Shown here: one piece after another, positions 1 to 64,000 of the stretch
How the letters are laid out: every line of letters begins with the position of its first letter
Position numbering within the stretch: position 1 is the first letter of the stretch
Position numbers and translations under genes: made by a program
Notes under the pieces: generated by a model
Seen by the model: only the letters and a program-made list of their open reading frames with translations
Database searches by the model: none
Told to the model about the DNA's origin: nothing
From: Meiothermus sp. Pnk-1
GTDB lineage: Bacteria; Deinococcota; Deinococci; Deinococcales; Thermaceae
DNA: 64,000 nt
Direction: 5' to 3'
NCBI RefSeq assembly: GCF_003226535.1
Contig: NZ_QKOB01000006.1
Span: 273,136 to 337,135 of the forward strand

Positions 1-241
1 CCTTCTCTTCGGCATCCACGATCTCGATCATCACCGGGAGATCCTCGGAGAGCTGCAGGATCTTGGCGGAGTGGATGCGCGAGTGGGCCCCGAAGCCCAT
101 TACCCCCTTGAACACCGTGGCCCCCGCCAATCCCTGGCGCTTGGCCTCGAGCACGATGGCCTCGTAGAGGGGTTTTCCCTGCCAACGGTCCGACTCCCCG
201 ACAAAGATGCGCACGAGCTTGGCTTCACCCTCGAGCTTCAC
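1..241 (-). CDS. DUF190 family protein (3' end outside window)
   Basis: Reading the minus strand from a GTG at 241 gives MKLEGEAKLVRIFVGESDRW and then the typical DUF190 core (PLYEAIVLEAKRQGL, ATVFKGVMGFG). The family is a small cytosolic PII-like fold, commonly encoded next to crcB; its function is not settled. A GGGGG stretch lies just upstream of the GTG. The gene starts 20 bases after the crcB stop on the same strand, so the two are probably co-transcribed and linked to fluoride handling (inference from neighbourhood). About 80 codons are visible; the C-terminus lies beyond base 1. Confidence 0.85.
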   Translation of the reverse strand, partial: MKLEGEAKLVRIFVGESDRWQGKPLYEAIVLEAKRQGLAGATVFKGVMGFGAHSRIHSAKILQLSEDLPVMIEIVDAEEK

Positions 242-261
242 GCTTACCCCCTGTCCAAACC

Positions 262-627
262 TCACCCAGCTAAGCGATAGGCCAACCAGACCGCTATAAA
301 TCCCAACACCACGCTGCCGGTCACGTACAAGAACGCCTTGAGCCATTCCCCCTGTTGGACCAGGGTCAGGGTCTCGTAGCTGAAGGTGGAGAAGGTGGTA
401 TAGCCACCCAAAATGCCCACGGCTAGGAACAGCCGGGCTTCGGTAGAGAGGCTGCCCTCGAGGGAGAGGCGCAGCACCGCGCCGATTAGAAAGCTTCCGC
501 TCACGTTGATAAAAAAGGTGCTCCAGGGAAAACCTAGCCCGACCAGCCCTTGCAGCCAAGCCCCCAGCCCATAGCGCAACCCCGCGCCGATGGCCCCGCC
601 CAACATCACCAGCAGATACCGCTCCAC
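262..627 (-). CDS. crcB: Fluoride ion exporter CrcB/Fluc
   Basis: 121 residues, the normal size of a Fluc subunit, with four hydrophobic helices. The conserved FFINVSGSFLIG and GGYTTFSTFS motifs are present; in the family these line the fluoride pore and the sodium site of the dual-topology dimer. The start is a GTG at 627. Many crcB genes carry a fluoride riboswitch, but here only about 75 bases separate the GTG from the divergent gene's start at 702 and I see no such leader. The DUF190 gene follows on the same strand. Confidence 0.93.
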   Translation of the reverse strand: MERYLLVMLGGAIGAGLRYGLGAWLQGLVGLGFPWSTFFINVSGSFLIGAVLRLSLEGSLSTEARLFLAVGILGGYTTFSTFSYETLTLVQQGEWLKAFLYVTGSVVLGFIAVWLAYRLAG

Positions 628-701
628 GTCGGCCCTATCTTATGCTATCCAAACGCCGTTACCGTTCACGGCCCCTCCGGACAAATGTCCTCGAGGGCGG
701 C

Positions 702-1310
702 GTGAAGAATGGAGGCGTGCCAACCGAGAAATCCCTGGCTGAGTTCTACCGCAAGGCCCAGCTCATCTGGGAACAGATCCCTCCACCTGCCCGCCTTCAA
801 CCCCGTGACGGCAGGATCCTCGCCAAACACCAAGACCTTTTGCTCTCCTGGGAGGACCGAATTGTTCAGGGATTCTACGACACCCTTTTCCAACACCCTC
901 CCACCCAACGTATCTTCCATCCGGGCGAGCGCCCCATCCGCGAAGCCACCCTGCGCCGCTGGTGGCGGCGTACGGTGAGCGGCCCCTTCAACGGGGAGTA
1001 TTTCGCCTGGCAGGCCTTGGTAGGGCTGGTGCACGTCAAACGGCAGGTGAGCAACGCCATGATGGCGGGAATGTGGGGCTGGATGGTGGAGCGAGTAAGC
1101 GAGGAAGCCAGGCAGGAGCTAGGGGAGCAAAGCCTCCCGCTTATCCAGGCCTTTAGCCGCCTGGCTGCCAGTGTAAGCGCCCTCATCGCGCAAAGCTACC
1201 TCGATGAACACTTGGCCGCCCTAGCCCGTCGCCTCGCCACCTCCCAGGAGAAGCTCGAAGAGGAGGCCCGCCGCGAAGCTGGGCACCACCTATCCCACAT
1301 AAGCCCCTAA
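702..1310 (+). CDS. Protoglobin-like (globin-sensor fold) protein
   Basis: The all-helical protein resembles the globin domain of globin-coupled sensors and protoglobins (for example GFYDTLFQHPPTQRIF and ALVGLVHVKRQVSNAMM). The His of VHVK, about residue 111 from this start, is the best candidate for the proximal haem ligand. No signalling domain follows, so it would be a stand-alone protoglobin; the last 25 residues are charged and possibly coiled. A GAGG stretch lies 5 bases before the GTG at 702. An ATG at 642 is also in frame but lies in the crcB promoter region. Haem binding is inferred from pattern only. Confidence 0.6.
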   Translation: MKNGGVPTEKSLAEFYRKAQLIWEQIPPPARLQPRDGRILAKHQDLLLSWEDRIVQGFYDTLFQHPPTQRIFHPGERPIREATLRRWWRRTVSGPFNGEYFAWQALVGLVHVKRQVSNAMMAGMWGWMVERVSEEARQELGEQSLPLIQAFSRLAASVSALIAQSYLDEHLAALARRLATSQEKLEEEARREAGHHLSHISP

Positions 1311-1319
1311 AATTCTGCT

Positions 1320-2474
1320 GTGTTCGACTTTCGCATCACCACCCAGGCAGGCCGAGCCCGCACCGGGCTCTTGCAGACCCCGCACGGTTTGGTGCACACC
1401 CCGCTCTTCATGCCGGTGGGTACGCTAGGCTCGGTCAAGGGCCTCAGCCCCCAGGAGATTCAGGAGATCGGTTCGCAGATCGTCCTGGCCAACACCTATC
1501 ACCTGCTCTTGCGCCCCGGCCCCGAGCGAGTAAGAGCCCTGGGCGGGCTGCACCGCTTCGCCGCCTATAGCGGCCCCTGGCTCACCGACTCCGGCGGCTT
1601 CCAGGTGATGAGCCTAGGCCACCTGCGGCGCATCTCGGAGGAAGGGGTGGTCTTTCAAAGCCATATCAACGGCGACCTGATCGAGCTGTCGCCGGAAAAA
1701 AGCGTAGCCGTGCAGGAAGCGTTGGGGGCAGACGTCATCATGGCCTTTGACGAGTGCCCACCCTACCCGGCCCACCGGGAGTATATGAAGGAGTCCATCG
1801 AGCGAACCCTGCGCTGGCTCGAGCGCTGCCTGAAGGCCAAAACCCGCCCCGACCAAGCCCTCTTTGCCATCGCCCAGGGAGGGATAGACCTCGAGCTGCG
1901 CAGAATAAGCACGGAGGCCACAGTCGCCTACGACACCCCCGGATTCGCCATCGGTGGGCTCGCCGTAGGCGAGCCCAAGGAGGCCATGTACCCGGCGGTG
2001 GAGCTTTCGACCCGCATTCTGCCCGAAAGCAAGCCCCGCTACCTGATGGGGGTGGGCCACCCGGAGGATCTGGTCGCGTCGGTAGCGCTGGGGGTAGACA
2101 TGTTCGACTGCGTATACCCCACCCGCACTGGACGCTTTGGCTACGCCTTGGTCGCGGAGGGCCGGATGAACCTCAAGCTCACCCGGCATCTCGACGATCC
2201 CAGGCCGATTGACCCAGAGTGCGACTGCTACGCCTGCCGTCACTTCAGCCGGGCCTATCTGGCGCACCTGATCCGGGCCGAGGAGATGCTGGGCCTGCGC
2301 ATGGTGAGCCTGCACAACCTGCGCTATCTGCACCGGTTGATGGAGCAGGCCCGAAGCGCGATTGCCGAAAACCGCTACGGCGAGTTCGCCCGGGACTTTG
2401 CCCAGCAGCGTTTCGGCCAGGAGGTGCCGGGGTGGTTCGCTCGCGCCCTGCAAGAAGGCGGTCACTGGGAATAG
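1320..2474 (+). CDS. tgt: tRNA-guanine transglycosylase
   Basis: 384 residues, full length for bacterial TGT, which exchanges guanine-34 for preQ1 in tRNAs with GUN anticodons. The TIM-barrel carries DSGGFQ at residues 90-95, with Asp90 as the expected catalytic base-binding residue, and the C-terminal zinc site ECDCYACRHFSRAYLAHL. The start is GTG at 1320 and is probably leaderless: TAAAAT lies 6 bases upstream (1308-1313) and no Shine-Dalgarno is visible. It begins 9 bases after the protoglobin gene ends. Confidence 0.96.
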   Translation: MFDFRITTQAGRARTGLLQTPHGLVHTPLFMPVGTLGSVKGLSPQEIQEIGSQIVLANTYHLLLRPGPERVRALGGLHRFAAYSGPWLTDSGGFQVMSLGHLRRISEEGVVFQSHINGDLIELSPEKSVAVQEALGADVIMAFDECPPYPAHREYMKESIERTLRWLERCLKAKTRPDQALFAIAQGGIDLELRRISTEATVAYDTPGFAIGGLAVGEPKEAMYPAVELSTRILPESKPRYLMGVGHPEDLVASVALGVDMFDCVYPTRTGRFGYALVAEGRMNLKLTRHLDDPRPIDPECDCYACRHFSRAYLAHLIRAEEMLGLRMVSLHNLRYLHRLMEQARSAIAENRYGEFARDFAQQRFGQEVPGWFARALQEGGHWE

Positions 2475-2568
2475 AGGCCTGTCGAGCGTCTAAGCGGCAG
2501 CGATCACCGGGCCCGCCCCCGGACCCCGGCGAGCCCACGCTTCCCTGCTAGGAGAGGATGACCCCCCG

Positions 2569-2592
2569 CGCTTAGCGTTCATCGTACGCGGC
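2569..2592. repeat. Dispersed GCGTTTAGC / CGTACG-type short repeat
   Basis: The intergenic stretch between tgt and the AI-2E transporter contains GCTTAGCGTTCATCGTACG, which combines the two short words (GCGTTYAGC-like and CGTACG) that recur at other intergenic sites and gene edges here (13023, 27356, 38720, 39538, 61927). Nothing else is recognised in the 158-base gap. Confidence 0.4.
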
Positions 2593-2632
2593 ACACCTAC
2601 CCCAACGCCCTGAGCGTCGAGTCGCTGGGCAC

Positions 2633-3742
2633 CTAGCCCTCCTTGTAGAAACGGCTTTTTTGGTAATAGTCCACGTACAAGATCTTGAAAAACGCCAGCA
2701 TCGGCGTGCTGAACAAAGCCCCGATAAAACCGAAGAGCGAGCTGGTCACGAGGATCCCGATGATTCCCGTTACCGGGTGGATGCTCACCGCCCGGCGCAT
2801 CACGAAGGGGCCGTAGACGTTGCCCTCGAGCTGGTTGGTCAGGTACAGCACCCCCACGGTCAGGGCCAGCTTTAGCCAGCCCAAGGGCAACGCCAGCAAA
2901 ATGGCCGGGATCGCCGAGATGATGACCCCCACAAAGGGGATGAAGTTGAAGATAAAGGTCAGGAAGCCCAGGCTAGCCGCCTGAGGCACACCCACTATAG
3001 AGAGACCTAGCGCTACCAGGGTCCCTGATATGGTCGCGACCAGAATCTGGCCCCGCACGAACCCCCCAAAAGCCCGATCGGCTTTCTGCGAGACCTCGAG
3101 CGCCATGGGCTGGTAGGGCTCGGGGATGGCCCTGAGCAGGGTGTGGGCAATTTTGGGAAGGTCATAAAGCAAGTAGATCGAGATGGTGAGGGCGGTGAGA
3201 AGTTGAAAAATCCCCCCCACCAGGTCGCTGAAAAAACCGATCAGGTTACCCCCCTGGGCCAGCAGCGCCTGGAGCAGGCGCAGCAAGGACTGAGTAAACC
3301 CCTGGAGCAACGTTTGGAGGCTGCTGCTGGCCTGGGCTAGGGCATCCCGCAGCGGCTGGGGCAGTTCGATCTGCCCAAATCGCCCCGGCAGGGCCTGCGC
3401 CCAGTCCAGCAGGGGGGACAACAGGTGGGGGAGCCCGGTGAGAAAGCCCGCCAGCTGACCGGCCATGTTCGCCAGGAGCACCGAGGCCAAGGCCACGAAG
3501 AGCAAAAATCCTACAAACACCACCACCACCCCCAGCGCCCGGCTCAGCCGGCGCCGCTCAAACCAGCGCACGATGGGGCTGGTGATGTACGAAAAGACCA
3601 CCGCGATCAAAACGGTGACGATGGCCGATCTCGCCATGGCGAAGGCCCAGTTCAGGTAGTGCAACGCCAGGGCAATCAGCAGCGCATAGACCGCGACCCG
3701 AAGCCAAAGATATTGCCACGCCTGACGAAAGGTTTCGCGCAT
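2633..3742 (-). CDS. AI-2E family transporter (PerM/TqsA type membrane protein)
   Basis: 369 residues with about seven or eight hydrophobic segments and the family hallmarks: a long central periplasmic region (about residues 95-155) and a conserved C-terminal core (FLTFIFNFIPFVGVIISAIP, then YLTNQLEGNVYGPFVM). The family includes exporters of autoinducer-2 and other small molecules and also Na+/H+ antiporter-like members, so the substrate cannot be read from sequence. It is a single gene, convergent with tgt. Confidence 0.88.
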   Translation of the reverse strand: MRETFRQAWQYLWLRVAVYALLIALALHYLNWAFAMARSAIVTVLIAVVFSYITSPIVRWFERRRLSRALGVVVVFVGFLLFVALASVLLANMAGQLAGFLTGLPHLLSPLLDWAQALPGRFGQIELPQPLRDALAQASSSLQTLLQGFTQSLLRLLQALLAQGGNLIGFFSDLVGGIFQLLTALTISIYLLYDLPKIAHTLLRAIPEPYQPMALEVSQKADRAFGGFVRGQILVATISGTLVALGLSIVGVPQAASLGFLTFIFNFIPFVGVIISAIPAILLALPLGWLKLALTVGVLYLTNQLEGNVYGPFVMRRAVSIHPVTGIIGILVTSSLFGFIGALFSTPMLAFFKILYVDYYQKSRFYKEG

Positions 3743-3793
3743 GGCTATTACGTTACCCTAATATTTCGGCTTCGCCCGGCCTGCCCTCAGCGC

Positions 3794-4510
3794 TCAGGGC
3801 AGGTCGAACCTCTGCTTGGCTTGAGCCAGGAGAAGCTCTGGAGAGGCAATCCCTTGCCCGAAAAAACGGCTCTCGCCGGGAGTTCCCTCCCATAGCTCGA
3901 AGAGGAGCCGAGCTCCGGCGCGGCTCCCTCGCACCCCGTTGAGGGTTCCGGAGTTTCCCACTTGGCCGATAAACTGCCCTTTGGTGACCTTGCTGCCGAC
4001 CTCGAGCCCCGGCGCGATGGCCGAGAGGTGGGCATACACCGTGGTCGAACCATCGGGATGGCGAATCCAGATCTCGCGGCCCCGCAGCCGGTCAAGCTGG
4101 GCCGGGGTAGCGCCTTTTTCGACCGCCTTGAGCAGGGCCTCAAACTCTGCCAGGGTGAGTTCGCGGTAATCGCGCTCGAGCTTCACCACCTCTCCTCCAC
4201 CCGCCGCCACCACCCCGGTCCCGTACACCACCGGCACGCAAGAAGACCCATCGGTAAACACAAACCCTTGATTGACCCCTTGCCTATACTTGCGCGGCGC
4301 TCCAGGGAGGTTGGCCCGGTCTTTGGGCAAACACGCCCCGATCAAGGGTAACATCAAGCCTTCCGGTCCGCGTTGCAGCGAATCCCGGATCCTCGCGACC
4401 TCGGTGCGCAAAGCGGCCACCTGCTGCCGTTCAGCCCGCCAAGCCAAGGTCATCACCAGGGCGTAGAGGAGGACGAGCCCTAGCATGTACCATCCTGGCT
4501 TAGCCCTCAT
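3794..4510 (-). CDS. Membrane-anchored, degenerate M23/LytM-like protein
   Basis: 238 residues: N-terminal membrane anchor (about 7-25), a short coiled segment, then a region like LytM peptidases (GREIWIRHPDGSTTVYAHLS, then VTKGQFIGQVGNSGT). The YAHL motif is kept, but the expected zinc ligands are not: the HxGxD position reads NQGFV (residues 80-84) and the HLHFE position reads RLLFE (201-205). It is therefore probably a non-enzymatic envelope protein, perhaps an amidase activator of the EnvC/NlpD kind (inference). TACAAT lies 6 bases before the ATG, suggesting a leaderless transcript. Confidence 0.75.
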   Translation of the reverse strand: MRAKPGWYMLGLVLLYALVMTLAWRAERQQVAALRTEVARIRDSLQRGPEGLMLPLIGACLPKDRANLPGAPRKYRQGVNQGFVFTDGSSCVPVVYGTGVVAAGGGEVVKLERDYRELTLAEFEALLKAVEKGATPAQLDRLRGREIWIRHPDGSTTVYAHLSAIAPGLEVGSKVTKGQFIGQVGNSGTLNGVRGSRAGARLLFELWEGTPGESRFFGQGIASPELLLAQAKQRFDLP

Positions 4511-4555
4511 AGCCCTATTGTAGAGCCGAACCCGGGTTGTCCTCGCGCCCTACAC

Positions 4556-4584
4556 AAAAAAATCCAGGCCAGAGCGGCCCGGCC
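4556..4584 (-). terminator. Intrinsic terminator of rpmB
   Basis: On the minus strand a stem of about 7 bp (CCGGGCC with GGCCTGG, one G-U pair) and a 5-base loop is followed by GA and a run of seven T. It lies about 20 bases after the rpmB stop codon, and a second 8-bp inverted repeat (4590-4597 with 4607-4614) spans the end of the gene. Confidence 0.75.
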
Positions 4585-4601
4585 TTTTTCCAGCTCGTTG
4601 G

Positions 4602-4898
4602 CTATACGAGCTGGAGCAGCTTGGCTTTGATCTGCTTAGCGGTGAGCCCCTCGAGTTGCATGCCCTTGGCCCGCTCGGCCAGCTCGTAAACCTTGTGCAC
4701 GTAGCTGGTAGCGACCCGGAAAGTGATCTCCTGGCCCGCTACGGTGACGGTGACCTTTTGCAGGTTGGGGTACTGCCAGCGCTTGCTGATGCCGGTGGTC
4801 TTCTTACCCACACCGCCGTCGGCCTTGGCCTTACCCCGCCGGGTGACCGAGTTGACCACGGTCGGGCGCTTTCCGCTGATCTCGCAAATCCTGGACAT
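4602..4898 (-). CDS. rpmB: 50S ribosomal protein L28
   Basis: 98 residues beginning [18 protein letters not shown], the standard L28 N-terminus, so the start is the ATG at 4898 with GGAGG 8 bases upstream rather than an in-frame codon further up. A component of the large ribosomal subunit. It is longer than E. coli L28, as usual in Thermaceae. It is a monocistronic unit with its own terminator at 4556-4584. Confidence 0.96.
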
Positions 4899-5037
4899 CG
4901 CTTTTTCCTCCAAGCCGGGCCGGACCCTTGTGCCCGGCTCCGAAGCAACGGCGAAGATTATAGCATAGGCTTGCGCTTACTTGCTAGGTGGAGCTCGGGG
5001 CTTGCATCTTTCCCTGCTGCCCCTTTAGACTCGCCCC

Positions 5038-5490
5038 GTGCCCTTGATCCTCGTTCCCCTTTTACTTTGCCTCGACCAGGCAGTAAAAATCTGGGCCGTA
5101 GCCCATCTTGCTCCGGGCGTACCTCACCCCTTTATCCCTCTGCTCGACCTGACCCTCATCTACAACACCGGGGCGGCCTTTGGCCTCTTCCCGGGGGGAG
5201 CCCGCATCTTGGTGATCGTGAGCGTCGTGGTGGGGTTTGGAATTCTCTACTACCTCAGCCGCCATAAGCTGTCCCTGCTGCAGCAAGCAGCCTTTTCCCT
5301 GATCGCCGCCGGGGCCTTGGGCAACGCCATCGACCGCATTGGGCGGGGATCGGTGGTAGATTACCTCGATGCCACCGGAACTGGCTGGGGGCCTTTTGAC
5401 AATTTCCCCATCTTCAACCTGGCCGATGCTTGCGTGGTGGTAGGGGTGATCTTGCTGCTGTTGCCGACCCGCCGGCGTTCCAAATGGTGA
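5038..5490 (+). CDS. lspA: Lipoprotein signal peptidase (signal peptidase II)
   Basis: 150 residues, four membrane helices. The aspartic protease dyad is visible: Asp108 in RGSVVDYLD and Asp130 in FNLADACV; the family NTGAAFG motif is at residues 43-49. It removes signal peptides from lipidated prolipoproteins such as the candidate encoded at 55652-56167. The start is GTG at 5038 with TAGACT 6 bases upstream and no Shine-Dalgarno, a leaderless arrangement. It converges on the aminotransferase gene with 15 bases between stops. Confidence 0.95.
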   Translation: MPLILVPLLLCLDQAVKIWAVAHLAPGVPHPFIPLLDLTLIYNTGAAFGLFPGGARILVIVSVVVGFGILYYLSRHKLSLLQQAAFSLIAAGALGNAIDRIGRGSVVDYLDATGTGWGPFDNFPIFNLADACVVVGVILLLLPTRRRSKW

Positions 5491-5505
5491 GCCTGCCCTC
5501 GGGAT

Positions 5506-6657
<1,152 letters not shown>

Positions 6658-6882
6658 ACCCGTAGATTCTCAAGGGTCTGCGGGGGAAGGTCAAGAGCCC
6701 ACCGCCCCGTGGGGTACAGGGCCGTCCAGAAGACGGCGCGAGCTGCCCCTACTCCCAGGCGGGTGCGCATCCCCCCTCGAGCCAACACCCCGCGGTCGCA
6801 GTATAGCCACACTTCGCGGCCGCTGCGACCCCGATGGGCGATGCGGAAGTCAGCCGCCCCCCAACCGCCATGTGGCGGGATC

Positions 6883-7878
6883 TTAGCTCCACTCCAGCTC
6901 GAGGTGGGCCTGGTAGTATCCCACCTCGAGCCCTTTCACGTTCTTGATGAGCGGCCTGCGCCATTCCAGCGGCGTGCTGGGATCGAGTACCCCCAATAGC
7001 TCGAGCAGTTGCACCACCGCCGGTTCCCGCGCCACGACCGCGCCATCCTCGACCTTTAGGGCAATGCCCAGGGGCCCCCACCGCGTCTCGCGCAAGGCCA
7101 TGCCGTAATAGCCATCGGCTCCTCGCTTGGCGGCTAGGCCCGGGACCCGCTGCATCAGCACGGTGTCGATGCTCTCTGGCCCGGCGATGAGCTCAGGGTG
7201 TAGGCGCATGGCCGAGTAGGCCGCCTCGAGGCCTTCCCGGTAGGGCTGGGGGGCCAACGCGGGCTCGGCCAATTGGGCGAACATCCATGCCGCGCGGTCA
7301 AGGGGGAGCACAAAAGTCGGAACGCTGCAACCGTCCACCCCGTAGGGGATCTCCGAGACGCCGGAAAGTTCGCGCACGGTTTGAAAGATAAGCCGCTGCA
7401 CCGGGTGCTGCGGGAGTTCGTAGCCCTGCGGGTCGGCGCCCAGGGCCACGGCGGCCGCCAGCATCCCGGAGTGTTTACCCGAGCAGTTATTGTGCAGCAC
7501 GCTGGGTTTTTGCCCGCGGGCCTCGAGTTCTCGCCGAGCCATGCGGGAGAAGGGAGGGTGCACCCCACAGGCCAGATAGCTGGGGTCGAGCCCGATCCGC
7601 TCGAGCATCCGCGCGGCAATCTCAGCATGGCGTGGGGTTCCGTCGTGGGAAGAGATGGCCAGGGCCAGCTCCTCCGATCCAAAGCCGAATCTTGGCATGG
7701 CCCCACTTTGGAAGAGGGCCTGGGCCTGGAAGGGCTTGGCCGAGGAACGCATGTGGGCCAGAAGCCGGGGGTCGCCGGCGGCGGCTAACAGCTTGCCCTC
7801 TCGGTTCACCACGGCCAGCGAAACCCGGTGGCGGTTTTCGATCACAGGGCCGCGATACGCATAGACGTAGGATTGCAC
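6883..7878 (-). CDS. Asparaginase II family protein (Rhizobium etli AnsA type)
   Basis: 331 residues matching the thermolabile-type asparaginase II family, unrelated to the E. coli enzyme. Conserved blocks include MRSSAKPFQA, ISSHDGTPRH, LHNNCSGKHSGMLA and YGVDGCSVPTFVLP; the Ser/Lys and Cys/His residues in these blocks are those implicated in catalysis in the family. Expected reaction: L-asparagine to L-aspartate and ammonia. The start is GTG at 7878 with TAGACT 6 bases upstream, a probable leaderless start. Neighbouring aspC uses aspartate, a plausible metabolic link. Confidence 0.88.
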   Translation of the reverse strand: MQSYVYAYRGPVIENRHRVSLAVVNREGKLLAAAGDPRLLAHMRSSAKPFQAQALFQSGAMPRFGFGSEELALAISSHDGTPRHAEIAARMLERIGLDPSYLACGVHPPFSRMARRELEARGQKPSVLHNNCSGKHSGMLAAAVALGADPQGYELPQHPVQRLIFQTVRELSGVSEIPYGVDGCSVPTFVLPLDRAAWMFAQLAEPALAPQPYREGLEAAYSAMRLHPELIAGPESIDTVLMQRVPGLAAKRGADGYYGMALRETRWGPLGIALKVEDGAVVAREPAVVQLLELLGVLDPSTPLEWRRPLIKNVKGLEVGYYQAHLELEWS

Positions 7879-7890
7879 CCGTTCAGTCTA

Positions 7891-7916
7891 CAAAAAGCCC
7901 GGCTTTTTCGCCGGGC
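7891..7916 (-). terminator. Intrinsic terminator downstream of the DUF309 gene
   Basis: On the minus strand GCCCGGC and GCCGGGC form a perfect 7-bp stem (7910-7916 with 7897-7903) with a 6-base loop, immediately followed by TTTTTG. It lies between the DUF309 stop (8013) and the asparaginase start (7878), insulating the two same-strand genes. Confidence 0.82.
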
Positions 7917-8012
7917 GTTGCCTGGACCGCAAGGCCGTCAGGCCGGACTCTTTACAAGGAGGTGGGTTCTCGCCCACCGCAACAAGGGTATGCTTCCATC
8001 ATCAAGGCGATG

Positions 8013-8381
8013 TCAGGGAGCTGGGGTGCGCTTTGGCCAGCCAATCCGATCCGCGCAGGTAGGGAAAGCCGGAATCCGCTTCGGGTCTTGCAACGCGGCG
8101 CTTACCTCCTCGATCAGTTCGGCCACCCGGACTCCCTGGTAGATCGGGGGGATTGCCTCGAGGTGCCGCAGCGCTTTGGCAAAGTTCCGCCCACCTCCGC
8201 TCGGGCTGGATTTAGCCTTGTGCAAGGCCGCCGCCAGCAAAATCACTCCTTGGGTGAACTCCCGCTCCAGCCCCCTGAGGCGCATCCACAAGGGCTCGAG
8301 CGCTTCGTGCACCTCCCAAAACTCTCCGCGCCTCCACAGCTCGAGGGCGGTGGTAAACTCGGGGGTCTCGAGCACACCCAT
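8013..8381 (-). CDS. DUF309 domain protein
   Basis: 122 residues, a small helical protein of the DUF309 family, recognised by the core WRRGEFWEVHEALEPLWMR followed by FTQGVILLAAALHKA. The family's His/Glu-rich helices suggest a metal or nucleotide site but no activity is established. It runs opposite to trxA. The ATG has TAGGCT 6 bases upstream and no Shine-Dalgarno, a leaderless pattern; the terminator at 7891-7916 ends the transcript. Confidence 0.82.
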   Translation of the reverse strand: MGVLETPEFTTALELWRRGEFWEVHEALEPLWMRLRGLEREFTQGVILLAAALHKAKSSPSGGGRNFAKALRHLEAIPPIYQGVRVAELIEEVSAALQDPKRIPAFPTCADRIGWPKRTPAP

Positions 8382-8468
8382 ACCCCCAGCCTACCCAAAA
8401 GTGCGCCGACTCCCCCTGGCACGGGTCTGCGGTGCTAGAGTGAAGGCCGAGACTTGGAGGACGCCCTC

Positions 8469-8810
8469 ATGGCCAAACCCATCGAAGTGAACGACAGCAA
8501 CTTTGACCAGACCCTCAAGGAAAACAGCCTGGTGTTGGTGGATTTCTGGGCGGAGTGGTGTGGGCCCTGCCGCATGGTAGCCCCGGTCATCGAGGAGCTA
8601 GCCAGCGAGTACGCGGGCAAGGTCACGGTGGCTAAGCTGGACGTGGACGCCAACCCCAAGACCGCCATGAAGTACCGGGTGATGAGCATCCCCACCATCA
8701 TCCTGTTCAAAAACGGCGAGCCCGCCGAGGTGCTGGTGGGGGCCCAACCCAAGCGCAACTTCGAGGCCCGGCTGCAAAAGCACGTGCCCGCGGCTGCGCA
8801 GAGCCAATAG
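8469..8810 (+). CDS. trxA: Thioredoxin
   Basis: 113 residues of standard thioredoxin fold with the redox motif WCGPC (residues 30-34, Cys31 and Cys34) and the cis-proline motif MSIPTI. A general cytosolic disulfide reductant for enzymes such as ribonucleotide reductase and peroxiredoxins. The start is the ATG at 8469, preceded by GGAGG; an in-frame upstream codon at 8454 would place the Shine-Dalgarno inside the gene. It is followed by a terminator hairpin at 8866-8888. Confidence 0.96.
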
Positions 8811-8865
8811 CCCCTAGGGCCCTCGCTGGCTTCACGCGTACGCTACGCGCGGCGGATCGGGCAGC

Positions 8866-8888
8866 GCACCCCCAAAGACAGGGGGTGC
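8866..8888 (+). terminator. Hairpin terminator after trxA
   Basis: GCACCCCC (8866-8873) and GGGGGTGC (8881-8888) form a perfect 8-bp stem with a 7-base loop, followed by CTTTCGGTT. The U-tract is weak, so this may be a pause or 3'-end stabiliser rather than an efficient terminator. The same 166-base gap contains a small CGCGTA / TACGCG inverted repeat near 8836. Confidence 0.55.
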
Positions 8889-8976
8889 CTTTCGGTTGGG
8901 GCACCCCGCGGGCTGCCGCCGTTTCCCAACCGGGCCAAGGGCCCAGATGGGCGAGGAGCGCTGTAAGCTATCCCTT

Positions 8977-9969
8977 GTGAAACCCATTGCCCTCGACGCT
9001 ATGGGCGGCGACTACGCCCCCCGGGAAACCGTGGCCGGGGCGCTGTTGGCCGCCAAAGAAGGCATCCCGGTGGTCCTGGTCGGGCAGGCCCCAGCGCTCA
9101 AGGCCGAACTGCACAAGCAGGGTGGCGACCTCCCGCTGGTGGAAGCGCCCGAGTACATCACCATGCAAGACGCCGCTACCGATGTACGCAAGAAGCGAGG
9201 GGCCTCGATCAACGTATGCATGGAGCTGCTAAAGAAGGGGGAAGCCTCGGCTGTGGTCGCGATGGGCCATACTGGGGCCACCCTGGCCTCGGCCCTGTTC
9301 CACCTGGGGCGCATCCAGGGCGTCGAGCGCCCCACCTTGCTCATCGAGATGCCCAGCGAGAAAGGCCGGGTCTACCTTACCGATGGCGGGGCTAACGTGG
9401 ACTGCAAGCCGCATTGGCTGGTGCAGTTCGCGGTGATGGCCACGGCCTACGCCGAGGCCCAGGGGGTAAACAACCCCCGCGTGGGCCTGCTCTCCATCGG
9501 CGAGGAAGAGGGCAAGGGCAACGCGCTCACCAACGAGACCTACCCGCGGCTCAAGGCCACGCCGGGAATCCGCTTTCACGGCAACGTGGAAGGCCGCGAC
9601 ATCTTCAAGGGGACCACCGACATCGTGGTGACCGACGGCTACACCGGGAACGTAGTCCTCAAGCTCTCCGAGGGAGAAGCCCGGACCCTCCTGAAATGGG
9701 TTCGCGAAGCCCTCTCGAGTTCACCTCTGGCCAAGCTGGGTGGGCTGTTGGCGCGGGGTTCACTGCAACGCCTGCGGGCCAAGATGGACCCCGCCGAATA
9801 TGGGGCGATGCCCCTTTTGGGGGTGGAGGGTCCGGTCTTTATCGGGCATGGCTCGGCAGATGCTCGAGCGGTACACAACGCCATCCGTAAAGCCAAAAGC
9901 GCGGTCGAGGCCGGCCTGGTCGAGCGGGTGCGGGCGGGAATTGCTCGGCTTGCCCCGGCGGAGAGCTGA
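8977..9969 (+). CDS. plsX: Phosphate acyltransferase PlsX
   Basis: 330 residues starting at GTG 8977 (MKPIALDAMGGDYAPRETV), the canonical PlsX N-terminus. It makes acyl-phosphate from acyl-ACP and phosphate, feeding PlsY in phospholipid synthesis. Family blocks seen: MGHTGATLASALFHLGRIQG, LTDGGANVDCKP and DIVVTDGYTGNVVLKLSEG. In-frame codons upstream (from 8896) give an unrelated N-terminal extension, so they were not used. PlsX is often with fatty-acid genes; here it stands alone between trxA and a mechanosensitive channel. Confidence 0.95.
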   Translation: MKPIALDAMGGDYAPRETVAGALLAAKEGIPVVLVGQAPALKAELHKQGGDLPLVEAPEYITMQDAATDVRKKRGASINVCMELLKKGEASAVVAMGHTGATLASALFHLGRIQGVERPTLLIEMPSEKGRVYLTDGGANVDCKPHWLVQFAVMATAYAEAQGVNNPRVGLLSIGEEEGKGNALTNETYPRLKATPGIRFHGNVEGRDIFKGTTDIVVTDGYTGNVVLKLSEGEARTLLKWVREALSSSPLAKLGGLLARGSLQRLRAKMDPAEYGAMPLLGVEGPVFIGHGSADARAVHNAIRKAKSAVEAGLVERVRAGIARLAPAES

Positions 9970-10099
9970 GGCAGCGTAGTAGCATGTTCTCGCGAGCGGA
10001 AGCGGGCTCGATCTGTTCGCTAGCCTAGTCGCCCCAACGGGTGGCGGGCTCGAGGGGCAACAACCCCTGCCGTTTTTGCGCAAGCCCTTAGGTGGTCGC

Positions 10100-11149
10100 A
10101 TGGAACCTACCCTCCTGCAAGCCAACACCCTCCCCTGGCAGGTCCTCTTGGGCTTAGGGGTCGTCTCACTCGTGCTATGGCTGGGGCGCACCGGAGCCCG
10201 TCTTTTCAACCAGGTCGGACGCCTGACGCCCATGTCGGGAGATGACCGCTACTGGCGCCTCCTGGGATGGGTCTGGTGGGGGGTGGCCCTGGTGGGCGGG
10301 CTATCGCTGCTTGCCGAAATCTTCCGCCATCCCTTGGAACCCTTTCGCACCTGGGGCCACCAGCTCGCCCAGTGGCTGGGCTCGAGGGGGCTCGCCGGCC
10401 TCCTCATCCTGGCTTCGGCCTCCCTCGCGTACCGGATGATCCCCTTGCTGCTGGGCCGGATACCCGTGGCGACCTCCAGCGAGTTCACCCGGCAGCAGGT
10501 GCGAGGCCAAACCCTAAAAGCCGTGCTGGACTCGGGGCTTCGCGCGCTGGTGCTGGTGGTGGGGGGGCTATTCTTCCTCTCCAACTTGGGGCTCAATGTC
10601 ACCGCGCTCTTAGCCGGGGTGGGGGTGGCGGGCCTGGCGGTGAGCTTCGCCGCGCAAAACCTCATCCGCGACCTGATCAACGGGTTTTTCATCCTGCTGG
10701 AAGACCAGTTCGGGGTGGGGGACGTGATCACCGTGGGGGCCCTCACCGGCACCGTGGAGCGCTTCAACCTGCGCATTACCGTGCTGCGCGACGTAGAAGG
10801 CCGGGTACACTTCCTGCCCAACTCGGGCATCACGGTGGTTTCGGTGTTGAGCCGGGACTGGGCGCGGGCGGTGGTAGACGTGCCGGTTTCCTGGAAGGAG
10901 GACCTCGAGCGAGCCTTGGAGGCCTTTCGCGACGAAGCCGAACGGTTTTACCAAGACCCCCAGTGGAGACCCAAATTTTCTGCCCCGCCGGACGTGCAAG
11001 GGGTGCAACAGCTGGCCAACGAGGCCATCGTCCTGCGGGTGTTGTTCACCACCAAGCCCAAGGAGCAGTGGGAAGTGGGGCGGGAATTTCGCCGCCGCAT
11101 CGCCGAACGCTTTGGACGCGAGGCCATCAAGACCCCAGCCACCCAGTAG
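10100..11149 (+). CDS. MscS-family mechanosensitive ion channel
   Basis: 349 residues with about four N-terminal membrane helices and the MscS core: the pore helix LLAGVGVAGLAVSFAAQNLIRDLINGFFILLEDQF, then the beta domain starting VGDVITVGALTGTVERFNLR. The mixed C-terminal domain is present. It opens on membrane tension to release small solutes on hypo-osmotic shock. The start chosen is the ATG at 10100 with AGGTGG 5 bases upstream; an in-frame TTG at 10076 lacks a good site. The 130-base gap upstream shows nothing recognised. Confidence 0.92.
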   Translation: MEPTLLQANTLPWQVLLGLGVVSLVLWLGRTGARLFNQVGRLTPMSGDDRYWRLLGWVWWGVALVGGLSLLAEIFRHPLEPFRTWGHQLAQWLGSRGLAGLLILASASLAYRMIPLLLGRIPVATSSEFTRQQVRGQTLKAVLDSGLRALVLVVGGLFFLSNLGLNVTALLAGVGVAGLAVSFAAQNLIRDLINGFFILLEDQFGVGDVITVGALTGTVERFNLRITVLRDVEGRVHFLPNSGITVVSVLSRDWARAVVDVPVSWKEDLERALEAFRDEAERFYQDPQWRPKFSAPPDVQGVQQLANEAIVLRVLFTTKPKEQWEVGREFRRRIAERFGREAIKTPATQ

Positions 11150-11190
11150 GAATTTTGATAATAGTGTAAAACTGGCCCAATATTTATGTA

Positions 11191-11220
11191 TTGACAGAAA
11201 TGGAGTTTATGTCTTATACA
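11191..11220 (+). promoter_or_regulatory. Strong sigma-70-type promoter in an AT-rich patch
   Basis: A perfect TTGACA (11191-11196) is followed after 18 bases by TATACA (11215-11220). The predicted transcription start falls at or next to the ATG at 11227, giving a leaderless message. The patch 11150-11230 is much more AT-rich than its surroundings. Confidence 0.65.
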
Positions 11221-11226
11221 TATTAC

Positions 11227-11346
11227 ATGCTCACACCACGTAAGGGGCGTAACAACGCGGCGGTCCGCACGCTCGTGGTCGACCTCGTAACCGGTGCCAT
11301 CCTGGGGGCGGTGCTGGCCCTGTCGCTGTGGTTGGCCTCCACCTGA
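11227..11346 (+). CDS. Small single-pass membrane protein, possible leaderless gene
   Basis: A 39-codon ORF (MLTPRKGRNNAAVRTLVVDL then a hydrophobic stretch GAILGAVLALSLWLA, ending at TGA 11344). A basic N-terminus followed by one membrane helix would give an N-in orientation. The frame is open back to ATG 11200, but that codon lies inside the promoter spacer, so 11227 is preferred: it sits 6 bases after the -10. I do not recognise a family. Support is the promoter position, the coherent membrane profile and GC-rich third positions; it could still be a promoter for the downstream esterase only. Confidence 0.45.
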   Translation: MLTPRKGRNNAAVRTLVVDLVTGAILGAVLALSLWLAST

Positions 11347-11411
11347 ACCCTCCCGTCTAAAAACCCCCCCATACCACAAAAAGACTCCAACCTCGAGGCC
11401 AGACTGGGGGT

Positions 11412-12941
11412 ATGTCCACCTGGCCGCGCTGGATCGCTTTGCTGCTCATTCTCGGCCTGAGCCAAGCCCAGAGCCTCTACCTCCTTAGCCCCCAAGGCCC
11501 CCTGCGGGGTGGGGTCAACGAAGCGCTCGGGGTAGGCTATTTTCTGGGGATTCCCTACGCTCGAGCCGAGCGCTGGAAAGCCCCGGTGCCCGCTTCGGGT
11601 TGGAGCGCGGTGCGGGAAGCCAGGCACTTCGGTGACGCCTGCCCCCAACGGGGGGTCGTGACCACCCGCCTAGGGGGCTACCTCCCGCCGCAGAGCGAGG
11701 ACTGCCTGAACCTCAATGTCTGGCTGCCCCTAGCCTCCCCGCCCGCGGAGGGCTGGCCGGTGATGGTCTGGATCCACGGGGGCAGCTTCACCGGAGGAGG
11801 GAGCGGGGAGCCTGTCTACGACGGAAGCCAACTGGCCGCAGGGGGGGCGGTGGTGGTCTCGCTCAACTACCGGCTGGGCCCCTTGGGCTGGCTGGCGCTG
11901 CCCGCCTTGCAAGCCGAAGACCCCCAAGGTTCGGTGGGGAACTACGGACTGCTGGACCAGCTCGAGGCGCTGCGTTGGGTGCAGAGGAATATCCGGGCCT
12001 TCGGCGGGAACCCGCGGAATGTGACGGTGTTCGGGCAGTCGGCCGGGGGAATGTCGGTGTGCGATCTGCTGGCCAGCCCCAAGAGCCAAGGGCTCCTCCA
12101 CAAAGCCATCGTGATGTCCGGAGGCTGCACCTTCGTGCGCAACCTCGAGCAGGACTTCAAGTCCGGGGCTCGGTGGGCCCAGGCCATGGGCTGCGCCGAG
12201 GAGGACCTGGCCTGCTTACGCCAGGTGCCCCTCGCCAGGATGTATCCGCCGGAGGGCGCAGCGCTCGCCGAAGCGGTGCAGAGGGTCGAGGCTGGAGGCT
12301 TCGAGCGCTCACCCTGGAAGCCTCATCTGGACGGGGTAGTGCTCGATAAAATACCGCTACAAGCCTTGAAGGAAGGTCGCGCAGGGGGGATTCCCCTGCT
12401 AGCGGGGGGAACCCAGCAGGAACTGTGGAGTGAGCTACTCTCCGCGCCGGGGGACTGGGCGGGCTTCGAGGCGCGGGCGGAAAAAGTACTGGCGGGTAAG
12501 GGTAAAACCGCTCGAGCCCTATACCAAAAGCTCTACCCAGACCGGCCTCGCGAAGCCTGGGCCTACTTCCAGACCGACCGCGTGCTCCTTTGCCCTAGCC
12601 TGGAGGCCGCCCGGGTACAGGGCGAGTGGGCGCTCACCTACGGCTACCTGGTCAGTTACCGGTCCCCGGTTTTCCCCGAGCTGGGAAGCTTTCACGGGAT
12701 CGAGCTGCCGCTGCTGTTCGGCACGCAAAACACCTGGCCCGCGCAGGCCATCTTCCTCAGCGCCCAGGCCTATGAAGAATCCTTGCCGATCAGCCGCGAA
12801 CTACAGCGGCACTGGCTCGCGTTCGCCCGAAGCGGCGAGCCCGGATGGCTTCCTTATGACTCGGGCGAGCTTCTCGAGATTGGAACCAGATTGCATATCA
12901 CCGATAATCCCTACGATGAGCGGTGCGGGCTGTTTCGCTAG
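11412..12941 (+). CDS. Secreted type-B carboxylesterase
   Basis: 509 residues: signal peptide (about 1-20, cleavage near SQA-QS), then the alpha/beta-hydrolase fold of type-B carboxylesterases. [10 protein letters not shown] (95-104), the oxyanion-hole motif HGGSF (122-126) and the nucleophile elbow GQSAGG with Ser210 are visible; a C-terminal [12 protein letters not shown] block carries the expected catalytic His. It hydrolyses carboxylic esters outside the cytoplasm; natural substrate unknown. The start is ATG 11412, 65 bases after the small membrane ORF. Confidence 0.9.
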
Positions 12942-13022
12942 CTGCCCCACGGGAAGCTTTCCGCCTTCGCTGACCTCCAAACCATGGCCGATAGCTCGGG
13001 CAGAAAGCGCTCCAAGCATACC

Positions 13023-13047
13023 GCGTTTAGCCTTTTGCGTTTAGCAT
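13023..13047. repeat. Dispersed GCGTTTAGC repeat, doubled, upstream of the GlcE-like gene
   Basis: GCGTTTAG (13023-13030) and GCGTTTAGCAT (13037-13047) lie in the 112-base gap after the esterase. The TAGCAT of the second copy sits 6 bases before the ATG at 13054, so the repeat appears to supply the -10 element of a leaderless promoter. Confidence 0.5.
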
Positions 13048-13053
13048 CGGGAT

Positions 13054-13719
13054 ATGCCTCTTCTTGAGCTTTCTCCCTCCGATCAGTACCTTACCGCCAG
13101 CGGGGACACCCCCCTGCTCGAGGTTTGGGAAGCCCTCCCCCCGGGGCTTTTCCCTCCCTTTCCCCCGGTGGAGCTTCCGGGGGGGCTGGGCGGCCTGGTG
13201 CAGCGCGGCGGCTTCGGCCAAACTTTCTTCTTCGGGGCGGAGGTGCTGGGGGTAACCTTGAAAACCCCCCAGGGGCGCACCGTGCAAGCCGGGGGCCGGG
13301 TGGTTAAAAACGTGCAGGGCTACGACCTGGTACGGCCCTTCGTGGGGAGTTTCGGGGCGCTGGGGGAAGCCGTTTCCGTGACGCTTCGGCTACGACCAGG
13401 CCGGACTTCGGTCTTCTTGCAAAAGCCGCTCGAGCCCGGGTTTGCTTGGTCTTCGGCCGCGGCCCCCCAGCCGCGGTTTCTCTGGCAGCACGAGAGCACC
13501 CTGCTCGCCTTCCACTTCGGTCACCCCAAGGAGGTCGAGCGCCTGCGCCAAGCCTTCGGGGGCGAGATTGTGGATAACCCTGTGGATTACTCTGGACTTT
13601 TCCCCAACGGGATGGGGGTGGGTCCAGGCCCCTTGCGCGATCTGCGCTTTACCTGGGCCGACGGCGGGGCCAAGCCTCCCCTCCCCGCGGTGTTTCAGCG
13701 GCTGGCCTCGGTGCTCTAG
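13054..13719 (+). CDS. GlcE-like FAD-binding protein (short glycolate oxidase subunit homologue)
   Basis: 221 residues resembling the PCMH-type FAD domain of GlcE; the signature is [28 protein letters not shown] (about residues 84-111). It is much shorter than typical GlcE (about 350 residues) and no glcD or glcF is adjacent, so it may partner a GlcD/GlcF pair encoded elsewhere or be a reduced paralogue. Expected role in the family: electron transfer in glycolate or other 2-hydroxyacid oxidation. The start has TAGCAT 6 bases upstream. It converges on the lipid kinase gene with 11 bases between. Confidence 0.75.
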
Positions 13720-13730
13720 GGGGTGGTCTC

Positions 13731-14609
13731 CTAGGGCAGGGCCACCCGCAAGGCCCGGGGGTGGATCCGCACCTCATACCGCGCCTGGGGCTCGAGCAAC
13801 TCGCCATCGGTGTGGGCCGCCACTGGCCGGTCGAAGCGCACCGTGAAGGCCGCCCCGCCATACTGGTGCACTCGGGGATGGTGAACGTGCTGGCCGAGGA
13901 GCAGCCGGGGCAGGATCCCCACCACCCCCAAGCGGCTAAACTCCCCGGCCACCACCCCCGACAGGAGTCCGTCGGTAGGGCTGGCCGAGGGCGCGATGGG
14001 AATACCCCCGCCATAGGTATGGCCGTTCATCAGGGCGACCAGGAGGGCCTTCCCCTGGAAGAGCACCTCCCCTCCGGCCTCGAGGGTCAGTGTAGGCAGG
14101 GAGAGCTCCTTGAGCACCGCGAAGATCGAGTAGAGGTAGCGGGGCATCCCGCGCAGAAACGTCGGCGCGGTCAGGGCCTTGCGGGCCACCATGGCGTCGA
14201 AACCGATCCCCAGGGAGGCCCCGAAGGGCTGGCCGTTCACCTCCCCCAGATCCACCGCGCCGGCAGGAGCGTTGAGGGCGATCTGAAAAGCCTCCGCCAG
14301 GGGCTTTCTGTGAAGCCCGATCATGCGGGCGAAGTCGTTGCCCGAGCCGATGGGCACCACCCCCAGCACCTTGGCGGAGTGGGCTAGGCCGCGGAGTACC
14401 TCGTGGACGGTGCCATCCCCGCCGACGGCGATGACCCGCTCGGCCGGGGTGGTCTGGGCCAGTAAGGTGGCGTGGCCAGGGCTTTTGGTCTGGACGACCT
14501 GGACTTGGCCGTTGGGATGAATCGCGGCTAGCGCACTTTGGATCTGAGGGAGCATCCGCCCCACCCGACCCCGGCCCGCCGCCGGGTTGACGATGACCAG
14601 GCTCTGCAT
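13731..14609 (-). CDS. Diacylglycerol/lipid kinase family protein (YegS/DagK type)
   Basis: 292 residues: ATP-binding N-terminal domain beginning MQSLVIVNPAAGRGR with the nucleotide motif GGDGT (63-67) and PIGSGNDFAR, then the beta-sandwich lipid-binding domain. It phosphorylates diacylglycerol or a related lipid. Whether it is DgkB-like or uses another lipid cannot be decided from sequence. TAGAAT lies 8 bases before the ATG, with no Shine-Dalgarno. Confidence 0.9.
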   Translation of the reverse strand: MQSLVIVNPAAGRGRVGRMLPQIQSALAAIHPNGQVQVVQTKSPGHATLLAQTTPAERVIAVGGDGTVHEVLRGLAHSAKVLGVVPIGSGNDFARMIGLHRKPLAEAFQIALNAPAGAVDLGEVNGQPFGASLGIGFDAMVARKALTAPTFLRGMPRYLYSIFAVLKELSLPTLTLEAGGEVLFQGKALLVALMNGHTYGGGIPIAPSASPTDGLLSGVVAGEFSRLGVVGILPRLLLGQHVHHPRVHQYGGAAFTVRFDRPVAAHTDGELLEPQARYEVRIHPRALRVALP

Positions 14610-14738
14610 TGCTGGCTATTCTAGCGTGTTCGCGGGCGCGGGGCTCGAGCCCCGCTCGGCAAAACGCCCAAGGCAGTATTGTACCGCAGGTGCAGCCAAC
14701 CCGCCCCTGCGCTAAAATGCCCCCAAAGGAGGCCTGCC

Positions 14739-15632
14739 GTGATTCGTCCGCTGGCCCAGAAAGACCTTCCCCAGCTCGTGGAGCTGCTCTCCTGGATGGA
14801 CCAAGATGCTTCTAGAGGGGTGTTGGCTCCCGAGTCGCGCAGCCCGGAGGGGCTGTACTGGGAGGTGATGGCCCTAGGCGGCGAGGCCGACTGGGAGACC
14901 TTAGCCATCGAAGAGGATGGCCGGCTGGTGGGGTATGCCGCCCTCTACTCCTTCTGGGAAGGCGGAGTTCTGGAAGGGCCAGTAGTGCGAGGCCCGGAGG
15001 GGAAAAAACTGCTCGAAAGAATCATCGCCCGGGCCAAGGCGCGGGGTTATCCCACCCTGCACGCTTTCCCCCAAGAGTCCAACCGCCCGCTGCGCCAGAT
15101 GCTCGAGGAGGCCGGTTTCGCCGCTCAACACACCACCTATTTCTTCGCCATCCTCCGCGCCGACCTGACCTACCCGCCCCCTCCCGACGTCCGCATCGTG
15201 GCGGATGAACCCCCTGACCCGGAGGTCTACCGCCAGCTTTACCAAGCCTGCGAGGACAACTGGGCCCAGCGCCTCTCCTGGAGCGACGAGGAGCTGATGG
15301 AACACTTCGAGGACCGCGAGGTGACGTTGCTGGTCGCCTACCGCTTCGCAGACGGGGCCCTGCACGAAGCGCTGGGAATGGTGGAGCTCGAGCGCGACGA
15401 CGACTGGGCCGAGATCGCCTATATCGGGGTGATCCCCGAGCGGCGGGGACAAGGGATTGGCCGAGCCCTCCTGGGTGCCGCCGCCAAGCTGGCTTTCGCC
15501 GATCCCCAAGTCCAGAAGCTGCGGGTGCGGGCCCATGACCACGAAAAAGCCGCCATGGAGCTATATAAGCAGCTGGGGTTTCGCCTCGAGGAGGCGGTCG
15601 TCACCTATACCCTGGATTTAGACCAAGCTTGA
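14739..15632 (+). CDS. Tandem-GNAT N-acetyltransferase
   Basis: 297 residues starting at GTG 14739 with AAAGGAGG 7 bases upstream; longer in-frame starts would bury this site. The C-terminal GNAT domain (about 155-297) has the acetyl-CoA loop YIGVIPERRGQGIGRALL and a late YKQLGFRLEE motif. The N-terminal half (1-140) looks like a second, less conserved GNAT domain with GKKLLERIIARAKARG. The substrate is unknown. Its last 28 bases overlap the opposing deacetylase-family gene tail to tail. Confidence 0.85.
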   Translation: MIRPLAQKDLPQLVELLSWMDQDASRGVLAPESRSPEGLYWEVMALGGEADWETLAIEEDGRLVGYAALYSFWEGGVLEGPVVRGPEGKKLLERIIARAKARGYPTLHAFPQESNRPLRQMLEEAGFAAQHTTYFFAILRADLTYPPPPDVRIVADEPPDPEVYRQLYQACEDNWAQRLSWSDEELMEHFEDREVTLLVAYRFADGALHEALGMVELERDDDWAEIAYIGVIPERRGQGIGRALLGAAAKLAFADPQVQKLRVRAHDHEKAAMELYKQLGFRLEEAVVTYTLDLDQA

Positions 15633-16504
15633 AGGGCCAGCCGGTAGGTCTGGGCGTGGGCGGTGACCGTGACCTTGGGATCGCGGTTGTATCCCCCTCC
15701 CATCACGATCACCAGGGGTATTCCGGCTTGGCGAACCCTGCCAAACACCATCCGGTCGCGCTCGGCCAACCCTTCCAAACTCAGGCTGAGCCGCCCGAAG
15801 CGATCGCCCGCCAGCACGTCCACCCCGGCATTGAAGAACACCAGGTCGGGCTTGAAGGCAAAGCCGGCGGAAAGGGCTTGCTCCAGCGCTTCCAGATAGG
15901 CGTGGTCCCCAGTCGCATCGGGCAGGCCTACATCGAGATCGCTCCTCTCCTTACGCAAGGGGTAGTTGCGCTCGCCGTGCAAAGAGAGGGTAAACACGCT
16001 GGGGTCATGTTGGAAGAACACCGCGGTGCCGTTCCCCTGGTGGGCGTCCAGATCTACCACCAGCGCCCTTCCCCCAAATCCCTCGGCCCGTAAGTTGGCC
16101 AGCGCAACGGCTACATCGTTGAATAGACTGTACCCTTCGGCCCGGTCGGGGTAGGCGTGGTGGGTGCCTCCTGCCAGGTTCATTCCCAGACCACGCTCGA
16201 GGGCATCGCGGCTGGCCATCAAGGTGCCCCCGGCAGCATGCAGGGCCCGGGTCAGCAGACTCTCGCTCCAAGGAAGTCCCACCCGGAGCGATTCCTGACG
16301 AGAAAGTCCCTGGGTGCGCAAACGTGCGAGATAATTCGGGTCGTGGACTAGGGCGAGGGCTTCCCAAGGGAGGGCCGGGGCTGGCCGCACTTGTACCTCG
16401 CCTCGCAGCGCCTCGGCCACCCCGCCGTACTTGTAGCGGGGGAAGGGGTGGTGGTCGGGAAGCTCGAGGACGTGGTGGGCGGTCGAGTAAGCGGTGAAGG
16501 GCAT
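15605..16504 (-). CDS. Histone deacetylase superfamily (AcuC/acetylpolyamine amidohydrolase-like)
   Basis: 299 residues of class I/II-type deacetylase fold. Zinc and catalytic residues are in place: the His-His pair in GGTHHA (His115, His116), DLDAHQGNGT (Asp151, Asp153, His155) and the late GGGYNRD loop. Bacterial members deacetylate acetyl-CoA synthetase lysines, acetylpolyamines or other acetyl compounds. The gene is tail to tail with a GNAT acetyltransferase, overlapping by 28 bases, which makes an acetylation/deacetylation link tempting but unproven. Confidence 0.88.
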   Translation of the reverse strand: MPFTAYSTAHHVLELPDHHPFPRYKYGGVAEALRGEVQVRPAPALPWEALALVHDPNYLARLRTQGLSRQESLRVGLPWSESLLTRALHAAGGTLMASRDALERGLGMNLAGGTHHAYPDRAEGYSLFNDVAVALANLRAEGFGGRALVVDLDAHQGNGTAVFFQHDPSVFTLSLHGERNYPLRKERSDLDVGLPDATGDHAYLEALEQALSAGFAFKPDLVFFNAGVDVLAGDRFGRLSLSLEGLAERDRMVFGRVRQAGIPLVIVMGGGYNRDPKVTVTAHAQTYRLALQAWSKSRV

Positions 16505-16572
16505 CTAGATGTATTGTGCCGGTTTTGCCGGGGGCTTCCGTGGGAGATGCAACGATTGGCATAATGACCCCG

Positions 16573-17388
16573 ATGGAGATCGTACGCGCGCTGCAGGAGA
16601 TCCTACCGGGGCAGCAAGGTTTCTTTTTGCTCCTCACCCAGCTCGGCTCGGAATGGGCCTACATCGTGCTGCTGGCGCTGTACCTGTGGCTGGTGAGCCC
16701 GCCGACGGGCCGCAGGTTGGGAATGTTGGTGGGGTTTTCCTACGCCCTCAACGCGGGGTTCAAGGAATGGTTTGACCAACCCCGGCCCTACCAGATAGAC
16801 CCCCGCGTCTCCTTCCCTGCAGCCGAAGCCACCGGGACTGGGAACGGCTTTCCCAGCGGTCACGCCCAGACAGCTGCCACCTACTGGTTATTCCTGGCGC
16901 TGCGCCACCGCAAGGCCTGGCTGTGGGCGTTGGCGGGGGTACTGGTGGGGCTCATCGGGCTCTCGAGGATCTACCTGGGCGTCCATTTCCTCTCCGACGT
17001 GCTGGGCGGTCTGCTGATCGGAGTAGGGCTGGCCCTGGCCGGGGCCTACTTCCCGGTGCGCGAGTTACCCCCCACCTTCTTGCGGGTCTTCGCGGCGATC
17101 TTTTTGCTATTCCTAAGCCTCGCCGGGGGCAAGGACGTAGGGGTGGCGTTGGGGCTGGTGAGCGGACTTTTGTTCAGCAATGCCAGCTTCAGCCCCCCGC
17201 AGACCTGGCCCAAACGGCTGATCTTCGCGGGGCTGGGGCTGGCGCTGGTGTTCGGGGTGTATATAGGCTTGGGGCTAGGGATGGGCGAACTTCGCCACCA
17301 AGCCTGGGGGGCTTTCATCCGCTACGCCATCGTGGCCTTTTTCGCCGCCGAGCTGTGGCCGGGGCTGGCCCGACCCCTCCTGCGATGA
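16573..17388 (+). CDS. PAP2 superfamily phosphatase, membrane-bound
   Basis: About 271 residues with roughly eight membrane helices. The three PAP2 motifs are present: KEWFDQPRP, PSGHAQTAA and SRIYLGVHFLSDVLGG, giving the His/Arg/Asp active site of lipid-phosphate and undecaprenyl-pyrophosphate phosphatases. A hydrophobic C-terminal half follows the catalytic core. The start chosen is ATG 16573 because CATAAT lies 7 bases upstream; ATG 16564 overlaps that -10. Its stop overlaps the start of the endonuclease V gene (ATGA). Confidence 0.9.
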   Translation: MEIVRALQEILPGQQGFFLLLTQLGSEWAYIVLLALYLWLVSPPTGRRLGMLVGFSYALNAGFKEWFDQPRPYQIDPRVSFPAAEATGTGNGFPSGHAQTAATYWLFLALRHRKAWLWALAGVLVGLIGLSRIYLGVHFLSDVLGGLLIGVGLALAGAYFPVRELPPTFLRVFAAIFLLFLSLAGGKDVGVALGLVSGLLFSNASFSPPQTWPKRLIFAGLGLALVFGVYIGLGLGMGELRHQAWGAFIRYAIVAFFAAELWPGLARPLLR

Positions 17389-18089
17389 CCCTTTCCCCCT
17401 TTCCAAGGCCCGGCGACCTGGCCCAAGCTACGCGCATCCAAAAGGAGCTGCGGGGGCGGGTCGTCCTGGCGGGGGACCCTGTAGAGCTACGCTACCTAGC
17501 CGCCCTCGACGCTTCTCACCCCACCCGGTTTTCTCGCCGGCAAGGTCTATCGGTGGCGGTGGCGGTGCTGTGGGACCGGCAAGCACAGCAGGTGGTGGAA
17601 GTGGCCCAGGCTCTGCTAGACGCCGATACCCTCTTCCCTTACGTCCCGGGCTTCCTCTCCTTCCGCGAAGCCCCCTCCTACCTGGCCGCCCTCGCCAAGC
17701 TCTCCCGCCCCCCTGAGCTGTTGCTGGTGGACGGGCAGGGTATCGCCCACCCGCGCGGCTTGGGGATCGCCGCGCACCTGGGGGTCTATCTCGACCTACC
17801 CGCCATCGGGGTGGCCAAAAGCCTGCTGTACGGAAAACCCCAAGGGCAGTTGCCGCCGGAAGCGGGAAGCGCCGTCTTGCTGTTGGACCCCCGGGGGCAG
17901 CCCATCGGCTATGCCTACCGCTCGAGGACGGGGGTCAAACCGCTCTACGTCTCGCCGGGGCACCGGGTGGGGTTGGCGGAGAGCCTCGAGTTCGTACGTT
18001 CCCTGCCCACCCGATCCCGCCTCCCCGAACCCTTGCGCATCGCTCATATCGAAGCTGGGAAGGCTCGGCGGAGAGGTGCTGAGGGTTAG
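17385..18089 (+). CDS. nfi: Endonuclease V (deoxyinosine 3' endonuclease)
   Basis: 234 residues. Residues equivalent to the well-studied Thermotoga enzyme are in register: Asp42 (LAALDAS), Tyr86 and Glu95 (YVPGFLSFRE), Asp116 and His122 (VDGQGIAHPRG). It nicks DNA near deaminated adenine (inosine), fitting a hot environment. The ATG at 17385 overlaps the PAP2 stop by four bases, so the pair is probably translationally coupled. The same frame is open far upstream, but that part is only the shadow of the PAP2 gene. Confidence 0.93.
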   Translation: MTLSPFPRPGDLAQATRIQKELRGRVVLAGDPVELRYLAALDASHPTRFSRRQGLSVAVAVLWDRQAQQVVEVAQALLDADTLFPYVPGFLSFREAPSYLAALAKLSRPPELLLVDGQGIAHPRGLGIAAHLGVYLDLPAIGVAKSLLYGKPQGQLPPEAGSAVLLLDPRGQPIGYAYRSRTGVKPLYVSPGHRVGLAESLEFVRSLPTRSRLPEPLRIAHIEAGKARRRGAEG

Positions 18090-18228
18090 AAGCCGTGTCG
18101 AACTTTCTGGGGGTTCGTGGCCCGTAGCAAGCAAGCTCCAGGCCACAAACTGGCTTGTGACGTTCACCCTTTCTTCGCAATGTGCCCCAGGCTCAGACAC
18201 CCCACAGAAAAACGTTCTACATTGGGAT

Positions 18229-18651
18229 ATGGCACGGCAAAATTCGATAGGGCGGAGTATGGCGGTTGCTTTGCTAAGCACTGGGCTGATGATGGCCGGT
18301 TTCCTCATGGGGCGGCTTAGCGCTCTGTCCTCGCCTTTGCCACCGGCTGCGACGCCCCCCGCGCTTCGTGCCCTACCCGTACAAGCCCAGGGCGATCCGC
18401 GCGAGATGATCCCGCTTCCCGGGCCAGGCAACCAGCAGCCCGGACAGCAACCCGGCCAAGGGCAAGGGGAATGCCCCGTCCTGATCTACCAAGACGGACA
18501 ACTTTATAGCTTTCCTGGACCGGGATTCGGCCCCGGGCCCGGTTTCCCCGGCGGCGACCCCGAGCTGATCCCGCTACAGCCGGGTTTGCCCAGCCCCCTG
18601 CCACCAACCCCGGCTGAGCCCGCCCCAACCCCGCAGAACCCCAGCATCTAG
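18229..18651 (+). CDS. Pro/Gly-rich protein with N-terminal membrane segment, head of the MoxR locus
   Basis: 140 residues: basic N-terminus, one hydrophobic helix (about 10-30), then a low-complexity Pro/Gly/Gln region (GNQQPGQQPGQGQGE, PGPGFGPGPGFPGG, PSPLPPTPAEPAPTP). No family is recognised. TACATT lies 5 bases before the ATG and no Shine-Dalgarno is visible, so this may be the leaderless first gene of the unit that continues 11 bases downstream with MoxR. Composition resembles the Pro/Gln-rich protein at the other end of the locus. Confidence 0.65.
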   Translation: MARQNSIGRSMAVALLSTGLMMAGFLMGRLSALSSPLPPAATPPALRALPVQAQGDPREMIPLPGPGNQQPGQQPGQGQGECPVLIYQDGQLYSFPGPGFGPGPGFPGGDPELIPLQPGLPSPLPPTPAEPAPTPQNPSI

Positions 18652-18662
18652 AGGTACTGGCC

Positions 18663-19721
18663 ATGAACCCCTCTCCCAACGAAACCCGCCTCGAGCCCCA
18701 GGCCGTGATGGAAGCCTCCGCCAAGCTGCGCACGCTGCTCTTGGAGGTCAAGAAGGTGATCGTCGGGCAAGACTTGATGCTCGAGCGGATGGTGGTAGCC
18801 CTCCTGGCCCGCGGGCACATCCTCATCGAGGGCGTACCGGGGTTGGCCAAGACCCTAGCCATCAAGAGCATGGCCGAGGCCATCGGGGCCAGCTTCAAAC
18901 GCATCCAGTTCACCCCCGACCTGGTGCCCGCCGACCTGATCGGCACCCGCATCTATAACCCCAAGGAAGCGGCCTTTGAGGTCGAGCTAGGCCCCTTGTT
19001 CGCCAACCTGATCCTGGCCGATGAAATCAACCGCGCTCCGGCCAAAATCCAGTCGGCCCTGCTCGAGGCCATGCAAGAACGCCAGGTGACCATCGGCAAG
19101 GAGACCTTTAAGCTCCCCGACCCTTTTTTGGTGCTGGCCACCCAGAACCCCATCGAGTCGGAGGGAACCTACTTCCTCCCCGAAGCCCAGGTGGACCGCT
19201 TTATGTTCAAGGTCATCGTGGACTACCCGGCCTTCTATGAGGAGATGGCCGTGGTGGATCGGGTTTCAAGCAAGTTTGAGCCGATCCACGTGCAACTCCA
19301 CGCCGATGACCTGCGCGCCCTGCAGGCCATGACCGACCGGGTGCACGTCCACCCCGCCGTCACCGAGTACGCCGTACGGCTAGTCCGCGCCACCCGTGAC
19401 CCCGGCGAGGCCAAGCAACCTGACCTCAAAAAATACATCAGCTTCGGCGGATCGCCTCGAGCCAGCGTAAACCTGATCCTGGGCGCCAAAGCCTTGGCCA
19501 TCGTACGTGGGCGGGAGTATGTCCTCCCTGAGGACGTGCGCGACCTAGCCCCCGAAGTGCTGCGCCACCGCATCATCCTCTCCTATGAAGCCCTGGCCGA
19601 TGGGGTGAAGCTCGAAGATCTGGTGCGAACGATCATCGCGGGGGTTCCGCTGCCTAAGGTCCACCTGGGTGACCCCTACCGCGACACCCGAGCAGCCACG
19701 ACCGAGGCACCAAACGCTTGA
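18663..19721 (+). CDS. MoxR-family AAA+ ATPase
   Basis: 352 residues. Walker A is GVPGLAKT (57-64), Walker B LILADEINRAPAK, sensor 1 LATQNPIESEGTY and the MoxR lid follow. MoxR ATPases act as chaperones that mature or insert metal cofactors or assemble complexes together with VWA-domain partners. Here the gene heads a MoxR-DUF58-VWA-VWA set in one direction with short gaps (11, 11, 76 and 10 bases), the standard Bat-type arrangement, which supports envelope or stress-related assembly work. Confidence 0.95.
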   Translation: MNPSPNETRLEPQAVMEASAKLRTLLLEVKKVIVGQDLMLERMVVALLARGHILIEGVPGLAKTLAIKSMAEAIGASFKRIQFTPDLVPADLIGTRIYNPKEAAFEVELGPLFANLILADEINRAPAKIQSALLEAMQERQVTIGKETFKLPDPFLVLATQNPIESEGTYFLPEAQVDRFMFKVIVDYPAFYEEMAVVDRVSSKFEPIHVQLHADDLRALQAMTDRVHVHPAVTEYAVRLVRATRDPGEAKQPDLKKYISFGGSPRASVNLILGAKALAIVRGREYVLPEDVRDLAPEVLRHRIILSYEALADGVKLEDLVRTIIAGVPLPKVHLGDPYRDTRAATTEAPNA

Positions 19722-19732
19722 GGAGATGGACG

Positions 19733-20734
19733 ATGCTTCGAAGCCCTAGGGATCAGCCCCTCAAGGGGTCTGGCCCACACCTGGCGCCGCAAAAACCCCC
19801 TCCGAGGGTTCAGGAGCCTCCAGCCGAGCTGCTGCGCCGGCTCGAGTTCAAGGTTTTGCGTCGGCTGGATGGCTTCTTGTTCGGAGATTATACCGGGGTC
19901 TTCTACGGGCCCAGCTTGGACCTGGCCGAGGTGCGCGAGTACCAGCCCGGCGACGAGGTACGCCGCATTGACTGGAGCGTAACCGCCCGCACCGGCAAGC
20001 TCCACGTGCGCCAGTACCGCGAGGAGCGCGAGATCACCGCTTGGCTGATCGTAGACCTGTCCGCTTCGATGAACTTTGGCACCCGCAGAGTCCTGAAGCG
20101 CGAAGCGGCGCTGGAGTTTGCCGTCACCGCCGCCGCCATCGTCGCCCGGCATGGCGACAAGGTGGGGGCCGTGGTGACCTCGGAGGGCGGAATGCGGATC
20201 CTCCCGGCAGGGACTGGACGGCGGCAAATTTTGAAAATTGCGCAGCTATTCACCTCGCCGCCCAGCGAGGCGGGGCCGCGTAATACCTCTCAGCCCCCGC
20301 CAGTAGACCCGCTCGAGCAGGCGCTTCACTACCTCAACCGCACCCTCAAGCGGCGGGCGTTGATCTTTGTGGTCTCGGACTTTCTGGCCTCCCCCCCAGC
20401 GGCACCCGGCGCTTTGAGCTGGGCCAAACCCATAGGCCGTTTGGCCTATCGCCATGAGGTCATCGCGGTGCGCATCTCTGACCCTGCGGAACGGGAGCTA
20501 CCCAAGGTGGGCGAACTCCGTTTGCGCGACCCAGAAAGCGCGCAAGAGATCTGGGTAAATACCTCCGATCCTCGGGTGCGCTCGGCGTACGCGGCCTTGG
20601 TAAGGGAGCACGAAGAGGGCATAAGACGTGTCTTGCGCAGCGCCCAGGTAGATCTGCTGGAGCTTTCCACCGCTCAGGAAATTGTCGAACCCCTCCTCAA
20701 GTTCACCCTGCGGCGCAAGGGGGTGAGGCGATGA
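19733..20734 (+). CDS. DUF58 domain protein (MoxR-associated)
   Basis: 333 residues. The DUF58 signature is complete: FGDYTGVFYGPSLDLAEVREYQPGDEVRRIDWSVTART, followed by a VWA-like segment with VDLSASMNFG, a partial MIDAS (DLSAS). In the family it works with MoxR. The start is ATG 19733, with AGGAG 7 bases upstream; the frame also opens at TTG 19718 inside the moxR stop region. Confidence 0.9.
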   Translation: MLRSPRDQPLKGSGPHLAPQKPPPRVQEPPAELLRRLEFKVLRRLDGFLFGDYTGVFYGPSLDLAEVREYQPGDEVRRIDWSVTARTGKLHVRQYREEREITAWLIVDLSASMNFGTRRVLKREAALEFAVTAAAIVARHGDKVGAVVTSEGGMRILPAGTGRRQILKIAQLFTSPPSEAGPRNTSQPPPVDPLEQALHYLNRTLKRRALIFVVSDFLASPPAAPGALSWAKPIGRLAYRHEVIAVRISDPAERELPKVGELRLRDPESAQEIWVNTSDPRVRSAYAALVREHEEGIRRVLRSAQVDLLELSTAQEIVEPLLKFTLRRKGVRR

Positions 20735-20810
20735 AGCAAGAGACCAGGGGCAAAACGCCGAACGCTCGAGGAGTTCCGGCCAATGGCTACTCGCGCCGAA
20801 GGGGGCGGGT

Positions 20811-21863
20811 ATGACCTTCACCTGGCCCACCCTTCTATGGGCACTGCTGCTGCTGCCCGTGGTGATGGGGGTGCTGGTGAGGGCCGAGCAGCGACGGCAG
20901 CGCACCGCTCAGGTTTTTGCCGATTCGCATTTGCTCAGCGCCGTGGTCCGGCAACCCTCTCCGGCACAAGCCCGTTGGCCGCGGATGCTCTATCTGCTGG
21001 CCCTGGCCTTGCTGCTTCTGGCGAGCGCCCGTCCGGTGGCAGCCCCTCCCCTGCCCACCAACAAGGCGGCGGTGGTGATCGCCTTGGATGCCTCCAAGTC
21101 CATGCTGGCAAGCGACATTAACCCCAACCGCCTGGAAGCCGCTCGAGCTATCGCCAAGGAGTTCGTGCGGCTAGCCCCACCCACCACTAAAATCGGGCTC
21201 ATCACCTTCTCGGACTCGGCCTCGGTGGTGGTGGCTCCCACTACCGACCGCGCGGTGTTGCAAGAGGCTTTAGATAATGTCAAACCGGTGCAGAACACCT
21301 CGCTTCCCTCGGCCATCGTCACCGGGGTACGGCTGTTGCCGGGCCGCAAAGAGGTGCAACCGCCCACGGAGCTCCAGCCGCAAGGTCCGCAGGGCCAGCC
21401 GCCCCAGACCCCACTGATCCAACCCGACGCTCCGCCGCCTCGAGAATTCCCCCCGGGGAGCCTACTGGTGATCTCCGACGGGGCCACCAATGTGAGCTCC
21501 AACCCCCGCCTGCCTAACCAAACCGCCCTCGAGGCCGCGGCCAAGTTCGCCAAGGACAACGGGGTCAAGATCTACGCCTTCGCGGTGGGCAAGGAGGGGG
21601 GCGCGGTGATGCGCCTCGAGGGGCGGGATTACTTCGTACCCTTCGAGCCGCGCTCTTTGCAACAGCTCGCCGAGCGCACCGGCGGCAAGTATGTCTACCC
21701 GCCCACCGAGGAAGCGCTGCGCGCAGTGTACCGGGAGCTGGGTACGGTGATCCGCTGGGAAGCCACCCGGCTCGAGGTCTCCTCGCTGCTCTCCGGACTG
21801 GCGGTCATCCTGATGCTGGTGGGGGCCGGGCTCAACCTCAGGCTATACCGCCGGGTGCCCTAG
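20811..21863 (+). CDS. BatA-like VWA-domain membrane protein
   Basis: 350 residues: an N-terminal helix, a second helix near 57-75, a VWA domain with intact MIDAS DASKS (Asp93, Ser95, Ser97), and a C-terminal helix (about 325-345). A proline-rich insertion (about residues 184-220) interrupts the VWA domain. This is the BatA topology: two N-terminal helices and one C-terminal helix hold the VWA domain on one side of the membrane. Partner of MoxR by context. Confidence 0.9.
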   Translation: MTFTWPTLLWALLLLPVVMGVLVRAEQRRQRTAQVFADSHLLSAVVRQPSPAQARWPRMLYLLALALLLLASARPVAAPPLPTNKAAVVIALDASKSMLASDINPNRLEAARAIAKEFVRLAPPTTKIGLITFSDSASVVVAPTTDRAVLQEALDNVKPVQNTSLPSAIVTGVRLLPGRKEVQPPTELQPQGPQGQPPQTPLIQPDAPPPREFPPGSLLVISDGATNVSSNPRLPNQTALEAAAKFAKDNGVKIYAFAVGKEGGAVMRLEGRDYFVPFEPRSLQQLAERTGGKYVYPPTEEALRAVYRELGTVIRWEATRLEVSSLLSGLAVILMLVGAGLNLRLYRRVP

Positions 21864-21873
21864 GGGGTGGAAG

Positions 21874-22833
21874 ATGGGCTTTCTCTGGCCCTCGGCTTTG
21901 CTCCTGTTGCTGTTGATCCCTGTGCTGGCCGTTTGGTACCGCCGCAGCCTGGCCCTCCCGGCGGCAGCTGCAACGCTCCACCCAGATCTGGCGACCCTGG
22001 CCCGGGCCAGCGGAAAGCAGCGGGACTTGACCCGCCACCTCCCTGTTGCGTTCTTCTCGCTGGCGCTGATCTTAGGGATCGTGGCCCTAGCCCGCCCGAT
22101 CATCCCCATCCTCCACGCCGATCCCCGCACCACCATCGTGCTGGCCCTCGACGTCAGCCGCTCGATGCGCGCCACCGACGTCCTGCCCAGCCGCTTTGAG
22201 GCCGCTCGGGAGGCCCTCAAGGTCTTTATCCGCGAGCTCCCACAAGGGGCCCGCATCGGCCTGGTGACCTTCTCCCGTGCAGCCACCGAGGTGGTGGCCC
22301 CCACCACCGACCGCCAAAGGCTCTTGGATTCGGTGGATCTGATCCAGCTCGAGTTCGGCACGGCCATCGGCGAGGGCATCCTGACCAGCCTCCAGGCCCT
22401 CCCGCCCTTAGAGCAGCGCAAAGGCGCCAAGGACCCCAGCGAGCTGGCCACCATCATCCTCCTTACCGATGGGCGCAGCATCAGCGGCATCGACCCCCTC
22501 GAGGCCGCCCGGATCGCCGCCGAGCAAAAGGTCCGCATCCACACCATTGGCGTGGGCCGGGTCACCGAGGGCCCGGTGCCGGGGCTAGAGAATGTCTACC
22601 AGTGGGCCGCCTACTTTGATGAGGAGGTGCTCAAGCAGATCGCCGCCATCACCGGCGGGAAATACTTCTTCGTCAACTCGGCGGGAAAACTGCGCGAGAC
22701 CTACCAGCAGCTCTCCCGAAGCTTTGTCTGGAAGGTCAAGCAAGACGAGGTGAGCGGCATAGCGACCCTGGCTGCCGGGGTGTTCTTGCTGAGCAGCCTA
22801 GTCCTTTCCGAGCTGCGCCGCCAGGTAGTCTGA
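21874..22833 (+). CDS. Second BatA/BatB-like VWA-domain membrane protein
   Basis: 319 residues, paralogous to the preceding gene with the same layout: helices at about 5-22 and 58-80, VWA domain with MIDAS DVSRS (Asp93, Ser95, Ser97) and TTDRQ, and a C-terminal helix. It lacks the proline-rich insertion of its neighbour. Ten bases separate the genes, with GGGGGTGG before the ATG. The tandem pair probably arose by duplication and forms one membrane complex. Confidence 0.9.
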   Translation: MGFLWPSALLLLLLIPVLAVWYRRSLALPAAAATLHPDLATLARASGKQRDLTRHLPVAFFSLALILGIVALARPIIPILHADPRTTIVLALDVSRSMRATDVLPSRFEAAREALKVFIRELPQGARIGLVTFSRAATEVVAPTTDRQRLLDSVDLIQLEFGTAIGEGILTSLQALPPLEQRKGAKDPSELATIILLTDGRSISGIDPLEAARIAAEQKVRIHTIGVGRVTEGPVPGLENVYQWAAYFDEEVLKQIAAITGGKYFFVNSAGKLRETYQQLSRSFVWKVKQDEVSGIATLAAGVFLLSSLVLSELRRQVV

Positions 22834-22835
22834 TT

Positions 22836-22866
22836 TTGACTCAGCGCTCATAAAAATCGGTTTAAT
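22836..22866 (+). promoter_or_regulatory. Candidate promoter for the phosphodiester glycosidase gene
   Basis: TTGACT (22836-22841) and TTTAAT (22861-22866) are 19 bases apart, slightly wide. The -10 ends 6 bases before the ATG at 22873, so the transcript would be leaderless. The region is AT-rich compared with flanking coding DNA. Confidence 0.5.
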
Positions 22867-22872
22867 CGGAAT

Positions 22873-24417
22873 ATGGATTTAGCCCATAAACTATTGGCTG
22901 CTTTGTTCTGCGTATCGGGGTTCGGCTTCGCCCAAAACCCCCCGCCGCCAAATCTCCCTACCAGCCCCACCCCGACGCTGATCCCCGCCGCGCGGTTGGG
23001 CCTCAGCTATAGCGCCGACGGCAATACCCTGCTCTTTCGCAAAAACGGCCTCGAGCTTGCCTACGTAGCGGGGGTAGGCTGGGCTCCACCCCTCGAGCCG
23101 GCGCTGCCGCCCCCCCAATCCGACCTACTGCCGCTCGAGGTCGTACGGGCCGCCGGGCTGGTGCAGGCCCCCGAGGCGGGGGTCCGCTTCAGCTTAGGCA
23201 GCGACCGGCTGCGGCTGGTCTTTGACCTGCCGGCGGATTTCGATGCCCCTCTGCCGCGCGGCGAGGGTGGCTTTTCAGGGCGCTACGCCCTCGAGCTTCC
23301 CCTCTTCGCCCCAGGGCTCGAGGCGGTGAGCGGGGAAGGGCTGAGCTTCTCCGTGCTGTACGGCCCAAGCTCCACCCGCTTCGCCCTCACTGCGCCGCCG
23401 GGCCGGTTTTATCGCTACCGCAGCTTCACCCTGGAAAACCCCCGGCGTTACGTGCTGGACCTCTACTACCTGCCCCCCGAGCGCACCGAAGCGATCGCCC
23501 CCGGCTTCCGCTACCGCGAGGTCTGGACTTTTACACCGGAACCCCTGCGGCTTTACCTGGTCGAGGCCGACCCTGGACGCTGGCGGATGGAACCGGTAGG
23601 ACAGCCCGGTCTGCGGGCCTCCCTGCCCAGCCTGGCCCCCACCGCCTTGGCCATCCTCAACGGAGGATACTTCGACCCCAAAAGCGGCACCCCCATCGGC
23701 CTGTGGGTCAAGGATGGGGTGGCCCTCAACTTCCCCTTTGGCCGCAGCACCCTGATGTGGGAAGGCAACCAGGTGTTCGCGGGGTTTCCCAAGTTCGGCA
23801 CGGTGGTATTGACCCAGGGTGGGCAGCGCCTGGCGGTGGGCATCAATCGCTACCGGGCCCGGCTTACCGCCCATACCGCTCCAGGCCCAGCCGGGCAAGC
23901 CGGGGAAGCCATCGCCGTGGTCGAGGGAGACCGGGTGATCGCCATCTACCCGGCCCCCTACGAGCTCAAACCCGGACAGTGGGGCCTCTCCTTCCCTGGG
24001 GGAGAGACTCCCCCGGTACGCGCCGGGGAGATCCTCAAGCTCTATGGTTCGCTCGAGCCTCCCGTGTCCTACGCGCTCGAGGCCGGTCCGTTGCTCATCC
24101 AGTCAGGGGCTTACGCCTTCGATCCCAGCCGCGAAGCTTTCACCGACCCCCGTCCCCTGAAAGCCGTCACCCCCCAATCCGCCGTAGCCTGGACCCAAGA
24201 CGGCAGGCTCTGGCTGGTAGTCTCCGAGCCCACTACCCCGAGTACCCTGGCCCGTGCTCTGCAGCTGTTCAACCCAAACATCTGGGGTGCTATTCGCATG
24301 GATGCAGGCGGTTCGGCCCAGCTATATGTACGGGGTAGTCTCCAAACCCCGCTTATCGAGTCCAGGCCGCGCCCGGTTGTGAACGGGCTTGCCCTTTATC
24401 CGAAGGCCGGACCCTAA
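22873..24417 (+). CDS. Secreted phosphodiester glycosidase family (NAGPA domain) protein
   Basis: 514 residues: signal peptide (1-20, ending GFA-QN), a beta-rich N-terminal half, and a C-terminal NAGPA-type domain with ILNGGYFDPKSGTPIGLWV and RMDAGGSAQLYV, the strongest family motifs. Relatives remove GlcNAc from phosphodiesters or act on cell-wall teichoic-acid-like polymers and exopolysaccharide. The N-terminal part may be a copper-amine-oxidase-like or beta-sandwich binding domain (uncertain). It follows the VWA pair by 40 bases but has its own promoter-like sequence. Confidence 0.85.
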   Translation: MDLAHKLLAALFCVSGFGFAQNPPPPNLPTSPTPTLIPAARLGLSYSADGNTLLFRKNGLELAYVAGVGWAPPLEPALPPPQSDLLPLEVVRAAGLVQAPEAGVRFSLGSDRLRLVFDLPADFDAPLPRGEGGFSGRYALELPLFAPGLEAVSGEGLSFSVLYGPSSTRFALTAPPGRFYRYRSFTLENPRRYVLDLYYLPPERTEAIAPGFRYREVWTFTPEPLRLYLVEADPGRWRMEPVGQPGLRASLPSLAPTALAILNGGYFDPKSGTPIGLWVKDGVALNFPFGRSTLMWEGNQVFAGFPKFGTVVLTQGGQRLAVGINRYRARLTAHTAPGPAGQAGEAIAVVEGDRVIAIYPAPYELKPGQWGLSFPGGETPPVRAGEILKLYGSLEPPVSYALEAGPLLIQSGAYAFDPSREAFTDPRPLKAVTPQSAVAWTQDGRLWLVVSEPTTPSTLARALQLFNPNIWGAIRMDAGGSAQLYVRGSLQTPLIESRPRPVVNGLALYPKAGP

Positions 24418-24426
24418 GCTGGAAGC

Positions 24427-25782
24427 ATGCAGGCCCAGGTGACCACGCGGCCTGGAAGATTCACCGGCGTTCACCGGCGCTGGGCGAGCCGACTGGCCTG
24501 GCGGCGGCGCTCGCAGTGGGCGCTCGTCGCCTTGGTCCTGCTGCTGCCGCTGGCCCTGTGGCTCCATCCGGCCTGGAGCCTGCTCTCCCTGCTCACCCTG
24601 CTCTACCCCAGCCGCCTCGAGCTGCCCCGCGCCCTGCGGCAGCTCAACGAGCGCTACGGCCTGGCCTACCACAGCGCCCTCGAGGCCCCCCCTGCCCACC
24701 CCTGGCGCGAGCGGCTCGAGGCCGAAGCCCGGGCCAGCCTGCGCCGGGCCCGTCCTCCGGCCTTCCCCTGGCCGCTCGCGGTAGCTTACCTAGCCTTGAT
24801 CGGGCTGATCTGGGTACTCCCCCCCCTCCAGAACCCGCTCAACCCCCCTGCGTCGGTAGGCCAGGCCTCGAGCCCTTCGCCAGGCTCTCCCGAGCAAGCC
24901 CCCAGCAGCCGCCCCCCGGAGCGAAATCCGCTGCCCAACCCACCGGGCCAACGCACTGAGCAGACCGAACCGGCATCTCAAGCGCCTGTGTCGAGCCCCC
25001 AAAACCCGCAGGCCAAATCTCCAACAGAGCAAAAGCCAAGTGCACAAAATCCGCAGAACCAACCCAGCGCTGGCCAGGAGCAAACTGTGGGCGAGCCAGG
25101 CCAGCCCGATCAACCTGGACAAGCGCACCCTCGCCAACCTGGACAAGCGCACCCTCGCCAACCTGGACAAGCGCACCCTCGCCAACCTGGACAAGCGCAG
25201 CCCAACCTGCCCGGGAAAACCCAGCCCACCCCGAATCAGCCTGGGCATCAAGGTCAGGAGCAGCCGCAACAACCCGCACAGGGCCAACCCGGGCCGCCGC
25301 AAAACGGCCAGCCGAGCAACCAGAATCCGCAAGGTCAAGGCCAAGGGCAGCCCGGTCAGCCAGGCACGCCCAATCCGGCTTCGCAGCGACCGCCACCCGG
25401 CTATCGCCGCGAGAATACGCTACCGCAACCGCAAGCCCAACCCGGTCAACCCCAAGGTCAGGGAAAGCAAGCGCCTAGGCAGCCACAGGGCCAGGGCACC
25501 GACTCGAGCCCCTCAGGCGAGCGGGGCTCGGGGCTGGCTTCACAGCAGCCCTTGCCGCAAACCCCGAACCTCCAGCCCGGCATCCGCCCCAATGGCGAAG
25601 CCCCGATCCAACGGGGATCAAGCCAGGGCCGACCGCAACCGCTCCCCTCCCCCTGGCCGTCTGGGCAACCTCCGCAAAACGTGCAGCGGCAAGCCGAGAA
25701 CTACCTCCAAAGCGAACCTCTCCCGCCCGAGGTGCGGGAGGTACTAAGGCAGTATTTTGAGCTACCCGCCGATAGCCCATAA
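24427..25782 (+). CDS. Pro/Gln-rich two-helix membrane protein with internal repeats
   Basis: 451 residues. Two hydrophobic segments (about 32-58 and 117-137) flank a short basic soluble part, then about 270 residues of low-complexity Pro/Gln/Gly/Asn sequence, ending in a more ordered tail (VQRQAENYLQSEPLPPEVRE). The eight-residue unit GQAHPRQP is repeated three times (DNA 25111-25200). No family is recognised. It starts 9 bases after the glycosidase. Position and composition suggest an envelope-spanning or wall-penetrating linker belonging to the MoxR/VWA locus (inference). Confidence 0.75.
   Translation: MQAQVTTRPGRFTGVHRRWASRLAWRRRSQWALVALVLLLPLALWLHPAWSLLSLLTLLYPSRLELPRALRQLNERYGLAYHSALEAPPAHPWRERLEAEARASLRRARPPAFPWPLAVAYLALIGLIWVLPPLQNPLNPPASVGQASSPSPGSPEQAPSSRPPERNPLPNPPGQRTEQTEPASQAPVSSPQNPQAKSPTEQKPSAQNPQNQPSAGQEQTVGEPGQPDQPGQAHPRQPGQAHPRQPGQAHPRQPGQAQPNLPGKTQPTPNQPGHQGQEQPQQPAQGQPGPPQNGQPSNQNPQGQGQGQPGQPGTPNPASQRPPPGYRRENTLPQPQAQPGQPQGQGKQAPRQPQGQGTDSSPSGERGSGLASQQPLPQTPNLQPGIRPNGEAPIQRGSSQGRPQPLPSPWPSGQPPQNVQRQAENYLQSEPLPPEVREVLRQYFELPADSP
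25111..25200 (+). repeat. 24-bp in-frame tandem repeat (3.7 copies)
   Basis: The unit CAACCTGGACAAGCGCACCC plus TCGC starts at 25111, 25135 and 25159 with identical copies, and at 25183 as a partial copy. It encodes QPGQAHPR. The copies are identical at DNA level, so expansion is recent or maintained by slippage; copy number probably varies between strains. Confidence 0.9.
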
Positions 25783-25786
25783 CCGA

Positions 25787-26278
25787 TCAAACCCTCTTAA
25801 AGCCCTCGAAGGGCTCCCGGCAGGCGTTGCAGACGTAGAGGCTCTTGCACAGCGTGGGGCCGAAGGGGTTCTTCACCGAGGTGTCGAGCGAGCCACAGCG
25901 CGGGCAGCGCACGGGCTCGAGCTCAAGCTCGATCAGCCCCAACTCGCCCGCCGGGCGCGGCGGGGCGATGCCGTAGCGCTCGAGCTTGGCCCTGGCTTCC
26001 GGGGCGATGCAGTCGGTGGACCATGGCGGGAAGAGCACGGTCCTGACCTCCACTTCGGCAAAGCCCAGCTCGCGCAGGGCCCGCTCGAGGCCCTCCCGGA
26101 TCACGTGCAGCGCCGGGCAGCCCGAGAAAGTAGGCGTCATGGTCACGACCGCCTTCCCCCCCTCCACCTGCACGTCCCGCACCATCCCCATCTCCACCAC
26201 ATTGAGGACGGGGATCTCGGGGTCGGGCACCTCTGCCAGGGCCTGCCAGACTTGGTCGGCGCTCGGGGTTCTCACCAT
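25787..26278 (-). CDS. paaD: Phenylacetate degradation protein PaaD (SufT-like, zinc-ribbon tail)
   Basis: 163 residues: an N-terminal MIP18/SufT-like domain ([32 protein letters not shown]) and a C-terminal zinc ribbon with two CxxC pairs ([18 protein letters not shown]). In the PaaABCDE system PaaD is thought to help mature iron centres. The start is ATG 26278, overlapping the paaC end by 7 bases; the frame is open much further upstream but only as the shadow of paaC. Confidence 0.93.
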
Positions 26279-27030
26279 ACCTTCGCCTCGCTGTCCCAGC
26301 GGGCGGTGGACTGCATCTCGGCCAGCAGCGACCAAAGGTGCTCGGTGTGCGTCTGGCGCGAGGCGGGCTGGTAGCCGGGTTGCAGGGGGAGCTTTAGGCC
26401 CGAGTTCTGGAGGTGCTGGGTGGTGTGAGAGAGCCAGGCCCCCTTGAGCTCGGTGAGGTCGGGCACGATGCCCCCCTCCACCAGAAGGGCCTCGCCCTCC
26501 AGGGGCACGAAGAGTTGCTGGGCATAGCCCCACTGCGCGTCCAAAGCCGCCTGCATGCGCCGGTTCGACTCCTCGGTGCCCAGCCCCAGCCGCTCGACCC
26601 AGGCCCGGGTGTGCTGCAGGTGGAAGCGCTCCTCGCGCAAGACCTTGGCGGCGACCTCGGCCAGGGGTTTGTAGGTGCTGTCCTTGGCCGCCGAGAGCCA
26701 CAGCGTCTCGTAGGCGTCAAAGAGGTACTGCCGGAGCAAGGTGAAGGCCCAGTCCCCCTTGGGCAGCTCCACCAGCTCGCAGTTGCGGAACTCCGTGGCG
26801 TCGCGGAAGAAGGCCAGCCGGTCGGGGTCTGAGCCGTCGAGGGCCGAGCGCAGGCCGTACCACAGCGTAGCGTGCCCCAGCTCGTCCTGGGCGATGTTGG
26901 CCAGGGCGATGTCCTCCTCGAGGATGGGCCCGTGCCCCACCCACTCGCTATCCCGGTGGGCCAGGATCAGCTCGTCGTCGGCCAGGGCGGTGAGCTTGGC
27001 GATGAGGGCCTGTTTTACCTGCTCATTCAT
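26272..27030 (-). CDS. paaC: 1,2-phenylacetyl-CoA epoxidase structural subunit PaaC
   Basis: 252 residues, all-helical ferritin-like fold. It resembles PaaC ([50 protein letters not shown]), the structural partner that forms heterodimers with PaaA in the multicomponent monooxygenase that epoxidises the phenylacetyl-CoA ring. It overlaps paaB by 8 bases upstream and paaD by 7 downstream, so translation is probably coupled. Confidence 0.95.
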
Positions 27031-27586
27031 CCTCTTCCCCCCGTGGACGCTTGAACTTGCTCACGTGCGAACCCACCACACCGTAGTACGACTGCTGCTT
27101 GTAGGTCTTGTCTTTGGCCGGGGCGAACCAGCTCTCGACGGTCTCGGGAGTGTCCTCGCTCTTGGTCACGCTCGAGGCAGGTACCACCCACCACGCCAGC
27201 GCCGGGGCGTCGGTAAAGCGCTCCATGGCCCGCTTTAGCGCGTCCTCGGGGGAGGTGGCCTCGAGCTCGCCCACGTAGTCCACGAAGGTCATCGAGCGCT
27301 TGTGGGAAGTCTTGCGGAAGATCAAGTACTTCTCGCTAACCGATGGCGCTTCGGGGCGTTTAGCGTTTGGCGTTTGGCCTTCGGCCAGCTCTTCCTTCGT
27401 CGCCGAGAAGATCGCCGAGGCGGGGGCCACCCACAGGCTCACCGCCTGGGGCCGGCGGGCGAAGACGTCACGCGCAGTGAGCAGGGCATGTTCGGGATCC
27501 ACCGCATGCACCGAGCCCACCGCCTGATGGGGCTTAGCAGGGGTGTCCTGTTTGAAGACTTCCCAGCGGGGCCACTGTGTGTCCAT
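27023..27586 (-). CDS. paaB: Phenylacetyl-CoA epoxidase subunit PaaB, tandem-domain form
   Basis: 187 residues, about twice the size of E. coli PaaB (95). Two PaaB-like units are visible: residues about 6-66 ([20 protein letters not shown], then [19 protein letters not shown]) and about 82-145 ([20 protein letters not shown], then WWVVPASSV). They are joined by a linker whose DNA is the dispersed GCGTTT repeat (27356-27386). The start is ATG 27586. PaaB bridges the PaaA/PaaC dimers in the epoxidase complex. Confidence 0.92.
27356..27386. repeat. Dispersed GCGTTTAGC/GCGTTTGGC repeat inside paaB
   Basis: GCGTTTAGC, GCGTTTGG and CGTTTGGCC follow one another. On the coding (minus) strand it reads in frame as QTPNAKRP within the linker between the two PaaB units. 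The same word occurs in non-coding DNA at 13023, 38720 and 61927, so this looks like an element tolerated in an unstructured linker. Confidence 0.6.
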
Positions 27587-27594
27587 ACAACCCC

Positions 27595-28566
<972 letters not shown>

Positions 28567-28582
28567 GGGCCTACCTCCCAAA

Positions 28583-28596
28583 CTAACGCTCGTTAG
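28583..28596. promoter_or_regulatory. PaaR-type operator upstream of paaA
   Basis: CTAACGCTCGTTAG is a perfect 14-bp palindrome. It fits CNAACGNNCGTTNG, which I recall as the site described for the TetR-family PaaR repressor of Thermus. It lies between the -10 and the Shine-Dalgarno, overlapping the predicted transcription start, an ideal repression position. No regulator gene is adjacent. Confidence 0.8.
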
Positions 28597-28602
28597 GTTA
28601 AG

Positions 28603-28631
28603 AGTATAGCGGGCCAATACCCTGCGATCAA
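28603..28631 (-). promoter_or_regulatory. paaA promoter
   Basis: On the minus strand TTGATC (28626-28631) is followed after 17 bases by TATACT (28603-28608). Transcription would start at about 28596, inside the palindrome at 28583-28596. The -35 overlaps the 3' end of the Uma2-family gene. Confidence 0.75.
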
Positions 28632-29212
28632 GAATCCGGCCCCGTGCGATTCGGACTCAGGCCCGCGTCGGCGTAAATCTCTTCCAGGCTCAGCTTCAAG
28701 CCCAAGCAGGGCAGCTCGAGCGCTCCGCTTCCTTCCACCGTTTCATAGCGCCAGGTGCCGTCCTCGAGCCTCCGGTATACCTCCACCAGCTTTCGGTCGT
28801 ACGAGACGAGAATATAGGCTTTTAGGCTAGGGATTTTGCGGTAATGGTGTAGCTTCTCCCCCCGGTCAATGTCTGAGGTGCTTTCCGACAGCACCTCCAC
28901 GATGAAGCAAGGGAAGCGTTTGTAGCGTGAGCCGTCGTTGCCCTCCTCGCAGGTCACGAACACGTCGGGGTAATAGGTGGGGCCCTCCGGAGTTTGCAGC
29001 AGCATGTTCTCCATATAGACAAAACAACCCGAAGCCCTAGCGGCCGCTCTAACCTGGGTGGCGATGTTCAGGCTGATCGTGGCGTGGTAATCCGTACCGC
29101 CCGCCATTGCAAACAGGTAACCGTCCACGAACTCGTGCCGTACCGAAGAGCGGGCCTCGAGTTCCAGATACCCCTCGAAGGTGGTTTTTCCCACGGGCTC
29201 GGGGCGGGGCAT
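28628..29212 (-). CDS. Uma2-family (DUF820) PD-(D/E)XK nuclease-like protein
   Basis: 194 residues. The family core is clear: [29 protein letters not shown], then YYPDVFVTC and [34 protein letters not shown], with the PD..EVL residues of a PD-(D/E)XK site. The family is abundant in cyanobacteria and Deinococcus-Thermus; the function is unknown, possibly nuclease or restriction-related. The start is ATG 29212 with TATACT 6 bases upstream, leaderless; earlier in-frame codons precede this -10. Divergent from the toxin-antitoxin locus. Confidence 0.88.
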
Positions 29213-29259
29213 GACCTTAGTATAGCCGCCGCACTCTCCCAGACCGGCTCGAGAGGGGT

Positions 29260-29275
29260 GCAATACTTGTATTGC
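29260..29275. promoter_or_regulatory. Palindromic operator overlapping the antitoxin start
   Basis: GCAATAC (29260-29266) and GTATTGC (29269-29275) are perfect 7-bp arms with a TT centre, ending directly before the ATG at 29277. This is the size and placement expected for autoregulation by a ribbon-helix-helix antitoxin. Confidence 0.7.
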
Positions 29276-29276
29276 A

Positions 29277-29489
29277 ATGCTTGCCGTCCGGCTGCCCAAG
29301 GAGATCGAGGCACGCCTCGAAGCGCTGGCCCGGAAGACGGGGCGCAGTAAGAGCTACTACGTGCGCCAGGCCATCCTGGAGCATCTGGACGACCTCGAGG
29401 ACTATTACCTGGCCGTAGAGCGGCTCGAGCAGAACCTCCCCGGCATCCCCCTAGACGCAGTGGAGCGCCGCCTTGGGTTACAGGATTGA
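29277..29489 (+). CDS. Ribbon-helix-helix antitoxin (RelB/CopG-like)
   Basis: 70 residues. The N-terminus MLAVRLPKEIEARLEALARK is the DNA-binding beta-strand and helix of a CopG/MetJ-type fold, followed by TGRSKSYYVRQAILEHLDDL and an extended C-terminal tail for toxin binding. No Shine-Dalgarno is visible; the start follows the operator directly. It overlaps the toxin frame by 17 bases. The partner toxin is frameshifted, so this antitoxin may be an orphan or an autorepressor only. Confidence 0.85.
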   Translation: MLAVRLPKEIEARLEALARKTGRSKSYYVRQAILEHLDDLEDYYLAVERLEQNLPGIPLDAVERRLGLQD

Positions 29490-29717
29490 GTTTGACCCAC
29501 GGGCCAAGAAAGAGCTGGCAAAGCCCGCCGCATCCTGCGCGAGCGGGTGGCCGTACTGGATGATCCCCGCAGCCTCGGAGAGGCGTTGCGCGGACCAGAG
29601 CTGGGTAAGTTCTGGAAGTACCGGGTAGGCGATTATCGGCTGATCTGCCACCTCCAAGACCGGAGGATCGCCATCCTGGTTTTGCGGGTGGGGCATCGCC
29701 GGGACATCTACCGCTGA
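29473..29717 (+). pseudogene. Frameshifted ParE/RelE-type toxin
   Basis: From a TTG at 29473 the frame reads YRIEFDPRAKKELAKP and then leaves the family; it meets TAG near 29627. The rest of the toxin (RILRERVAVLDDPRSLGEAL, KFWKYRVGDYRLICHLQD, VLRVGHRRDIYR) continues in another frame to TGA 29715-29717. From the TTG to that TGA the distance is not a multiple of three (net one base short), and a few residues of the loop after KKEL seem missing, so a small deletion near 29520-29535 is likely. Without frameshifting no functional toxin would be made. Confidence 0.8.
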
Positions 29718-29756
29718 CCGGTACCCCACAGCGGGGGTAAATCCGTTGGAGAGCGC

Positions 29757-30374
29757 TTAGGCCCCTAGAGCCTGTTTCAGCGCTGTCACCATTGCCCGCA
29801 GCTCGCGCACCTCGGCCTCGAGCGCCTCCACCCTGGCTTCGAGCTCGCTCTTCTCCTCCGCCCGCACCACGGGGGAGGGGGTCCCGGCCAGCAGGTGGGC
29901 GTAGCGGGGCTCGCGCTCGCCGCTCTGGCGCTCGAGGCGTGTCACCAGGGGGTGGGGGGCCAGGTTCATCAGGGTACCCAGCACCGCCTCGACCTCCTGG
30001 ATGGAGGCGAACTTGTGCATGGACTCGCTGCGGGCCTTGAGCTCGCCCACCGTCTGGGGGCCGCGCAACATCAGCACCGCCAGCACCGCCAGGGCGGGGG
30101 GCTCGAGCTTGAACTCGCGCTCGAGCAGCTGGCGGTACTTGGGGGCGCGGGCGCCATACTCCTTGACCAAGGCGGTCAGGCGCTTGATCTGGAGGGTGTC
30201 GAGGGCCTCCTGTACCTCGGCGTCGCTGAGGTTGGTGACGGGGTTGCGACCTTGCTTCTGGTTGGCACCCAGCCGAACGGCGTTGAGGGTCAGGGGGTAG
30301 TACTCGGGGGTGGCGAGCTGCTTCTCGATGAGCACTCCCAGCACCCGCACCTCGGTCTCGTTGAGCAGTTCCAC
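29757..30374 (-). CDS. YceH/UPF0502 (DUF480) family protein
   Basis: 205 residues: two winged-helix repeats with ETEVRVLGVLIEKQLATPEYYPLTLNAV, NQKQGRNPV and VLMLRGPQTVGELKARSESMHKF, then a short C-terminal coiled coil (about 172-203). The family is DNA-binding-like but lacks an assigned role. The start is GTG 30374 with TAGAAT 8 bases upstream, suggesting a leaderless message. It sits downstream of glnN in the same direction, 30 bases away. Confidence 0.9.
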   Translation of the reverse strand: MELLNETEVRVLGVLIEKQLATPEYYPLTLNAVRLGANQKQGRNPVTNLSDAEVQEALDTLQIKRLTALVKEYGARAPKYRQLLEREFKLEPPALAVLAVLMLRGPQTVGELKARSESMHKFASIQEVEAVLGTLMNLAPHPLVTRLERQSGEREPRYAHLLAGTPSPVVRAEEKSELEARVEALEAEVRELRAMVTALKQALGA

Positions 30375-30404
30375 GGTCTTAGATTCTAGCCCAGCTCCTC
30401 CCCC

Positions 30405-32567
<2,163 letters not shown>

Positions 32568-32780
32568 CCCTGTTACCCTCCGTGAGCGCCGGGCTTCGCC
32601 TGAGGGTTTTGCCAAGCGTACCTCAAAAGCGAAACTCAAGGCGGGAAATCTCTTCCCACTGTGCAGCATATCACGTCCTTGGAGCAAGTTGTCCAGCAAA
32701 TTTTGACCAACGTTCGCTCTCGGATGTACACCTTGCACCCGGCGCCGCTCCTCTCCCCGGATTCCGGCCATAATGGAGCC

Positions 32781-33548
32781 ATGCAGCGCCTATACCACAT
32801 CGGTTTCGGCAAGGAGGACCTCGGCGCCACCCCACCCACCCTGGCCATCCTGAGCGGCGACCCTGACCGGGCCAGCCTGATCGCGCAGCGGTGGCTGCAC
32901 GATAGCAAAGTCCTCTCGGAGAACCGGGGGCTCGCCAGCTACTTGGGAAACTTGCCCAACGGTAGGCCGGTGATCTCGGCGACCAGCGGGATGGGCGCAC
33001 CGTCTTTGAGCATCGTGGTGAACGAGCTGGTCCAGCTGGGCATCCGCACCATCATCCGGGTGGGAACCTGCGGCTCGATCCAAGACCATGTGCCGCCCGG
33101 GAGCGTCGTGATCAGCCAGGCTGCCCTAGCCCGCCAGGGTGCGGCCAACGACATCGCCCCGCCCGAATACCCGGCCAGCGCCGACCCCTTCCTCACCGTG
33201 GCCTTGGTGGAAGCCGCCCAAGCCTTGGGCATCGAGTACCATTTAGGGATCACCGCCTCGGTGGATACCTTTTACGAAGGGCAAGAGCGCACCGACTCCG
33301 CCAACCCCCACCTGCTCCGGACCCTTCAGGGCATCACCGAGGAGTACCGCAAGCTGCGCATCCTAAACTATGAGATGGAGGCGGGAACGCTCTTCAAGAT
33401 GGGCAACGTCTACGGGTTCGCCGCGGCCTGCGTTTGCGGGGTGATCGCCCAGCGCACCCGCTCCGAACAGCCGGTGCTCGAGGCCAAAGCCCAAGCGGTG
33501 GACCGGGCCATCCGTGTCGCGTTGGCCGCGGCGGAACGCTTCGCCTAA
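32781..33548 (+). CDS. Nucleoside phosphorylase (uridine/purine nucleoside phosphorylase family)
   Basis: 255 residues of the PNP/UDP phosphorylase fold: [12 protein letters not shown] (phosphate loop), [27 protein letters not shown], and the [11 protein letters not shown] ribose-binding motif that is typical of uridine phosphorylase-like members. It cleaves nucleosides with phosphate to ribose-1-phosphate and base; purine versus pyrimidine preference cannot be read here. The ATG at 32781 has CATAAT 6 bases upstream (leaderless pattern). It converges on the lyxose-isomerase gene with one base between stops. Confidence 0.88.
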
Positions 33549-33549
33549 A

Positions 33550-34239
33550 TCAGGGGAGGCGGCAGTACCGAGGGTAATCTCCTACCAACAGCCGGTAGGG
33601 TTCCTCGTCCTCCTCCACGGTGGGGAAGCGGCCTACCGCTTCGTAGAAGCGGTTGTCGGTGAGGTCGTCGTTGACGGTGGAGACCTCTCCGACGAGCACC
33701 GGGGCCTCGAGCGCGCGAAACTGGTGGTACTGGTAGGGCCTAAGGGTGATGGACTCCCCGGGCGCCAAGACCACCGCACCGCCCGCAGGCACGGTGCGCC
33801 AGACCCCGTCGCAGTTCACCCGCACGTCCTCTCGGGAGAAACCTTCATGCGCATCGGCCTGGTGCAAGACGACCTCGAGCTTCCCCCCGCCGCGGTTGAT
33901 GATGTCCTCCGTTTTGCGCCAGTGGAAGTGGTGCAGCACGAGCTGTCCCGGTTGGCAGACCAAGATCTTCTCGCAGTAGACCTTGCCTTCGCCGCGCCCC
34001 AGCTCCTCCAGGGTCCCGTTGCGCAGGGTGAAGAGCAACACCCCCTTTTCCTCGTATGCGCCAAGGCCGAAGTCGGTGACGTCCCAGCCCAGACCCCGTT
34101 CGACGATCTCGGCCACTTCGGGACCTTTGGCAGCCCACTCCTGTGGGGTCCAGCGGGCGAAGGGGGGCAGGAAAAAGCCCATCTGGCGGATGAAGGCTTC
34201 CCCCTCGCGGATGGCACGGTTGATCTCGGAACGTTTCAC
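33550..34239 (-). CDS. D-lyxose isomerase family cupin
   Basis: 229 residues matching the D-lyxose ketol-isomerase family: a cupin with metal ligands in HHFHWRKTEDIINRGGG (His pair and Glu) and a later His in PYQYHQF. Characterised relatives interconvert D-lyxose and D-xylulose and D-mannose and D-fructose. It is the last gene of a four-gene sugar operon, its ATG overlapping the kinase stop (ATGA). Context with two sugar kinases and a class I aldolase suggests entry of an aldose into a keto-sugar route. Confidence 0.85.
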   Translation of the reverse strand: MKRSEINRAIREGEAFIRQMGFFLPPFARWTPQEWAAKGPEVAEIVERGLGWDVTDFGLGAYEEKGVLLFTLRNGTLEELGRGEGKVYCEKILVCQPGQLVLHHFHWRKTEDIINRGGGKLEVVLHQADAHEGFSREDVRVNCDGVWRTVPAGGAVVLAPGESITLRPYQYHQFRALEAPVLVGEVSTVNDDLTDNRFYEAVGRFPTVEEDEEPYRLLVGDYPRYCRLP

Positions 34240-35222
34240 AGGTCACCTCCTGACAGCACCGGGACCTGCTGGGCCATGGACTCGAGTTCCGCCCAGTCGG
34301 TAATGCCCGGCATGGCCCCCACCGCCCGTACGCACATAGCCCCGGCGGCGCTGCCCAGCTGGCCGCATTCGCAGAGCCCCCGCCCCCGCAGCCACCCGGC
34401 CAGAAACCCCGCAATGAAGGCATCCCCGGCCCCGGTGCCATCCACTGCCGGCACCGCCAGGGCGCCTAGGCGATACCGCTCCCCTCTCCGGCTGATCACC
34501 CAAGCCCCCTCCGGCCCCATCTTGAGCGCGACCACCTGCCGTACCCCCAGGGCGAAAAGCTCCTCCGCCACCGCCTTTGGCTCCCACTTCCCGGTGATGT
34601 GTCGAGCGTCGTGGATGGAGGGAAAGAAGAAGTCGCTATAGGGCAAGACCGCGTGGATCCGCTCCCAGCGCCCCGTAGCGTCCCAAACGTTGTCAAGCGA
34701 GGTAAGAAACCCCAGCTCCAAGGCCTGGGCCAGAAGCCTGGCCGCCGGAGCACCCTCTGGATCATCCATCCCCGGCAGGGCAAAGAACCCCGCCAGGTGC
34801 AGGAGCTTTGCCCCTCGAGCCCTGAGTTCCGCCAAGGGCACGTCCGCAGGGGTGAGCCGGGCGTTGGCCCCGATGGCGTGGATGAAGGTGCGCTCCCCTT
34901 CAGGGTCCACCAGGACCTGGGTGGCCGAGGTCGCGGCCTGGGGGTCACGGATCAATAGGCTTTGGGCCCCGTGCCGAGCGGCCTCGTTTGCCAGGAAGTC
35001 CCCGAAGCCATCCTGGCCCACCCGCCCGATCACCGCGCTGGAGATGCCGAAGCGGGCCAGCGCGTAGCCGGTGCTGGCTGCCGACCCTCCTGAGCACAGC
35101 AGGATCTCCTCGACCAGCTCGAGCTGGCCCCTCCCAGCGCTGCCCTGCACCGGCCGCGCCACCACATCGGCCACCACGATGCCTACGCTGACCGCTTCCA
35201 GGCCGCCCACCTTCGCCCTCAC
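34236..35222 (-). CDS. PfkB/ribokinase-family sugar kinase
   Basis: About 328 residues. PfkB motifs: CSGGSAASTGYALARFG near the N-terminus and the catalytic DGTGAGDAFIAGF near the C-terminus, whose Asp is the base. The GTG at 35222 overlaps the aldolase stop (GTGA); a second GTG at 35210 has GAGGG upstream and is an alternative. Following an aldolase and preceding a sugar isomerase, it could make the bis- or 1-phosphorylated ketose cleaved by that aldolase, as LacC does for LacD. Substrate not established. Confidence 0.85.
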   Translation of the reverse strand: MRAKVGGLEAVSVGIVVADVVARPVQGSAGRGQLELVEEILLCSGGSAASTGYALARFGISSAVIGRVGQDGFGDFLANEAARHGAQSLLIRDPQAATSATQVLVDPEGERTFIHAIGANARLTPADVPLAELRARGAKLLHLAGFFALPGMDDPEGAPAARLLAQALELGFLTSLDNVWDATGRWERIHAVLPYSDFFFPSIHDARHITGKWEPKAVAEELFALGVRQVVALKMGPEGAWVISRRGERYRLGALAVPAVDGTGAGDAFIAGFLAGWLRGRGLCECGQLGSAAGAMCVRAVGAMPGITDWAELESMAQQVPVLSGGDL

Positions 35223-35980
35223 ATCGAAGCCCGAATGGCCGCGATGGCCTCGGCCATATCGGGCCGCTGCCAGACGTTGCGCCCGATCACCACCCCCCGC
35301 GCCCCCATCCGTAGCCCCTCGGCGATGCGGCGGTAGAGGGCCTCGGGGTTGTCCTGCCTGGCCCCGCCCAAAAACACCGTCGGGATCTCCCAAGCTAAAA
35401 TCTGCTCGAGCGCGGCCTCTCCCACCACAGGGATCTTGAGGATGTCGGCCCCTAGTTCCACGGCGATGCGCGCGGCGTGGACGATCACCCGGTCGTGCTC
35501 CTCCGCGTCCAGGGCAGACCCCATCCACAGGGGCTCGAGCATCAGGGGAAAACCGGCACGGTCGGCCTCCTCGGCGACTTGGGCGATCATGACCAGGTTC
35601 TCGCGGATCACCTGGGGGGGTAACCCCCAAGGGAACAACAGCTTGACCGCCTGAGCCCCCAGAGCTTCAGCCCGGCGCACGGTGCTCACCGGGATCTCCG
35701 CTTGGATCGCCGCTTGCACCCCGGGCTGGGTGCTCCAAAGCTGGAAATCCAGGGTCAGGGTCAGGCTCATCTCCCCCCGCTCGGCCCCGATCCGCTTGGC
35801 CAGCCCTGCCGACATCAAAGTTCCGTCCACCCCGGCTTGGCGCAGGGAGTGGAGCAGCGCTCGAGGGCGCTCGAGCCCCGGCAGGTTGCCCATGCTCAGC
35901 CCGTGGTCGATGGGGACGATGAGGGCTTTGCGTTGGGGGGGTAGGACGCGCTGAAGCCGTTGTTGCAAAGTCTCGTTCAT
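35219..35980 (-). CDS. Class I aldolase (DeoC/FbaB/LacD family)
   Basis: 253 residues, TIM-barrel Schiff-base aldolase. IVPIDHGLSMG at the N-terminus, the predicted lysine in GADILKIPVVGE (about 175-185) and the phosphate motif GARGVVIGRNVWQRPD are present. The ATG at 35980 has GGGGAGA upstream; the 25 upstream in-frame codons lack family similarity. Candidate substrates are fructose-, tagatose- or deoxy-sugar phosphates. It sits between an FGGY kinase (16 bases upstream) and a PfkB kinase (4-base overlap). Confidence 0.85.
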   Translation of the reverse strand: MNETLQQRLQRVLPPQRKALIVPIDHGLSMGNLPGLERPRALLHSLRQAGVDGTLMSAGLAKRIGAERGEMSLTLTLDFQLWSTQPGVQAAIQAEIPVSTVRRAEALGAQAVKLLFPWGLPPQVIRENLVMIAQVAEEADRAGFPLMLEPLWMGSALDAEEHDRVIVHAARIAVELGADILKIPVVGEAALEQILAWEIPTVFLGGARQDNPEALYRRIAEGLRMGARGVVIGRNVWQRPDMAEAIAAIRASM

Positions 35981-35996
35981 GAGGTCTCCCCTGCTA

Positions 35997-37415
35997 TTAT
36001 CCCCAACCTTTGAGCCTTGGGTATAGCTCCTCGAAGCGAACATAGGCCGCCTCATACGGTGAAGGCTGCGGCTCAGCCACGGGTACTAAGGGCTCGGCGG
36101 GCCAATCGGGATAGGGGCCGGTGGCCATCGCGGCCAGGAGGGCTGCTCCCCGGGCCGAGGCCGCCGCAACCGAGCTGGCCCATAGCGGACGGCCCAATAC
36201 GTCCGAGAGCATCTGCCGCCAGAAGGGCTCGAGCGTCCCTCCCCCGGCGAGGCGCAGGGGGGTGGCGGCGGGAATCGCCGGACCCAAGGCCTCCAACCCC
36301 TGGCGCAGGGCAAAGGCCAAGCCCTCGAGCGCCGCGCGCACCAGATGTGACCGGGTATGCCCCAGGCCCAACCCGGCCCACGCCCCCCGCGCTTGGGGGT
36401 CCAGGTGGGGGGTGCGCTCCCCGGTCAGGTAGGGCAGAAAGGTCAGGCCCTCGCAGCCGGGAGGAACCCTTTGGGCTTCGGCGTAGGCCGTAGCCCAGTC
36501 CAGCCCGAGCACACCCAGCACCCACTCCAGCGCGATCCCTGCGTTCTGCATGGCGGCCAGGGCGTACCAGCGGCCCGGCTGGGCCGCCCGGTAGAGATGG
36601 GTGCGCAAAGTGGGGTCGATCCGGGCCTCCTCGAGCACCACCGCGATCTGGGCCCCCGAGCCCACGGTGAGCTGCGCCTCGCCGGGGGCCAGGCCGCTGC
36701 CCAACAGCGCCGCCGCGGTATCGGCAGCCCCCGCCGCGACGGGAATCCCCGCCGAAAGCCCCAGGTGGGCGGCGGCCTCCTCGGTCAGACACCCCGCCAC
36801 CGAGGCCGAGGGTACGAGGGGAGCCAGCCAGTCCTGCCGCAAATCCAGCTCCTCGAGCAGGGCGTGAAACCACCCATCCGCCTCGAGGTCGTACATGAGC
36901 GTCGCCGAGGCGTCCGAGGGCTCGGCCCGGGCCTCCCCGGTGAGCCGCAGGCGCAGCCAGTCCTTGGGCTGCAAGGCCCAGCGCGCCCGCCGGTAGACCT
37001 CGGGCTCGTGGCGCCTGAGCCATAACAGGCTCGGCCCGGCCATCCCCACCGCAGGGGGGTTGGCGAGCCGGCGGCGGAACTCCGCCGGAAGGCGGCGGTA
37101 GAGTTCGAGCTCTGCTCCCGAACGCCCATCCGCCCAGAGGATTGCCGGACGAAGCGGGGCGCCATCCGCCTGGCACAACACCACCCCGTGCATCTGCCCG
37201 GAAAGGCCTATGGCCTGTACCCGAGCAGGGTCAGGCACCGCTTTTCGCACCGCCTCTCCTGCTGCACTCCACCAGGCTTGGGGGTCGGACTCAGCCCAAC
37301 CGGGGCGGGGGGAGCGCACCGGGTAAGCCCGGCTAGCCTCCCCGCGCACCCGCCCCGCCTCGTCCAGCAAAAGCACCTTGAGCGAGCCGGTGCCCAGATC
37401 GAGGCCGAGGAACAT
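35997..37415 (-). CDS. FGGY-family carbohydrate kinase (xylulokinase-like)
   Basis: 472 residues, two actin-like domains: LDLGTGSLKVLLLDEAG (N-terminal phosphate loop), IGLSGQMHGVVL (a motif typical of xylulokinases), GAADTAAALLGSG and LAGGGTLEPFWRQMLSDVLGRPL. The LSGQMHG motif favours D-xylulose as substrate, but no xylose isomerase gene is adjacent; the isomerase of this operon is the lyxose type, which also yields D-xylulose. First sugar gene of the operon, 23 bases after a small membrane-protein gene. Confidence 0.88.
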   Translation of the reverse strand: MFLGLDLGTGSLKVLLLDEAGRVRGEASRAYPVRSPRPGWAESDPQAWWSAAGEAVRKAVPDPARVQAIGLSGQMHGVVLCQADGAPLRPAILWADGRSGAELELYRRLPAEFRRRLANPPAVGMAGPSLLWLRRHEPEVYRRARWALQPKDWLRLRLTGEARAEPSDASATLMYDLEADGWFHALLEELDLRQDWLAPLVPSASVAGCLTEEAAAHLGLSAGIPVAAGAADTAAALLGSGLAPGEAQLTVGSGAQIAVVLEEARIDPTLRTHLYRAAQPGRWYALAAMQNAGIALEWVLGVLGLDWATAYAEAQRVPPGCEGLTFLPYLTGERTPHLDPQARGAWAGLGLGHTRSHLVRAALEGLAFALRQGLEALGPAIPAATPLRLAGGGTLEPFWRQMLSDVLGRPLWASSVAAASARGAALLAAMATGPYPDWPAEPLVPVAEPQPSPYEAAYVRFEELYPRLKGWG

Positions 37416-37438
37416 GCCCTGATTCTACCCCCGGTCGG

Positions 37439-37954
37439 TTACCCGACCCGCACCCGCACGGTGTGATACCCGGTCGCGCCATCCGGCAGGGGTTCGCGGC
37501 GGGTGGCCTCCTGAACTTTCTCGCCCACCTCCACCGCCCGCACCTGCAAGGCGCGATCCTCAGGCACAGGGCGAACCAAGCGACCCCGGCCCCACCCAGC
37601 GAGCCCGAGCAGGGCGGTGTAGATCAGCCCAGCCAGCCAACCGCCCAAAAGAGCGTACAGGGCAAACCCCAAGACCAAAGCCGCCCACCCCCAGCGGCGG
37701 AAGGCCCAGAGCAAAAAGGGGTGTAACGCCAGCCACACCCCCACCGCGCCCACGAAGGCCAGGTCCTTGGCCAGCTCGCCGTAGCCAAGAACCCGGTGAA
37801 CCAGGTTGAACACGGCGGGTACTCCCAGCCAGAAGGTCATCTGGGCGTAAAGGTTGAGCAAAGGGTAGCTCAGGCCCCACCGGTAAAACAAAAACCCCAT
37901 CCCGGCCAACCCCACCCCAACCAACACACCCCAGCCCACGTCACCCCGGCGCAT
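37439..37954 (-). CDS. Small integral membrane protein of unknown function
   Basis: 171 residues with four hydrophobic helices (about 7-27, 33-54, 62-83 and 88-117) and a charged cytoplasmic C-terminal tail of about 45 residues with VRVRVG at the end. I do not recognise the family. It precedes the FGGY kinase by 23 bases on the same strand, so co-transcription with the sugar operon is likely, though a role in sugar uptake is only a guess. Confidence 0.6.
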   Translation of the reverse strand: MRRGDVGWGVLVGVGLAGMGFLFYRWGLSYPLLNLYAQMTFWLGVPAVFNLVHRVLGYGELAKDLAFVGAVGVWLALHPFLLWAFRRWGWAALVLGFALYALLGGWLAGLIYTALLGLAGWGRGRLVRPVPEDRALQVRAVEVGEKVQEATRREPLPDGATGYHTVRVRVG

Positions 37955-38060
37955 GCCTCACCCCGCGGAACTCGAGATTAAGGCCATCCTAGGGCGTGCA
38001 GGCAACGCCAAAAGTAAGGGTATAGCCTTTACCGCCAGGCCGCTCGAGCCCCGAAAACGC

Positions 38061-38744
38061 CTATCGCCTGACCACCTCGGCATCGGCGGGTCGTTTGCGC
38101 AGGGCGCTGGCGGTCAGGTTGGTGCGCTTGAAGCTGCGGAGGTTGAGTTCGGCCAACACCTTGTTCGAAGAGTCCAAGAGGCGGATCGAGAGGGGGCGGG
38201 GGTCGCTTTTGAGCACCACAAGCTCGATCTGGGCAAACCCCAGCGAGTTGTCCTTGGGGGTCCCGGCGATGCGCCAGGCCGGGCCATCCGGAGTGTTCAC
38301 CTCTACGGGGGGCCGCAGGTTGAGGCGGCCGGTGAGTTCCTCGAGATCCCCGAGGGAGCTGAGGTTAACCCCCAGGCCCTCCACCTTGGCCTTAGCGCGC
38401 GGTTGGATGATGACCTGATTGGTAAGGAACAAATAGTTCCACACCTCCTTGTCGTCGATCACCACGAAGTTCCCCTCGAGGCTCGCCGGCTTGTTGAACT
38501 CCACCCGGGCCACCCGGTTGGCCCCCGGCACTACCTGTAGCCTCAGTTCGGCATCCTGGGTGGAGCCGTCGGGGGTTTGTACCTTACCGGTAAGGATGGC
38601 CTCCCAGGGAGATTTCTCCAGGTTGGCCTGTACCTGTTTGACGATATCCGCAGCACTCTGGGCAAAAACCAAGCTGGCCCAGATCATCGCCGCCACGGCA
38701 AGAAACCGCCTCGGGTTGAGCGTTTGGCATTTAGCGTTCGGCAT
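38061..38744 (-). CDS. LolA-like outer-membrane lipoprotein-sorting family protein
   Basis: About 227 residues: signal peptide (hydrophobic FLAVAAMIWASLVFA, cleaved before QSA), then the LolA-like half-barrel with VQANLEKSPWEAILTGKV and FVVIDDKEVWNYLFLTNQ. The first 13 residues (MPNAKCQTLNPRR) are encoded by the dispersed repeat at 38720-38744. A GAGAGGAG site precedes two adjacent ATGs (38747 and 38744). In the family such proteins are paired with RND or ABC exporters; here only a remnant transporter is found upstream (39570-39700). Confidence 0.8.
   Translation of the reverse strand: MPNAKCQTLNPRRFLAVAAMIWASLVFAQSAADIVKQVQANLEKSPWEAILTGKVQTPDGSTQDAELRLQVVPGANRVARVEFNKPASLEGNFVVIDDKEVWNYLFLTNQVIIQPRAKAKVEGLGVNLSSLGDLEELTGRLNLRPPVEVNTPDGPAWRIAGTPKDNSLGFAQIELVVLKSDPRPLSIRLLDSSNKVLAELNLRSFKRTNLTASALRKRPADAEVVRR
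38720..38744. repeat. Dispersed GCGTTTGGC/TTAGCGTTC repeat at a gene junction
   Basis: GCGTTTGGCATTTAGCGTTC followed by GGCAT. It supplies both the last codons of the outer-membrane gene (stop at 38731) and the first codons of the LolA-like gene, which therefore overlap by 14 bases. Confidence 0.6.
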
Positions 38745-39588
38745 CATTCTCCTCTCCAAACTCGAGCGTGTAGCGTAACCAGCCGAAGATCCCGGTATCG
38801 ACCCCGTATCCAGCGTCGGCCCGCCAGGGGCCTCCCTCCACCCCCAGGCTAGCCGCCCAGGGGTAGGAAAGCGTGAGGTGGGTCTTAAGTTCCTCCGTAA
38901 AGAGGGCCGCTTCTAAGCGGTTGTACCACCCCAGCCGCAAGCTTAGATCAAGCACAGCACCGCCCAGCTCGCCACGCCAACCCGCCAGGCCATAAGGCCC
39001 GCCCCGGTAGCCGAGGCCCAAGGTCCAGGTAGTCTCGGCGCGGGTGGTGTAGCTGGCCTCGCCGTATAAGAACGGATTGGCATAACCCACGGTCAGGCCC
39101 AGGGTTTCCCGTCCGGAAAGCCGATAGCGCCCGAAAAACCTTACATTCAACCCGGAGAGGTTCGCTTCGCCGTAATCGCCCACCCAGAGGTTTTGCCGAG
39201 GCGCCGAGGCATAACCCAGGCTGGCGTCCAGCCCCACCGGCCCCAAAGCCCCCCGAGCAAACCCCTCCACCGCCCAGCCTGCTATCCCCAAGCTACCGCG
39301 CAAGCCATAACCGATCCGCCCCATGGGGCCGAGTTCGACCGCGCCCTCCGCCGAGAGCCCGATGGCCGCCCACTGGGCCCGCAGCCCAAGGATGAAATCA
39401 CCCGCCGACAAGGTTCCCTCGAAGGTCGGTGTCAGGTACCCCGAACGCCCGTACACCCCGAAAGTGAAGGATTGCGCGAAGGCTGGCGTAGCCAGCAGCA
39501 ATAGACCCCACGCGATGCGCAATAGGCCACGGCAAGCCGTACGTCGTACGTCATACGACATGCCCGCGTTCAGCGTTCGGCTTGGCAT
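38731..39588 (-). CDS. Predicted outer-membrane beta-barrel protein
   Basis: 285 residues: after a basic start, a signal peptide (GLLRIAWGLLLLATPAFA, cleavage before QSF), then alternating aromatic/glycine strands throughout (FGVYGRSGYLTPTFEG, LGYRGGPYGLAGWRGELGG) and a terminal strand GWLRYTLEFGE, typical of beta-barrels. The first 20 codons come from the repeat region 39538-39588. A transporter remnant lies upstream and a LolA-like gene overlaps downstream, suggesting an old export operon. No specific family is recognised. Confidence 0.65.
   Translation of the reverse strand: MPSRTLNAGMSYDVRRTACRGLLRIAWGLLLLATPAFAQSFTFGVYGRSGYLTPTFEGTLSAGDFILGLRAQWAAIGLSAEGAVELGPMGRIGYGLRGSLGIAGWAVEGFARGALGPVGLDASLGYASAPRQNLWVGDYGEANLSGLNVRFFGRYRLSGRETLGLTVGYANPFLYGEASYTTRAETTWTLGLGYRGGPYGLAGWRGELGGAVLDLSLRLGWYNRLEAALFTEELKTHLTLSYPWAASLGVEGGPWRADAGYGVDTGIFGWLRYTLEFGEENDAER
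39538..39588. repeat. CGTACGACGTACG plus GCGTTCAGCGTTCGGC repeat block
   Basis: CGTACGTCGTACGTCATACG is followed by CGCGTTCAGCGTTCGGC. Both words recur in this window (CACGTACGACATGC at 39706, TTAGCGTACGAC at 61931). The block sits across the start of the outer-membrane gene and the end of the transporter remnant. Confidence 0.6.
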
Positions 39589-39692
39589 CTCGCTCCCTTA
39601 AGCCACCCGTCGCTGGCCAGACCGAGCACGGCGGTGCCGAAGATGACGAGCGCGCCCAGATCCAGCCACAGGGTCTCGAGGATGCCGGGGAG
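39570..39692 (-). pseudogene. C-terminal remnant of a transporter permease
   Basis: Reading the minus strand from about 39692 gives LPGILETLWLDLGALVIFGT and AVLGLASDGWLKGAR, ending at a TGA (39572-39570) inside the repeat block. This looks like the final membrane helix of an ABC-type or MMPL-type permease. There is no upstream coding continuation: the copy of the CGTACG word at 39706 abuts it. It is consistent with a deletion between repeat copies that removed the transporter. Confidence 0.5.
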
Positions 39693-39774
39693 CGTAATTG
39701 GGCTGCACGTACGACATGCTACCCGTGCGACCCTTCGCGACAAGGCACCGAGAACCCAAAGGCAATTCAGGCTG

Positions 39775-40842
39775 TCATTTCACCCAGTCCATCAGGGCAG
39801 GCGGGGTGAAGGTCGAGGTGAGTTCCACTGGCCGGTGGGTGCGGGCGGACTGGTCGGTGGCCTCGAGGATCTCCACCACGTGCGCGGCGTGCTCCCCGGT
39901 GACCCGCGAGGGCCTGCCGGTTTGGATAGCCTGGGCATAGTCCACCAAACCCCGGGCCCAGTCAATTCCCACCTCGCTGGAACGCAAGGGCGGGATGGGC
40001 GCATAGGGCTGGTTGAAATCGGCGTACTCGAGCGGGCTATTGGCCACAAACCAGCTGTGCAGGCGCAAAGAGCCCAAGTCTCCGTGAAACTCGATTCCCT
40101 CGCCCTGGAGGGTCTGGCCGGAGACGTAGAAGTTGGCGGTGAGCCGCACCAAGGGGCCTGGCTCAAACTCGAGGTTGACCACGTAAAAATCGGGGGCCTC
40201 GACGGTGAAGGGGTGCCCCTCCTTGGTAAGGCGGTGAGGGTACAGGGTCGCAGCGAAAGCACTGAGCCGCTTGGCTGGACCAAACAACGCGGTGAGCAAC
40301 GCCAGCGGATATACCCCCACGTCGAGCATCGGCCCCACTGCGTAGAAGGGGGCCGGGTTGGGGTGCCAGGACTCGATGCGCCCGTGGTTGACCTCCGCAT
40401 AGACCACCCGCACATCCCCGAGTTTGCCGTCCCGTACGATTTTCATCGCGGTTTGCTGGGCCTCTCCCAAGAAGGTGATGGGGGCACAGGCCAAGCGTAA
40501 GCCCTTGGCCTTGGCGAGATCGACCAGCTCTTGTGCCTCACGGTAGGTGAGCGCTAGGGGCTTCTCGGAGTAAACGTGCTTTCCCGCCTCGAGCCCGGCC
40601 TTGACCACCCGGTAGTGGGCGTCGAAGATGGTCAGGTTGACCACGGCCTCCACCTCAGGATCGGCCAAAAGCGCCTCGAGCGACGCATAGGCCTTTCCCC
40701 CGTGCTGGGCGGCGAAGGCCTGAGCCCGCGCGGCGTCTACGTCGTAAAAGCCGATCAGCTCGAGTTCGGGGTGCTTCTTGATGTCCTGGCTGTACGGCCC
40801 AGCGATGTTGCCGCAGCCGACGATGGCGAGTTTGAGGGGCAT
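39775..40842 (-). CDS. Gfo/Idh/MocA family NAD(P)-dependent oxidoreductase
   Basis: 355 residues: Rossmann N-terminus (LAIVGCGNIAGPYSQDI), EAVVNLTIFDAHYRVVKAGLEAGKHVYSEKPLALT with the EKP lysine expected in catalysis, and the family's C-terminal alpha/beta domain. Acts on sugars or inositols. It lies 46 bases after a sugar isomerase/epimerase, the classic pair of sugar or inositol catabolism, and across an intergenic operator from a LacI regulator. Confidence 0.9.
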   Translation of the reverse strand: MPLKLAIVGCGNIAGPYSQDIKKHPELELIGFYDVDAARAQAFAAQHGGKAYASLEALLADPEVEAVVNLTIFDAHYRVVKAGLEAGKHVYSEKPLALTYREAQELVDLAKAKGLRLACAPITFLGEAQQTAMKIVRDGKLGDVRVVYAEVNHGRIESWHPNPAPFYAVGPMLDVGVYPLALLTALFGPAKRLSAFAATLYPHRLTKEGHPFTVEAPDFYVVNLEFEPGPLVRLTANFYVSGQTLQGEGIEFHGDLGSLRLHSWFVANSPLEYADFNQPYAPIPPLRSSEVGIDWARGLVDYAQAIQTGRPSRVTGEHAAHVVEILEATDQSARTHRPVELTSTFTPPALMDWVK

Positions 40843-40888
40843 GGGTTCTCCTTGAGGGATGGCCGATAGCGCTGTTATTCGCGGTCAG

Positions 40889-41707
40889 CTATCGGCCCCG
40901 GGTTGCCTTCGCAGCGAGCCAGCCCTCGAGCATGGCCCGGCTGGCCTTGATGTCCTCGGTGGGGTCGCCCTGTTCGGGCTCGTGCTCGATGCCGAGGGGG
41001 CCGGTATAACCGATCTCCTGTAGAGCCCGCACACAGCCTTCGATGTCGGCTACCCCATGCCCGAAGCGGCAAGTCTGGTGGGTTCCGGCGGAGCGTACAT
41101 CCTTGAGGTGAACGGTGAGGATATGGCCGCTAAGCTCGCGCAGGGCCTGGGGGGCGGAGTACGCCTGGGTAGCCCACCAACCGGTGTCGGGGGCCGCCCC
41201 CAGGTGTCCTTCTGCCCCATCCCCGATGAGCTCCAACACTTCGGCGGGAGTCTTCTCGGGGTGGTTCTCGATGCCCAACCTAACCCCGTAGTGCTGGAGG
41301 ATCGCCACCGCTTCCTTGCGCTGCTCCTTGAGGAGAGGGGCTCCCCCGGCGATCAGCGAGACCCCCATCGCTCGAGCCAGCTTGCAGGTGCCCTCGAGCC
41401 CCTGCAACGAGCCTACCCAGGTGGCGAAGCTCAGCACCTCCAGCCCATGCCGAGCGAGGGAGTCCTTGGCGATGGCGACGTGCTCGGGCGTAGCCCAGGT
41501 CCAGTTCAGATGCGCTCCCCACAGATCAATCGCGTCAAACCCCATCTGACGAATCTCTGCCAGCATCCTATCCAGCCGCTCGCCAAAGGTTTCGACCGGC
41601 CGGAAGTAGTCCTGGGTGGCGGCATCGCCTTGCATCCAGCCTTCAGTCATGTGGTAGCCGATCTGCCGTGCCACAAAGTTGGCGGTGATAAAAGAAATCC
41701 GATTCAT
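40889..41707 (-). CDS. Sugar phosphate isomerase/epimerase (xylose isomerase-like TIM barrel)
   Basis: 272 residues of the AP-endonuclease-2/xylose-isomerase-like TIM barrel. Metal ligands fit GIENHPEKTPAEVLELI (Glu/His), VHLKDVR (His) and GIEHEPEQGDP (Glu). Members include IolE, IolI and hexulose isomerases or 3-keto-sugar isomerases working with Gfo/Idh enzymes. First gene of a two-gene minus-strand unit, divergent from the LacI-type regulator whose palindrome at 41845-41858 could control both. Confidence 0.88.
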   Translation of the reverse strand: MNRISFITANFVARQIGYHMTEGWMQGDAATQDYFRPVETFGERLDRMLAEIRQMGFDAIDLWGAHLNWTWATPEHVAIAKDSLARHGLEVLSFATWVGSLQGLEGTCKLARAMGVSLIAGGAPLLKEQRKEAVAILQHYGVRLGIENHPEKTPAEVLELIGDGAEGHLGAAPDTGWWATQAYSAPQALRELSGHILTVHLKDVRSAGTHQTCRFGHGVADIEGCVRALQEIGYTGPLGIEHEPEQGDPTEDIKASRAMLEGWLAAKATRGR

Positions 41708-41831
41708 CTCTAGTCCTCCAGGAGCCTGCGCCCCGCCTCTCCAACCGCCGATTACCTTCGCTTTTCGGTGTTTGTTTCCTCCTCTCTCGCGACCCAGCCA
41801 GGGCGATGCCCCTCCCCGGCTTGGCGCTATA

Positions 41832-41860
41832 TTGACAGTTTTTGGTTAAGCGCTTAACTT
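41832..41860 (+). promoter_or_regulatory. lacI-type gene promoter with palindromic operator
   Basis: TTGACA (41832-41837), a 17-base spacer and TAACTT (41855-41860) form a good promoter. A perfect 14-bp palindrome GTTAAGCGCTTAAC (41845-41858) spans the spacer and -10, and a second related half (TTAACGCTAA, 41859-41868) follows. The central CG step is typical of LacI-family operators, so this is a likely autoregulatory site in the 200-base divergent gap. Confidence 0.75.
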
Positions 41861-41908
41861 AACGCTAAACATCATACCAGGTTATCCTTCCGCGAAAAGA
41901 GCGAGGCC

Positions 41909-42970
41909 ATGAGAAAGGAAGTGCGGGTCACACTGAAGGACGTTGCCAAGCTAGCAGGGGTTTCTGCGGTGACGGTCTCCAATGTAATTAACCACCGGCC
42001 TAATGTCTCCGAGGCTACCCGAGCTCGGGTGCAAGAAGCCATCCAACGCACCGGCTACACCGTCAACCTGGCGGCCCGAGGCCTGGCCGGAGGGCGTACC
42101 AACACCGTGGGCATGTTGGTGCCCGATCTATCCACGCAATACATGGGAGAGATCGTGCGAGGAGCTGGCGACGAAGTGCGCCGCTCGGGGATGGAGATGC
42201 TCATCTCCACCGCCTCCGACATCACCCGAGAGCGCCATCAAGTGGCTTTCCTCCAAGGCATCACCGACGGGTTGCTGCTGCTGCTGCCCCGTACTCCCGA
42301 CGAGATGCTGGTGGTGCTCGAACAAGCTGGGATTCCGGTAGTGGTGATTGACCACCGGGGGAGCAAAATCATGCTGCCCTCGGTGGACGTGGACAACTAC
42401 AGCGGAGCCCGGCTGGCAGTGGAGCACTTGCTGGCCCTGGGCCACCGGCGCATCGGCTTGGTCAGCGGCCCTACAGGCTATGGGGCCTCCTCGGCGCGCT
42501 TGCGGGGCTACAAAGAAGCCCTGCTGGCTGCGGGTCTTCCTTTCGATAAGACCCTGGTGGTGCCGGGCGACTTTTTGCAACCCAGCGGCTTCAGTGCAGG
42601 GAAAAAACTCCTCTCCCTACGTGAGCCCCCCACGGCTATCTTTGCGGCCAACGACCTGATGGCTTTCGGAGTAATGGAGGCCATCAAAGAGCGGGGCCTG
42701 CGGGTGCCCCAGGACATCTCGGTGATCGGCTTTGACGACATCCCGATGGCCAGCCAGGTCTACCCGCCCCTCACCACCATCCGACAGCCCCTCTACCAGA
42801 TGGGGGTGGCCGCGGCCCGAATGTTGATCGCCATGCTACGGGGGGTCACCCCTCCCTCCAGCCGCATCACCTTGCCCACCGAGTTGGTGGAGCGGGCCAG
42901 CACGGCCCGGCCTCTCCGGCGTTCCCATCGCCTCGTCAAGGGAAAGGAGGTGGTACACGAGCCGAGCTGA
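41909..42970 (+). CDS. LacI family transcriptional regulator
   Basis: 353 residues: N-terminal helix-turn-helix [22 protein letters not shown] and hinge helix ([14 protein letters not shown]), then a periplasmic-binding-like effector domain with the dimer and sugar-binding motifs [20 protein letters not shown]. Probably senses the glycoside or sugar handled by the divergent isomerase/oxidoreductase pair and the downstream ABC/GH3 genes. GAGG precedes ATG 41909. Confidence 0.95.
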
Positions 42971-43045
42971 GCCGGTTTTACCGCAACCCTTCGAGTTCCA
43001 CAATCATCCAAATAGGTCTGTGTGCTTCTAAGAAATGAGGTTGGC

Positions 43046-44752
43046 ATGAGGATAAACCAACGCGGTTTCACGATCTTGTTGGGGGCTTTGGTGGTGGTTC
43101 TCGCCGCCTTGGCTCCGGCACAGCAGCTTCCTCGCAAGGAAACTCTCTACATCGGGGGTTTCCAATGGGGCCCACCCACTAACTTCAACCCCATCGCCTC
43201 CGGCCCGGCTTGGCCGATGGGTCAGACCTTCGGTACTCAGTACGTCTACGAAACCTTGTTCGTCTATAACTTGCTCACCGGCAACCTGGACCCACAGCTT
43301 GCGGCTAAGCTCGATGTCAAGGGCAACGTGTTCACCATTACCCTGCAAAACGGTACCCGGTGGCAAGATGGCCAGCCCTTGACCAGCGCTGACGTGGTCT
43401 ACACCTTCGATCTCGCCAAGCGCCAGCAAGTGAGCTACGCGCCCTTTTGAGACTATGTCTCTAGCATCAGCGCGCCCAATGCCAAAACTGTGGTCATCAA
43501 CCTCAACCCCAAAAAGCTCAATCCGGGTTTGGTGCGGCAGTATCTGGCAACCGTGGTGGTGCTGCCGCAACATATCTGGAGCGGGCTCGAGAAAAGCGAG
43601 AAGTCACTTCTACAGTACGCCAACATGAAACCTGTAGGCTCGGGCCCCTACACCCTCAAAGAAGCCAACAACGAGCGCGTGGTGTTGCAGCGCTTTGACA
43701 ACTACTGGGGCAAGGCCATCTGGGGCCTCCCGGCACCCAAATACATCGTCCACCCCATCTTCAAGTCCAACGACGCCGGAAACCTGGCCCTCGAGCAAGG
43801 CCAGCTCGACATCTCGCAGCAGTTCGCCCCCGAGATCTGGAAGATGTGGGAGCAGAAGAAGCTGCCCGTCTCGACTTGGTTCAAACAGCCCCCCTACCAC
43901 ATCCCCGGCTCGATCCCGATCATGTTCATTAACGTGAACAAGAAAGGGCTGGATAACCCCAAGGTACGCCGGGCTATCGCCTACGCCATCAACTACCCGC
44001 TCATCGTCCAGACCGCCATGTCCAGTTACTCGGTGCCGGCCAACTCGAGCCTAATCATCCCGGATGGCGGAGAGAAGAAGTTCTACAACGCCGACTTGGT
44101 CAAGCAGTACGGCTGGAGCTTCGATCCGCAAAAGGCGGTGGACATCCTCGAGAAAGACCTAGGCGCCAAGAAGGGCTCGGATGGCATCTACGTGCTGCCT
44201 GACGGCACCCGCTTAGGCCCTTGGAAGGTGCAGTGCCCCTTCGGCTGGACCGACTGGAACCAGGCTTTGGAGATTGTGGCCTCGAGCGCCAAGGCCGTGG
44301 GCATCGACATCAAGACCGACTTCCCCGAGTTCCCGGTGGCCAACCAGAACATGGCCAACGGCACCTTCGATCTAGCCTTGTGGTATGTAGCCTCGGTCGG
44401 CCCGGCCAGTCCCTGGCTGCGTTTTCGTGACGTAATGGACGGGCGCGATGTGCCCCCGGTGGGTCAGACCGCTTTCTGGGGGTACAACCGTTACAACAAT
44501 CCTAAGGTCGGTGAATTGCTCGACCAAGCGGCCGCGGCCGAAAGCGAAGCCGAGCAGAAGAAGATCTTCGGCGAGTTGGACAAGATCTTCATGACCGACA
44601 TCCCGGCCATCCCGCTGATGTACCGGCCCCTGGAGTTCTACGAGTTCAATGAGAGCGTCTGGAGCGGCTTTGCCAGCGCTGCCAATCCCAAGGCCCCGCC
44701 GATGTTTACCGGTGCGGGCATTCGCATGTTGTACAACATCCGGCCCAAATAG
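43046..44752 (+). pseudogene. ABC transporter substrate-binding protein (Dpp/Opp, oligosaccharide type) with an in-frame TGA
   Basis: A 568-codon reading frame with signal peptide (MRINQRGFTILLGALVVVLA) and the SBP family 5 fold, resembling cellobiose/oligosaccharide-binding members. Codon 135 is TGA (43448-43450) within SYAPF-stop-DYVSSI; reading it as TGG (Trp) restores a normal family sequence, and both halves are in the same frame. The rest shows no decay. It could be a recent nonsense mutation, a sequencing error, or a read-through stop. A restart at GTG 43490 would give a protein without signal peptide. GAGG precedes the ATG. Confidence 0.85.
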
Positions 44753-44756
44753 GAGC

Positions 44757-44780
44757 GGGTGGGGGCATCTGCCCCCACCC
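44757..44780 (+). terminator. Hairpin between binding-protein and permease genes
   Basis: GGGTGGGGGC (44757-44766) and GCCCCCACCC (44771-44780) form a perfect 10-bp stem with an ATCT loop, four bases after the binding-protein stop. No U-run follows. In ABC importer operons such hairpins act as partial terminators or 3' stabilisers that give more binding protein than permease; that role is inferred here. Confidence 0.65.
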
Positions 44781-44889
44781 CCGGCCAAGGCTCGCTCGGA
44801 TACGCTGCTTGCTTTGGCTAGACCCCAAAAATGCCTTGTTGTACGGTGGGGTTACCTAAAAGGGCGGATTTGCGCAAGGGCCTGCGGAT

Positions 44890-45903
44890 ATGAACACCTT
44901 TCAGCGCTACATCCTGAACAAGCTGCTGTGGTATTTGGCAGCGTTTTTGCTGGCGGCCTCGCTAAACTTCTTCCTACCCCGACTAATTCCTGGCAACCCG
45001 GTGGACGCTATCGTAGCCAAAATGGCCCAAGGTGGAGCCGCCGAGGGCGAAGCTAGGCGTCGCACTTACGAGACTTACATGAAGGAGTTTGGCCTAGATA
45101 AACCGCTGCTGGTACAATTTGGCACCTATTTGGCCAATCTCGCTCGAGGGGATCTGGGCACCTCCTTTGGCAACTACCCGGCCAAGGTCAACGACTTGAT
45201 CGCTGCCTCGCTCCCTTGGACCATCGCTTTGCAACTTCCGGCCATTCTGGTGGGCTGGATTTTGGGCAATCTCTTGGGGGTGTTGGCCGCCTACAAAGGC
45301 GGAGCTTTCGACCGCTGGGCCTTTGTGGGATCGCTGGTGTTCTCTAACTTGCCCTATTACTGCTTGGCCGTATTGCTTTTGTACCTTTTCTCGGTGGCCA
45401 TCCCGATTTTCCCTTCATTCGGCGGCTATAACCCCGGCAGCACTCCCAACCTCAGCTTGAGCTTCATCCTCGACGTGCTACGCCACTATACCCTGCCCTT
45501 TTTGTCGTTGGTGCTGGTGCTCATCGGCGGGCAGGCGGTGGGAATGCGATCGATGGCGATCTACGAGCTTTCCGCCGACTATGTGAGCTACATGCGCAGC
45601 CTGGGGGTAGGAGACCGCCGCATCGTGGGAAGCATCTTCCGCAATGCCATGCTGCCGCAGATCACCGGTCTAGCCTTAGCCATCGGTTCATTGGTAGGCG
45701 GCGCCCTGCTCACCGAGGTGGTGTTCTCCTACCCCGGCCTCGGCTCAACCCTCTTTACCGCGATTCGGCAAAACGACTACCCGGTGATTCAAGGCATCAC
45801 CATTTTGGTCACGGTGGCGGTGCTGACGGCAAACTTCCTGATCGATATCGGTTACGGCCTGATTGATCCGCGCATTCGCTCGGCGCAACGGGGAGAAAGA
45901 TGA
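44890..45903 (+). CDS. ABC transporter permease (DppB/OppB type)
   Basis: 337 residues, six membrane helices, BPD_transp_1 fold. The coupling-helix motif EAA is seen as YELSADYVSYMRSLGVGDRRIVGSIFRNAMLPQITG. The N-terminus starts with a helix followed by PGNPVDAIVAKM, typical of DppB. First of the two permeases; 137 bases after the binding-protein gene, whose gap holds a hairpin. Confidence 0.93.
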   Translation: MNTFQRYILNKLLWYLAAFLLAASLNFFLPRLIPGNPVDAIVAKMAQGGAAEGEARRRTYETYMKEFGLDKPLLVQFGTYLANLARGDLGTSFGNYPAKVNDLIAASLPWTIALQLPAILVGWILGNLLGVLAAYKGGAFDRWAFVGSLVFSNLPYYCLAVLLLYLFSVAIPIFPSFGGYNPGSTPNLSLSFILDVLRHYTLPFLSLVLVLIGGQAVGMRSMAIYELSADYVSYMRSLGVGDRRIVGSIFRNAMLPQITGLALAIGSLVGGALLTEVVFSYPGLGSTLFTAIRQNDYPVIQGITILVTVAVLTANFLIDIGYGLIDPRIRSAQRGER

Positions 45904-45960
45904 AACCCCTCCTCCAAGCTGCTTGGACCTAGGCTCGAGGAACAGCACAAGAGGGAATCT

Positions 45961-46800
45961 ATGAACCCTTTTTTACGCCAACTCCTAGGCAATGGCCGCT
46001 TCCGCTTTAGCGCGATCCTGATGCTCCTGATCGTGGGGTTCGCCATCATCGGCCCGCTGCTCAACCGGCGCAATCCCCTATTCGCCGTGGGCGGACGCTA
46101 CGATCCCCCCTCTAGCAAAGCCCTCTTGGGTACCGATGTGATTGGCAACGACGTATTCTTGCAGCTCATGCACGGAGTAGGAACCTCGCTCGAGATCGGC
46201 CTGATCGCCGGAGCCGTCGCCACCCTGATAGGCGTAACCATCGGTACGCTGGCCGGTTTTCTAGGCGGGTTCGTGGACGAAGCTTTGATGGGGCTCACCA
46301 ACGTGATCATCACCATTCCCACCATCGTGATCCTCATCCTCTTGTCGGTAGCGGTGGAGTCGCGCTCGCTGATAACGATGGGGCTCATCATCGGGGTGAC
46401 CAGCTGGCCCTGGACGGCTCGAGCGGTGCGGGCGCAAACCGCTTCTCTGCGCACCCGTGAACACGTGGATGTAGCTCGACTTTCAGGCGCGGGGATCGGT
46501 TCGATCATCCTGTGGGAGATCTTGCCTTACATGTTCAGCTACATATTCATGGCCTTCGTTCTGCAACTCGCTAGCGGTATCCTCAACGAGGCCGCCCTGA
46601 GCCTACTGGGACTCGGACCGGACAACACCATAAGCCTGGGGAAAATGCTCCAGTTTGCCATCCAGGGTGAGGCGGTGCGCACCGGAGCCTACTGGGCCTT
46701 TCTACCGCCTACTATCCTGCTGGCCTTGATCTCCTTTGGGTTGTTGCTGATGCAGTCGAGCATGGATGAGGTGTTCAATCCCCGGCTGAGGAGAGCTTGA
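45961..46800 (+). CDS. ABC transporter permease (DppC/OppC type)
   Basis: 279 residues with the N-terminal OppC-like segment (RFRFSAILMLLIVGFAIIGP) and LLGTDVIGNDVFLQLMHGVGTSLEIGL, then the permease core with EAA motif region LRTREHVDVARLSGAGIGSIILWEILPY. It pairs with the preceding permease. The 57-base gap between the two has a GAGGG-like site; one base separates it from the first ATPase gene. Confidence 0.93.
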   Translation: MNPFLRQLLGNGRFRFSAILMLLIVGFAIIGPLLNRRNPLFAVGGRYDPPSSKALLGTDVIGNDVFLQLMHGVGTSLEIGLIAGAVATLIGVTIGTLAGFLGGFVDEALMGLTNVIITIPTIVILILLSVAVESRSLITMGLIIGVTSWPWTARAVRAQTASLRTREHVDVARLSGAGIGSIILWEILPYMFSYIFMAFVLQLASGILNEAALSLLGLGPDNTISLGKMLQFAIQGEAVRTGAYWAFLPPTILLALISFGLLLMQSSMDEVFNPRLRRA

Positions 46801-46801
46801 G

Positions 46802-47824
46802 ATGGCCGAAGTTCGCTTGAACAACCAGGAGACGCGGGATCCGGCCGAACTCCTGAAGATCCGAGATATACGGGCCGCCTACGCGGTAGGAGGACGTGTG
46901 GTGCAGGCAGTGGACGGGGTTTCGCTCACGCTGCGGCGGGGCGAGGTGCTGGGCTTGGCGGGAGAATCAGGCTGTGGAAAATCCACGCTAGCGGCAATCT
47001 TGGCGCTTTCAGCACGCCCTCCGCTATACGTACAAAGCGGGCAGATGGAACTCGAGGGCAAAACCCTCGACCTTACCCAAGACGCCCGGCTGCCCCGCGA
47101 ATTCCGGGGCAAGCTCATCTCGGTGCTGCCTCAAGGGGCGATGAATTCGCTGAACCCCACCGCCCGGGTGCGCGATTTTGCCTTCGATGTCTTACGCGCC
47201 CACCACCCCCAGATCACCCGCCAGGAAGCCCATGAGCGAACCGCCGAACGCCTTGAACAGTTAGGCCTTCCCGCACGGATCATGCAGAGCTACCCACACC
47301 AGCTTTCCGGCGGGATGAAACAGCGGGTGGTGACGGTAATCTCAACCCTCCTGAATCCCACCGTGCTGATCGCCGACGAGCCCACTTCGGCCTTGGATGT
47401 CTCGAGCCAGAAAGCCGTGGTGGGGCTCTTGGATACCCTCTTGGAACGCGGGGTGATTCAAAGTATCGTCTTTATCTCCCACGACCTGCCGCTGTTGCGC
47501 GAGATTGCCGACCGCATCGCCATCATGTACGCAGGGAAAATCGTCGAGATCGGAAATAACCAGGAAATCCTTCATACCCCGCGCCACCCCTACACCCAAG
47601 CCCTAATCGACTCGGTTCTGGTGCCCGAACCTTACGTGCGCCAAAAGCGCATCGAGGGGATCCCAGGCTACCCGCCCGACCTGCGCACCCCACCCAGCGG
47701 CTGCCGCTTTCACCCCCGTTGCAAATACGCCCTGCTCAAATGCAGTCAGCTCGAGCCCCCCGGGTTTGGTAAACCCGAACACTTCGCAGCTTGCTGGCTG
47801 CTAGGAGAGAAGGTGACGTCGTGA
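46802..47824 (+). CDS. ABC transporter ATP-binding protein (DppD/OppD type)
   Basis: 340 residues. Walker A GESGCGKST, signature LSGGMKQRVV, Walker B VLIADEPTSALD, and the H-loop FISHD. The C-terminal oligopeptide-type extension has the Cys-rich CRFHPRCKYALLKC segment characteristic of DppD/OppD, known to bind an iron-sulfur cluster in some members. It overlaps the next ATPase gene by GTGA. Confidence 0.95.
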   Translation: MAEVRLNNQETRDPAELLKIRDIRAAYAVGGRVVQAVDGVSLTLRRGEVLGLAGESGCGKSTLAAILALSARPPLYVQSGQMELEGKTLDLTQDARLPREFRGKLISVLPQGAMNSLNPTARVRDFAFDVLRAHHPQITRQEAHERTAERLEQLGLPARIMQSYPHQLSGGMKQRVVTVISTLLNPTVLIADEPTSALDVSSQKAVVGLLDTLLERGVIQSIVFISHDLPLLREIADRIAIMYAGKIVEIGNNQEILHTPRHPYTQALIDSVLVPEPYVRQKRIEGIPGYPPDLRTPPSGCRFHPRCKYALLKCSQLEPPGFGKPEHFAACWLLGEKVTS

Positions 47825-48615
47825 CCCCGGCGCCCTTGGTCAAACCCGTGGGAACAGATCTCCTCGAGGTTTCTCGCCTCACCCGCAACTTCGGCTTCGG
47901 TAAGAATCAACTCGCGGCGGTTAAAGGAGTTTCCTTCAGCTTGAAACCCGGCGAAATCGTGGCGGTGGTGGGCGAGAGCGGGTCGGGCAAATCCACGCTA
48001 GCCCGGCTGTTGCTGCGCCTACTGCGGCCAAGCTCAGGGCACATCTTCTTCGCTGGGAAAGATATAAGCAGCGTCTCCACAGCGGATTACTGGCAGCAGG
48101 TGCAGGCCGTTTTTCAAGACCCCTACGCCTGTTTCAATCAGTTCTACACTGTGCAGCGGGTGCTGAGGAACGCCCTACGGCTGCTGGATCAGCGAATATC
48201 CCCCGATCAGCGGCAAGAAAAGATGAAGGGGGCCCTCGAGGCCGTGGGGTTAAAAGCAGATGAAATCCTCGGTAAGTGGCCCCATCAGCTCTCGGGCGGG
48301 CAGCGCCAGCGGGTGATGCTGGCCAGGGCCCTGATGCTCCGGCCCAAACTGCTCATCGCCGATGAGCCGACTTCCGCGCTCGACGCGAGCTTGCGGGTGA
48401 GCGTGCTCAACCTCTTGCAAGACCTCCGCCAACAGTACGGTATGGGTATCGTATTCATCACCCACGACATCGGGCAGGCCTACTACCTCTGTGACCGGAT
48501 GCTGGTGATGTACCAAGGGGAGTTGGTCGAGCAAGGCCCAGTGGAGGAAGTGGTGCAACAGCCTAAGCATCCCTACACCCAACGGCTACTGGCGGACGTG
48601 CCGAAGCTGCACTAG
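47821..48615 (+). CDS. ABC transporter ATP-binding protein (DppF/OppF type)
   Basis: 264 residues starting at GTG 47821, which overlaps the stop of the first ATPase gene. Walker A GESGSGKST, signature LSGGQRQRVMLARALMLRP, Walker B LLIADEPTSALDAS and the H-loop FITHDIG are intact. The short C-terminal tail YTQRLLADVP is usual for DppF. Together the five genes encode one binding-protein-dependent importer; with the adjacent beta-glucosidase the likely cargo is a beta-linked oligosaccharide (inference). Confidence 0.94.
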   Translation: MTPAPLVKPVGTDLLEVSRLTRNFGFGKNQLAAVKGVSFSLKPGEIVAVVGESGSGKSTLARLLLRLLRPSSGHIFFAGKDISSVSTADYWQQVQAVFQDPYACFNQFYTVQRVLRNALRLLDQRISPDQRQEKMKGALEAVGLKADEILGKWPHQLSGGQRQRVMLARALMLRPKLLIADEPTSALDASLRVSVLNLLQDLRQQYGMGIVFITHDIGQAYYLCDRMLVMYQGELVEQGPVEEVVQQPKHPYTQRLLADVPKLH

Positions 48616-48682
48616 AAGGTCGCTCGATCGACTCGCTGTGCTCCGCGGTAGGTTTGTTGTGGAAAGCTCTAACGGAGAGTTT

Positions 48683-50950
48683 ATGTCTGAACGAATCGAA
48701 GAACTGATCTCGCAGATGACCCTCGAGGAAAAAGCCGCCCTCTGCACCGGAGCCGGTCCTTGGAGCACAACCCCCATCCCCCGCCTAGGCATCCCCCAGT
48801 TGACCGTCTCGGATGGGCCGCACGGGGTGCGGCGGGTGGCCAACCCGAACGAGATAGCCTCTCCGAGCCTGCCCGCCACCTGTTTCCCCACGGCTTCGTG
48901 CCTGGCCGCGACGTGGAATACCGATCTGGTGCGCGCGGTGGGAAAGGCGATCGGAGAGGAAGCTCGAGCGCTCGGGGTAGACGTGGTACTCGGCCCCGGC
49001 AACAACATGAAGCGCACCCCCTTGTGTGGGCGCAACTTTGAATATTTTTCGGAAGATCCTTACCTCTCGGGTGAGCTCGCCGCCAGCTACATCCAGGGCG
49101 TACAGAGCGAAGGCGTGGGCACTTCCCTCAAGCATTACGCGGTCAATAATCAGGAGTTTCAGCGCTTTAGCATCAGCGCCGAGGTAGACGAGCGCACCTT
49201 GCGCGAAATCTACCTGTCCGCCTTCGAACGCGCCGTCAAGAAAGCCCATCCCTGGACAGTGATGTGTTCGTACAACAAGGTCAACGGCACCCATGCCTCT
49301 GAGCATTCCCTACTGCTCACGGAAATTCTCAAGGGAGAGTGGGGTTTCGAGGGGTTGGTGGTCTCAGACTGGGGCGCCGTGCACGACCGAGTGGCTTCCT
49401 TGCAAGCCGGGCTCGACCTCGAGATGCCCGGCCCCAAGCCGCGCCATACCCAAGCCGTAATCGCGGCGGTACGCAGCGGAAAGCTGGCGGAGTCCAAGCT
49501 CAACGAGGCGGTACGGCGCATTTTGCGGATTGTCTTCAAGGCCGCTGAGACCCCTAAAGGAGGCACCTTCGATGTAGAAGCCCACCACGCCCTGGCCCGG
49601 AAAGCCGCTGCAGAGGGCATGGTGTTGCTCAAGAACAAGGGTCTGCTGCCCCTGCGGAATCCTAGGCGCATCGCAGTGATCGGCCGTTCGGCCCTGCACC
49701 CCCAGTTCCAAGGCGGGGGCAGCTCTAACGTAAACCCCACTCGGGTAGACATCCCTCTGGAGGAGCTGCGTAGGGCAGCTACGGGCGCGGTGATCACCTT
49801 TAGTGAAGGCTATCCGTTGGGTCTTGATGAAGATCCCGCCCTCATCGAGGAGGCGGTGATCCAAGCCCAGCAAGCCGAGGTCGCGCTGATCTTTGCGGCC
49901 CTGCCCCCTGCGGTGGAGTCGGAGGGCTATGACCGTCCCTATCTGGGCCTCACCCCTCAGCAAGTAGCCCTCATCCAAGCTGTGAGCCGGGCCCAACCCC
50001 ACACTGCGGTGATACTCAACACCGGCTCGGCGGTAGAGATGAGCTCGTGGATCGAAGGGGTGGAGGCGGTGCTACAAGGGTGGCTGATGGGCCAGGCCGG
50101 AGCTGGAGCCATCGCCGATATCCTCTTTGGCCGCATCAACCCCTCCGGCAAGCTGGCAGAGACTTTTCCCCTGCGCCTGCAGGACACCCCAGCCTACCTC
50201 AATTTTCCTGGCGAGAACGGCCAGGTACGTTACGGAGAGGGCTTGTTCATCGGCTACCGCTACTACGATGCCAAGGAAATCCCGGTGCTCTTTCCCTTCG
50301 GCCATGGCCTCTCCTACACCACCTTCGAATACCGCGACCTTCGGGTCTCCGCCGAAACCTTCAAGGACATCGAGGGCCTTGGCGTCTCGTTCGAAGTGGG
50401 CAACACCGGTCAGGTAGCAGGTCAAGAGGTGGTGCAAATCTACGTGCGTGACGTGAAATCCAAGCTGATACGCCCGCCGAAAGAGCTCAAGGGGTTCGCC
50501 AAGCTCGAGCTACAGCCCGGCGAGACCCAGACGGTGAGCGTGATGCTAGACTTCCGCGCCTTCGCCTACTACCACCCCGGCTACAGGCGCTGGATCACCG
50601 AAGACGGGGAGTTTGAAATCTTAGTGGGGGCTTCGGCAGCAGATATCCGCCTTCGCAAGACGGTAGTGCTAGAATCCACGCTTGACCTTCCCTCGCTCCT
50701 CAATCTCGAGTCCACCCCGCGCGAATGGCTCGAGGACAAGCGAGGACGCGCAGTGCTCGAGCCGATGCTCAATGACCTCGTGCGGCAAATGGGGGCAGCG
50801 ATGGGAACCGGTGAACAGGCCATCGGGATGGATATGATGGGATTTATCCTCGACACCCCTTTGCGCAGCGTGCTGGGGTTTCAGGAGAGCCTCCTGCCCA
50901 CTTCCGCTGAAGAGATCGTACAGGCGCTGCTTGCACGGGTGCGGGGCTAA
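48683..50950 (+). CDS. GH3 family beta-glucosidase
   Basis: 755 residues: GH3 N-terminal TIM barrel with KHYAVNNQE and the nucleophile Asp229 in VVSDWGAVHD, alpha/beta sandwich (RIAVIGRSALHPQFQGGGSSNVNP), and C-terminal fibronectin-III-like domain (ELKGFAKLELQPGETQTVS). There is no signal peptide, so it acts in the cytoplasm on imported glycosides. ATG 48683 has GGAGAG upstream; in-frame codons from 48638 precede this site. It follows the ABC ATPase by 67 bases. Confidence 0.94.
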   Translation: MSERIEELISQMTLEEKAALCTGAGPWSTTPIPRLGIPQLTVSDGPHGVRRVANPNEIASPSLPATCFPTASCLAATWNTDLVRAVGKAIGEEARALGVDVVLGPGNNMKRTPLCGRNFEYFSEDPYLSGELAASYIQGVQSEGVGTSLKHYAVNNQEFQRFSISAEVDERTLREIYLSAFERAVKKAHPWTVMCSYNKVNGTHASEHSLLLTEILKGEWGFEGLVVSDWGAVHDRVASLQAGLDLEMPGPKPRHTQAVIAAVRSGKLAESKLNEAVRRILRIVFKAAETPKGGTFDVEAHHALARKAAAEGMVLLKNKGLLPLRNPRRIAVIGRSALHPQFQGGGSSNVNPTRVDIPLEELRRAATGAVITFSEGYPLGLDEDPALIEEAVIQAQQAEVALIFAALPPAVESEGYDRPYLGLTPQQVALIQAVSRAQPHTAVILNTGSAVEMSSWIEGVEAVLQGWLMGQAGAGAIADILFGRINPSGKLAETFPLRLQDTPAYLNFPGENGQVRYGEGLFIGYRYYDAKEIPVLFPFGHGLSYTTFEYRDLRVSAETFKDIEGLGVSFEVGNTGQVAGQEVVQIYVRDVKSKLIRPPKELKGFAKLELQPGETQTVSVMLDFRAFAYYHPGYRRWITEDGEFEILVGASAADIRLRKTVVLESTLDLPSLLNLESTPREWLEDKRGRAVLEPMLNDLVRQMGAAMGTGEQAIGMDMMGFILDTPLRSVLGFQESLLPTSAEEIVQALLARVRG

Positions 50951-50956
50951 AGCTTA

Positions 50957-50983
50957 CCCCTCGAGCCCGATGGGCTCGAGGGG
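50957..50983. terminator. Bidirectional hairpin between the GH3 gene and tRNA-Arg
   Basis: CCCCTCGAGCCC (50957-50968) and GGGCTCGAGGGG (50972-50983) form a perfect 12-bp stem with a GAT loop. It lies 6 bases after the GH3 stop and 5 bases beyond the tRNA 3' CCA, so it can end both convergent transcripts. U-runs are weak on both sides. Confidence 0.65.
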
Positions 50984-50988
50984 ATTGC

Positions 50989-51065
50989 TGGCGGGCCCGA
51001 GAGGATTCGAACCCCTGGCCTACTGATCCGTAGTCAGTCGCTCTATCCAGCTGAGCTACGGGCCC
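50989..51065 (-). tRNA. tRNA-Arg (anticodon ACG)
   Basis: On the minus strand the cloverleaf is complete: 7-bp acceptor GGGCCCG/CGGGCCC, D-arm GCTCAGCTGGATAGAGC, anticodon stem ACTGA/TCAGT with 7-base loop CTACGGA (anticodon ACG, read as inosine-CG), T-arm with GGTTCGAATCC, discriminator G and an encoded CCA end. It decodes CGN-type arginine codons. Convergent with the GH3 gene. Confidence 0.96.
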
Positions 51066-51164
51066 TAGCTTTACGCTCGCTCGAGCGCGTCCTGTAAGAT
51101 AGCACAGCCCCCGAAGGCTGTCAATAACGACCTTGTTGGTCGGCTCCAGCCTATACTGGGCTCA

Positions 51165-52379
51165 ATGCAACCCTTTACCCCAAGCTGGTACACGGTCTTA
51201 GCCTCTTACTGGTTTGCCACTAGCTTCAAATGGGCCGCCGTCCTTTTGGCCTTGCTCCCGGAACGGGTAGCGCAACTGGTAGCTAACGAGCAAAAGGCTG
51301 GAGCCCTGGGCCTTTTGTTCGCCACCGGCGCAGTGATGGCTTTGATTGGCCCTCCACTGACGGGCTACTTTTCCGACCGCTTTGGGCGACGGATGCCTTT
51401 TCTGGCCATCGGGGCCGTGCTCACCGCCGTGGCTTTGGTCTGGATGGCCCACGCCCCTAGCTACGCAGTGCTGTTTGCGGCCTACATCCTCTTGCAGATC
51501 GCCGATGACCTTGGCACCGGCCCCTACTCAGCCCTGATCCCTGATCTGGTGCCCCGCTCCAAGCGGGGGACCGCCTCGGGGTACTTGGGAACCATGCAGA
51601 TGGTCGGAAACATCGTGGCAGCGGTGCTGATTTTCTCTTTACCCAGCATCGCCGGGCAGTTTTACGTGCTGGCTGGGGTCAATTTGCTCGCAGCGCTGCT
51701 CATTTTGCGGACGATCCAGGAAGTGCCTGGGCTACGCCAGCGGCAGCTCGGCTTCGTGCAGAGCATGCTAGCCCCCTGGAGAAACCCCGATTTCCGCTGG
51801 GTGTGGGCCACCCGTTTCTTCGCCATGCTAGGCCAGTACAGTGTGCAGACCTACTTGCTGTACTACCTGAGCGACGTGGTCCGCACCTTCGACGCCTTCG
51901 GTTTGCGCCTCGCCGACGCAACCCAAGCGGTAGGGGTATTGGGGCTGATGATCTTCGTGGGGGGGGCGCTCTCGGCCGTCTACGCCGGGCGTCGCTCGGA
52001 CCAACTGGGGCGCAAACGCCCGATCTACATCTCGGGGGTTGGGCTATCGTTGGTGGTGTTGCCGATTCTGCTCTTGCCCCGTTTTGATCTGCTGGTGGTG
52101 TTGGCCCTGGTCTTCGGGGTGTTTTTCGGCGTCTATCTAGCGGTGGACTGGGCCCTGGTCGCGGATGTGCTTCCCGATCCCGAGGGCTACGCCACCGACA
52201 TGGGGCTATGGCAGACTTCCATCGTGCTGCCCCAGGTCATCGCGGGGAGCTTCGGCGGGCTGATTGACCGGGCCAACCAAGCCTCGGCAGGCTCGGGGTA
52301 TACCTTGGTCTTCCTGATGGCGGCAGGGTTTTTTCTGCTGGGAACGCTTCTGGTGCGGCAGATTCGCGGGGCCCGTTAA
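51165..52379 (+). CDS. MFS transporter
   Basis: 404 residues with twelve predicted helices. The MFS loop 2-3 motif is GYFSDRFGRRMPF and the corresponding loop 8-9 signature GRRSDQLGRKRPIYI. It resembles sugar-cation symporter or related carriers; the SWYTVLASYWFATSFKW start is unusual and no substrate can be assigned. TATACT lies 7 bases before the ATG, a leaderless pattern. Transcribed away from tRNA-Arg. Confidence 0.88.
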   Translation: MQPFTPSWYTVLASYWFATSFKWAAVLLALLPERVAQLVANEQKAGALGLLFATGAVMALIGPPLTGYFSDRFGRRMPFLAIGAVLTAVALVWMAHAPSYAVLFAAYILLQIADDLGTGPYSALIPDLVPRSKRGTASGYLGTMQMVGNIVAAVLIFSLPSIAGQFYVLAGVNLLAALLILRTIQEVPGLRQRQLGFVQSMLAPWRNPDFRWVWATRFFAMLGQYSVQTYLLYYLSDVVRTFDAFGLRLADATQAVGVLGLMIFVGGALSAVYAGRRSDQLGRKRPIYISGVGLSLVVLPILLLPRFDLLVVLALVFGVFFGVYLAVDWALVADVLPDPEGYATDMGLWQTSIVLPQVIAGSFGGLIDRANQASAGSGYTLVFLMAAGFFLLGTLLVRQIRGAR

Positions 52380-52409
52380 CTTGCTCTTGCCGAGAGAACC
52401 TCGTTCGCA

Positions 52410-52438
52410 TTGACGAGGACAATACCGTCCTATACGAT
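52410..52438 (+). promoter_or_regulatory. Promoter of the TRAP permease genes
   Basis: TTGACG (52410-52415) and TACGAT (52433-52438) are 17 bases apart. A leader of about 20 bases containing AAGGGAGG precedes the ATG at 52465, so this unit uses a Shine-Dalgarno rather than a leaderless start. Confidence 0.6.
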
Positions 52439-52464
52439 GATCGGGTCAGTTTAAGGGAGGTCGC

Positions 52465-53061
52465 ATGAGGTTCTTGCTGGGTATCTCACGGGCCATCGAC
52501 GCACTTAGCCTGGGCGTCAACAAAGCGGTCATCTGGTTGGTTTTGCTGGCGACTTTGGTCTCGGCGGGCAATGCCCTGGTGCGCTACGCGCTGCACAGCA
52601 GTTCAAACGCCTGGCTCGAGCTGCAATGGATCATGTTCGGGGCCATCTTCCTGCTGGGGGCCAGCTACACCTTGATGAAGAATGGGCACGTCCGGGTGGA
52701 CGTGCTCTATGGCAAGTACCCCCCCAAGGTCAAGCTCTGGGTGGATTTGCTGGGAACGCTTTTCTTTCTGATCCCTACCGCGGTGGTGATCTTTCTGACC
52801 TCGCTGCCTTGGGTAGCCAACTCCATCAGCACCCGGGAAATGTCGCCGGACGCCGGAGGGCTGCCCTACTGGCCGATCAAGCTCATGATCCCTGTAGCCA
52901 TCGTTCTGCTGATCCTACAGGCCATCTCCGAGGTCATAAAGCGTTTGGCCATGCTCACCGGTCACCTGGAAATTCCCGAGTACGTGACCGAAGAGGAAGC
53001 CGAAGTGGAAGAGGTCAAAGCCATTGTGGCCCAAGGTGACCCGAAGGAGGAGAGACCGTGA
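52465..53061 (+). CDS. TRAP transporter small permease (DctQ)
   Basis: 198 residues, four membrane helices and the DctQ core (NAWLELQWIMFGAIFLLGASYTLMKNGHVRVDVLYGKYPPKVKLW), with an acidic C-terminal tail. It forms the membrane complex with DctM. Its last codons overlap the large permease gene by four bases (GTGA). Confidence 0.92.
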   Translation: MRFLLGISRAIDALSLGVNKAVIWLVLLATLVSAGNALVRYALHSSSNAWLELQWIMFGAIFLLGASYTLMKNGHVRVDVLYGKYPPKVKLWVDLLGTLFFLIPTAVVIFLTSLPWVANSISTREMSPDAGGLPYWPIKLMIPVAIVLLILQAISEVIKRLAMLTGHLEIPEYVTEEEAEVEEVKAIVAQGDPKEERP

Positions 53062-54410
53062 GCTTCGAGGTAATGGCCCCGCTGATGTTCGTGGGCTTGA
53101 TCGTCTTTTTGCTCTTAGGGTACCCGGTGGCCTTCTCGCTGGGGGCGGTGGGCTTGCTATTCGGCTGGATTGGGGTGCACTACGACTTCATCCAGCCGGT
53201 GTTCTTGCAAAACATCCCCCTGCGCATCTTCGATACTTTGAAAAACCAGACCCTGCTGGCCGTCCCCTTCTTCACCTTCATGGGCTTGATCCTCGAGCGC
53301 AGCGGTATGGCCGAGGACTTGCTGGACACGATCGGACAGCTGTTCGGACGGCTGCGCGGCGGGATCGCCTATGCCGTGATCTTGGTAGGCGCCTTGCTGG
53401 GGGCTACGACCGGCGTGGTGGCGGCCTCGGTGATTGCGATGGGGCTCATCTCGCTACCGGTGATGCTGCGCTATGGCTACTCCCCGCGGGTCGCCTCGGG
53501 GGTGATCGCGGCCTCGGGCACCCTAGCCCAGATCGTCCCCCCCAGCCTGGTCCTCATCGTCATGGCGGATCAGCTCGGCGTGAGCGTAGGCGACATGTAC
53601 CGTGGGGCCTTGGTTCCCAGCCTTATCCTCACCGGGCTCTATCTGGTCTATGTAATCTTAGTCAGCCTGTTCAACCCCAAAGCGGTGCCCGGCTTGCCCG
53701 AGGAGGCTCGCACCCACCGCGGAGTCCAGTTGGCCGTGCGGGTGCTTACGGTCATGATTCCGCCCTTAGTGCTCATCTTTTTGGTGCTGGGCACTATCTT
53801 TCTCGGGGTAGCTACCCCCACCGAGGGCGGGGCCATGGGGGCGGTGGGCGCGCTGGTGCTGGCTGCCTTGCGACGGCGGCTGAGCCTGAAGATACTGCTC
53901 CAGGCCATGGAGTCCACCGCCCGGCTTACCTCGTTCGTGGCCTTCATCCTGGTGGGCTCGCGCATCTTCAGCCTGGTGTTCGTGGGCGTGGACGGGGATC
54001 GCTGGGTGGAAAACCTGCTCAAAACCGCCCTGCCCGACAACCCCATCGCTTTCTTGCTGGTCATCAACCTGCTGGTTTTCTTGATCGCCTTCTTCCTAGA
54101 TTATTTCGAAATCGCCTTCATCATCATCCCGCTGATCTTGCCCGCGGTGACGGGAATTATGGAAGGGCTCTACCCGGAAGACTACAAGATCGGGCTGTAC
54201 TGGTTTGGGGTGATGTTGGGGGTCAATCTACAGACCTCGTTCATGCACCCGCCCTTTGGTTTTGCCCTGTTTTTCCTGCGCAGCGTGGCCCCGCCCAACC
54301 TCAAAACTTCGGATATCTACTGGGGGGCGGTACCCTTCGTGCTGATCCAGCTCATCATGACGTTGGTCCTGCTCTTCAACCCTCAGCTGGTCACCCACTG
54401 GCTAAAGTAA
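53058..54410 (+). CDS. TRAP transporter large permease (DctM)
   Basis: 450 residues with about twelve helices. DctM blocks: LFLLLGYPVAFSLGAVGLLFG, GGIAYAVILVGALLGATTGVVAASVIAMG and MHPPFGFALFFLRSVAP. Na+-coupled uptake of organic acids together with DctQ and a periplasmic DctP. The GTG start overlaps dctQ. It is separated from the convergent binding-protein gene by a strong bidirectional hairpin. Confidence 0.94.
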   Translation: MSFEVMAPLMFVGLIVFLLLGYPVAFSLGAVGLLFGWIGVHYDFIQPVFLQNIPLRIFDTLKNQTLLAVPFFTFMGLILERSGMAEDLLDTIGQLFGRLRGGIAYAVILVGALLGATTGVVAASVIAMGLISLPVMLRYGYSPRVASGVIAASGTLAQIVPPSLVLIVMADQLGVSVGDMYRGALVPSLILTGLYLVYVILVSLFNPKAVPGLPEEARTHRGVQLAVRVLTVMIPPLVLIFLVLGTIFLGVATPTEGGAMGAVGALVLAALRRRLSLKILLQAMESTARLTSFVAFILVGSRIFSLVFVGVDGDRWVENLLKTALPDNPIAFLLVINLLVFLIAFFLDYFEIAFIIIPLILPAVTGIMEGLYPEDYKIGLYWFGVMLGVNLQTSFMHPPFGFALFFLRSVAPPNLKTSDIYWGAVPFVLIQLIMTLVLLFNPQLVTHWLK

Positions 54411-54415
54411 ACACG

Positions 54416-54448
54416 ATTCCCACACCGCTATCTACGCGGTGTGGGAAT
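54416..54448. terminator. Bidirectional terminator between dctM and dctP
   Basis: ATTCCCACACCGC (54416-54428) and GCGGTGTGGGAAT (54436-54448) form a perfect 13-bp stem with a 7-base loop in the 48-base gap between convergent genes. The plus side continues GGGTAGTTTCTT. Confidence 0.8.
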
Positions 54449-54458
54449 GGGTAGTTTC

Positions 54459-55541
54459 TTATCCCACGTTGGGGAAAGCGAACTGCTCGTAGCCCAGCTC
54501 GTACACCGCAAAGGCCTTGTACTCGTCGTCACGGAACTTCCGCCAGGCGGTGTAAACTTTTTTGTAGGTGGCGTCTTTGGCGGCCTCCTCCTCGTACCAA
54601 TCAAAGGCTGCCTTCTGGCCAGCCTTGAGAATCTCGTTGGGGAACTTGCGCAAGCGCACTCCGTTTTTGAGCAAGCGCTGCAAGGCCTCGGGGTTTACCT
54701 TATCGTACTTGGCCAGCATGGTGAGGTTGGCCTCGGCGGCGGCTACCTCAAAGGCTTGCTGGTAGTCCTTGGGGAGCTTCTTCCATTCGTTGAGGTTTAT
54801 GTAGAACGAAAGTTGCGGCCCTGGCTCCCAAAAGCCCGGATAGTAGTAGTACTTGGCGATTTTGTAAAAGCCTAGCTTCTCGTCGTCGTACGGGCCTACC
54901 CACTCGGTGGCGTCAATGGTGCCGCGCTCCAAAGCGGGGTAGATATCCCCCCCCGCCAACACCTGCGGAACCACCCCCAAGCGGCTCATCACCACGCCGC
55001 CGGGGCCAGGGATACGCATCTTGATGCCCTTGAGGTCGGCAGCGCTGTTGATCTCCTTGCGGAACCAGCCTCCCATCTGGGCACCAGTGTTCCCGCCGGG
55101 GAAGTTGATGATGTTGAAGTCAGCGAAGATCGAGCGGAACAGCTCGAGCCCGCCCCCGTAATACATCCACGCATTCTGCTGGCGGGCCGTAAGGCCAAAG
55201 GGTACCGCAGCATCATAGGCCAGCACCTGGGCCTTGCCGACGAAGTAGTAGCTGGCGGTATGGCCGACTTCTACCGTCCCCTGCTGGACCGCGTCGAGCA
55301 CCTGGAGACCCGGTACGATCTCGCCTGCGGGGAAGGTGCGGATCTGGAACTTCCCATCGGTGAGCTGGCTCACCCGATCGGCCAGCACTTCGGCTGCCCC
55401 GAAGATGGTATCGAGGCTTTTGGGGAAGCTGCTCGCCAAGCGCCAGCGAATGGTCGGGGTGGCTTGTGCAAAGACCGGACCGAACGCGGTACTGGCCGCT
55501 ACGCCCACCCCGGCTTTCTTGAGGAAACTGCGTCTATCCAC
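54459..55541 (-). CDS. TRAP transporter substrate-binding protein (DctP, Tat-type signal)
   Basis: 360 residues: MDRRSFLKKAGVGVAASTAF is a twin-arginine signal (RRSFLKK). The mature part matches the TakP/lactate-type DctP subgroup (IRWRLASSFPKSLDTIFGAAEVLADR, MRIPGPGGVVMSRLGVVPQVLAGGDIYPALERGTIDATEWVGPYDDE). Likely ligands are 2-oxo or 2-hydroxy acids such as pyruvate or lactate (inference from subgroup). It is encoded convergently to its permeases with AGGAGG upstream, so it is regulated separately. Confidence 0.9.
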   Translation of the reverse strand: MDRRSFLKKAGVGVAASTAFGPVFAQATPTIRWRLASSFPKSLDTIFGAAEVLADRVSQLTDGKFQIRTFPAGEIVPGLQVLDAVQQGTVEVGHTASYYFVGKAQVLAYDAAVPFGLTARQQNAWMYYGGGLELFRSIFADFNIINFPGGNTGAQMGGWFRKEINSAADLKGIKMRIPGPGGVVMSRLGVVPQVLAGGDIYPALERGTIDATEWVGPYDDEKLGFYKIAKYYYYPGFWEPGPQLSFYINLNEWKKLPKDYQQAFEVAAAEANLTMLAKYDKVNPEALQRLLKNGVRLRKFPNEILKAGQKAAFDWYEEEAAKDATYKKVYTAWRKFRDDEYKAFAVYELGYEQFAFPNVG

Positions 55542-55651
55542 ATCGCCTCCTAAGAAGGGTTTTTCGCACTACTGGGTGCGAGGTGATTATATGCAACTCC
55601 CGACCCCGGTTCAAGCTGATAGGGGTCGGGAAAGTCGCCAGGGGGCAACCT

Positions 55652-56167
55652 CTACTGGGTGATGTAGAAGTAGGTATCGCGCACGTCGCGCACCTGGGCC
55701 CCGCTCAGCTGAAGGTAGCTGCTGGTGCGGCTGTTGAAGCCATCGCTATAAATCCGCCCTTCAAAACGCACCGAGGCCGGAGCAGGGGTGTTGGTGTAAA
55801 TGGCCCGCACCTGTTGCAAGCCCAGGGGGTAGGTCAGGGTGTACTGGATCTGCCGGCTGGCCAGAGGGAGGGTGTAGGTACCGGGGTTGAGGTAGTAGCG
55901 GTCGAACTCGTAGGCCCGGCCATCGGGATCTACCCCGACCAGGGCGATGTAACCGGGGCGATTCAAGCTGATCACAAAGCGCACGGCTTCCCCAACCCGG
56001 TAATAACTGCCTTCTCCGCGGTCCGGGCGGAACTGGGTGATGACGGGGCTCAGCTCCACGCCAAAGCCTACCCCCACGCTCACCGTACCGGGGCGAACGC
56101 CAATCGTACAGGCCGAAAGCAGCAGCGCCAGCAACACCAGGCTTGGCAGTCTCAGGCTCAATCCCAT
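55652..56167 (-). CDS. DUF4384-domain lipoprotein
   Basis: 171 residues: lipoprotein signal LVLLALLLSACTIG (lipobox LSAC, Cys20 predicted lipidated), then a DUF4384-like beta domain (YYRVGEAVRFVISLNRPGYIALVGVDPDG, LNPGTYTLP). The family is linked to surface or S-layer structures in Deinococcus-Thermus, without a defined activity. TAGCCT lies 6 bases before the ATG, suggesting a leaderless message. Confidence 0.82.
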   Translation of the reverse strand: MGLSLRLPSLVLLALLLSACTIGVRPGTVSVGVGFGVELSPVITQFRPDRGEGSYYRVGEAVRFVISLNRPGYIALVGVDPDGRAYEFDRYYLNPGTYTLPLASRQIQYTLTYPLGLQQVRAIYTNTPAPASVRFEGRIYSDGFNSRTSSYLQLSGAQVRDVRDTYFYITQ

Positions 56168-56222
56168 GCCTTTAGGCTACCGAAGCAATCTGAAGGAGGG
56201 CTGAACTGCCTTCCAACCTCGG

Positions 56223-56846
56223 TTAACTAAAGAGCAGAGCTCGCACCGGGGCGAAGGTCTTACGGTGGACCGGCGAGGGACCCAGGCGGCGCAAGCTCTC
56301 CCGATGCAGCGCGGTGCCGTAGCCTTTGTGGGTGGCAAAGCCGTAGCCGGGATACTGCGCCTCCAGCTCGAGCATATGCCGGTCCCGCGCCACCTTGGCC
56401 AAGATACTCGCCGCTGCCACGGTAGGGCTATCCCGATCCGCCTTGGGCGGGCAGCGGAACAAGCAAGCAGGACCCCGCCACTCCCGCTCGAGCCGAAGGC
56501 AATCTGTGAGCAAGGCATCGGGCAACAGCGGCAAACCCTCGAGGGCTCGCCGCGCGGCCAGATGGGTGGCTTTGAGGATCCCCAGCCGCTCGATCTCATC
56601 TACCTCGGCGAATCCCACCCCCCAGCCCAGCGCCACCGCCTTGACCCTGGCCTCGAGGGCTTCCCGCTGCCGGGCGCTGAGGGTCTTGGAATCGCGGAAA
56701 GGGTATTCTCCCCTCCTCAGGACCACCGCTCCCGCTACCACCGGCCCCGCCCAGGCCCCCCGGCCGGCCTCGTCCACCCCGGCGACCCGTAGCCCAGCTT
56801 CCCACCAATCCCTCTCAAGCGGGGGAAATTCGCCCTCCGACCTCAT
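56223..56846 (-). CDS. rnhB: Ribonuclease HII
   Basis: 207 residues. The DEDD-type active site begins with GVDEAGRGAWAGPVVAGAVV (Asp25, Glu26); LLTDCLRL carries the next acidic residue and AAASILAKVARD completes the motif. It removes RNA from RNA/DNA hybrids and single misincorporated ribonucleotides. Divergent from uppS with 47 bases between. TAGAGT precedes the ATG by 8 bases. Confidence 0.94.
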   Translation of the reverse strand: MRSEGEFPPLERDWWEAGLRVAGVDEAGRGAWAGPVVAGAVVLRRGEYPFRDSKTLSARQREALEARVKAVALGWGVGFAEVDEIERLGILKATHLAARRALEGLPLLPDALLTDCLRLEREWRGPACLFRCPPKADRDSPTVAAASILAKVARDRHMLELEAQYPGYGFATHKGYGTALHRESLRRLGPSPVHRKTFAPVRALLFS

Positions 56847-56893
56847 GTTTAGCTACTCTAATTGGCCCCTGGGGAAAGTGCTACTCTTGAAGG

Positions 56894-57721
56894 GTGGCAG
56901 CTACGGCTTCTCCCTCCTGGCCGGCCCGTGCGCTCGGCTGGGTCAAAGCCCTCACCAAGCCCCTGTACTGGTGGTATGAGCGCCGCCTCGAGCGGGAGGT
57001 GCGCGGCGGCCATGTCCCCAGGCACCTAGGAATGATCCTCGATGGCAACCGGCGCTTTGCCCGCAGCCTGGGGCTAGAGAGCCATCAAGGACACGAGTTC
57101 GGGGTAGCCAAAGCCTACGAGGTGCTCGAGTGGTGCCTGGAGCTAGGGATCAAAACCGTCACGGTGTGGGTCTTCAGCACCGACAACTGGAGCCGCAGCC
57201 AAAAGGAAGTCGAGACCCTGATGAACCTCTTCGTCAAGGAGGCCCGGCGCATGGCGGTAGACCCGCGCATCCACGCCAACGAGGTGCGGGTCAAGGTCAT
57301 CGGGCGGCGCGATCGCTTCCCCCCCAAAGTATTGGAGGCCCTGGAGGAGCTCGAGCGGGCCACCGAGCAACACGAGGGCATGCTCTTGCAAATCGCCATG
57401 GGCTATGGCGGGCGCGAGGAGATCGTGGATGCGGTCAAAGCTCTGCTGCTCGAAGCTGCCCAAACCGGTAAAAGCCCGGAGGAACTGGCCTCCGAGCTCG
57501 ACATCGAGCATATCGGCGAGCGCCTGTACACCGCTGGGGTTCCCGATCCCGATTTCATCATCCGCACCTCGGGCGAGGTGCGGCTATCGGGCTTTTTGCT
57601 GTGGCAAAGCGCCCATAGCGAGTACTATTTCTTCGACGCCTTGTGGCCCGCTTTCCGCAAGGTGGACTTCCTGCGGGCCATCCGCAGCTATCAAGGGCGC
57701 GAACGGCGGTTCGGGCGTTAG
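56894..57721 (+). CDS. uppS: Isoprenyl (undecaprenyl) diphosphate synthase
   Basis: 275 residues of the cis-prenyltransferase family: MILDGNRRFARS with the diphosphate-binding Asp50, WVFSTDNWSR, and the C-terminal RTSGEVRLSGFLLWQSAHSEYYF. It builds the C50-C55 carrier lipid for cell-wall and glycan export. The N-terminal extension of about 40 residues is typical of Thermaceae. The start is GTG 56894 with TACTCT 6 bases upstream, leaderless. Confidence 0.94.
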   Translation: MAATASPSWPARALGWVKALTKPLYWWYERRLEREVRGGHVPRHLGMILDGNRRFARSLGLESHQGHEFGVAKAYEVLEWCLELGIKTVTVWVFSTDNWSRSQKEVETLMNLFVKEARRMAVDPRIHANEVRVKVIGRRDRFPPKVLEALEELERATEQHEGMLLQIAMGYGGREEIVDAVKALLLEAAQTGKSPEELASELDIEHIGERLYTAGVPDPDFIIRTSGEVRLSGFLLWQSAHSEYYFFDALWPAFRKVDFLRAIRSYQGRERRFGR

Positions 57722-57726
57722 CAGGC

Positions 57727-57755
57727 TTGACATATCCGGGCAGCTTGTATACCCT
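57727..57755 (+). promoter_or_regulatory. Promoter of the lysine biosynthesis operon
   Basis: TTGACA (57727-57732), 17 bases, TACCCT (57750-57755); an alternative -10 TATACC (57748-57753) has a 15-base spacer. Transcription would start near 57762, just before the leader-peptide ATG, with about 120 bases of leader before homocitrate synthase. Confidence 0.75.
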
Positions 57756-57764
57756 TCTTCCAGG

Positions 57765-57809
57765 ATGATCTTAAGTGCAAAAAAACCCAGCGCCGGGGGG
57801 CTAGCCTGA
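57765..57809 (+). CDS. Lysine-operon leader peptide
   Basis: A 14-residue ORF, MILSAKKPSAGGLA, with two adjacent AAA Lys codons (57780-57785). It starts within a few bases of the predicted transcript start (leaderless) and ends 24 bases before the attenuator stem. Position between promoter and intrinsic terminator of a lysine gene cluster is the classic layout of ribosome-mediated attenuation. The segment encoding SAGG (57792-57797, GCCGGG) can pair with CCCGGC (57832-57837), the left part of the terminator stem, as a candidate antiterminator. Confidence 0.75.
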   Translation: MILSAKKPSAGGLA

Positions 57810-57832
57810 GCTAGTCCGCGCGAGTGCGTATC

Positions 57833-57862
57833 CCGGCCCGCCAACCCAGCGGGCCGGTTTTT
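57833..57862 (+). terminator. Lysine-operon attenuator (intrinsic terminator in the leader)
   Basis: CCGGCCCGC (57833-57841) and GCGGGCCGG (57849-57857) form a perfect 9-bp stem with loop CAACCCA, followed by TTTTTCTC. It lies 20 bases before the homocitrate synthase ATG and on the same strand, so it must be regulated or leaky for the operon to be read. Confidence 0.88.
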
Positions 57863-57881
57863 CTCTGAGGAAACCAGGGGT

Positions 57882-59123
57882 ATGGGCAACAGCCAAACAC
57901 ACTTCAGGCGCATCGAGATCGTGGACACCACCCTCCGCGATGGCCAGCAGTCGCCGCTGCTCTTTGACACCGAGAAGTACCGCTTCACCCTCGAGGAGAA
58001 AAAGCAGCTGCTGGCGGGATTGATCGAGCTGGGGGTCACGCACATCGAGTTCTTCTCGCCCGTGGTGGGCCTAGCCGAAGAGCAGGACGTGCGTGAGCTC
58101 ATCGCCTACGCCAGGGGCCTCACCGCGCGGGAACTGCGCCTGTTGGCCCACTGCCGCTGCCACCCCGAGGACATCGAGCGCTCGCTCGAGGTCGGTTGCA
58201 ACGGGCTCAACCTCTACCTGGGCGTCTCGCCGCTGGCCCAGCGGCACAACGCCCAGAAGAGCTTGGAAGAGGCCATCGCCCTGGCCAAGGAGGTGCTCCA
58301 GAGCACCCGCGAGCGTCACCCTGAGCTCTACCTGCGCTTCAGCGCCGAGGACGCCTTCCGCACGCCCAAAGAAGACCTCTTTCGCCTCTACGACGCGGTG
58401 TATCCCTACGTGAACACCCTGGGCCTGCCCGACACGGTGGGCCTGGCCGAGCCGGAGGACGTGGCAGCGCTGGTATGTGCTTTGCGCGAGCGCTACCCAA
58501 GCGTGGACCTAGAGTGCCACTTCCATAACGACCGGGGCCTGGCCCTGGCCAACGTCCTCGCGGCGGTGCGCGCGGGGGTGCGCTATGTGGACGCTTCCAT
58601 CTGGGGGCTGGCCGAAAGATCGGGGATCCCCTCGGTGACGGGGGTTTTGTTCAATCTCTCTAAGCACCACCCTGAACTCTTCGGGCAGTACAACCTCAGC
58701 CAGTGCTACCCGCTCAACGTGCTGATGGCCTCGATCCTGGGCACCTTGGTGCCCTACACCGAGCCGGTCTCCCTCACCAACCGCACCCACACCGCCGGGG
58801 TTCACCAGAAAGCCGTGCTCAACGAGAAAAAAGTCTACGAGGCCCACAACCTCCACGACTTCGGCGTGGACAAGAACCAGCTCCTCTTGGGGCCGCTGTC
58901 GGGCTGGAACCTGATCTACTACTATTTGAAAGAGGTCGAGGCGCTCGAGATCACCAAGGAAGAGGCCAAGGAGATCACCCAGGAGTTCAAGCGCCGCACC
59001 CACGAGATCGGGCGCAGCAAGAAGCCCGAGGAGTTGCTGCTAGAGATCGCCACCGCCCGCGGCATCCGCAAGCACCCCCTGCCCGAAGAGGTGCCCACCG
59101 CCCGCCTGGAGAACCTGGACTAA
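57882..59123 (+). CDS. hcs: Homocitrate synthase
   Basis: 413 residues, DRE-TIM metallolyase: IVDTTLRDGQQSP (metal Asp and catalytic Arg), SAEDAFRTP, ECHFHNDRGLALAN and TNRTHTAGVHQKAV. It condenses acetyl-CoA with 2-oxoglutarate, the first step of lysine synthesis via alpha-aminoadipate. The context with hacA, hacB, lysW and lysX distinguishes it from isopropylmalate synthase. The 3' 84 bases overlap an antisense hicA frame. Controlled by the attenuator just upstream. Confidence 0.95.
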   Translation: MGNSQTHFRRIEIVDTTLRDGQQSPLLFDTEKYRFTLEEKKQLLAGLIELGVTHIEFFSPVVGLAEEQDVRELIAYARGLTARELRLLAHCRCHPEDIERSLEVGCNGLNLYLGVSPLAQRHNAQKSLEEAIALAKEVLQSTRERHPELYLRFSAEDAFRTPKEDLFRLYDAVYPYVNTLGLPDTVGLAEPEDVAALVCALRERYPSVDLECHFHNDRGLALANVLAAVRAGVRYVDASIWGLAERSGIPSVTGVLFNLSKHHPELFGQYNLSQCYPLNVLMASILGTLVPYTEPVSLTNRTHTAGVHQKAVLNEKKVYEAHNLHDFGVDKNQLLLGPLSGWNLIYYYLKEVEALEITKEEAKEITQEFKRRTHEIGRSKKPEELLLEIATARGIRKHPLPEEVPTARLENLD

Positions 59124-59339
59124 AGGGTTATGTCGAAGTTTCCGATATTCTTCCTCACTCAGCCCGACGTCCTTGAGGATTTTATGGTAGGTACCTTTCT
59201 TGAGTTCCTTCCGATGGAACGGAATCACCGTTCTACGCCCGTCCAGATGGATTACAATGCGGTGACTGCCTTTGCCCGACTCCTCTTCAAATCCGATGCG
59301 CCTAAGCTTACGAAGCACGTCTTCGGGTTTAGGCGGCAT
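59040..59339 (-). CDS. hicA: HicA-type toxin with extended C-terminus
   Basis: The first 75 or so residues are a normal HicA mRNA interferase: MPPKPEDVLRKLRRIGFEEE, GKGSHRIVIHLDGRRTVIPFH (catalytic His26) and LKKGTYHKILKDVGLSEEEY. Family members usually stop soon after this; here the frame continues about 25 more residues antisense to the end of homocitrate synthase, suggesting that the native stop was lost. It begins inside the hicB end (11-base overlap). Arrangement is hicB then hicA. Confidence 0.85.
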   Translation of the reverse strand: MPPKPEDVLRKLRRIGFEEESGKGSHRIVIHLDGRRTVIPFHRKELKKGTYHKILKDVGLSEEEYRKLRHNPLVQVLQAGGGHLFGQGVLADAAGGGDL

Positions 59340-59559
59340 TCACTTCTACCTCTACCCACTCTCCATCCGGCTCGGGGATTGGAAGGCCCCGGCGTTTCAG
59401 CGCGTCAAGCATCCCCTCGAGCGCTTCCAAAACGTTGCCAATGGCTTCCTCACGGGTATCGCCGTCGGAGTGAACCCCAGGCACCGCCGGGACATCCGCC
59501 AACCAAACCCCTGGCTCTTCCGGATCTTCGTAGACGTGTACCCAATACCTGCGTTTCAT
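59329..59559 (-). CDS. hicB: HicB-type antitoxin
   Basis: 76 residues of the HicB fold: MKRRYWVHVYEDPEEPGVWL, ADVPAVPGVHSDGDTREEAI, NVLEALEGMLDALKRRGLP. No C-terminal DNA-binding domain is present, so operon autoregulation would need another mechanism. TATAAT (59566-59571 on the minus strand) lies 6 bases before the ATG, a strong leaderless start directed into the lysine operon from between hcs and hacA. Confidence 0.88.
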   Translation of the reverse strand: MKRRYWVHVYEDPEEPGVWLADVPAVPGVHSDGDTREEAIGNVLEALEGMLDALKRRGLPIPEPDGEWVEVEVNAA

Positions 59560-59581
59560 ACCCTGATTATAGGAGGTCGAG

Positions 59582-60820
59582 ATGGGCCTAACCCTAGCCG
59601 AAAAAATCCTTTCCCAGCGGGCCGGGCGTGAGGTGCGGGCCGGGGAGCTGGTGGTGGTGGAGGTAGACCAGGTGATGGTGGTGGACTCCATCGCCGGGAG
59701 CTTCTTCAAGCGCTTGGAATACCTGGGGGCCACCCCCCGCTACCCGGAAAAGGTCGCCATCGTCATCGACCACGTGGCCCCGGCGGCCAACGTGGAGGTG
59801 GCCAAGGCGCAGAAGGAGATCCGGGAGTGGGGGCAGCGGATGGGCTGCCGGGTCTATGACGTGGGGCGCGGCATCTGCCACCAGGTGCTCATCGAGGAGC
59901 GGCTGGCCCTGCCCGGCGGGATCGTGCTGGGCTCGGACTCCCACTCCACCACCTACGGCGGGGTGGCCTGCTTCGGCAGCGGGATGGGGGCTACCGACAT
60001 CGCGCTGGCGGCGGCCTCGGGCCGCACCTGGCTGCGGGTGCCCGAGAGCGTGAAGGTAACCCTCCGAGGGCGGCTGGCCTCTGGCGCGACGGCCAAGGAT
60101 GCGGCTTTGGAGATGGTGCGCCTTCTCACCGCCGATGGCGCGACCTACATGAGCATCGAGATCCACCTCGAGGACGGCGCCGAATCCTTCACCCGCAGCC
60201 AGCGCCTGACCCTGGCCAACCTCACCGTAGAGGCCGGGGCCAAGTGCGGGCTGGTGGTGCCCAGTGGCGAGATCCTGGAACTCTACGAGGTGCCTGACTG
60301 GCTCTACCCCGACCCCGATGCCGTGTATGTGAAGCAGGTCGAAATTGATTTGGCGACGCTCACCCCCCGCGTCTCGGTGCCCTTCTACGTGGACAACGTG
60401 CAGACGGTGGAGCGGGTGATGGGCAAGAAGGTGGACCAGGTCTTTGTGGGCACCTGCACCAACGGGCGCCTCGACGACCTGCACGAGGTGGCCGAGGTGC
60501 TGCGTGGGCGCCGGGTCGCGCCCGGGGTGCGGATGCTGGTGATCCCGGCCAGTTCGCAGGTGCTCGAGGAGGCCACTGCCGACGGCACGCTGCTCACCCT
60601 GCTGCAAGCCGGCGCGACCATCGGTACCCCGGGCTGCGGGCCTTGCATGGGCCGCCACCAAGGGGTGCTGGCGCCGGGGGAGGTCTGCGTATCCACCTCC
60701 AACCGCAACTTCAAAGGGCGGATGGGCGCCGCCGACGCGGAAATTTACCTGGCGAGCCCCAGGGTGGCGGCGGCGAGCGCGGTGGCGGGGTTCATCACCA
60801 CGCCGGAGGAGCTCGCCTGA
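59582..60820 (+). CDS. hacA: Homoaconitase large subunit
   Basis: 412 residues of the aconitase/IPM isomerase large-subunit family: DSHSTTYGGVACFGSGMGATDIA, the 4Fe-4S cysteines in FVGTCTNGR and GTPGCGPCMGRHQG, and SNRNFKGRMG. With HacB it isomerises homocitrate to homoisocitrate. GGAGGTCGAG lies just before the ATG. It begins 22 bases from the divergent hicB start, so the original operon was interrupted by the hicBA pair. Confidence 0.93.
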   Translation: MGLTLAEKILSQRAGREVRAGELVVVEVDQVMVVDSIAGSFFKRLEYLGATPRYPEKVAIVIDHVAPAANVEVAKAQKEIREWGQRMGCRVYDVGRGICHQVLIEERLALPGGIVLGSDSHSTTYGGVACFGSGMGATDIALAAASGRTWLRVPESVKVTLRGRLASGATAKDAALEMVRLLTADGATYMSIEIHLEDGAESFTRSQRLTLANLTVEAGAKCGLVVPSGEILELYEVPDWLYPDPDAVYVKQVEIDLATLTPRVSVPFYVDNVQTVERVMGKKVDQVFVGTCTNGRLDDLHEVAEVLRGRRVAPGVRMLVIPASSQVLEEATADGTLLTLLQAGATIGTPGCGPCMGRHQGVLAPGEVCVSTSNRNFKGRMGAADAEIYLASPRVAAASAVAGFITTPEELA

Positions 60821-60838
60821 GGGGCTTTTGGAGGGCGA

Positions 60839-61339
60839 ATGGCACGCATCTGGAAGTTTGGCGATTCCATCAACACCGACGACATCCTGCCGGGCAAGTA
60901 CGCCCCCTTCATGGTGGGCGAGGACAAGTTCCACACCTACGCCTTTGCCCACCTCCGCCCGGAGTTCGCCCCGGGGTTCAGGCCGGGCGACATCCTGGTG
61001 GCCGGGCGCAACACCGGGCTAGGCAGCAGCCGCGAGTACGCCCCTGAGGCGCTGAAAAAGTTGGGCCTCAGGGCCATCATTGCCAAGAGCTACGCCCGCA
61101 TCTTCTACCGCAACCTGATCAACCTGGGCATCATGCCCTTCGAGGCCCCTGAGGTGGTGGATGCCCTGCACGACGGCGACGAGGTGGAGTTGGAGTTCGA
61201 GCAGGGCCTGCTGCGCCGGGGGAGCGAGACCTTCCGGCTCACCCCGCCCCCCGCCTTCTTGCTCGAGGCCCTCAAAGAAGGATCTATCCTGGAGTACTAC
61301 AAAAAGCATGGAAGGTTCCCGGGCGAGGGTCCATCGTAA
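60839..61339 (+). CDS. hacB: Homoaconitase small subunit
   Basis: 166 residues: FGDSINTDDILPGKYAPFM, the substrate-loop region GRNTGLGSSREYAPEALK, and IIAKSYARIFYRNLINLGIMP. In Thermus the YAPFM-type loop is associated with homoaconitate recognition rather than isopropylmalate. It is 18 bases after hacA with GGAGG upstream and completes the heterodimer. Confidence 0.94.
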   Translation: MARIWKFGDSINTDDILPGKYAPFMVGEDKFHTYAFAHLRPEFAPGFRPGDILVAGRNTGLGSSREYAPEALKKLGLRAIIAKSYARIFYRNLINLGIMPFEAPEVVDALHDGDEVELEFEQGLLRRGSETFRLTPPPAFLLEALKEGSILEYYKKHGRFPGEGPS

Positions 61340-61360
61340 ACTTTAAGGAGGGGGGGTGTT

Positions 61361-61690
61361 ATGGACGAGGTCGAGGTTAGTTGTCCGGTCTGCGGCGAGG
61401 CCAACTACATGTCCGCCGAAGAGTACGAAGCGCTCGCCGAAGGCGATGTGATGGACTGCCCGGTGTGTGGAGCGACCCTCGAGGTCGTCTCCACCGATCC
61501 GCTCGAGCTGTTGGTGGTAGAAGGCGACCTGCACGAGTTCTACGTGGACTGCCCACGCTGCGAAACCCAGATTGCCGTCTCGGCGGACGAGGAGGGCAAT
61601 CCGGTAACCTGTGAGAACTGCGGCTTTACCTTCGTGCCAGACTGGTCGGAGATCCACGAGGACGACGGGGAAGCGGAATACCTAAACTGA
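61361..61690 (+). CDS. Double zinc-ribbon protein related to LysW
   Basis: 109 residues with two ribbons. The first (residues 8-45) has CPVCG ... CPVCGATLEVVSTDPLEL, which closely mirrors the LysW layout CxxCG ... CxxCGAxLEVVxLDPLxL. The second has CPRC ... CENCGFTFVPDW. It lacks the EDWGE carrier tail and ends in an acidic tail EDDGEAEYLN. The strong AAGGAGGGGG precedes the ATG. It lies 21 bases after hacB and directly before the cysteine-less lysW, so it may supply a structural role that LysW performs elsewhere (hypothesis). Confidence 0.85.
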   Translation: MDEVEVSCPVCGEANYMSAEEYEALAEGDVMDCPVCGATLEVVSTDPLELLVVEGDLHEFYVDCPRCETQIAVSADEEGNPVTCENCGFTFVPDWSEIHEDDGEAEYLN

Positions 61691-61726
61691 GCCCTACATT
61701 CGCAATGCGCAACAAAGGAGCTAGTC

Positions 61727-61900
61727 ATGGCAAAAATCACCTTCATCAACCCGGAAACCGGCGCTGAGATCGTTTTGGAGAACCCTGAGCTGGGCGAGAT
61801 CGTGGTGGACGACGAGACCGGCATGGAGTTCGAAGTGGTGAGCCTGGACCCACCCCGGCTCGAGGCCGCCCCCGAGGAAGCGGAGGACTGGGGGGAGTAG
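61727..61900 (+). CDS. lysW: LysW amino-group carrier protein lacking all zinc-ribbon cysteines
   Basis: 57 residues, MAKITFINPETGAEIVLENP continuing to PEEAEDWGE. The C-terminal EDWGE is the carrier tail whose terminal Glu is linked to alpha-aminoadipate by LysX, protecting the amino group through LysZ, LysY and LysJ steps. ENPELGE and FEVVSLDP match LysW, but CPxC is replaced by NPET and CxDC by DDET: no cysteine is present. AAAGGAG lies 7 bases before the ATG. The protein is too short for usual ORF filters. Confidence 0.92.
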   Translation: MAKITFINPETGAEIVLENPELGEIVVDDETGMEFEVVSLDPPRLEAAPEEAEDWGE

Positions 61901-61926
61901 GCGCGAAGGGCCGTCGAAGCTCCAGA

Positions 61927-61944
61927 GCGTTTAGCGTACGACAC
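61927..61944. repeat. Dispersed GCGTTTAGCGTACGAC repeat before lysX
   Basis: GCGTTTAGCGTACGAC lies in the 125-base gap between lysW and lysX, the widest gap in this part of the operon. It contains both recurring words of this window. A further CGGCGTTCAGCGG word lies at about 62002-62013, right before the lysX start. Confidence 0.55.
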
Positions 61945-62025
61945 AAGGCGTGAAGGCCGCACAATGCCCCGAAAATCGAGTTGCCAGCGCACCTTGACGC
62001 CCGGCGTTCAGCGGCCCAGAGGGTT

Positions 62026-62871
62026 ATGCTAGCCATTCTCTACGACCGTATCCGTCCCGACGAGGAGATGCTCTTCGAAGCCGCGCATCGGCTCGACATC
62101 CCTTTCAAGAAGATCTATGCCAAGCAGTTCCCTATGCGCCTGGGCGAGCGCCCCGCCGAGCTCGAGGGCGTCACCTGTGCCGTCGAGCGGTTGGTGAGCC
62201 AGAGCAAGGGCCTGGCGGTGAGCCGCTACCTCACCAGCCTGGGCATCCCGGTGGTCAACCGGCCCGAGGTGATCGAGGTCTGTGGCGACAAGTGGGCCAC
62301 AAGCTGCGCCTTGGCCGCCTGTGGCGTGCCCCAGCCCAGGACCGCTCTGGCCACCGAGAGCGAGGAAGCCCTCAGGCTCATCGAGGAGATGGGCTACCCG
62401 GTGGTGATGAAGCCGGTGGTGGGGAGCTGGGGCCGCCTGCTCTCCAAGATCAACGACCGCGACGCCGCCGAGGCCATCTTGGAGCACAAGGAGGTCTTAG
62501 GCGGCTACCAGCACCAGCTCTACTACATCCAGGAGCTCGTGAACAAGCCGGGCCGCGATATTCGGGCCTTCGTGGTGGGCGACACCTGCATTGCCGCAAT
62601 CTACCGCGCCAGCGAGCACTGGATCACCAACACCGCCCGCGGCGGCAAGGCTTCCAACTGCCCGGTCACGCCCGAGCTGGCCGACATCGCCGTGCGGGCC
62701 GCCAAGGCGGTGGGCGGGGGCGTGGTGGCCATCGATCTCTTCGAGAGCGAGCGCGGGCTCTTGGTCAACGAGGTCAACCACACCATGGAGTTCAAGAACT
62801 CGGTGAGCACCACCGGCGTGGACATTCCGGGGAAGATCCTCGAGTACGCCTGGGGCTTGAGGAGGGGGTAG
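62026..62871 (+). CDS. lysX: LysX, alpha-aminoadipate-LysW ligase
   Basis: 281 residues of the ATP-grasp/RimK fold: [19 protein letters not shown] (ATP loop), [36 protein letters not shown] and [14 protein letters not shown] with metal-binding Glu and Asn. It joins alpha-aminoadipate to the LysW C-terminal Glu. The start is ATG 62026 ([13 protein letters not shown]), the standard N-terminus; codons from 61981 overlap the repeat region and were not used. Confidence 0.95.
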
Positions 62872-62874
62872 GGT

Positions 62875-64000
<1,126 letters not shown>

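Follow-up and report, generated by a model that had tools for sequence, protein, structure and literature searches.

A cysteine-less, probably zinc-free form of the amino-group carrier LysW recurs in Deinococcota

The window, that is, the whole stretch of 64,000 nucleotides of Meiothermus sp. Pnk-1 DNA that was analyzed, contains a lysine operon in which the lysW gene encodes no cysteine at all. LysW belongs to a group of proteins that carry lysine, ornithine/arginine and some natural-product intermediates, and those characterized are described as zinc-binding (PMC10433800). The question raised by the locus is whether a LysW without cysteines is the working carrier of the pathway, and whether the zinc-ribbon protein encoded immediately before it supplies what the carrier has lost. 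The genome belongs to Allomeiothermus, as does Meiothermus silvanus, now Allomeiothermus silvanus (G001).

The lys genes of the window are all on the forward strand. They begin with lysS, for homocitrate synthase (57882..59123; best match TIGR02146 at 232.9 bits, below the cut-off of 413.55), followed by lysT and lysU, for the large and small subunits of homoaconitase (59582..60820, TIGR02086, 580.6 bits; and 60839..61339, NF010629, 316.5 bits, respectively). Next are the gene of a double zinc-ribbon protein of 109 residues (61361..61690) and lysW (61727..61900). Downstream lie lysX, encoding the ligase that loads LysW (62026..62871; TIGR02144, 406 bits), a membrane protein that by eye is TauE/SafE-like (62875-63618), and lysY, encoding LysW-aminoadipyl phosphate reductase and truncated by the window end (63629..64000; PF01118, 76.8 bits). 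The next ORF after lysY, beyond the window, encodes an AA_kinase protein, lysZ (L175:11796-12605; PF00696, 145.4 bits). Antisense between lysS and lysT are a HicA toxin (59040-59339, reverse strand; PF07927, 58.2 bits) and a HicB-like antitoxin (approximately 59332-59559, reverse strand; 27.2 bits, at the cut-off). BLAST places HicAB similarly far upstream of lysW in Thermus, Meiothermus, Calidithermus, M. silvanus and one Deinococcales MAG; HicAB is a toxin-antitoxin pair that resides in the lys operon across genera.

The carrier itself, MAKITFINPETGAEIVLENPELGEIVVDDETGMEFEVVSLDPPRLEAAPEEAEDWGE, consists of 57 codons. In an alignment with Thermus thermophilus LysW (PDB 3wwl) and 67 four-cysteine LysW sequences, the first zinc knuckle, CPECG, is replaced by NPETG (residues 8-12; 61748..61762, forward strand), and the second, CEDCG, by DDETG (residues 28-32; 61808..61822, forward strand). 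The ENPELGE motif is retained, and so is the C-terminal EDWGE with its terminal Glu (61883..61897, forward strand), the residue that carries the substrate in characterized LysW (PMC10433800). This is the protein that the initial annotation had described. It exceeds the cut-offs of both family profiles, with 101.5 versus 53.2 bits for TIGR01206 and 46.7 versus 27 bits for PF21344. In the zinc form, two CxxC knuckles provide four Cys ligands; this protein has none, and given that it has no Cys it is very probably zinc-free. In every feature that could be tested apart from the zinc ligands, it is a LysW. The complete chromosome of M. silvanus encodes a LysW that is 98% identical and likewise cysteine-less, and five further genomes contain the same form. 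Because all four cysteines are replaced and the same protein recurs in these other genomes, a sequencing error, against which the initial annotation had cautioned, can be ruled out.

A second, cysteine-containing LysW serving lysine synthesis would also have undone the initial annotation. None was found in the window genome, which is 99.95% complete, by protein search or with the TIGR01206 and PF21344 profiles; these searches returned only LysW, the double ribbon and one weak match. The genes lysS, T, U, X and Y and that of the amino-acid kinase (LysZ) are clustered in this genome, and LysK is encoded elsewhere in it (460.6 bits). The dapB gene is absent, while it was detected in 11 of 14 control genomes; its absence is what one would expect if lysine is made by way of aminoadipate (PMC3356886). 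Comparison of lysW with that of M. silvanus reveals 11 synonymous and one non-synonymous codon differences (dN 0.008, dS 0.36), i.e., a dN/dS of about 0.02, and the gene is under strong purifying selection. Since this is the sole LysW, the Lys enzymes are present, DapB is absent and selection is purifying, we conclude that the pathway almost certainly works with the cysteine-less LysW as its carrier. LysX would then join alpha-aminoadipate to the gamma-carboxyl of the last Glu in its EDWGE tail, and LysZ, LysY, LysJ and LysK would act on the carrier-bound substrate as they do in T. thermophilus.

To place this protein among its relatives, LysW, the ribbon, LysU and LysX were taken from 101 Deinococcota genomes of five families (f1-f5), a set in which no Deinococcus chromosome was identified. 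LysW has four cysteines in 67 of these genomes, none in 34, and one to three in none. The cysteine-less proteins are of two types. Type A, with the loops NPE[T/S]G and DDETG, occurs in seven genomes: both Allomeiothermus genomes, including that of the window, Meiothermus granaticius, one Thermaceae MAG and three Deinococcales MAGs of family f3. Type B has the shorter turns TPxG and [T/S]D[D/E]G and is confined to f5, where it accounts for 27 of 32 genomes, the other five having a four-cysteine LysW. We take f5 to be probably the Trueperaceae; one of its genomes fits Truepera radiovictrix. EDWGE is invariant across the census, the spacing from loop to loop is 16 residues in all 101 proteins, and their net charge is alike.

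Mobile DNA was searched as well. Viral contigs yielded no relative, and with the cysteine-less LysW as query there was no plasmid match. With a four-cysteine query, matches were obtained on plasmids of Streptomyces and on one Deinococcus plasmid, and both translated LysW proteins have four cysteines. The latter plasmid, NZ_CP026518.1 of Deinococcus sp. NW-56, carries a lysine operon in the order lysS-T-U-W-X-Y-Z-J-K (L200:961-8156), with no ribbon gene before lysW. Separately, Meiothermus-group genomes (L053-L059, L162-L167; e.g., L163:1994-2200) contain a second small LysW-like ribbon, METLEVAKCPVCGGLVEV...LKLYYAFDPDEEPLPEE, which lies outside the lys operon, has four cysteines, is devoid of EDWGE and matches PF21344 with 38 bits; it was not seen in the window genome.

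A zinc knuckle of the type CPxCG is a turn that joins two strands. The AlphaFold2 model of type A LysW has a mean pLDDT of 87.9, with 90-94 over residues 1-50, values obtained with an alignment that included four-cysteine members and with a method that tends to give a family's holo fold and may impose it here. The predicted strands comprise residues 3-7, 14-18, 25-27, 34-40 and 43-47, so that NPETG forms the predicted turn between the first two, and DDETG that between 25-27 and 34-40. The six best Foldseek matches of this model are all LysW structures, 5eio_C superposing to 0.9 Å over 46 columns. The model of type B is equally confident, and LysW is still its first match, at a less close E value of 2.7e-3. 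The cysteine-less LysW thus apparently retains the LysW fold, with hairpin turns predicted in place of the zinc knuckles.

In type A, each knuckle has N or D at the first Cys place and T or S at the second, with the Gly kept. Hairpin loops known to be free of zinc include DDATK in protein G B1 and NPATG in stabilized designs (PMC6135771), and NPETG and DDETG resemble these, which by analogy may confer stability without zinc. We propose that, whereas in ordinary LysW the knuckles CPxCG and CxxCG are beta turns pinned by a single zinc, in the cysteine-less protein each would be replaced by a self-sufficient hairpin loop. With fold, 16-residue spacing and acidic surface unchanged, the enzymes would need no co-adaptation. 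We examined LysX for signs of such adaptation and rejected it: no column separates type A from four-cysteine genomes within Thermaceae, and the window LysX is 94% identical to that of Calidithermus, whose LysW has four cysteines.

Why the cysteines were lost is a distinct question. Loss of zinc from a carrier that is probably abundant might save metal, or might avoid disulfide cross-linking of free cysteines. Selection of this kind would be a reason for a zinc-free carrier rather than an alternative to it, and we regard it as possible but on the whole unlikely. Zinc-free paralogs of zinc-ribbon ribosomal proteins, under the control of Zur, are known from the literature, and recombinant four-cysteine ArgW forms intermolecular disulfides (PMC10433800). 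On the other hand, the neighboring ribbon, with its eight cysteines, still uses two zinc sites per copy; there is no four-cysteine paralog to switch with, unlike in the ribosomal cases; and all Thermus genomes examined retain the LysW cysteines.

Alternatively, zinc might have been exchanged for another metal, with Mg2+ or Ca2+ bound by side chains of N, D, E and T in both loops. Oxygen ligands do replace all four cysteines in type A. However, only one of the four places (N, T or S, D, T) offers a carboxylate, and the shorter loops of type B cannot place the same ligands; we therefore consider a metal swap improbable.

The initial annotation had favored a third explanation, namely a split of functions in which LysW is only a metal-free carrier of the tail, while the enzymes recognize the adjacent ribbon as a zinc scaffold. 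Its description of that ribbon is borne out: the protein has eight cysteines in four CxxC motifs, its residues 6-50 match PF21344 Zn_ribbon_LysW with 48.5 bits (cut-off 27), a second ribbon follows, and the acidic tail, GEAEYLN, is not EDWGE. It is not a LysW carrier itself, with 32.8 bits against the TIGR01206 cut-off of 53.2. The position beside lysW, the LysW-like first half, the constancy of all eight cysteines, also next to cysteine-less LysW, and the grouping of the four Thermaceae type A genomes in the ribbon tree (support 84, not decisive) could all be read in favor of such a split. Its distribution, however, argues against this. Every one of the 69 genomes of families f1-f4 has the ribbon gene between lysU and lysW, and LysW has four cysteines in 62 of them and none in seven; this count includes G069, where BLAST missed the ribbon and translation shows it plainly. 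Within Thermaceae it accompanies LysW in 46 of 46 four-cysteine and four of four type A genomes. In f5, no ribbon was detected in any of the 32 genomes examined, 27 of which have a cysteine-less LysW, and when 39 genomes of this family were searched by profile, the matches were LysW itself, one other LysW-like protein, in G081, and only partial ribbon matches. The co-occurrence of cysteine loss and ribbon that had been suggested as support is thus the opposite of what we observe, and we rejected the ribbon as a compensating partner. In addition, the cysteine-less LysW itself retains the fold residues and the acidic surface. A split of functions is thus very improbable: of the earlier reading, the cysteine-less and very probably zinc-free LysW as lysine carrier stands, and the neighboring ribbon as zinc scaffold is not supported.

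That the carrier gene is instead a decayed pseudogene or an artefact, with the true carrier elsewhere, has in its favor the loss of all four hallmark residues, and is so improbable as to be negligible in view of the single LysW, its dN/dS, the seven genomes with the same form and the intact EDWGE.

Because the ribbon is present in all f1-f4 genomes with either form of LysW and was not found in f5, it follows the family and not the cysteines. The ribbon gene has long been part of the lys operon, as an independent member, and its strictly kept position points to a possible function in the pathway. Our guess is that the protein may bind where LysW binds, as an adaptor or regulator; it could also touch LysW for another reason. 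The LysW-like protein of G081, a genome whose LysW is cysteine-less, has four cysteines (L181:1450-1686; PF21344, 44.3 bits), ends in PDEDDYGES, and may be a further carrier whose tail has changed.

To return to the carrier, our preferred reading, which we hold to be highly probable, is that the 57-residue LysW of the window is a working carrier whose knuckles have been swapped for hairpin loops, with its enzymes unadapted and the ribbon independent of it; here, we infer the absence of metal, the action of the loops and the activity. It would thus be a metal-free variant, new and recurrent, of a carrier already known. A literature search with limited reach into specialist papers retrieved no description of it.

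The zinc-binding cysteines are present in archaeal LysW (PMC10433800) and likewise in that of Streptomyces, and their loss is thus the derived state. Four-cysteine relatives coexist with cysteine-less forms both in Thermaceae and in f5; since this is the case in both families, and since the loops of the two types are of different length and have different replacing residues, two independent losses are the simplest count. On the LysX tree, no fewer than three switches between presence and absence of the cysteines are required even if only well-supported branches are counted. Inheritance of type A once, with the whole operon, was considered and rejected, as the LysX tree excludes a type A clade (AU test, p = 2.5e-7). 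For LysW without the loop columns, a single type A clade is compatible with the data (p = 0.815), and so is the family tree (p = 0.445), both on 40 columns, on which transfer of lysW only and convergence appear to fit alike. Outside the loops, LysW of the f1 type A genomes is 78% identical to that of f3, whereas LysX is 62% identical; compared with near four-cysteine kin, the values are 74% for LysW and 90% for LysX. These sequences suggest that lysW alone may have been transferred or replaced within the operon.

We advance a broader proposal tentatively, as somewhat doubtful: zinc would be dispensable in amino-group carriers, having been lost at least twice by way of hairpin loops, and the lysine pathway of Deinococcota would include the double ribbon as a component not yet described, one that perhaps arose from LysW, binds the same enzymes and serves as adaptor or regulator. 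If they are active, natural zinc-free LysW proteins of two designs would imply that the metal acts as no more than a staple. The cysteine-less LysW is also a ready experiment on what the enzymes recognize, and a carrier free of metal and disulfides for use in engineering.

Among known systems, the closest is T. thermophilus LysW (3wwl, 3wwn, 5ein, 5eio; TIGR01206), which the window LysW resembles in operon place, length, EDWGE tail, ENPELGE and LDP core, acidic charge and predicted fold, with 67% identity over the Foldseek alignment to 3wwn_B. It differs in the absence of Cys, and hence of the Zn(Cys)4 site, with NPETG and DDETG replacing the knuckles, in three extra N-terminal residues, and in a P rather than L after LDP. 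LysW/ArgW of Thermococcus, Sulfolobus and Natrinema share the carrier principle and the tail (PMC10433800) but have three or four zinc-binding Cys. The DDETG/NPETG pair resembles the DDATK/NPATG pattern of the protein G B1 hairpin and the NPATG designs (PMC6135771), a likeness of short-loop sequence only and not homology; the cysteine-less LysW would be a natural case in which short hairpin loops like those of protein G and of that design work have taken the place of a zinc site. Lastly, the zinc-free (C-minus) paralogs of ribosomal proteins such as L31 and L36 are likewise zinc ribbons that have no Cys and work metal-free; they are, however, usually extra copies induced under zinc shortage, whereas the cysteine-less LysW is the sole copy.
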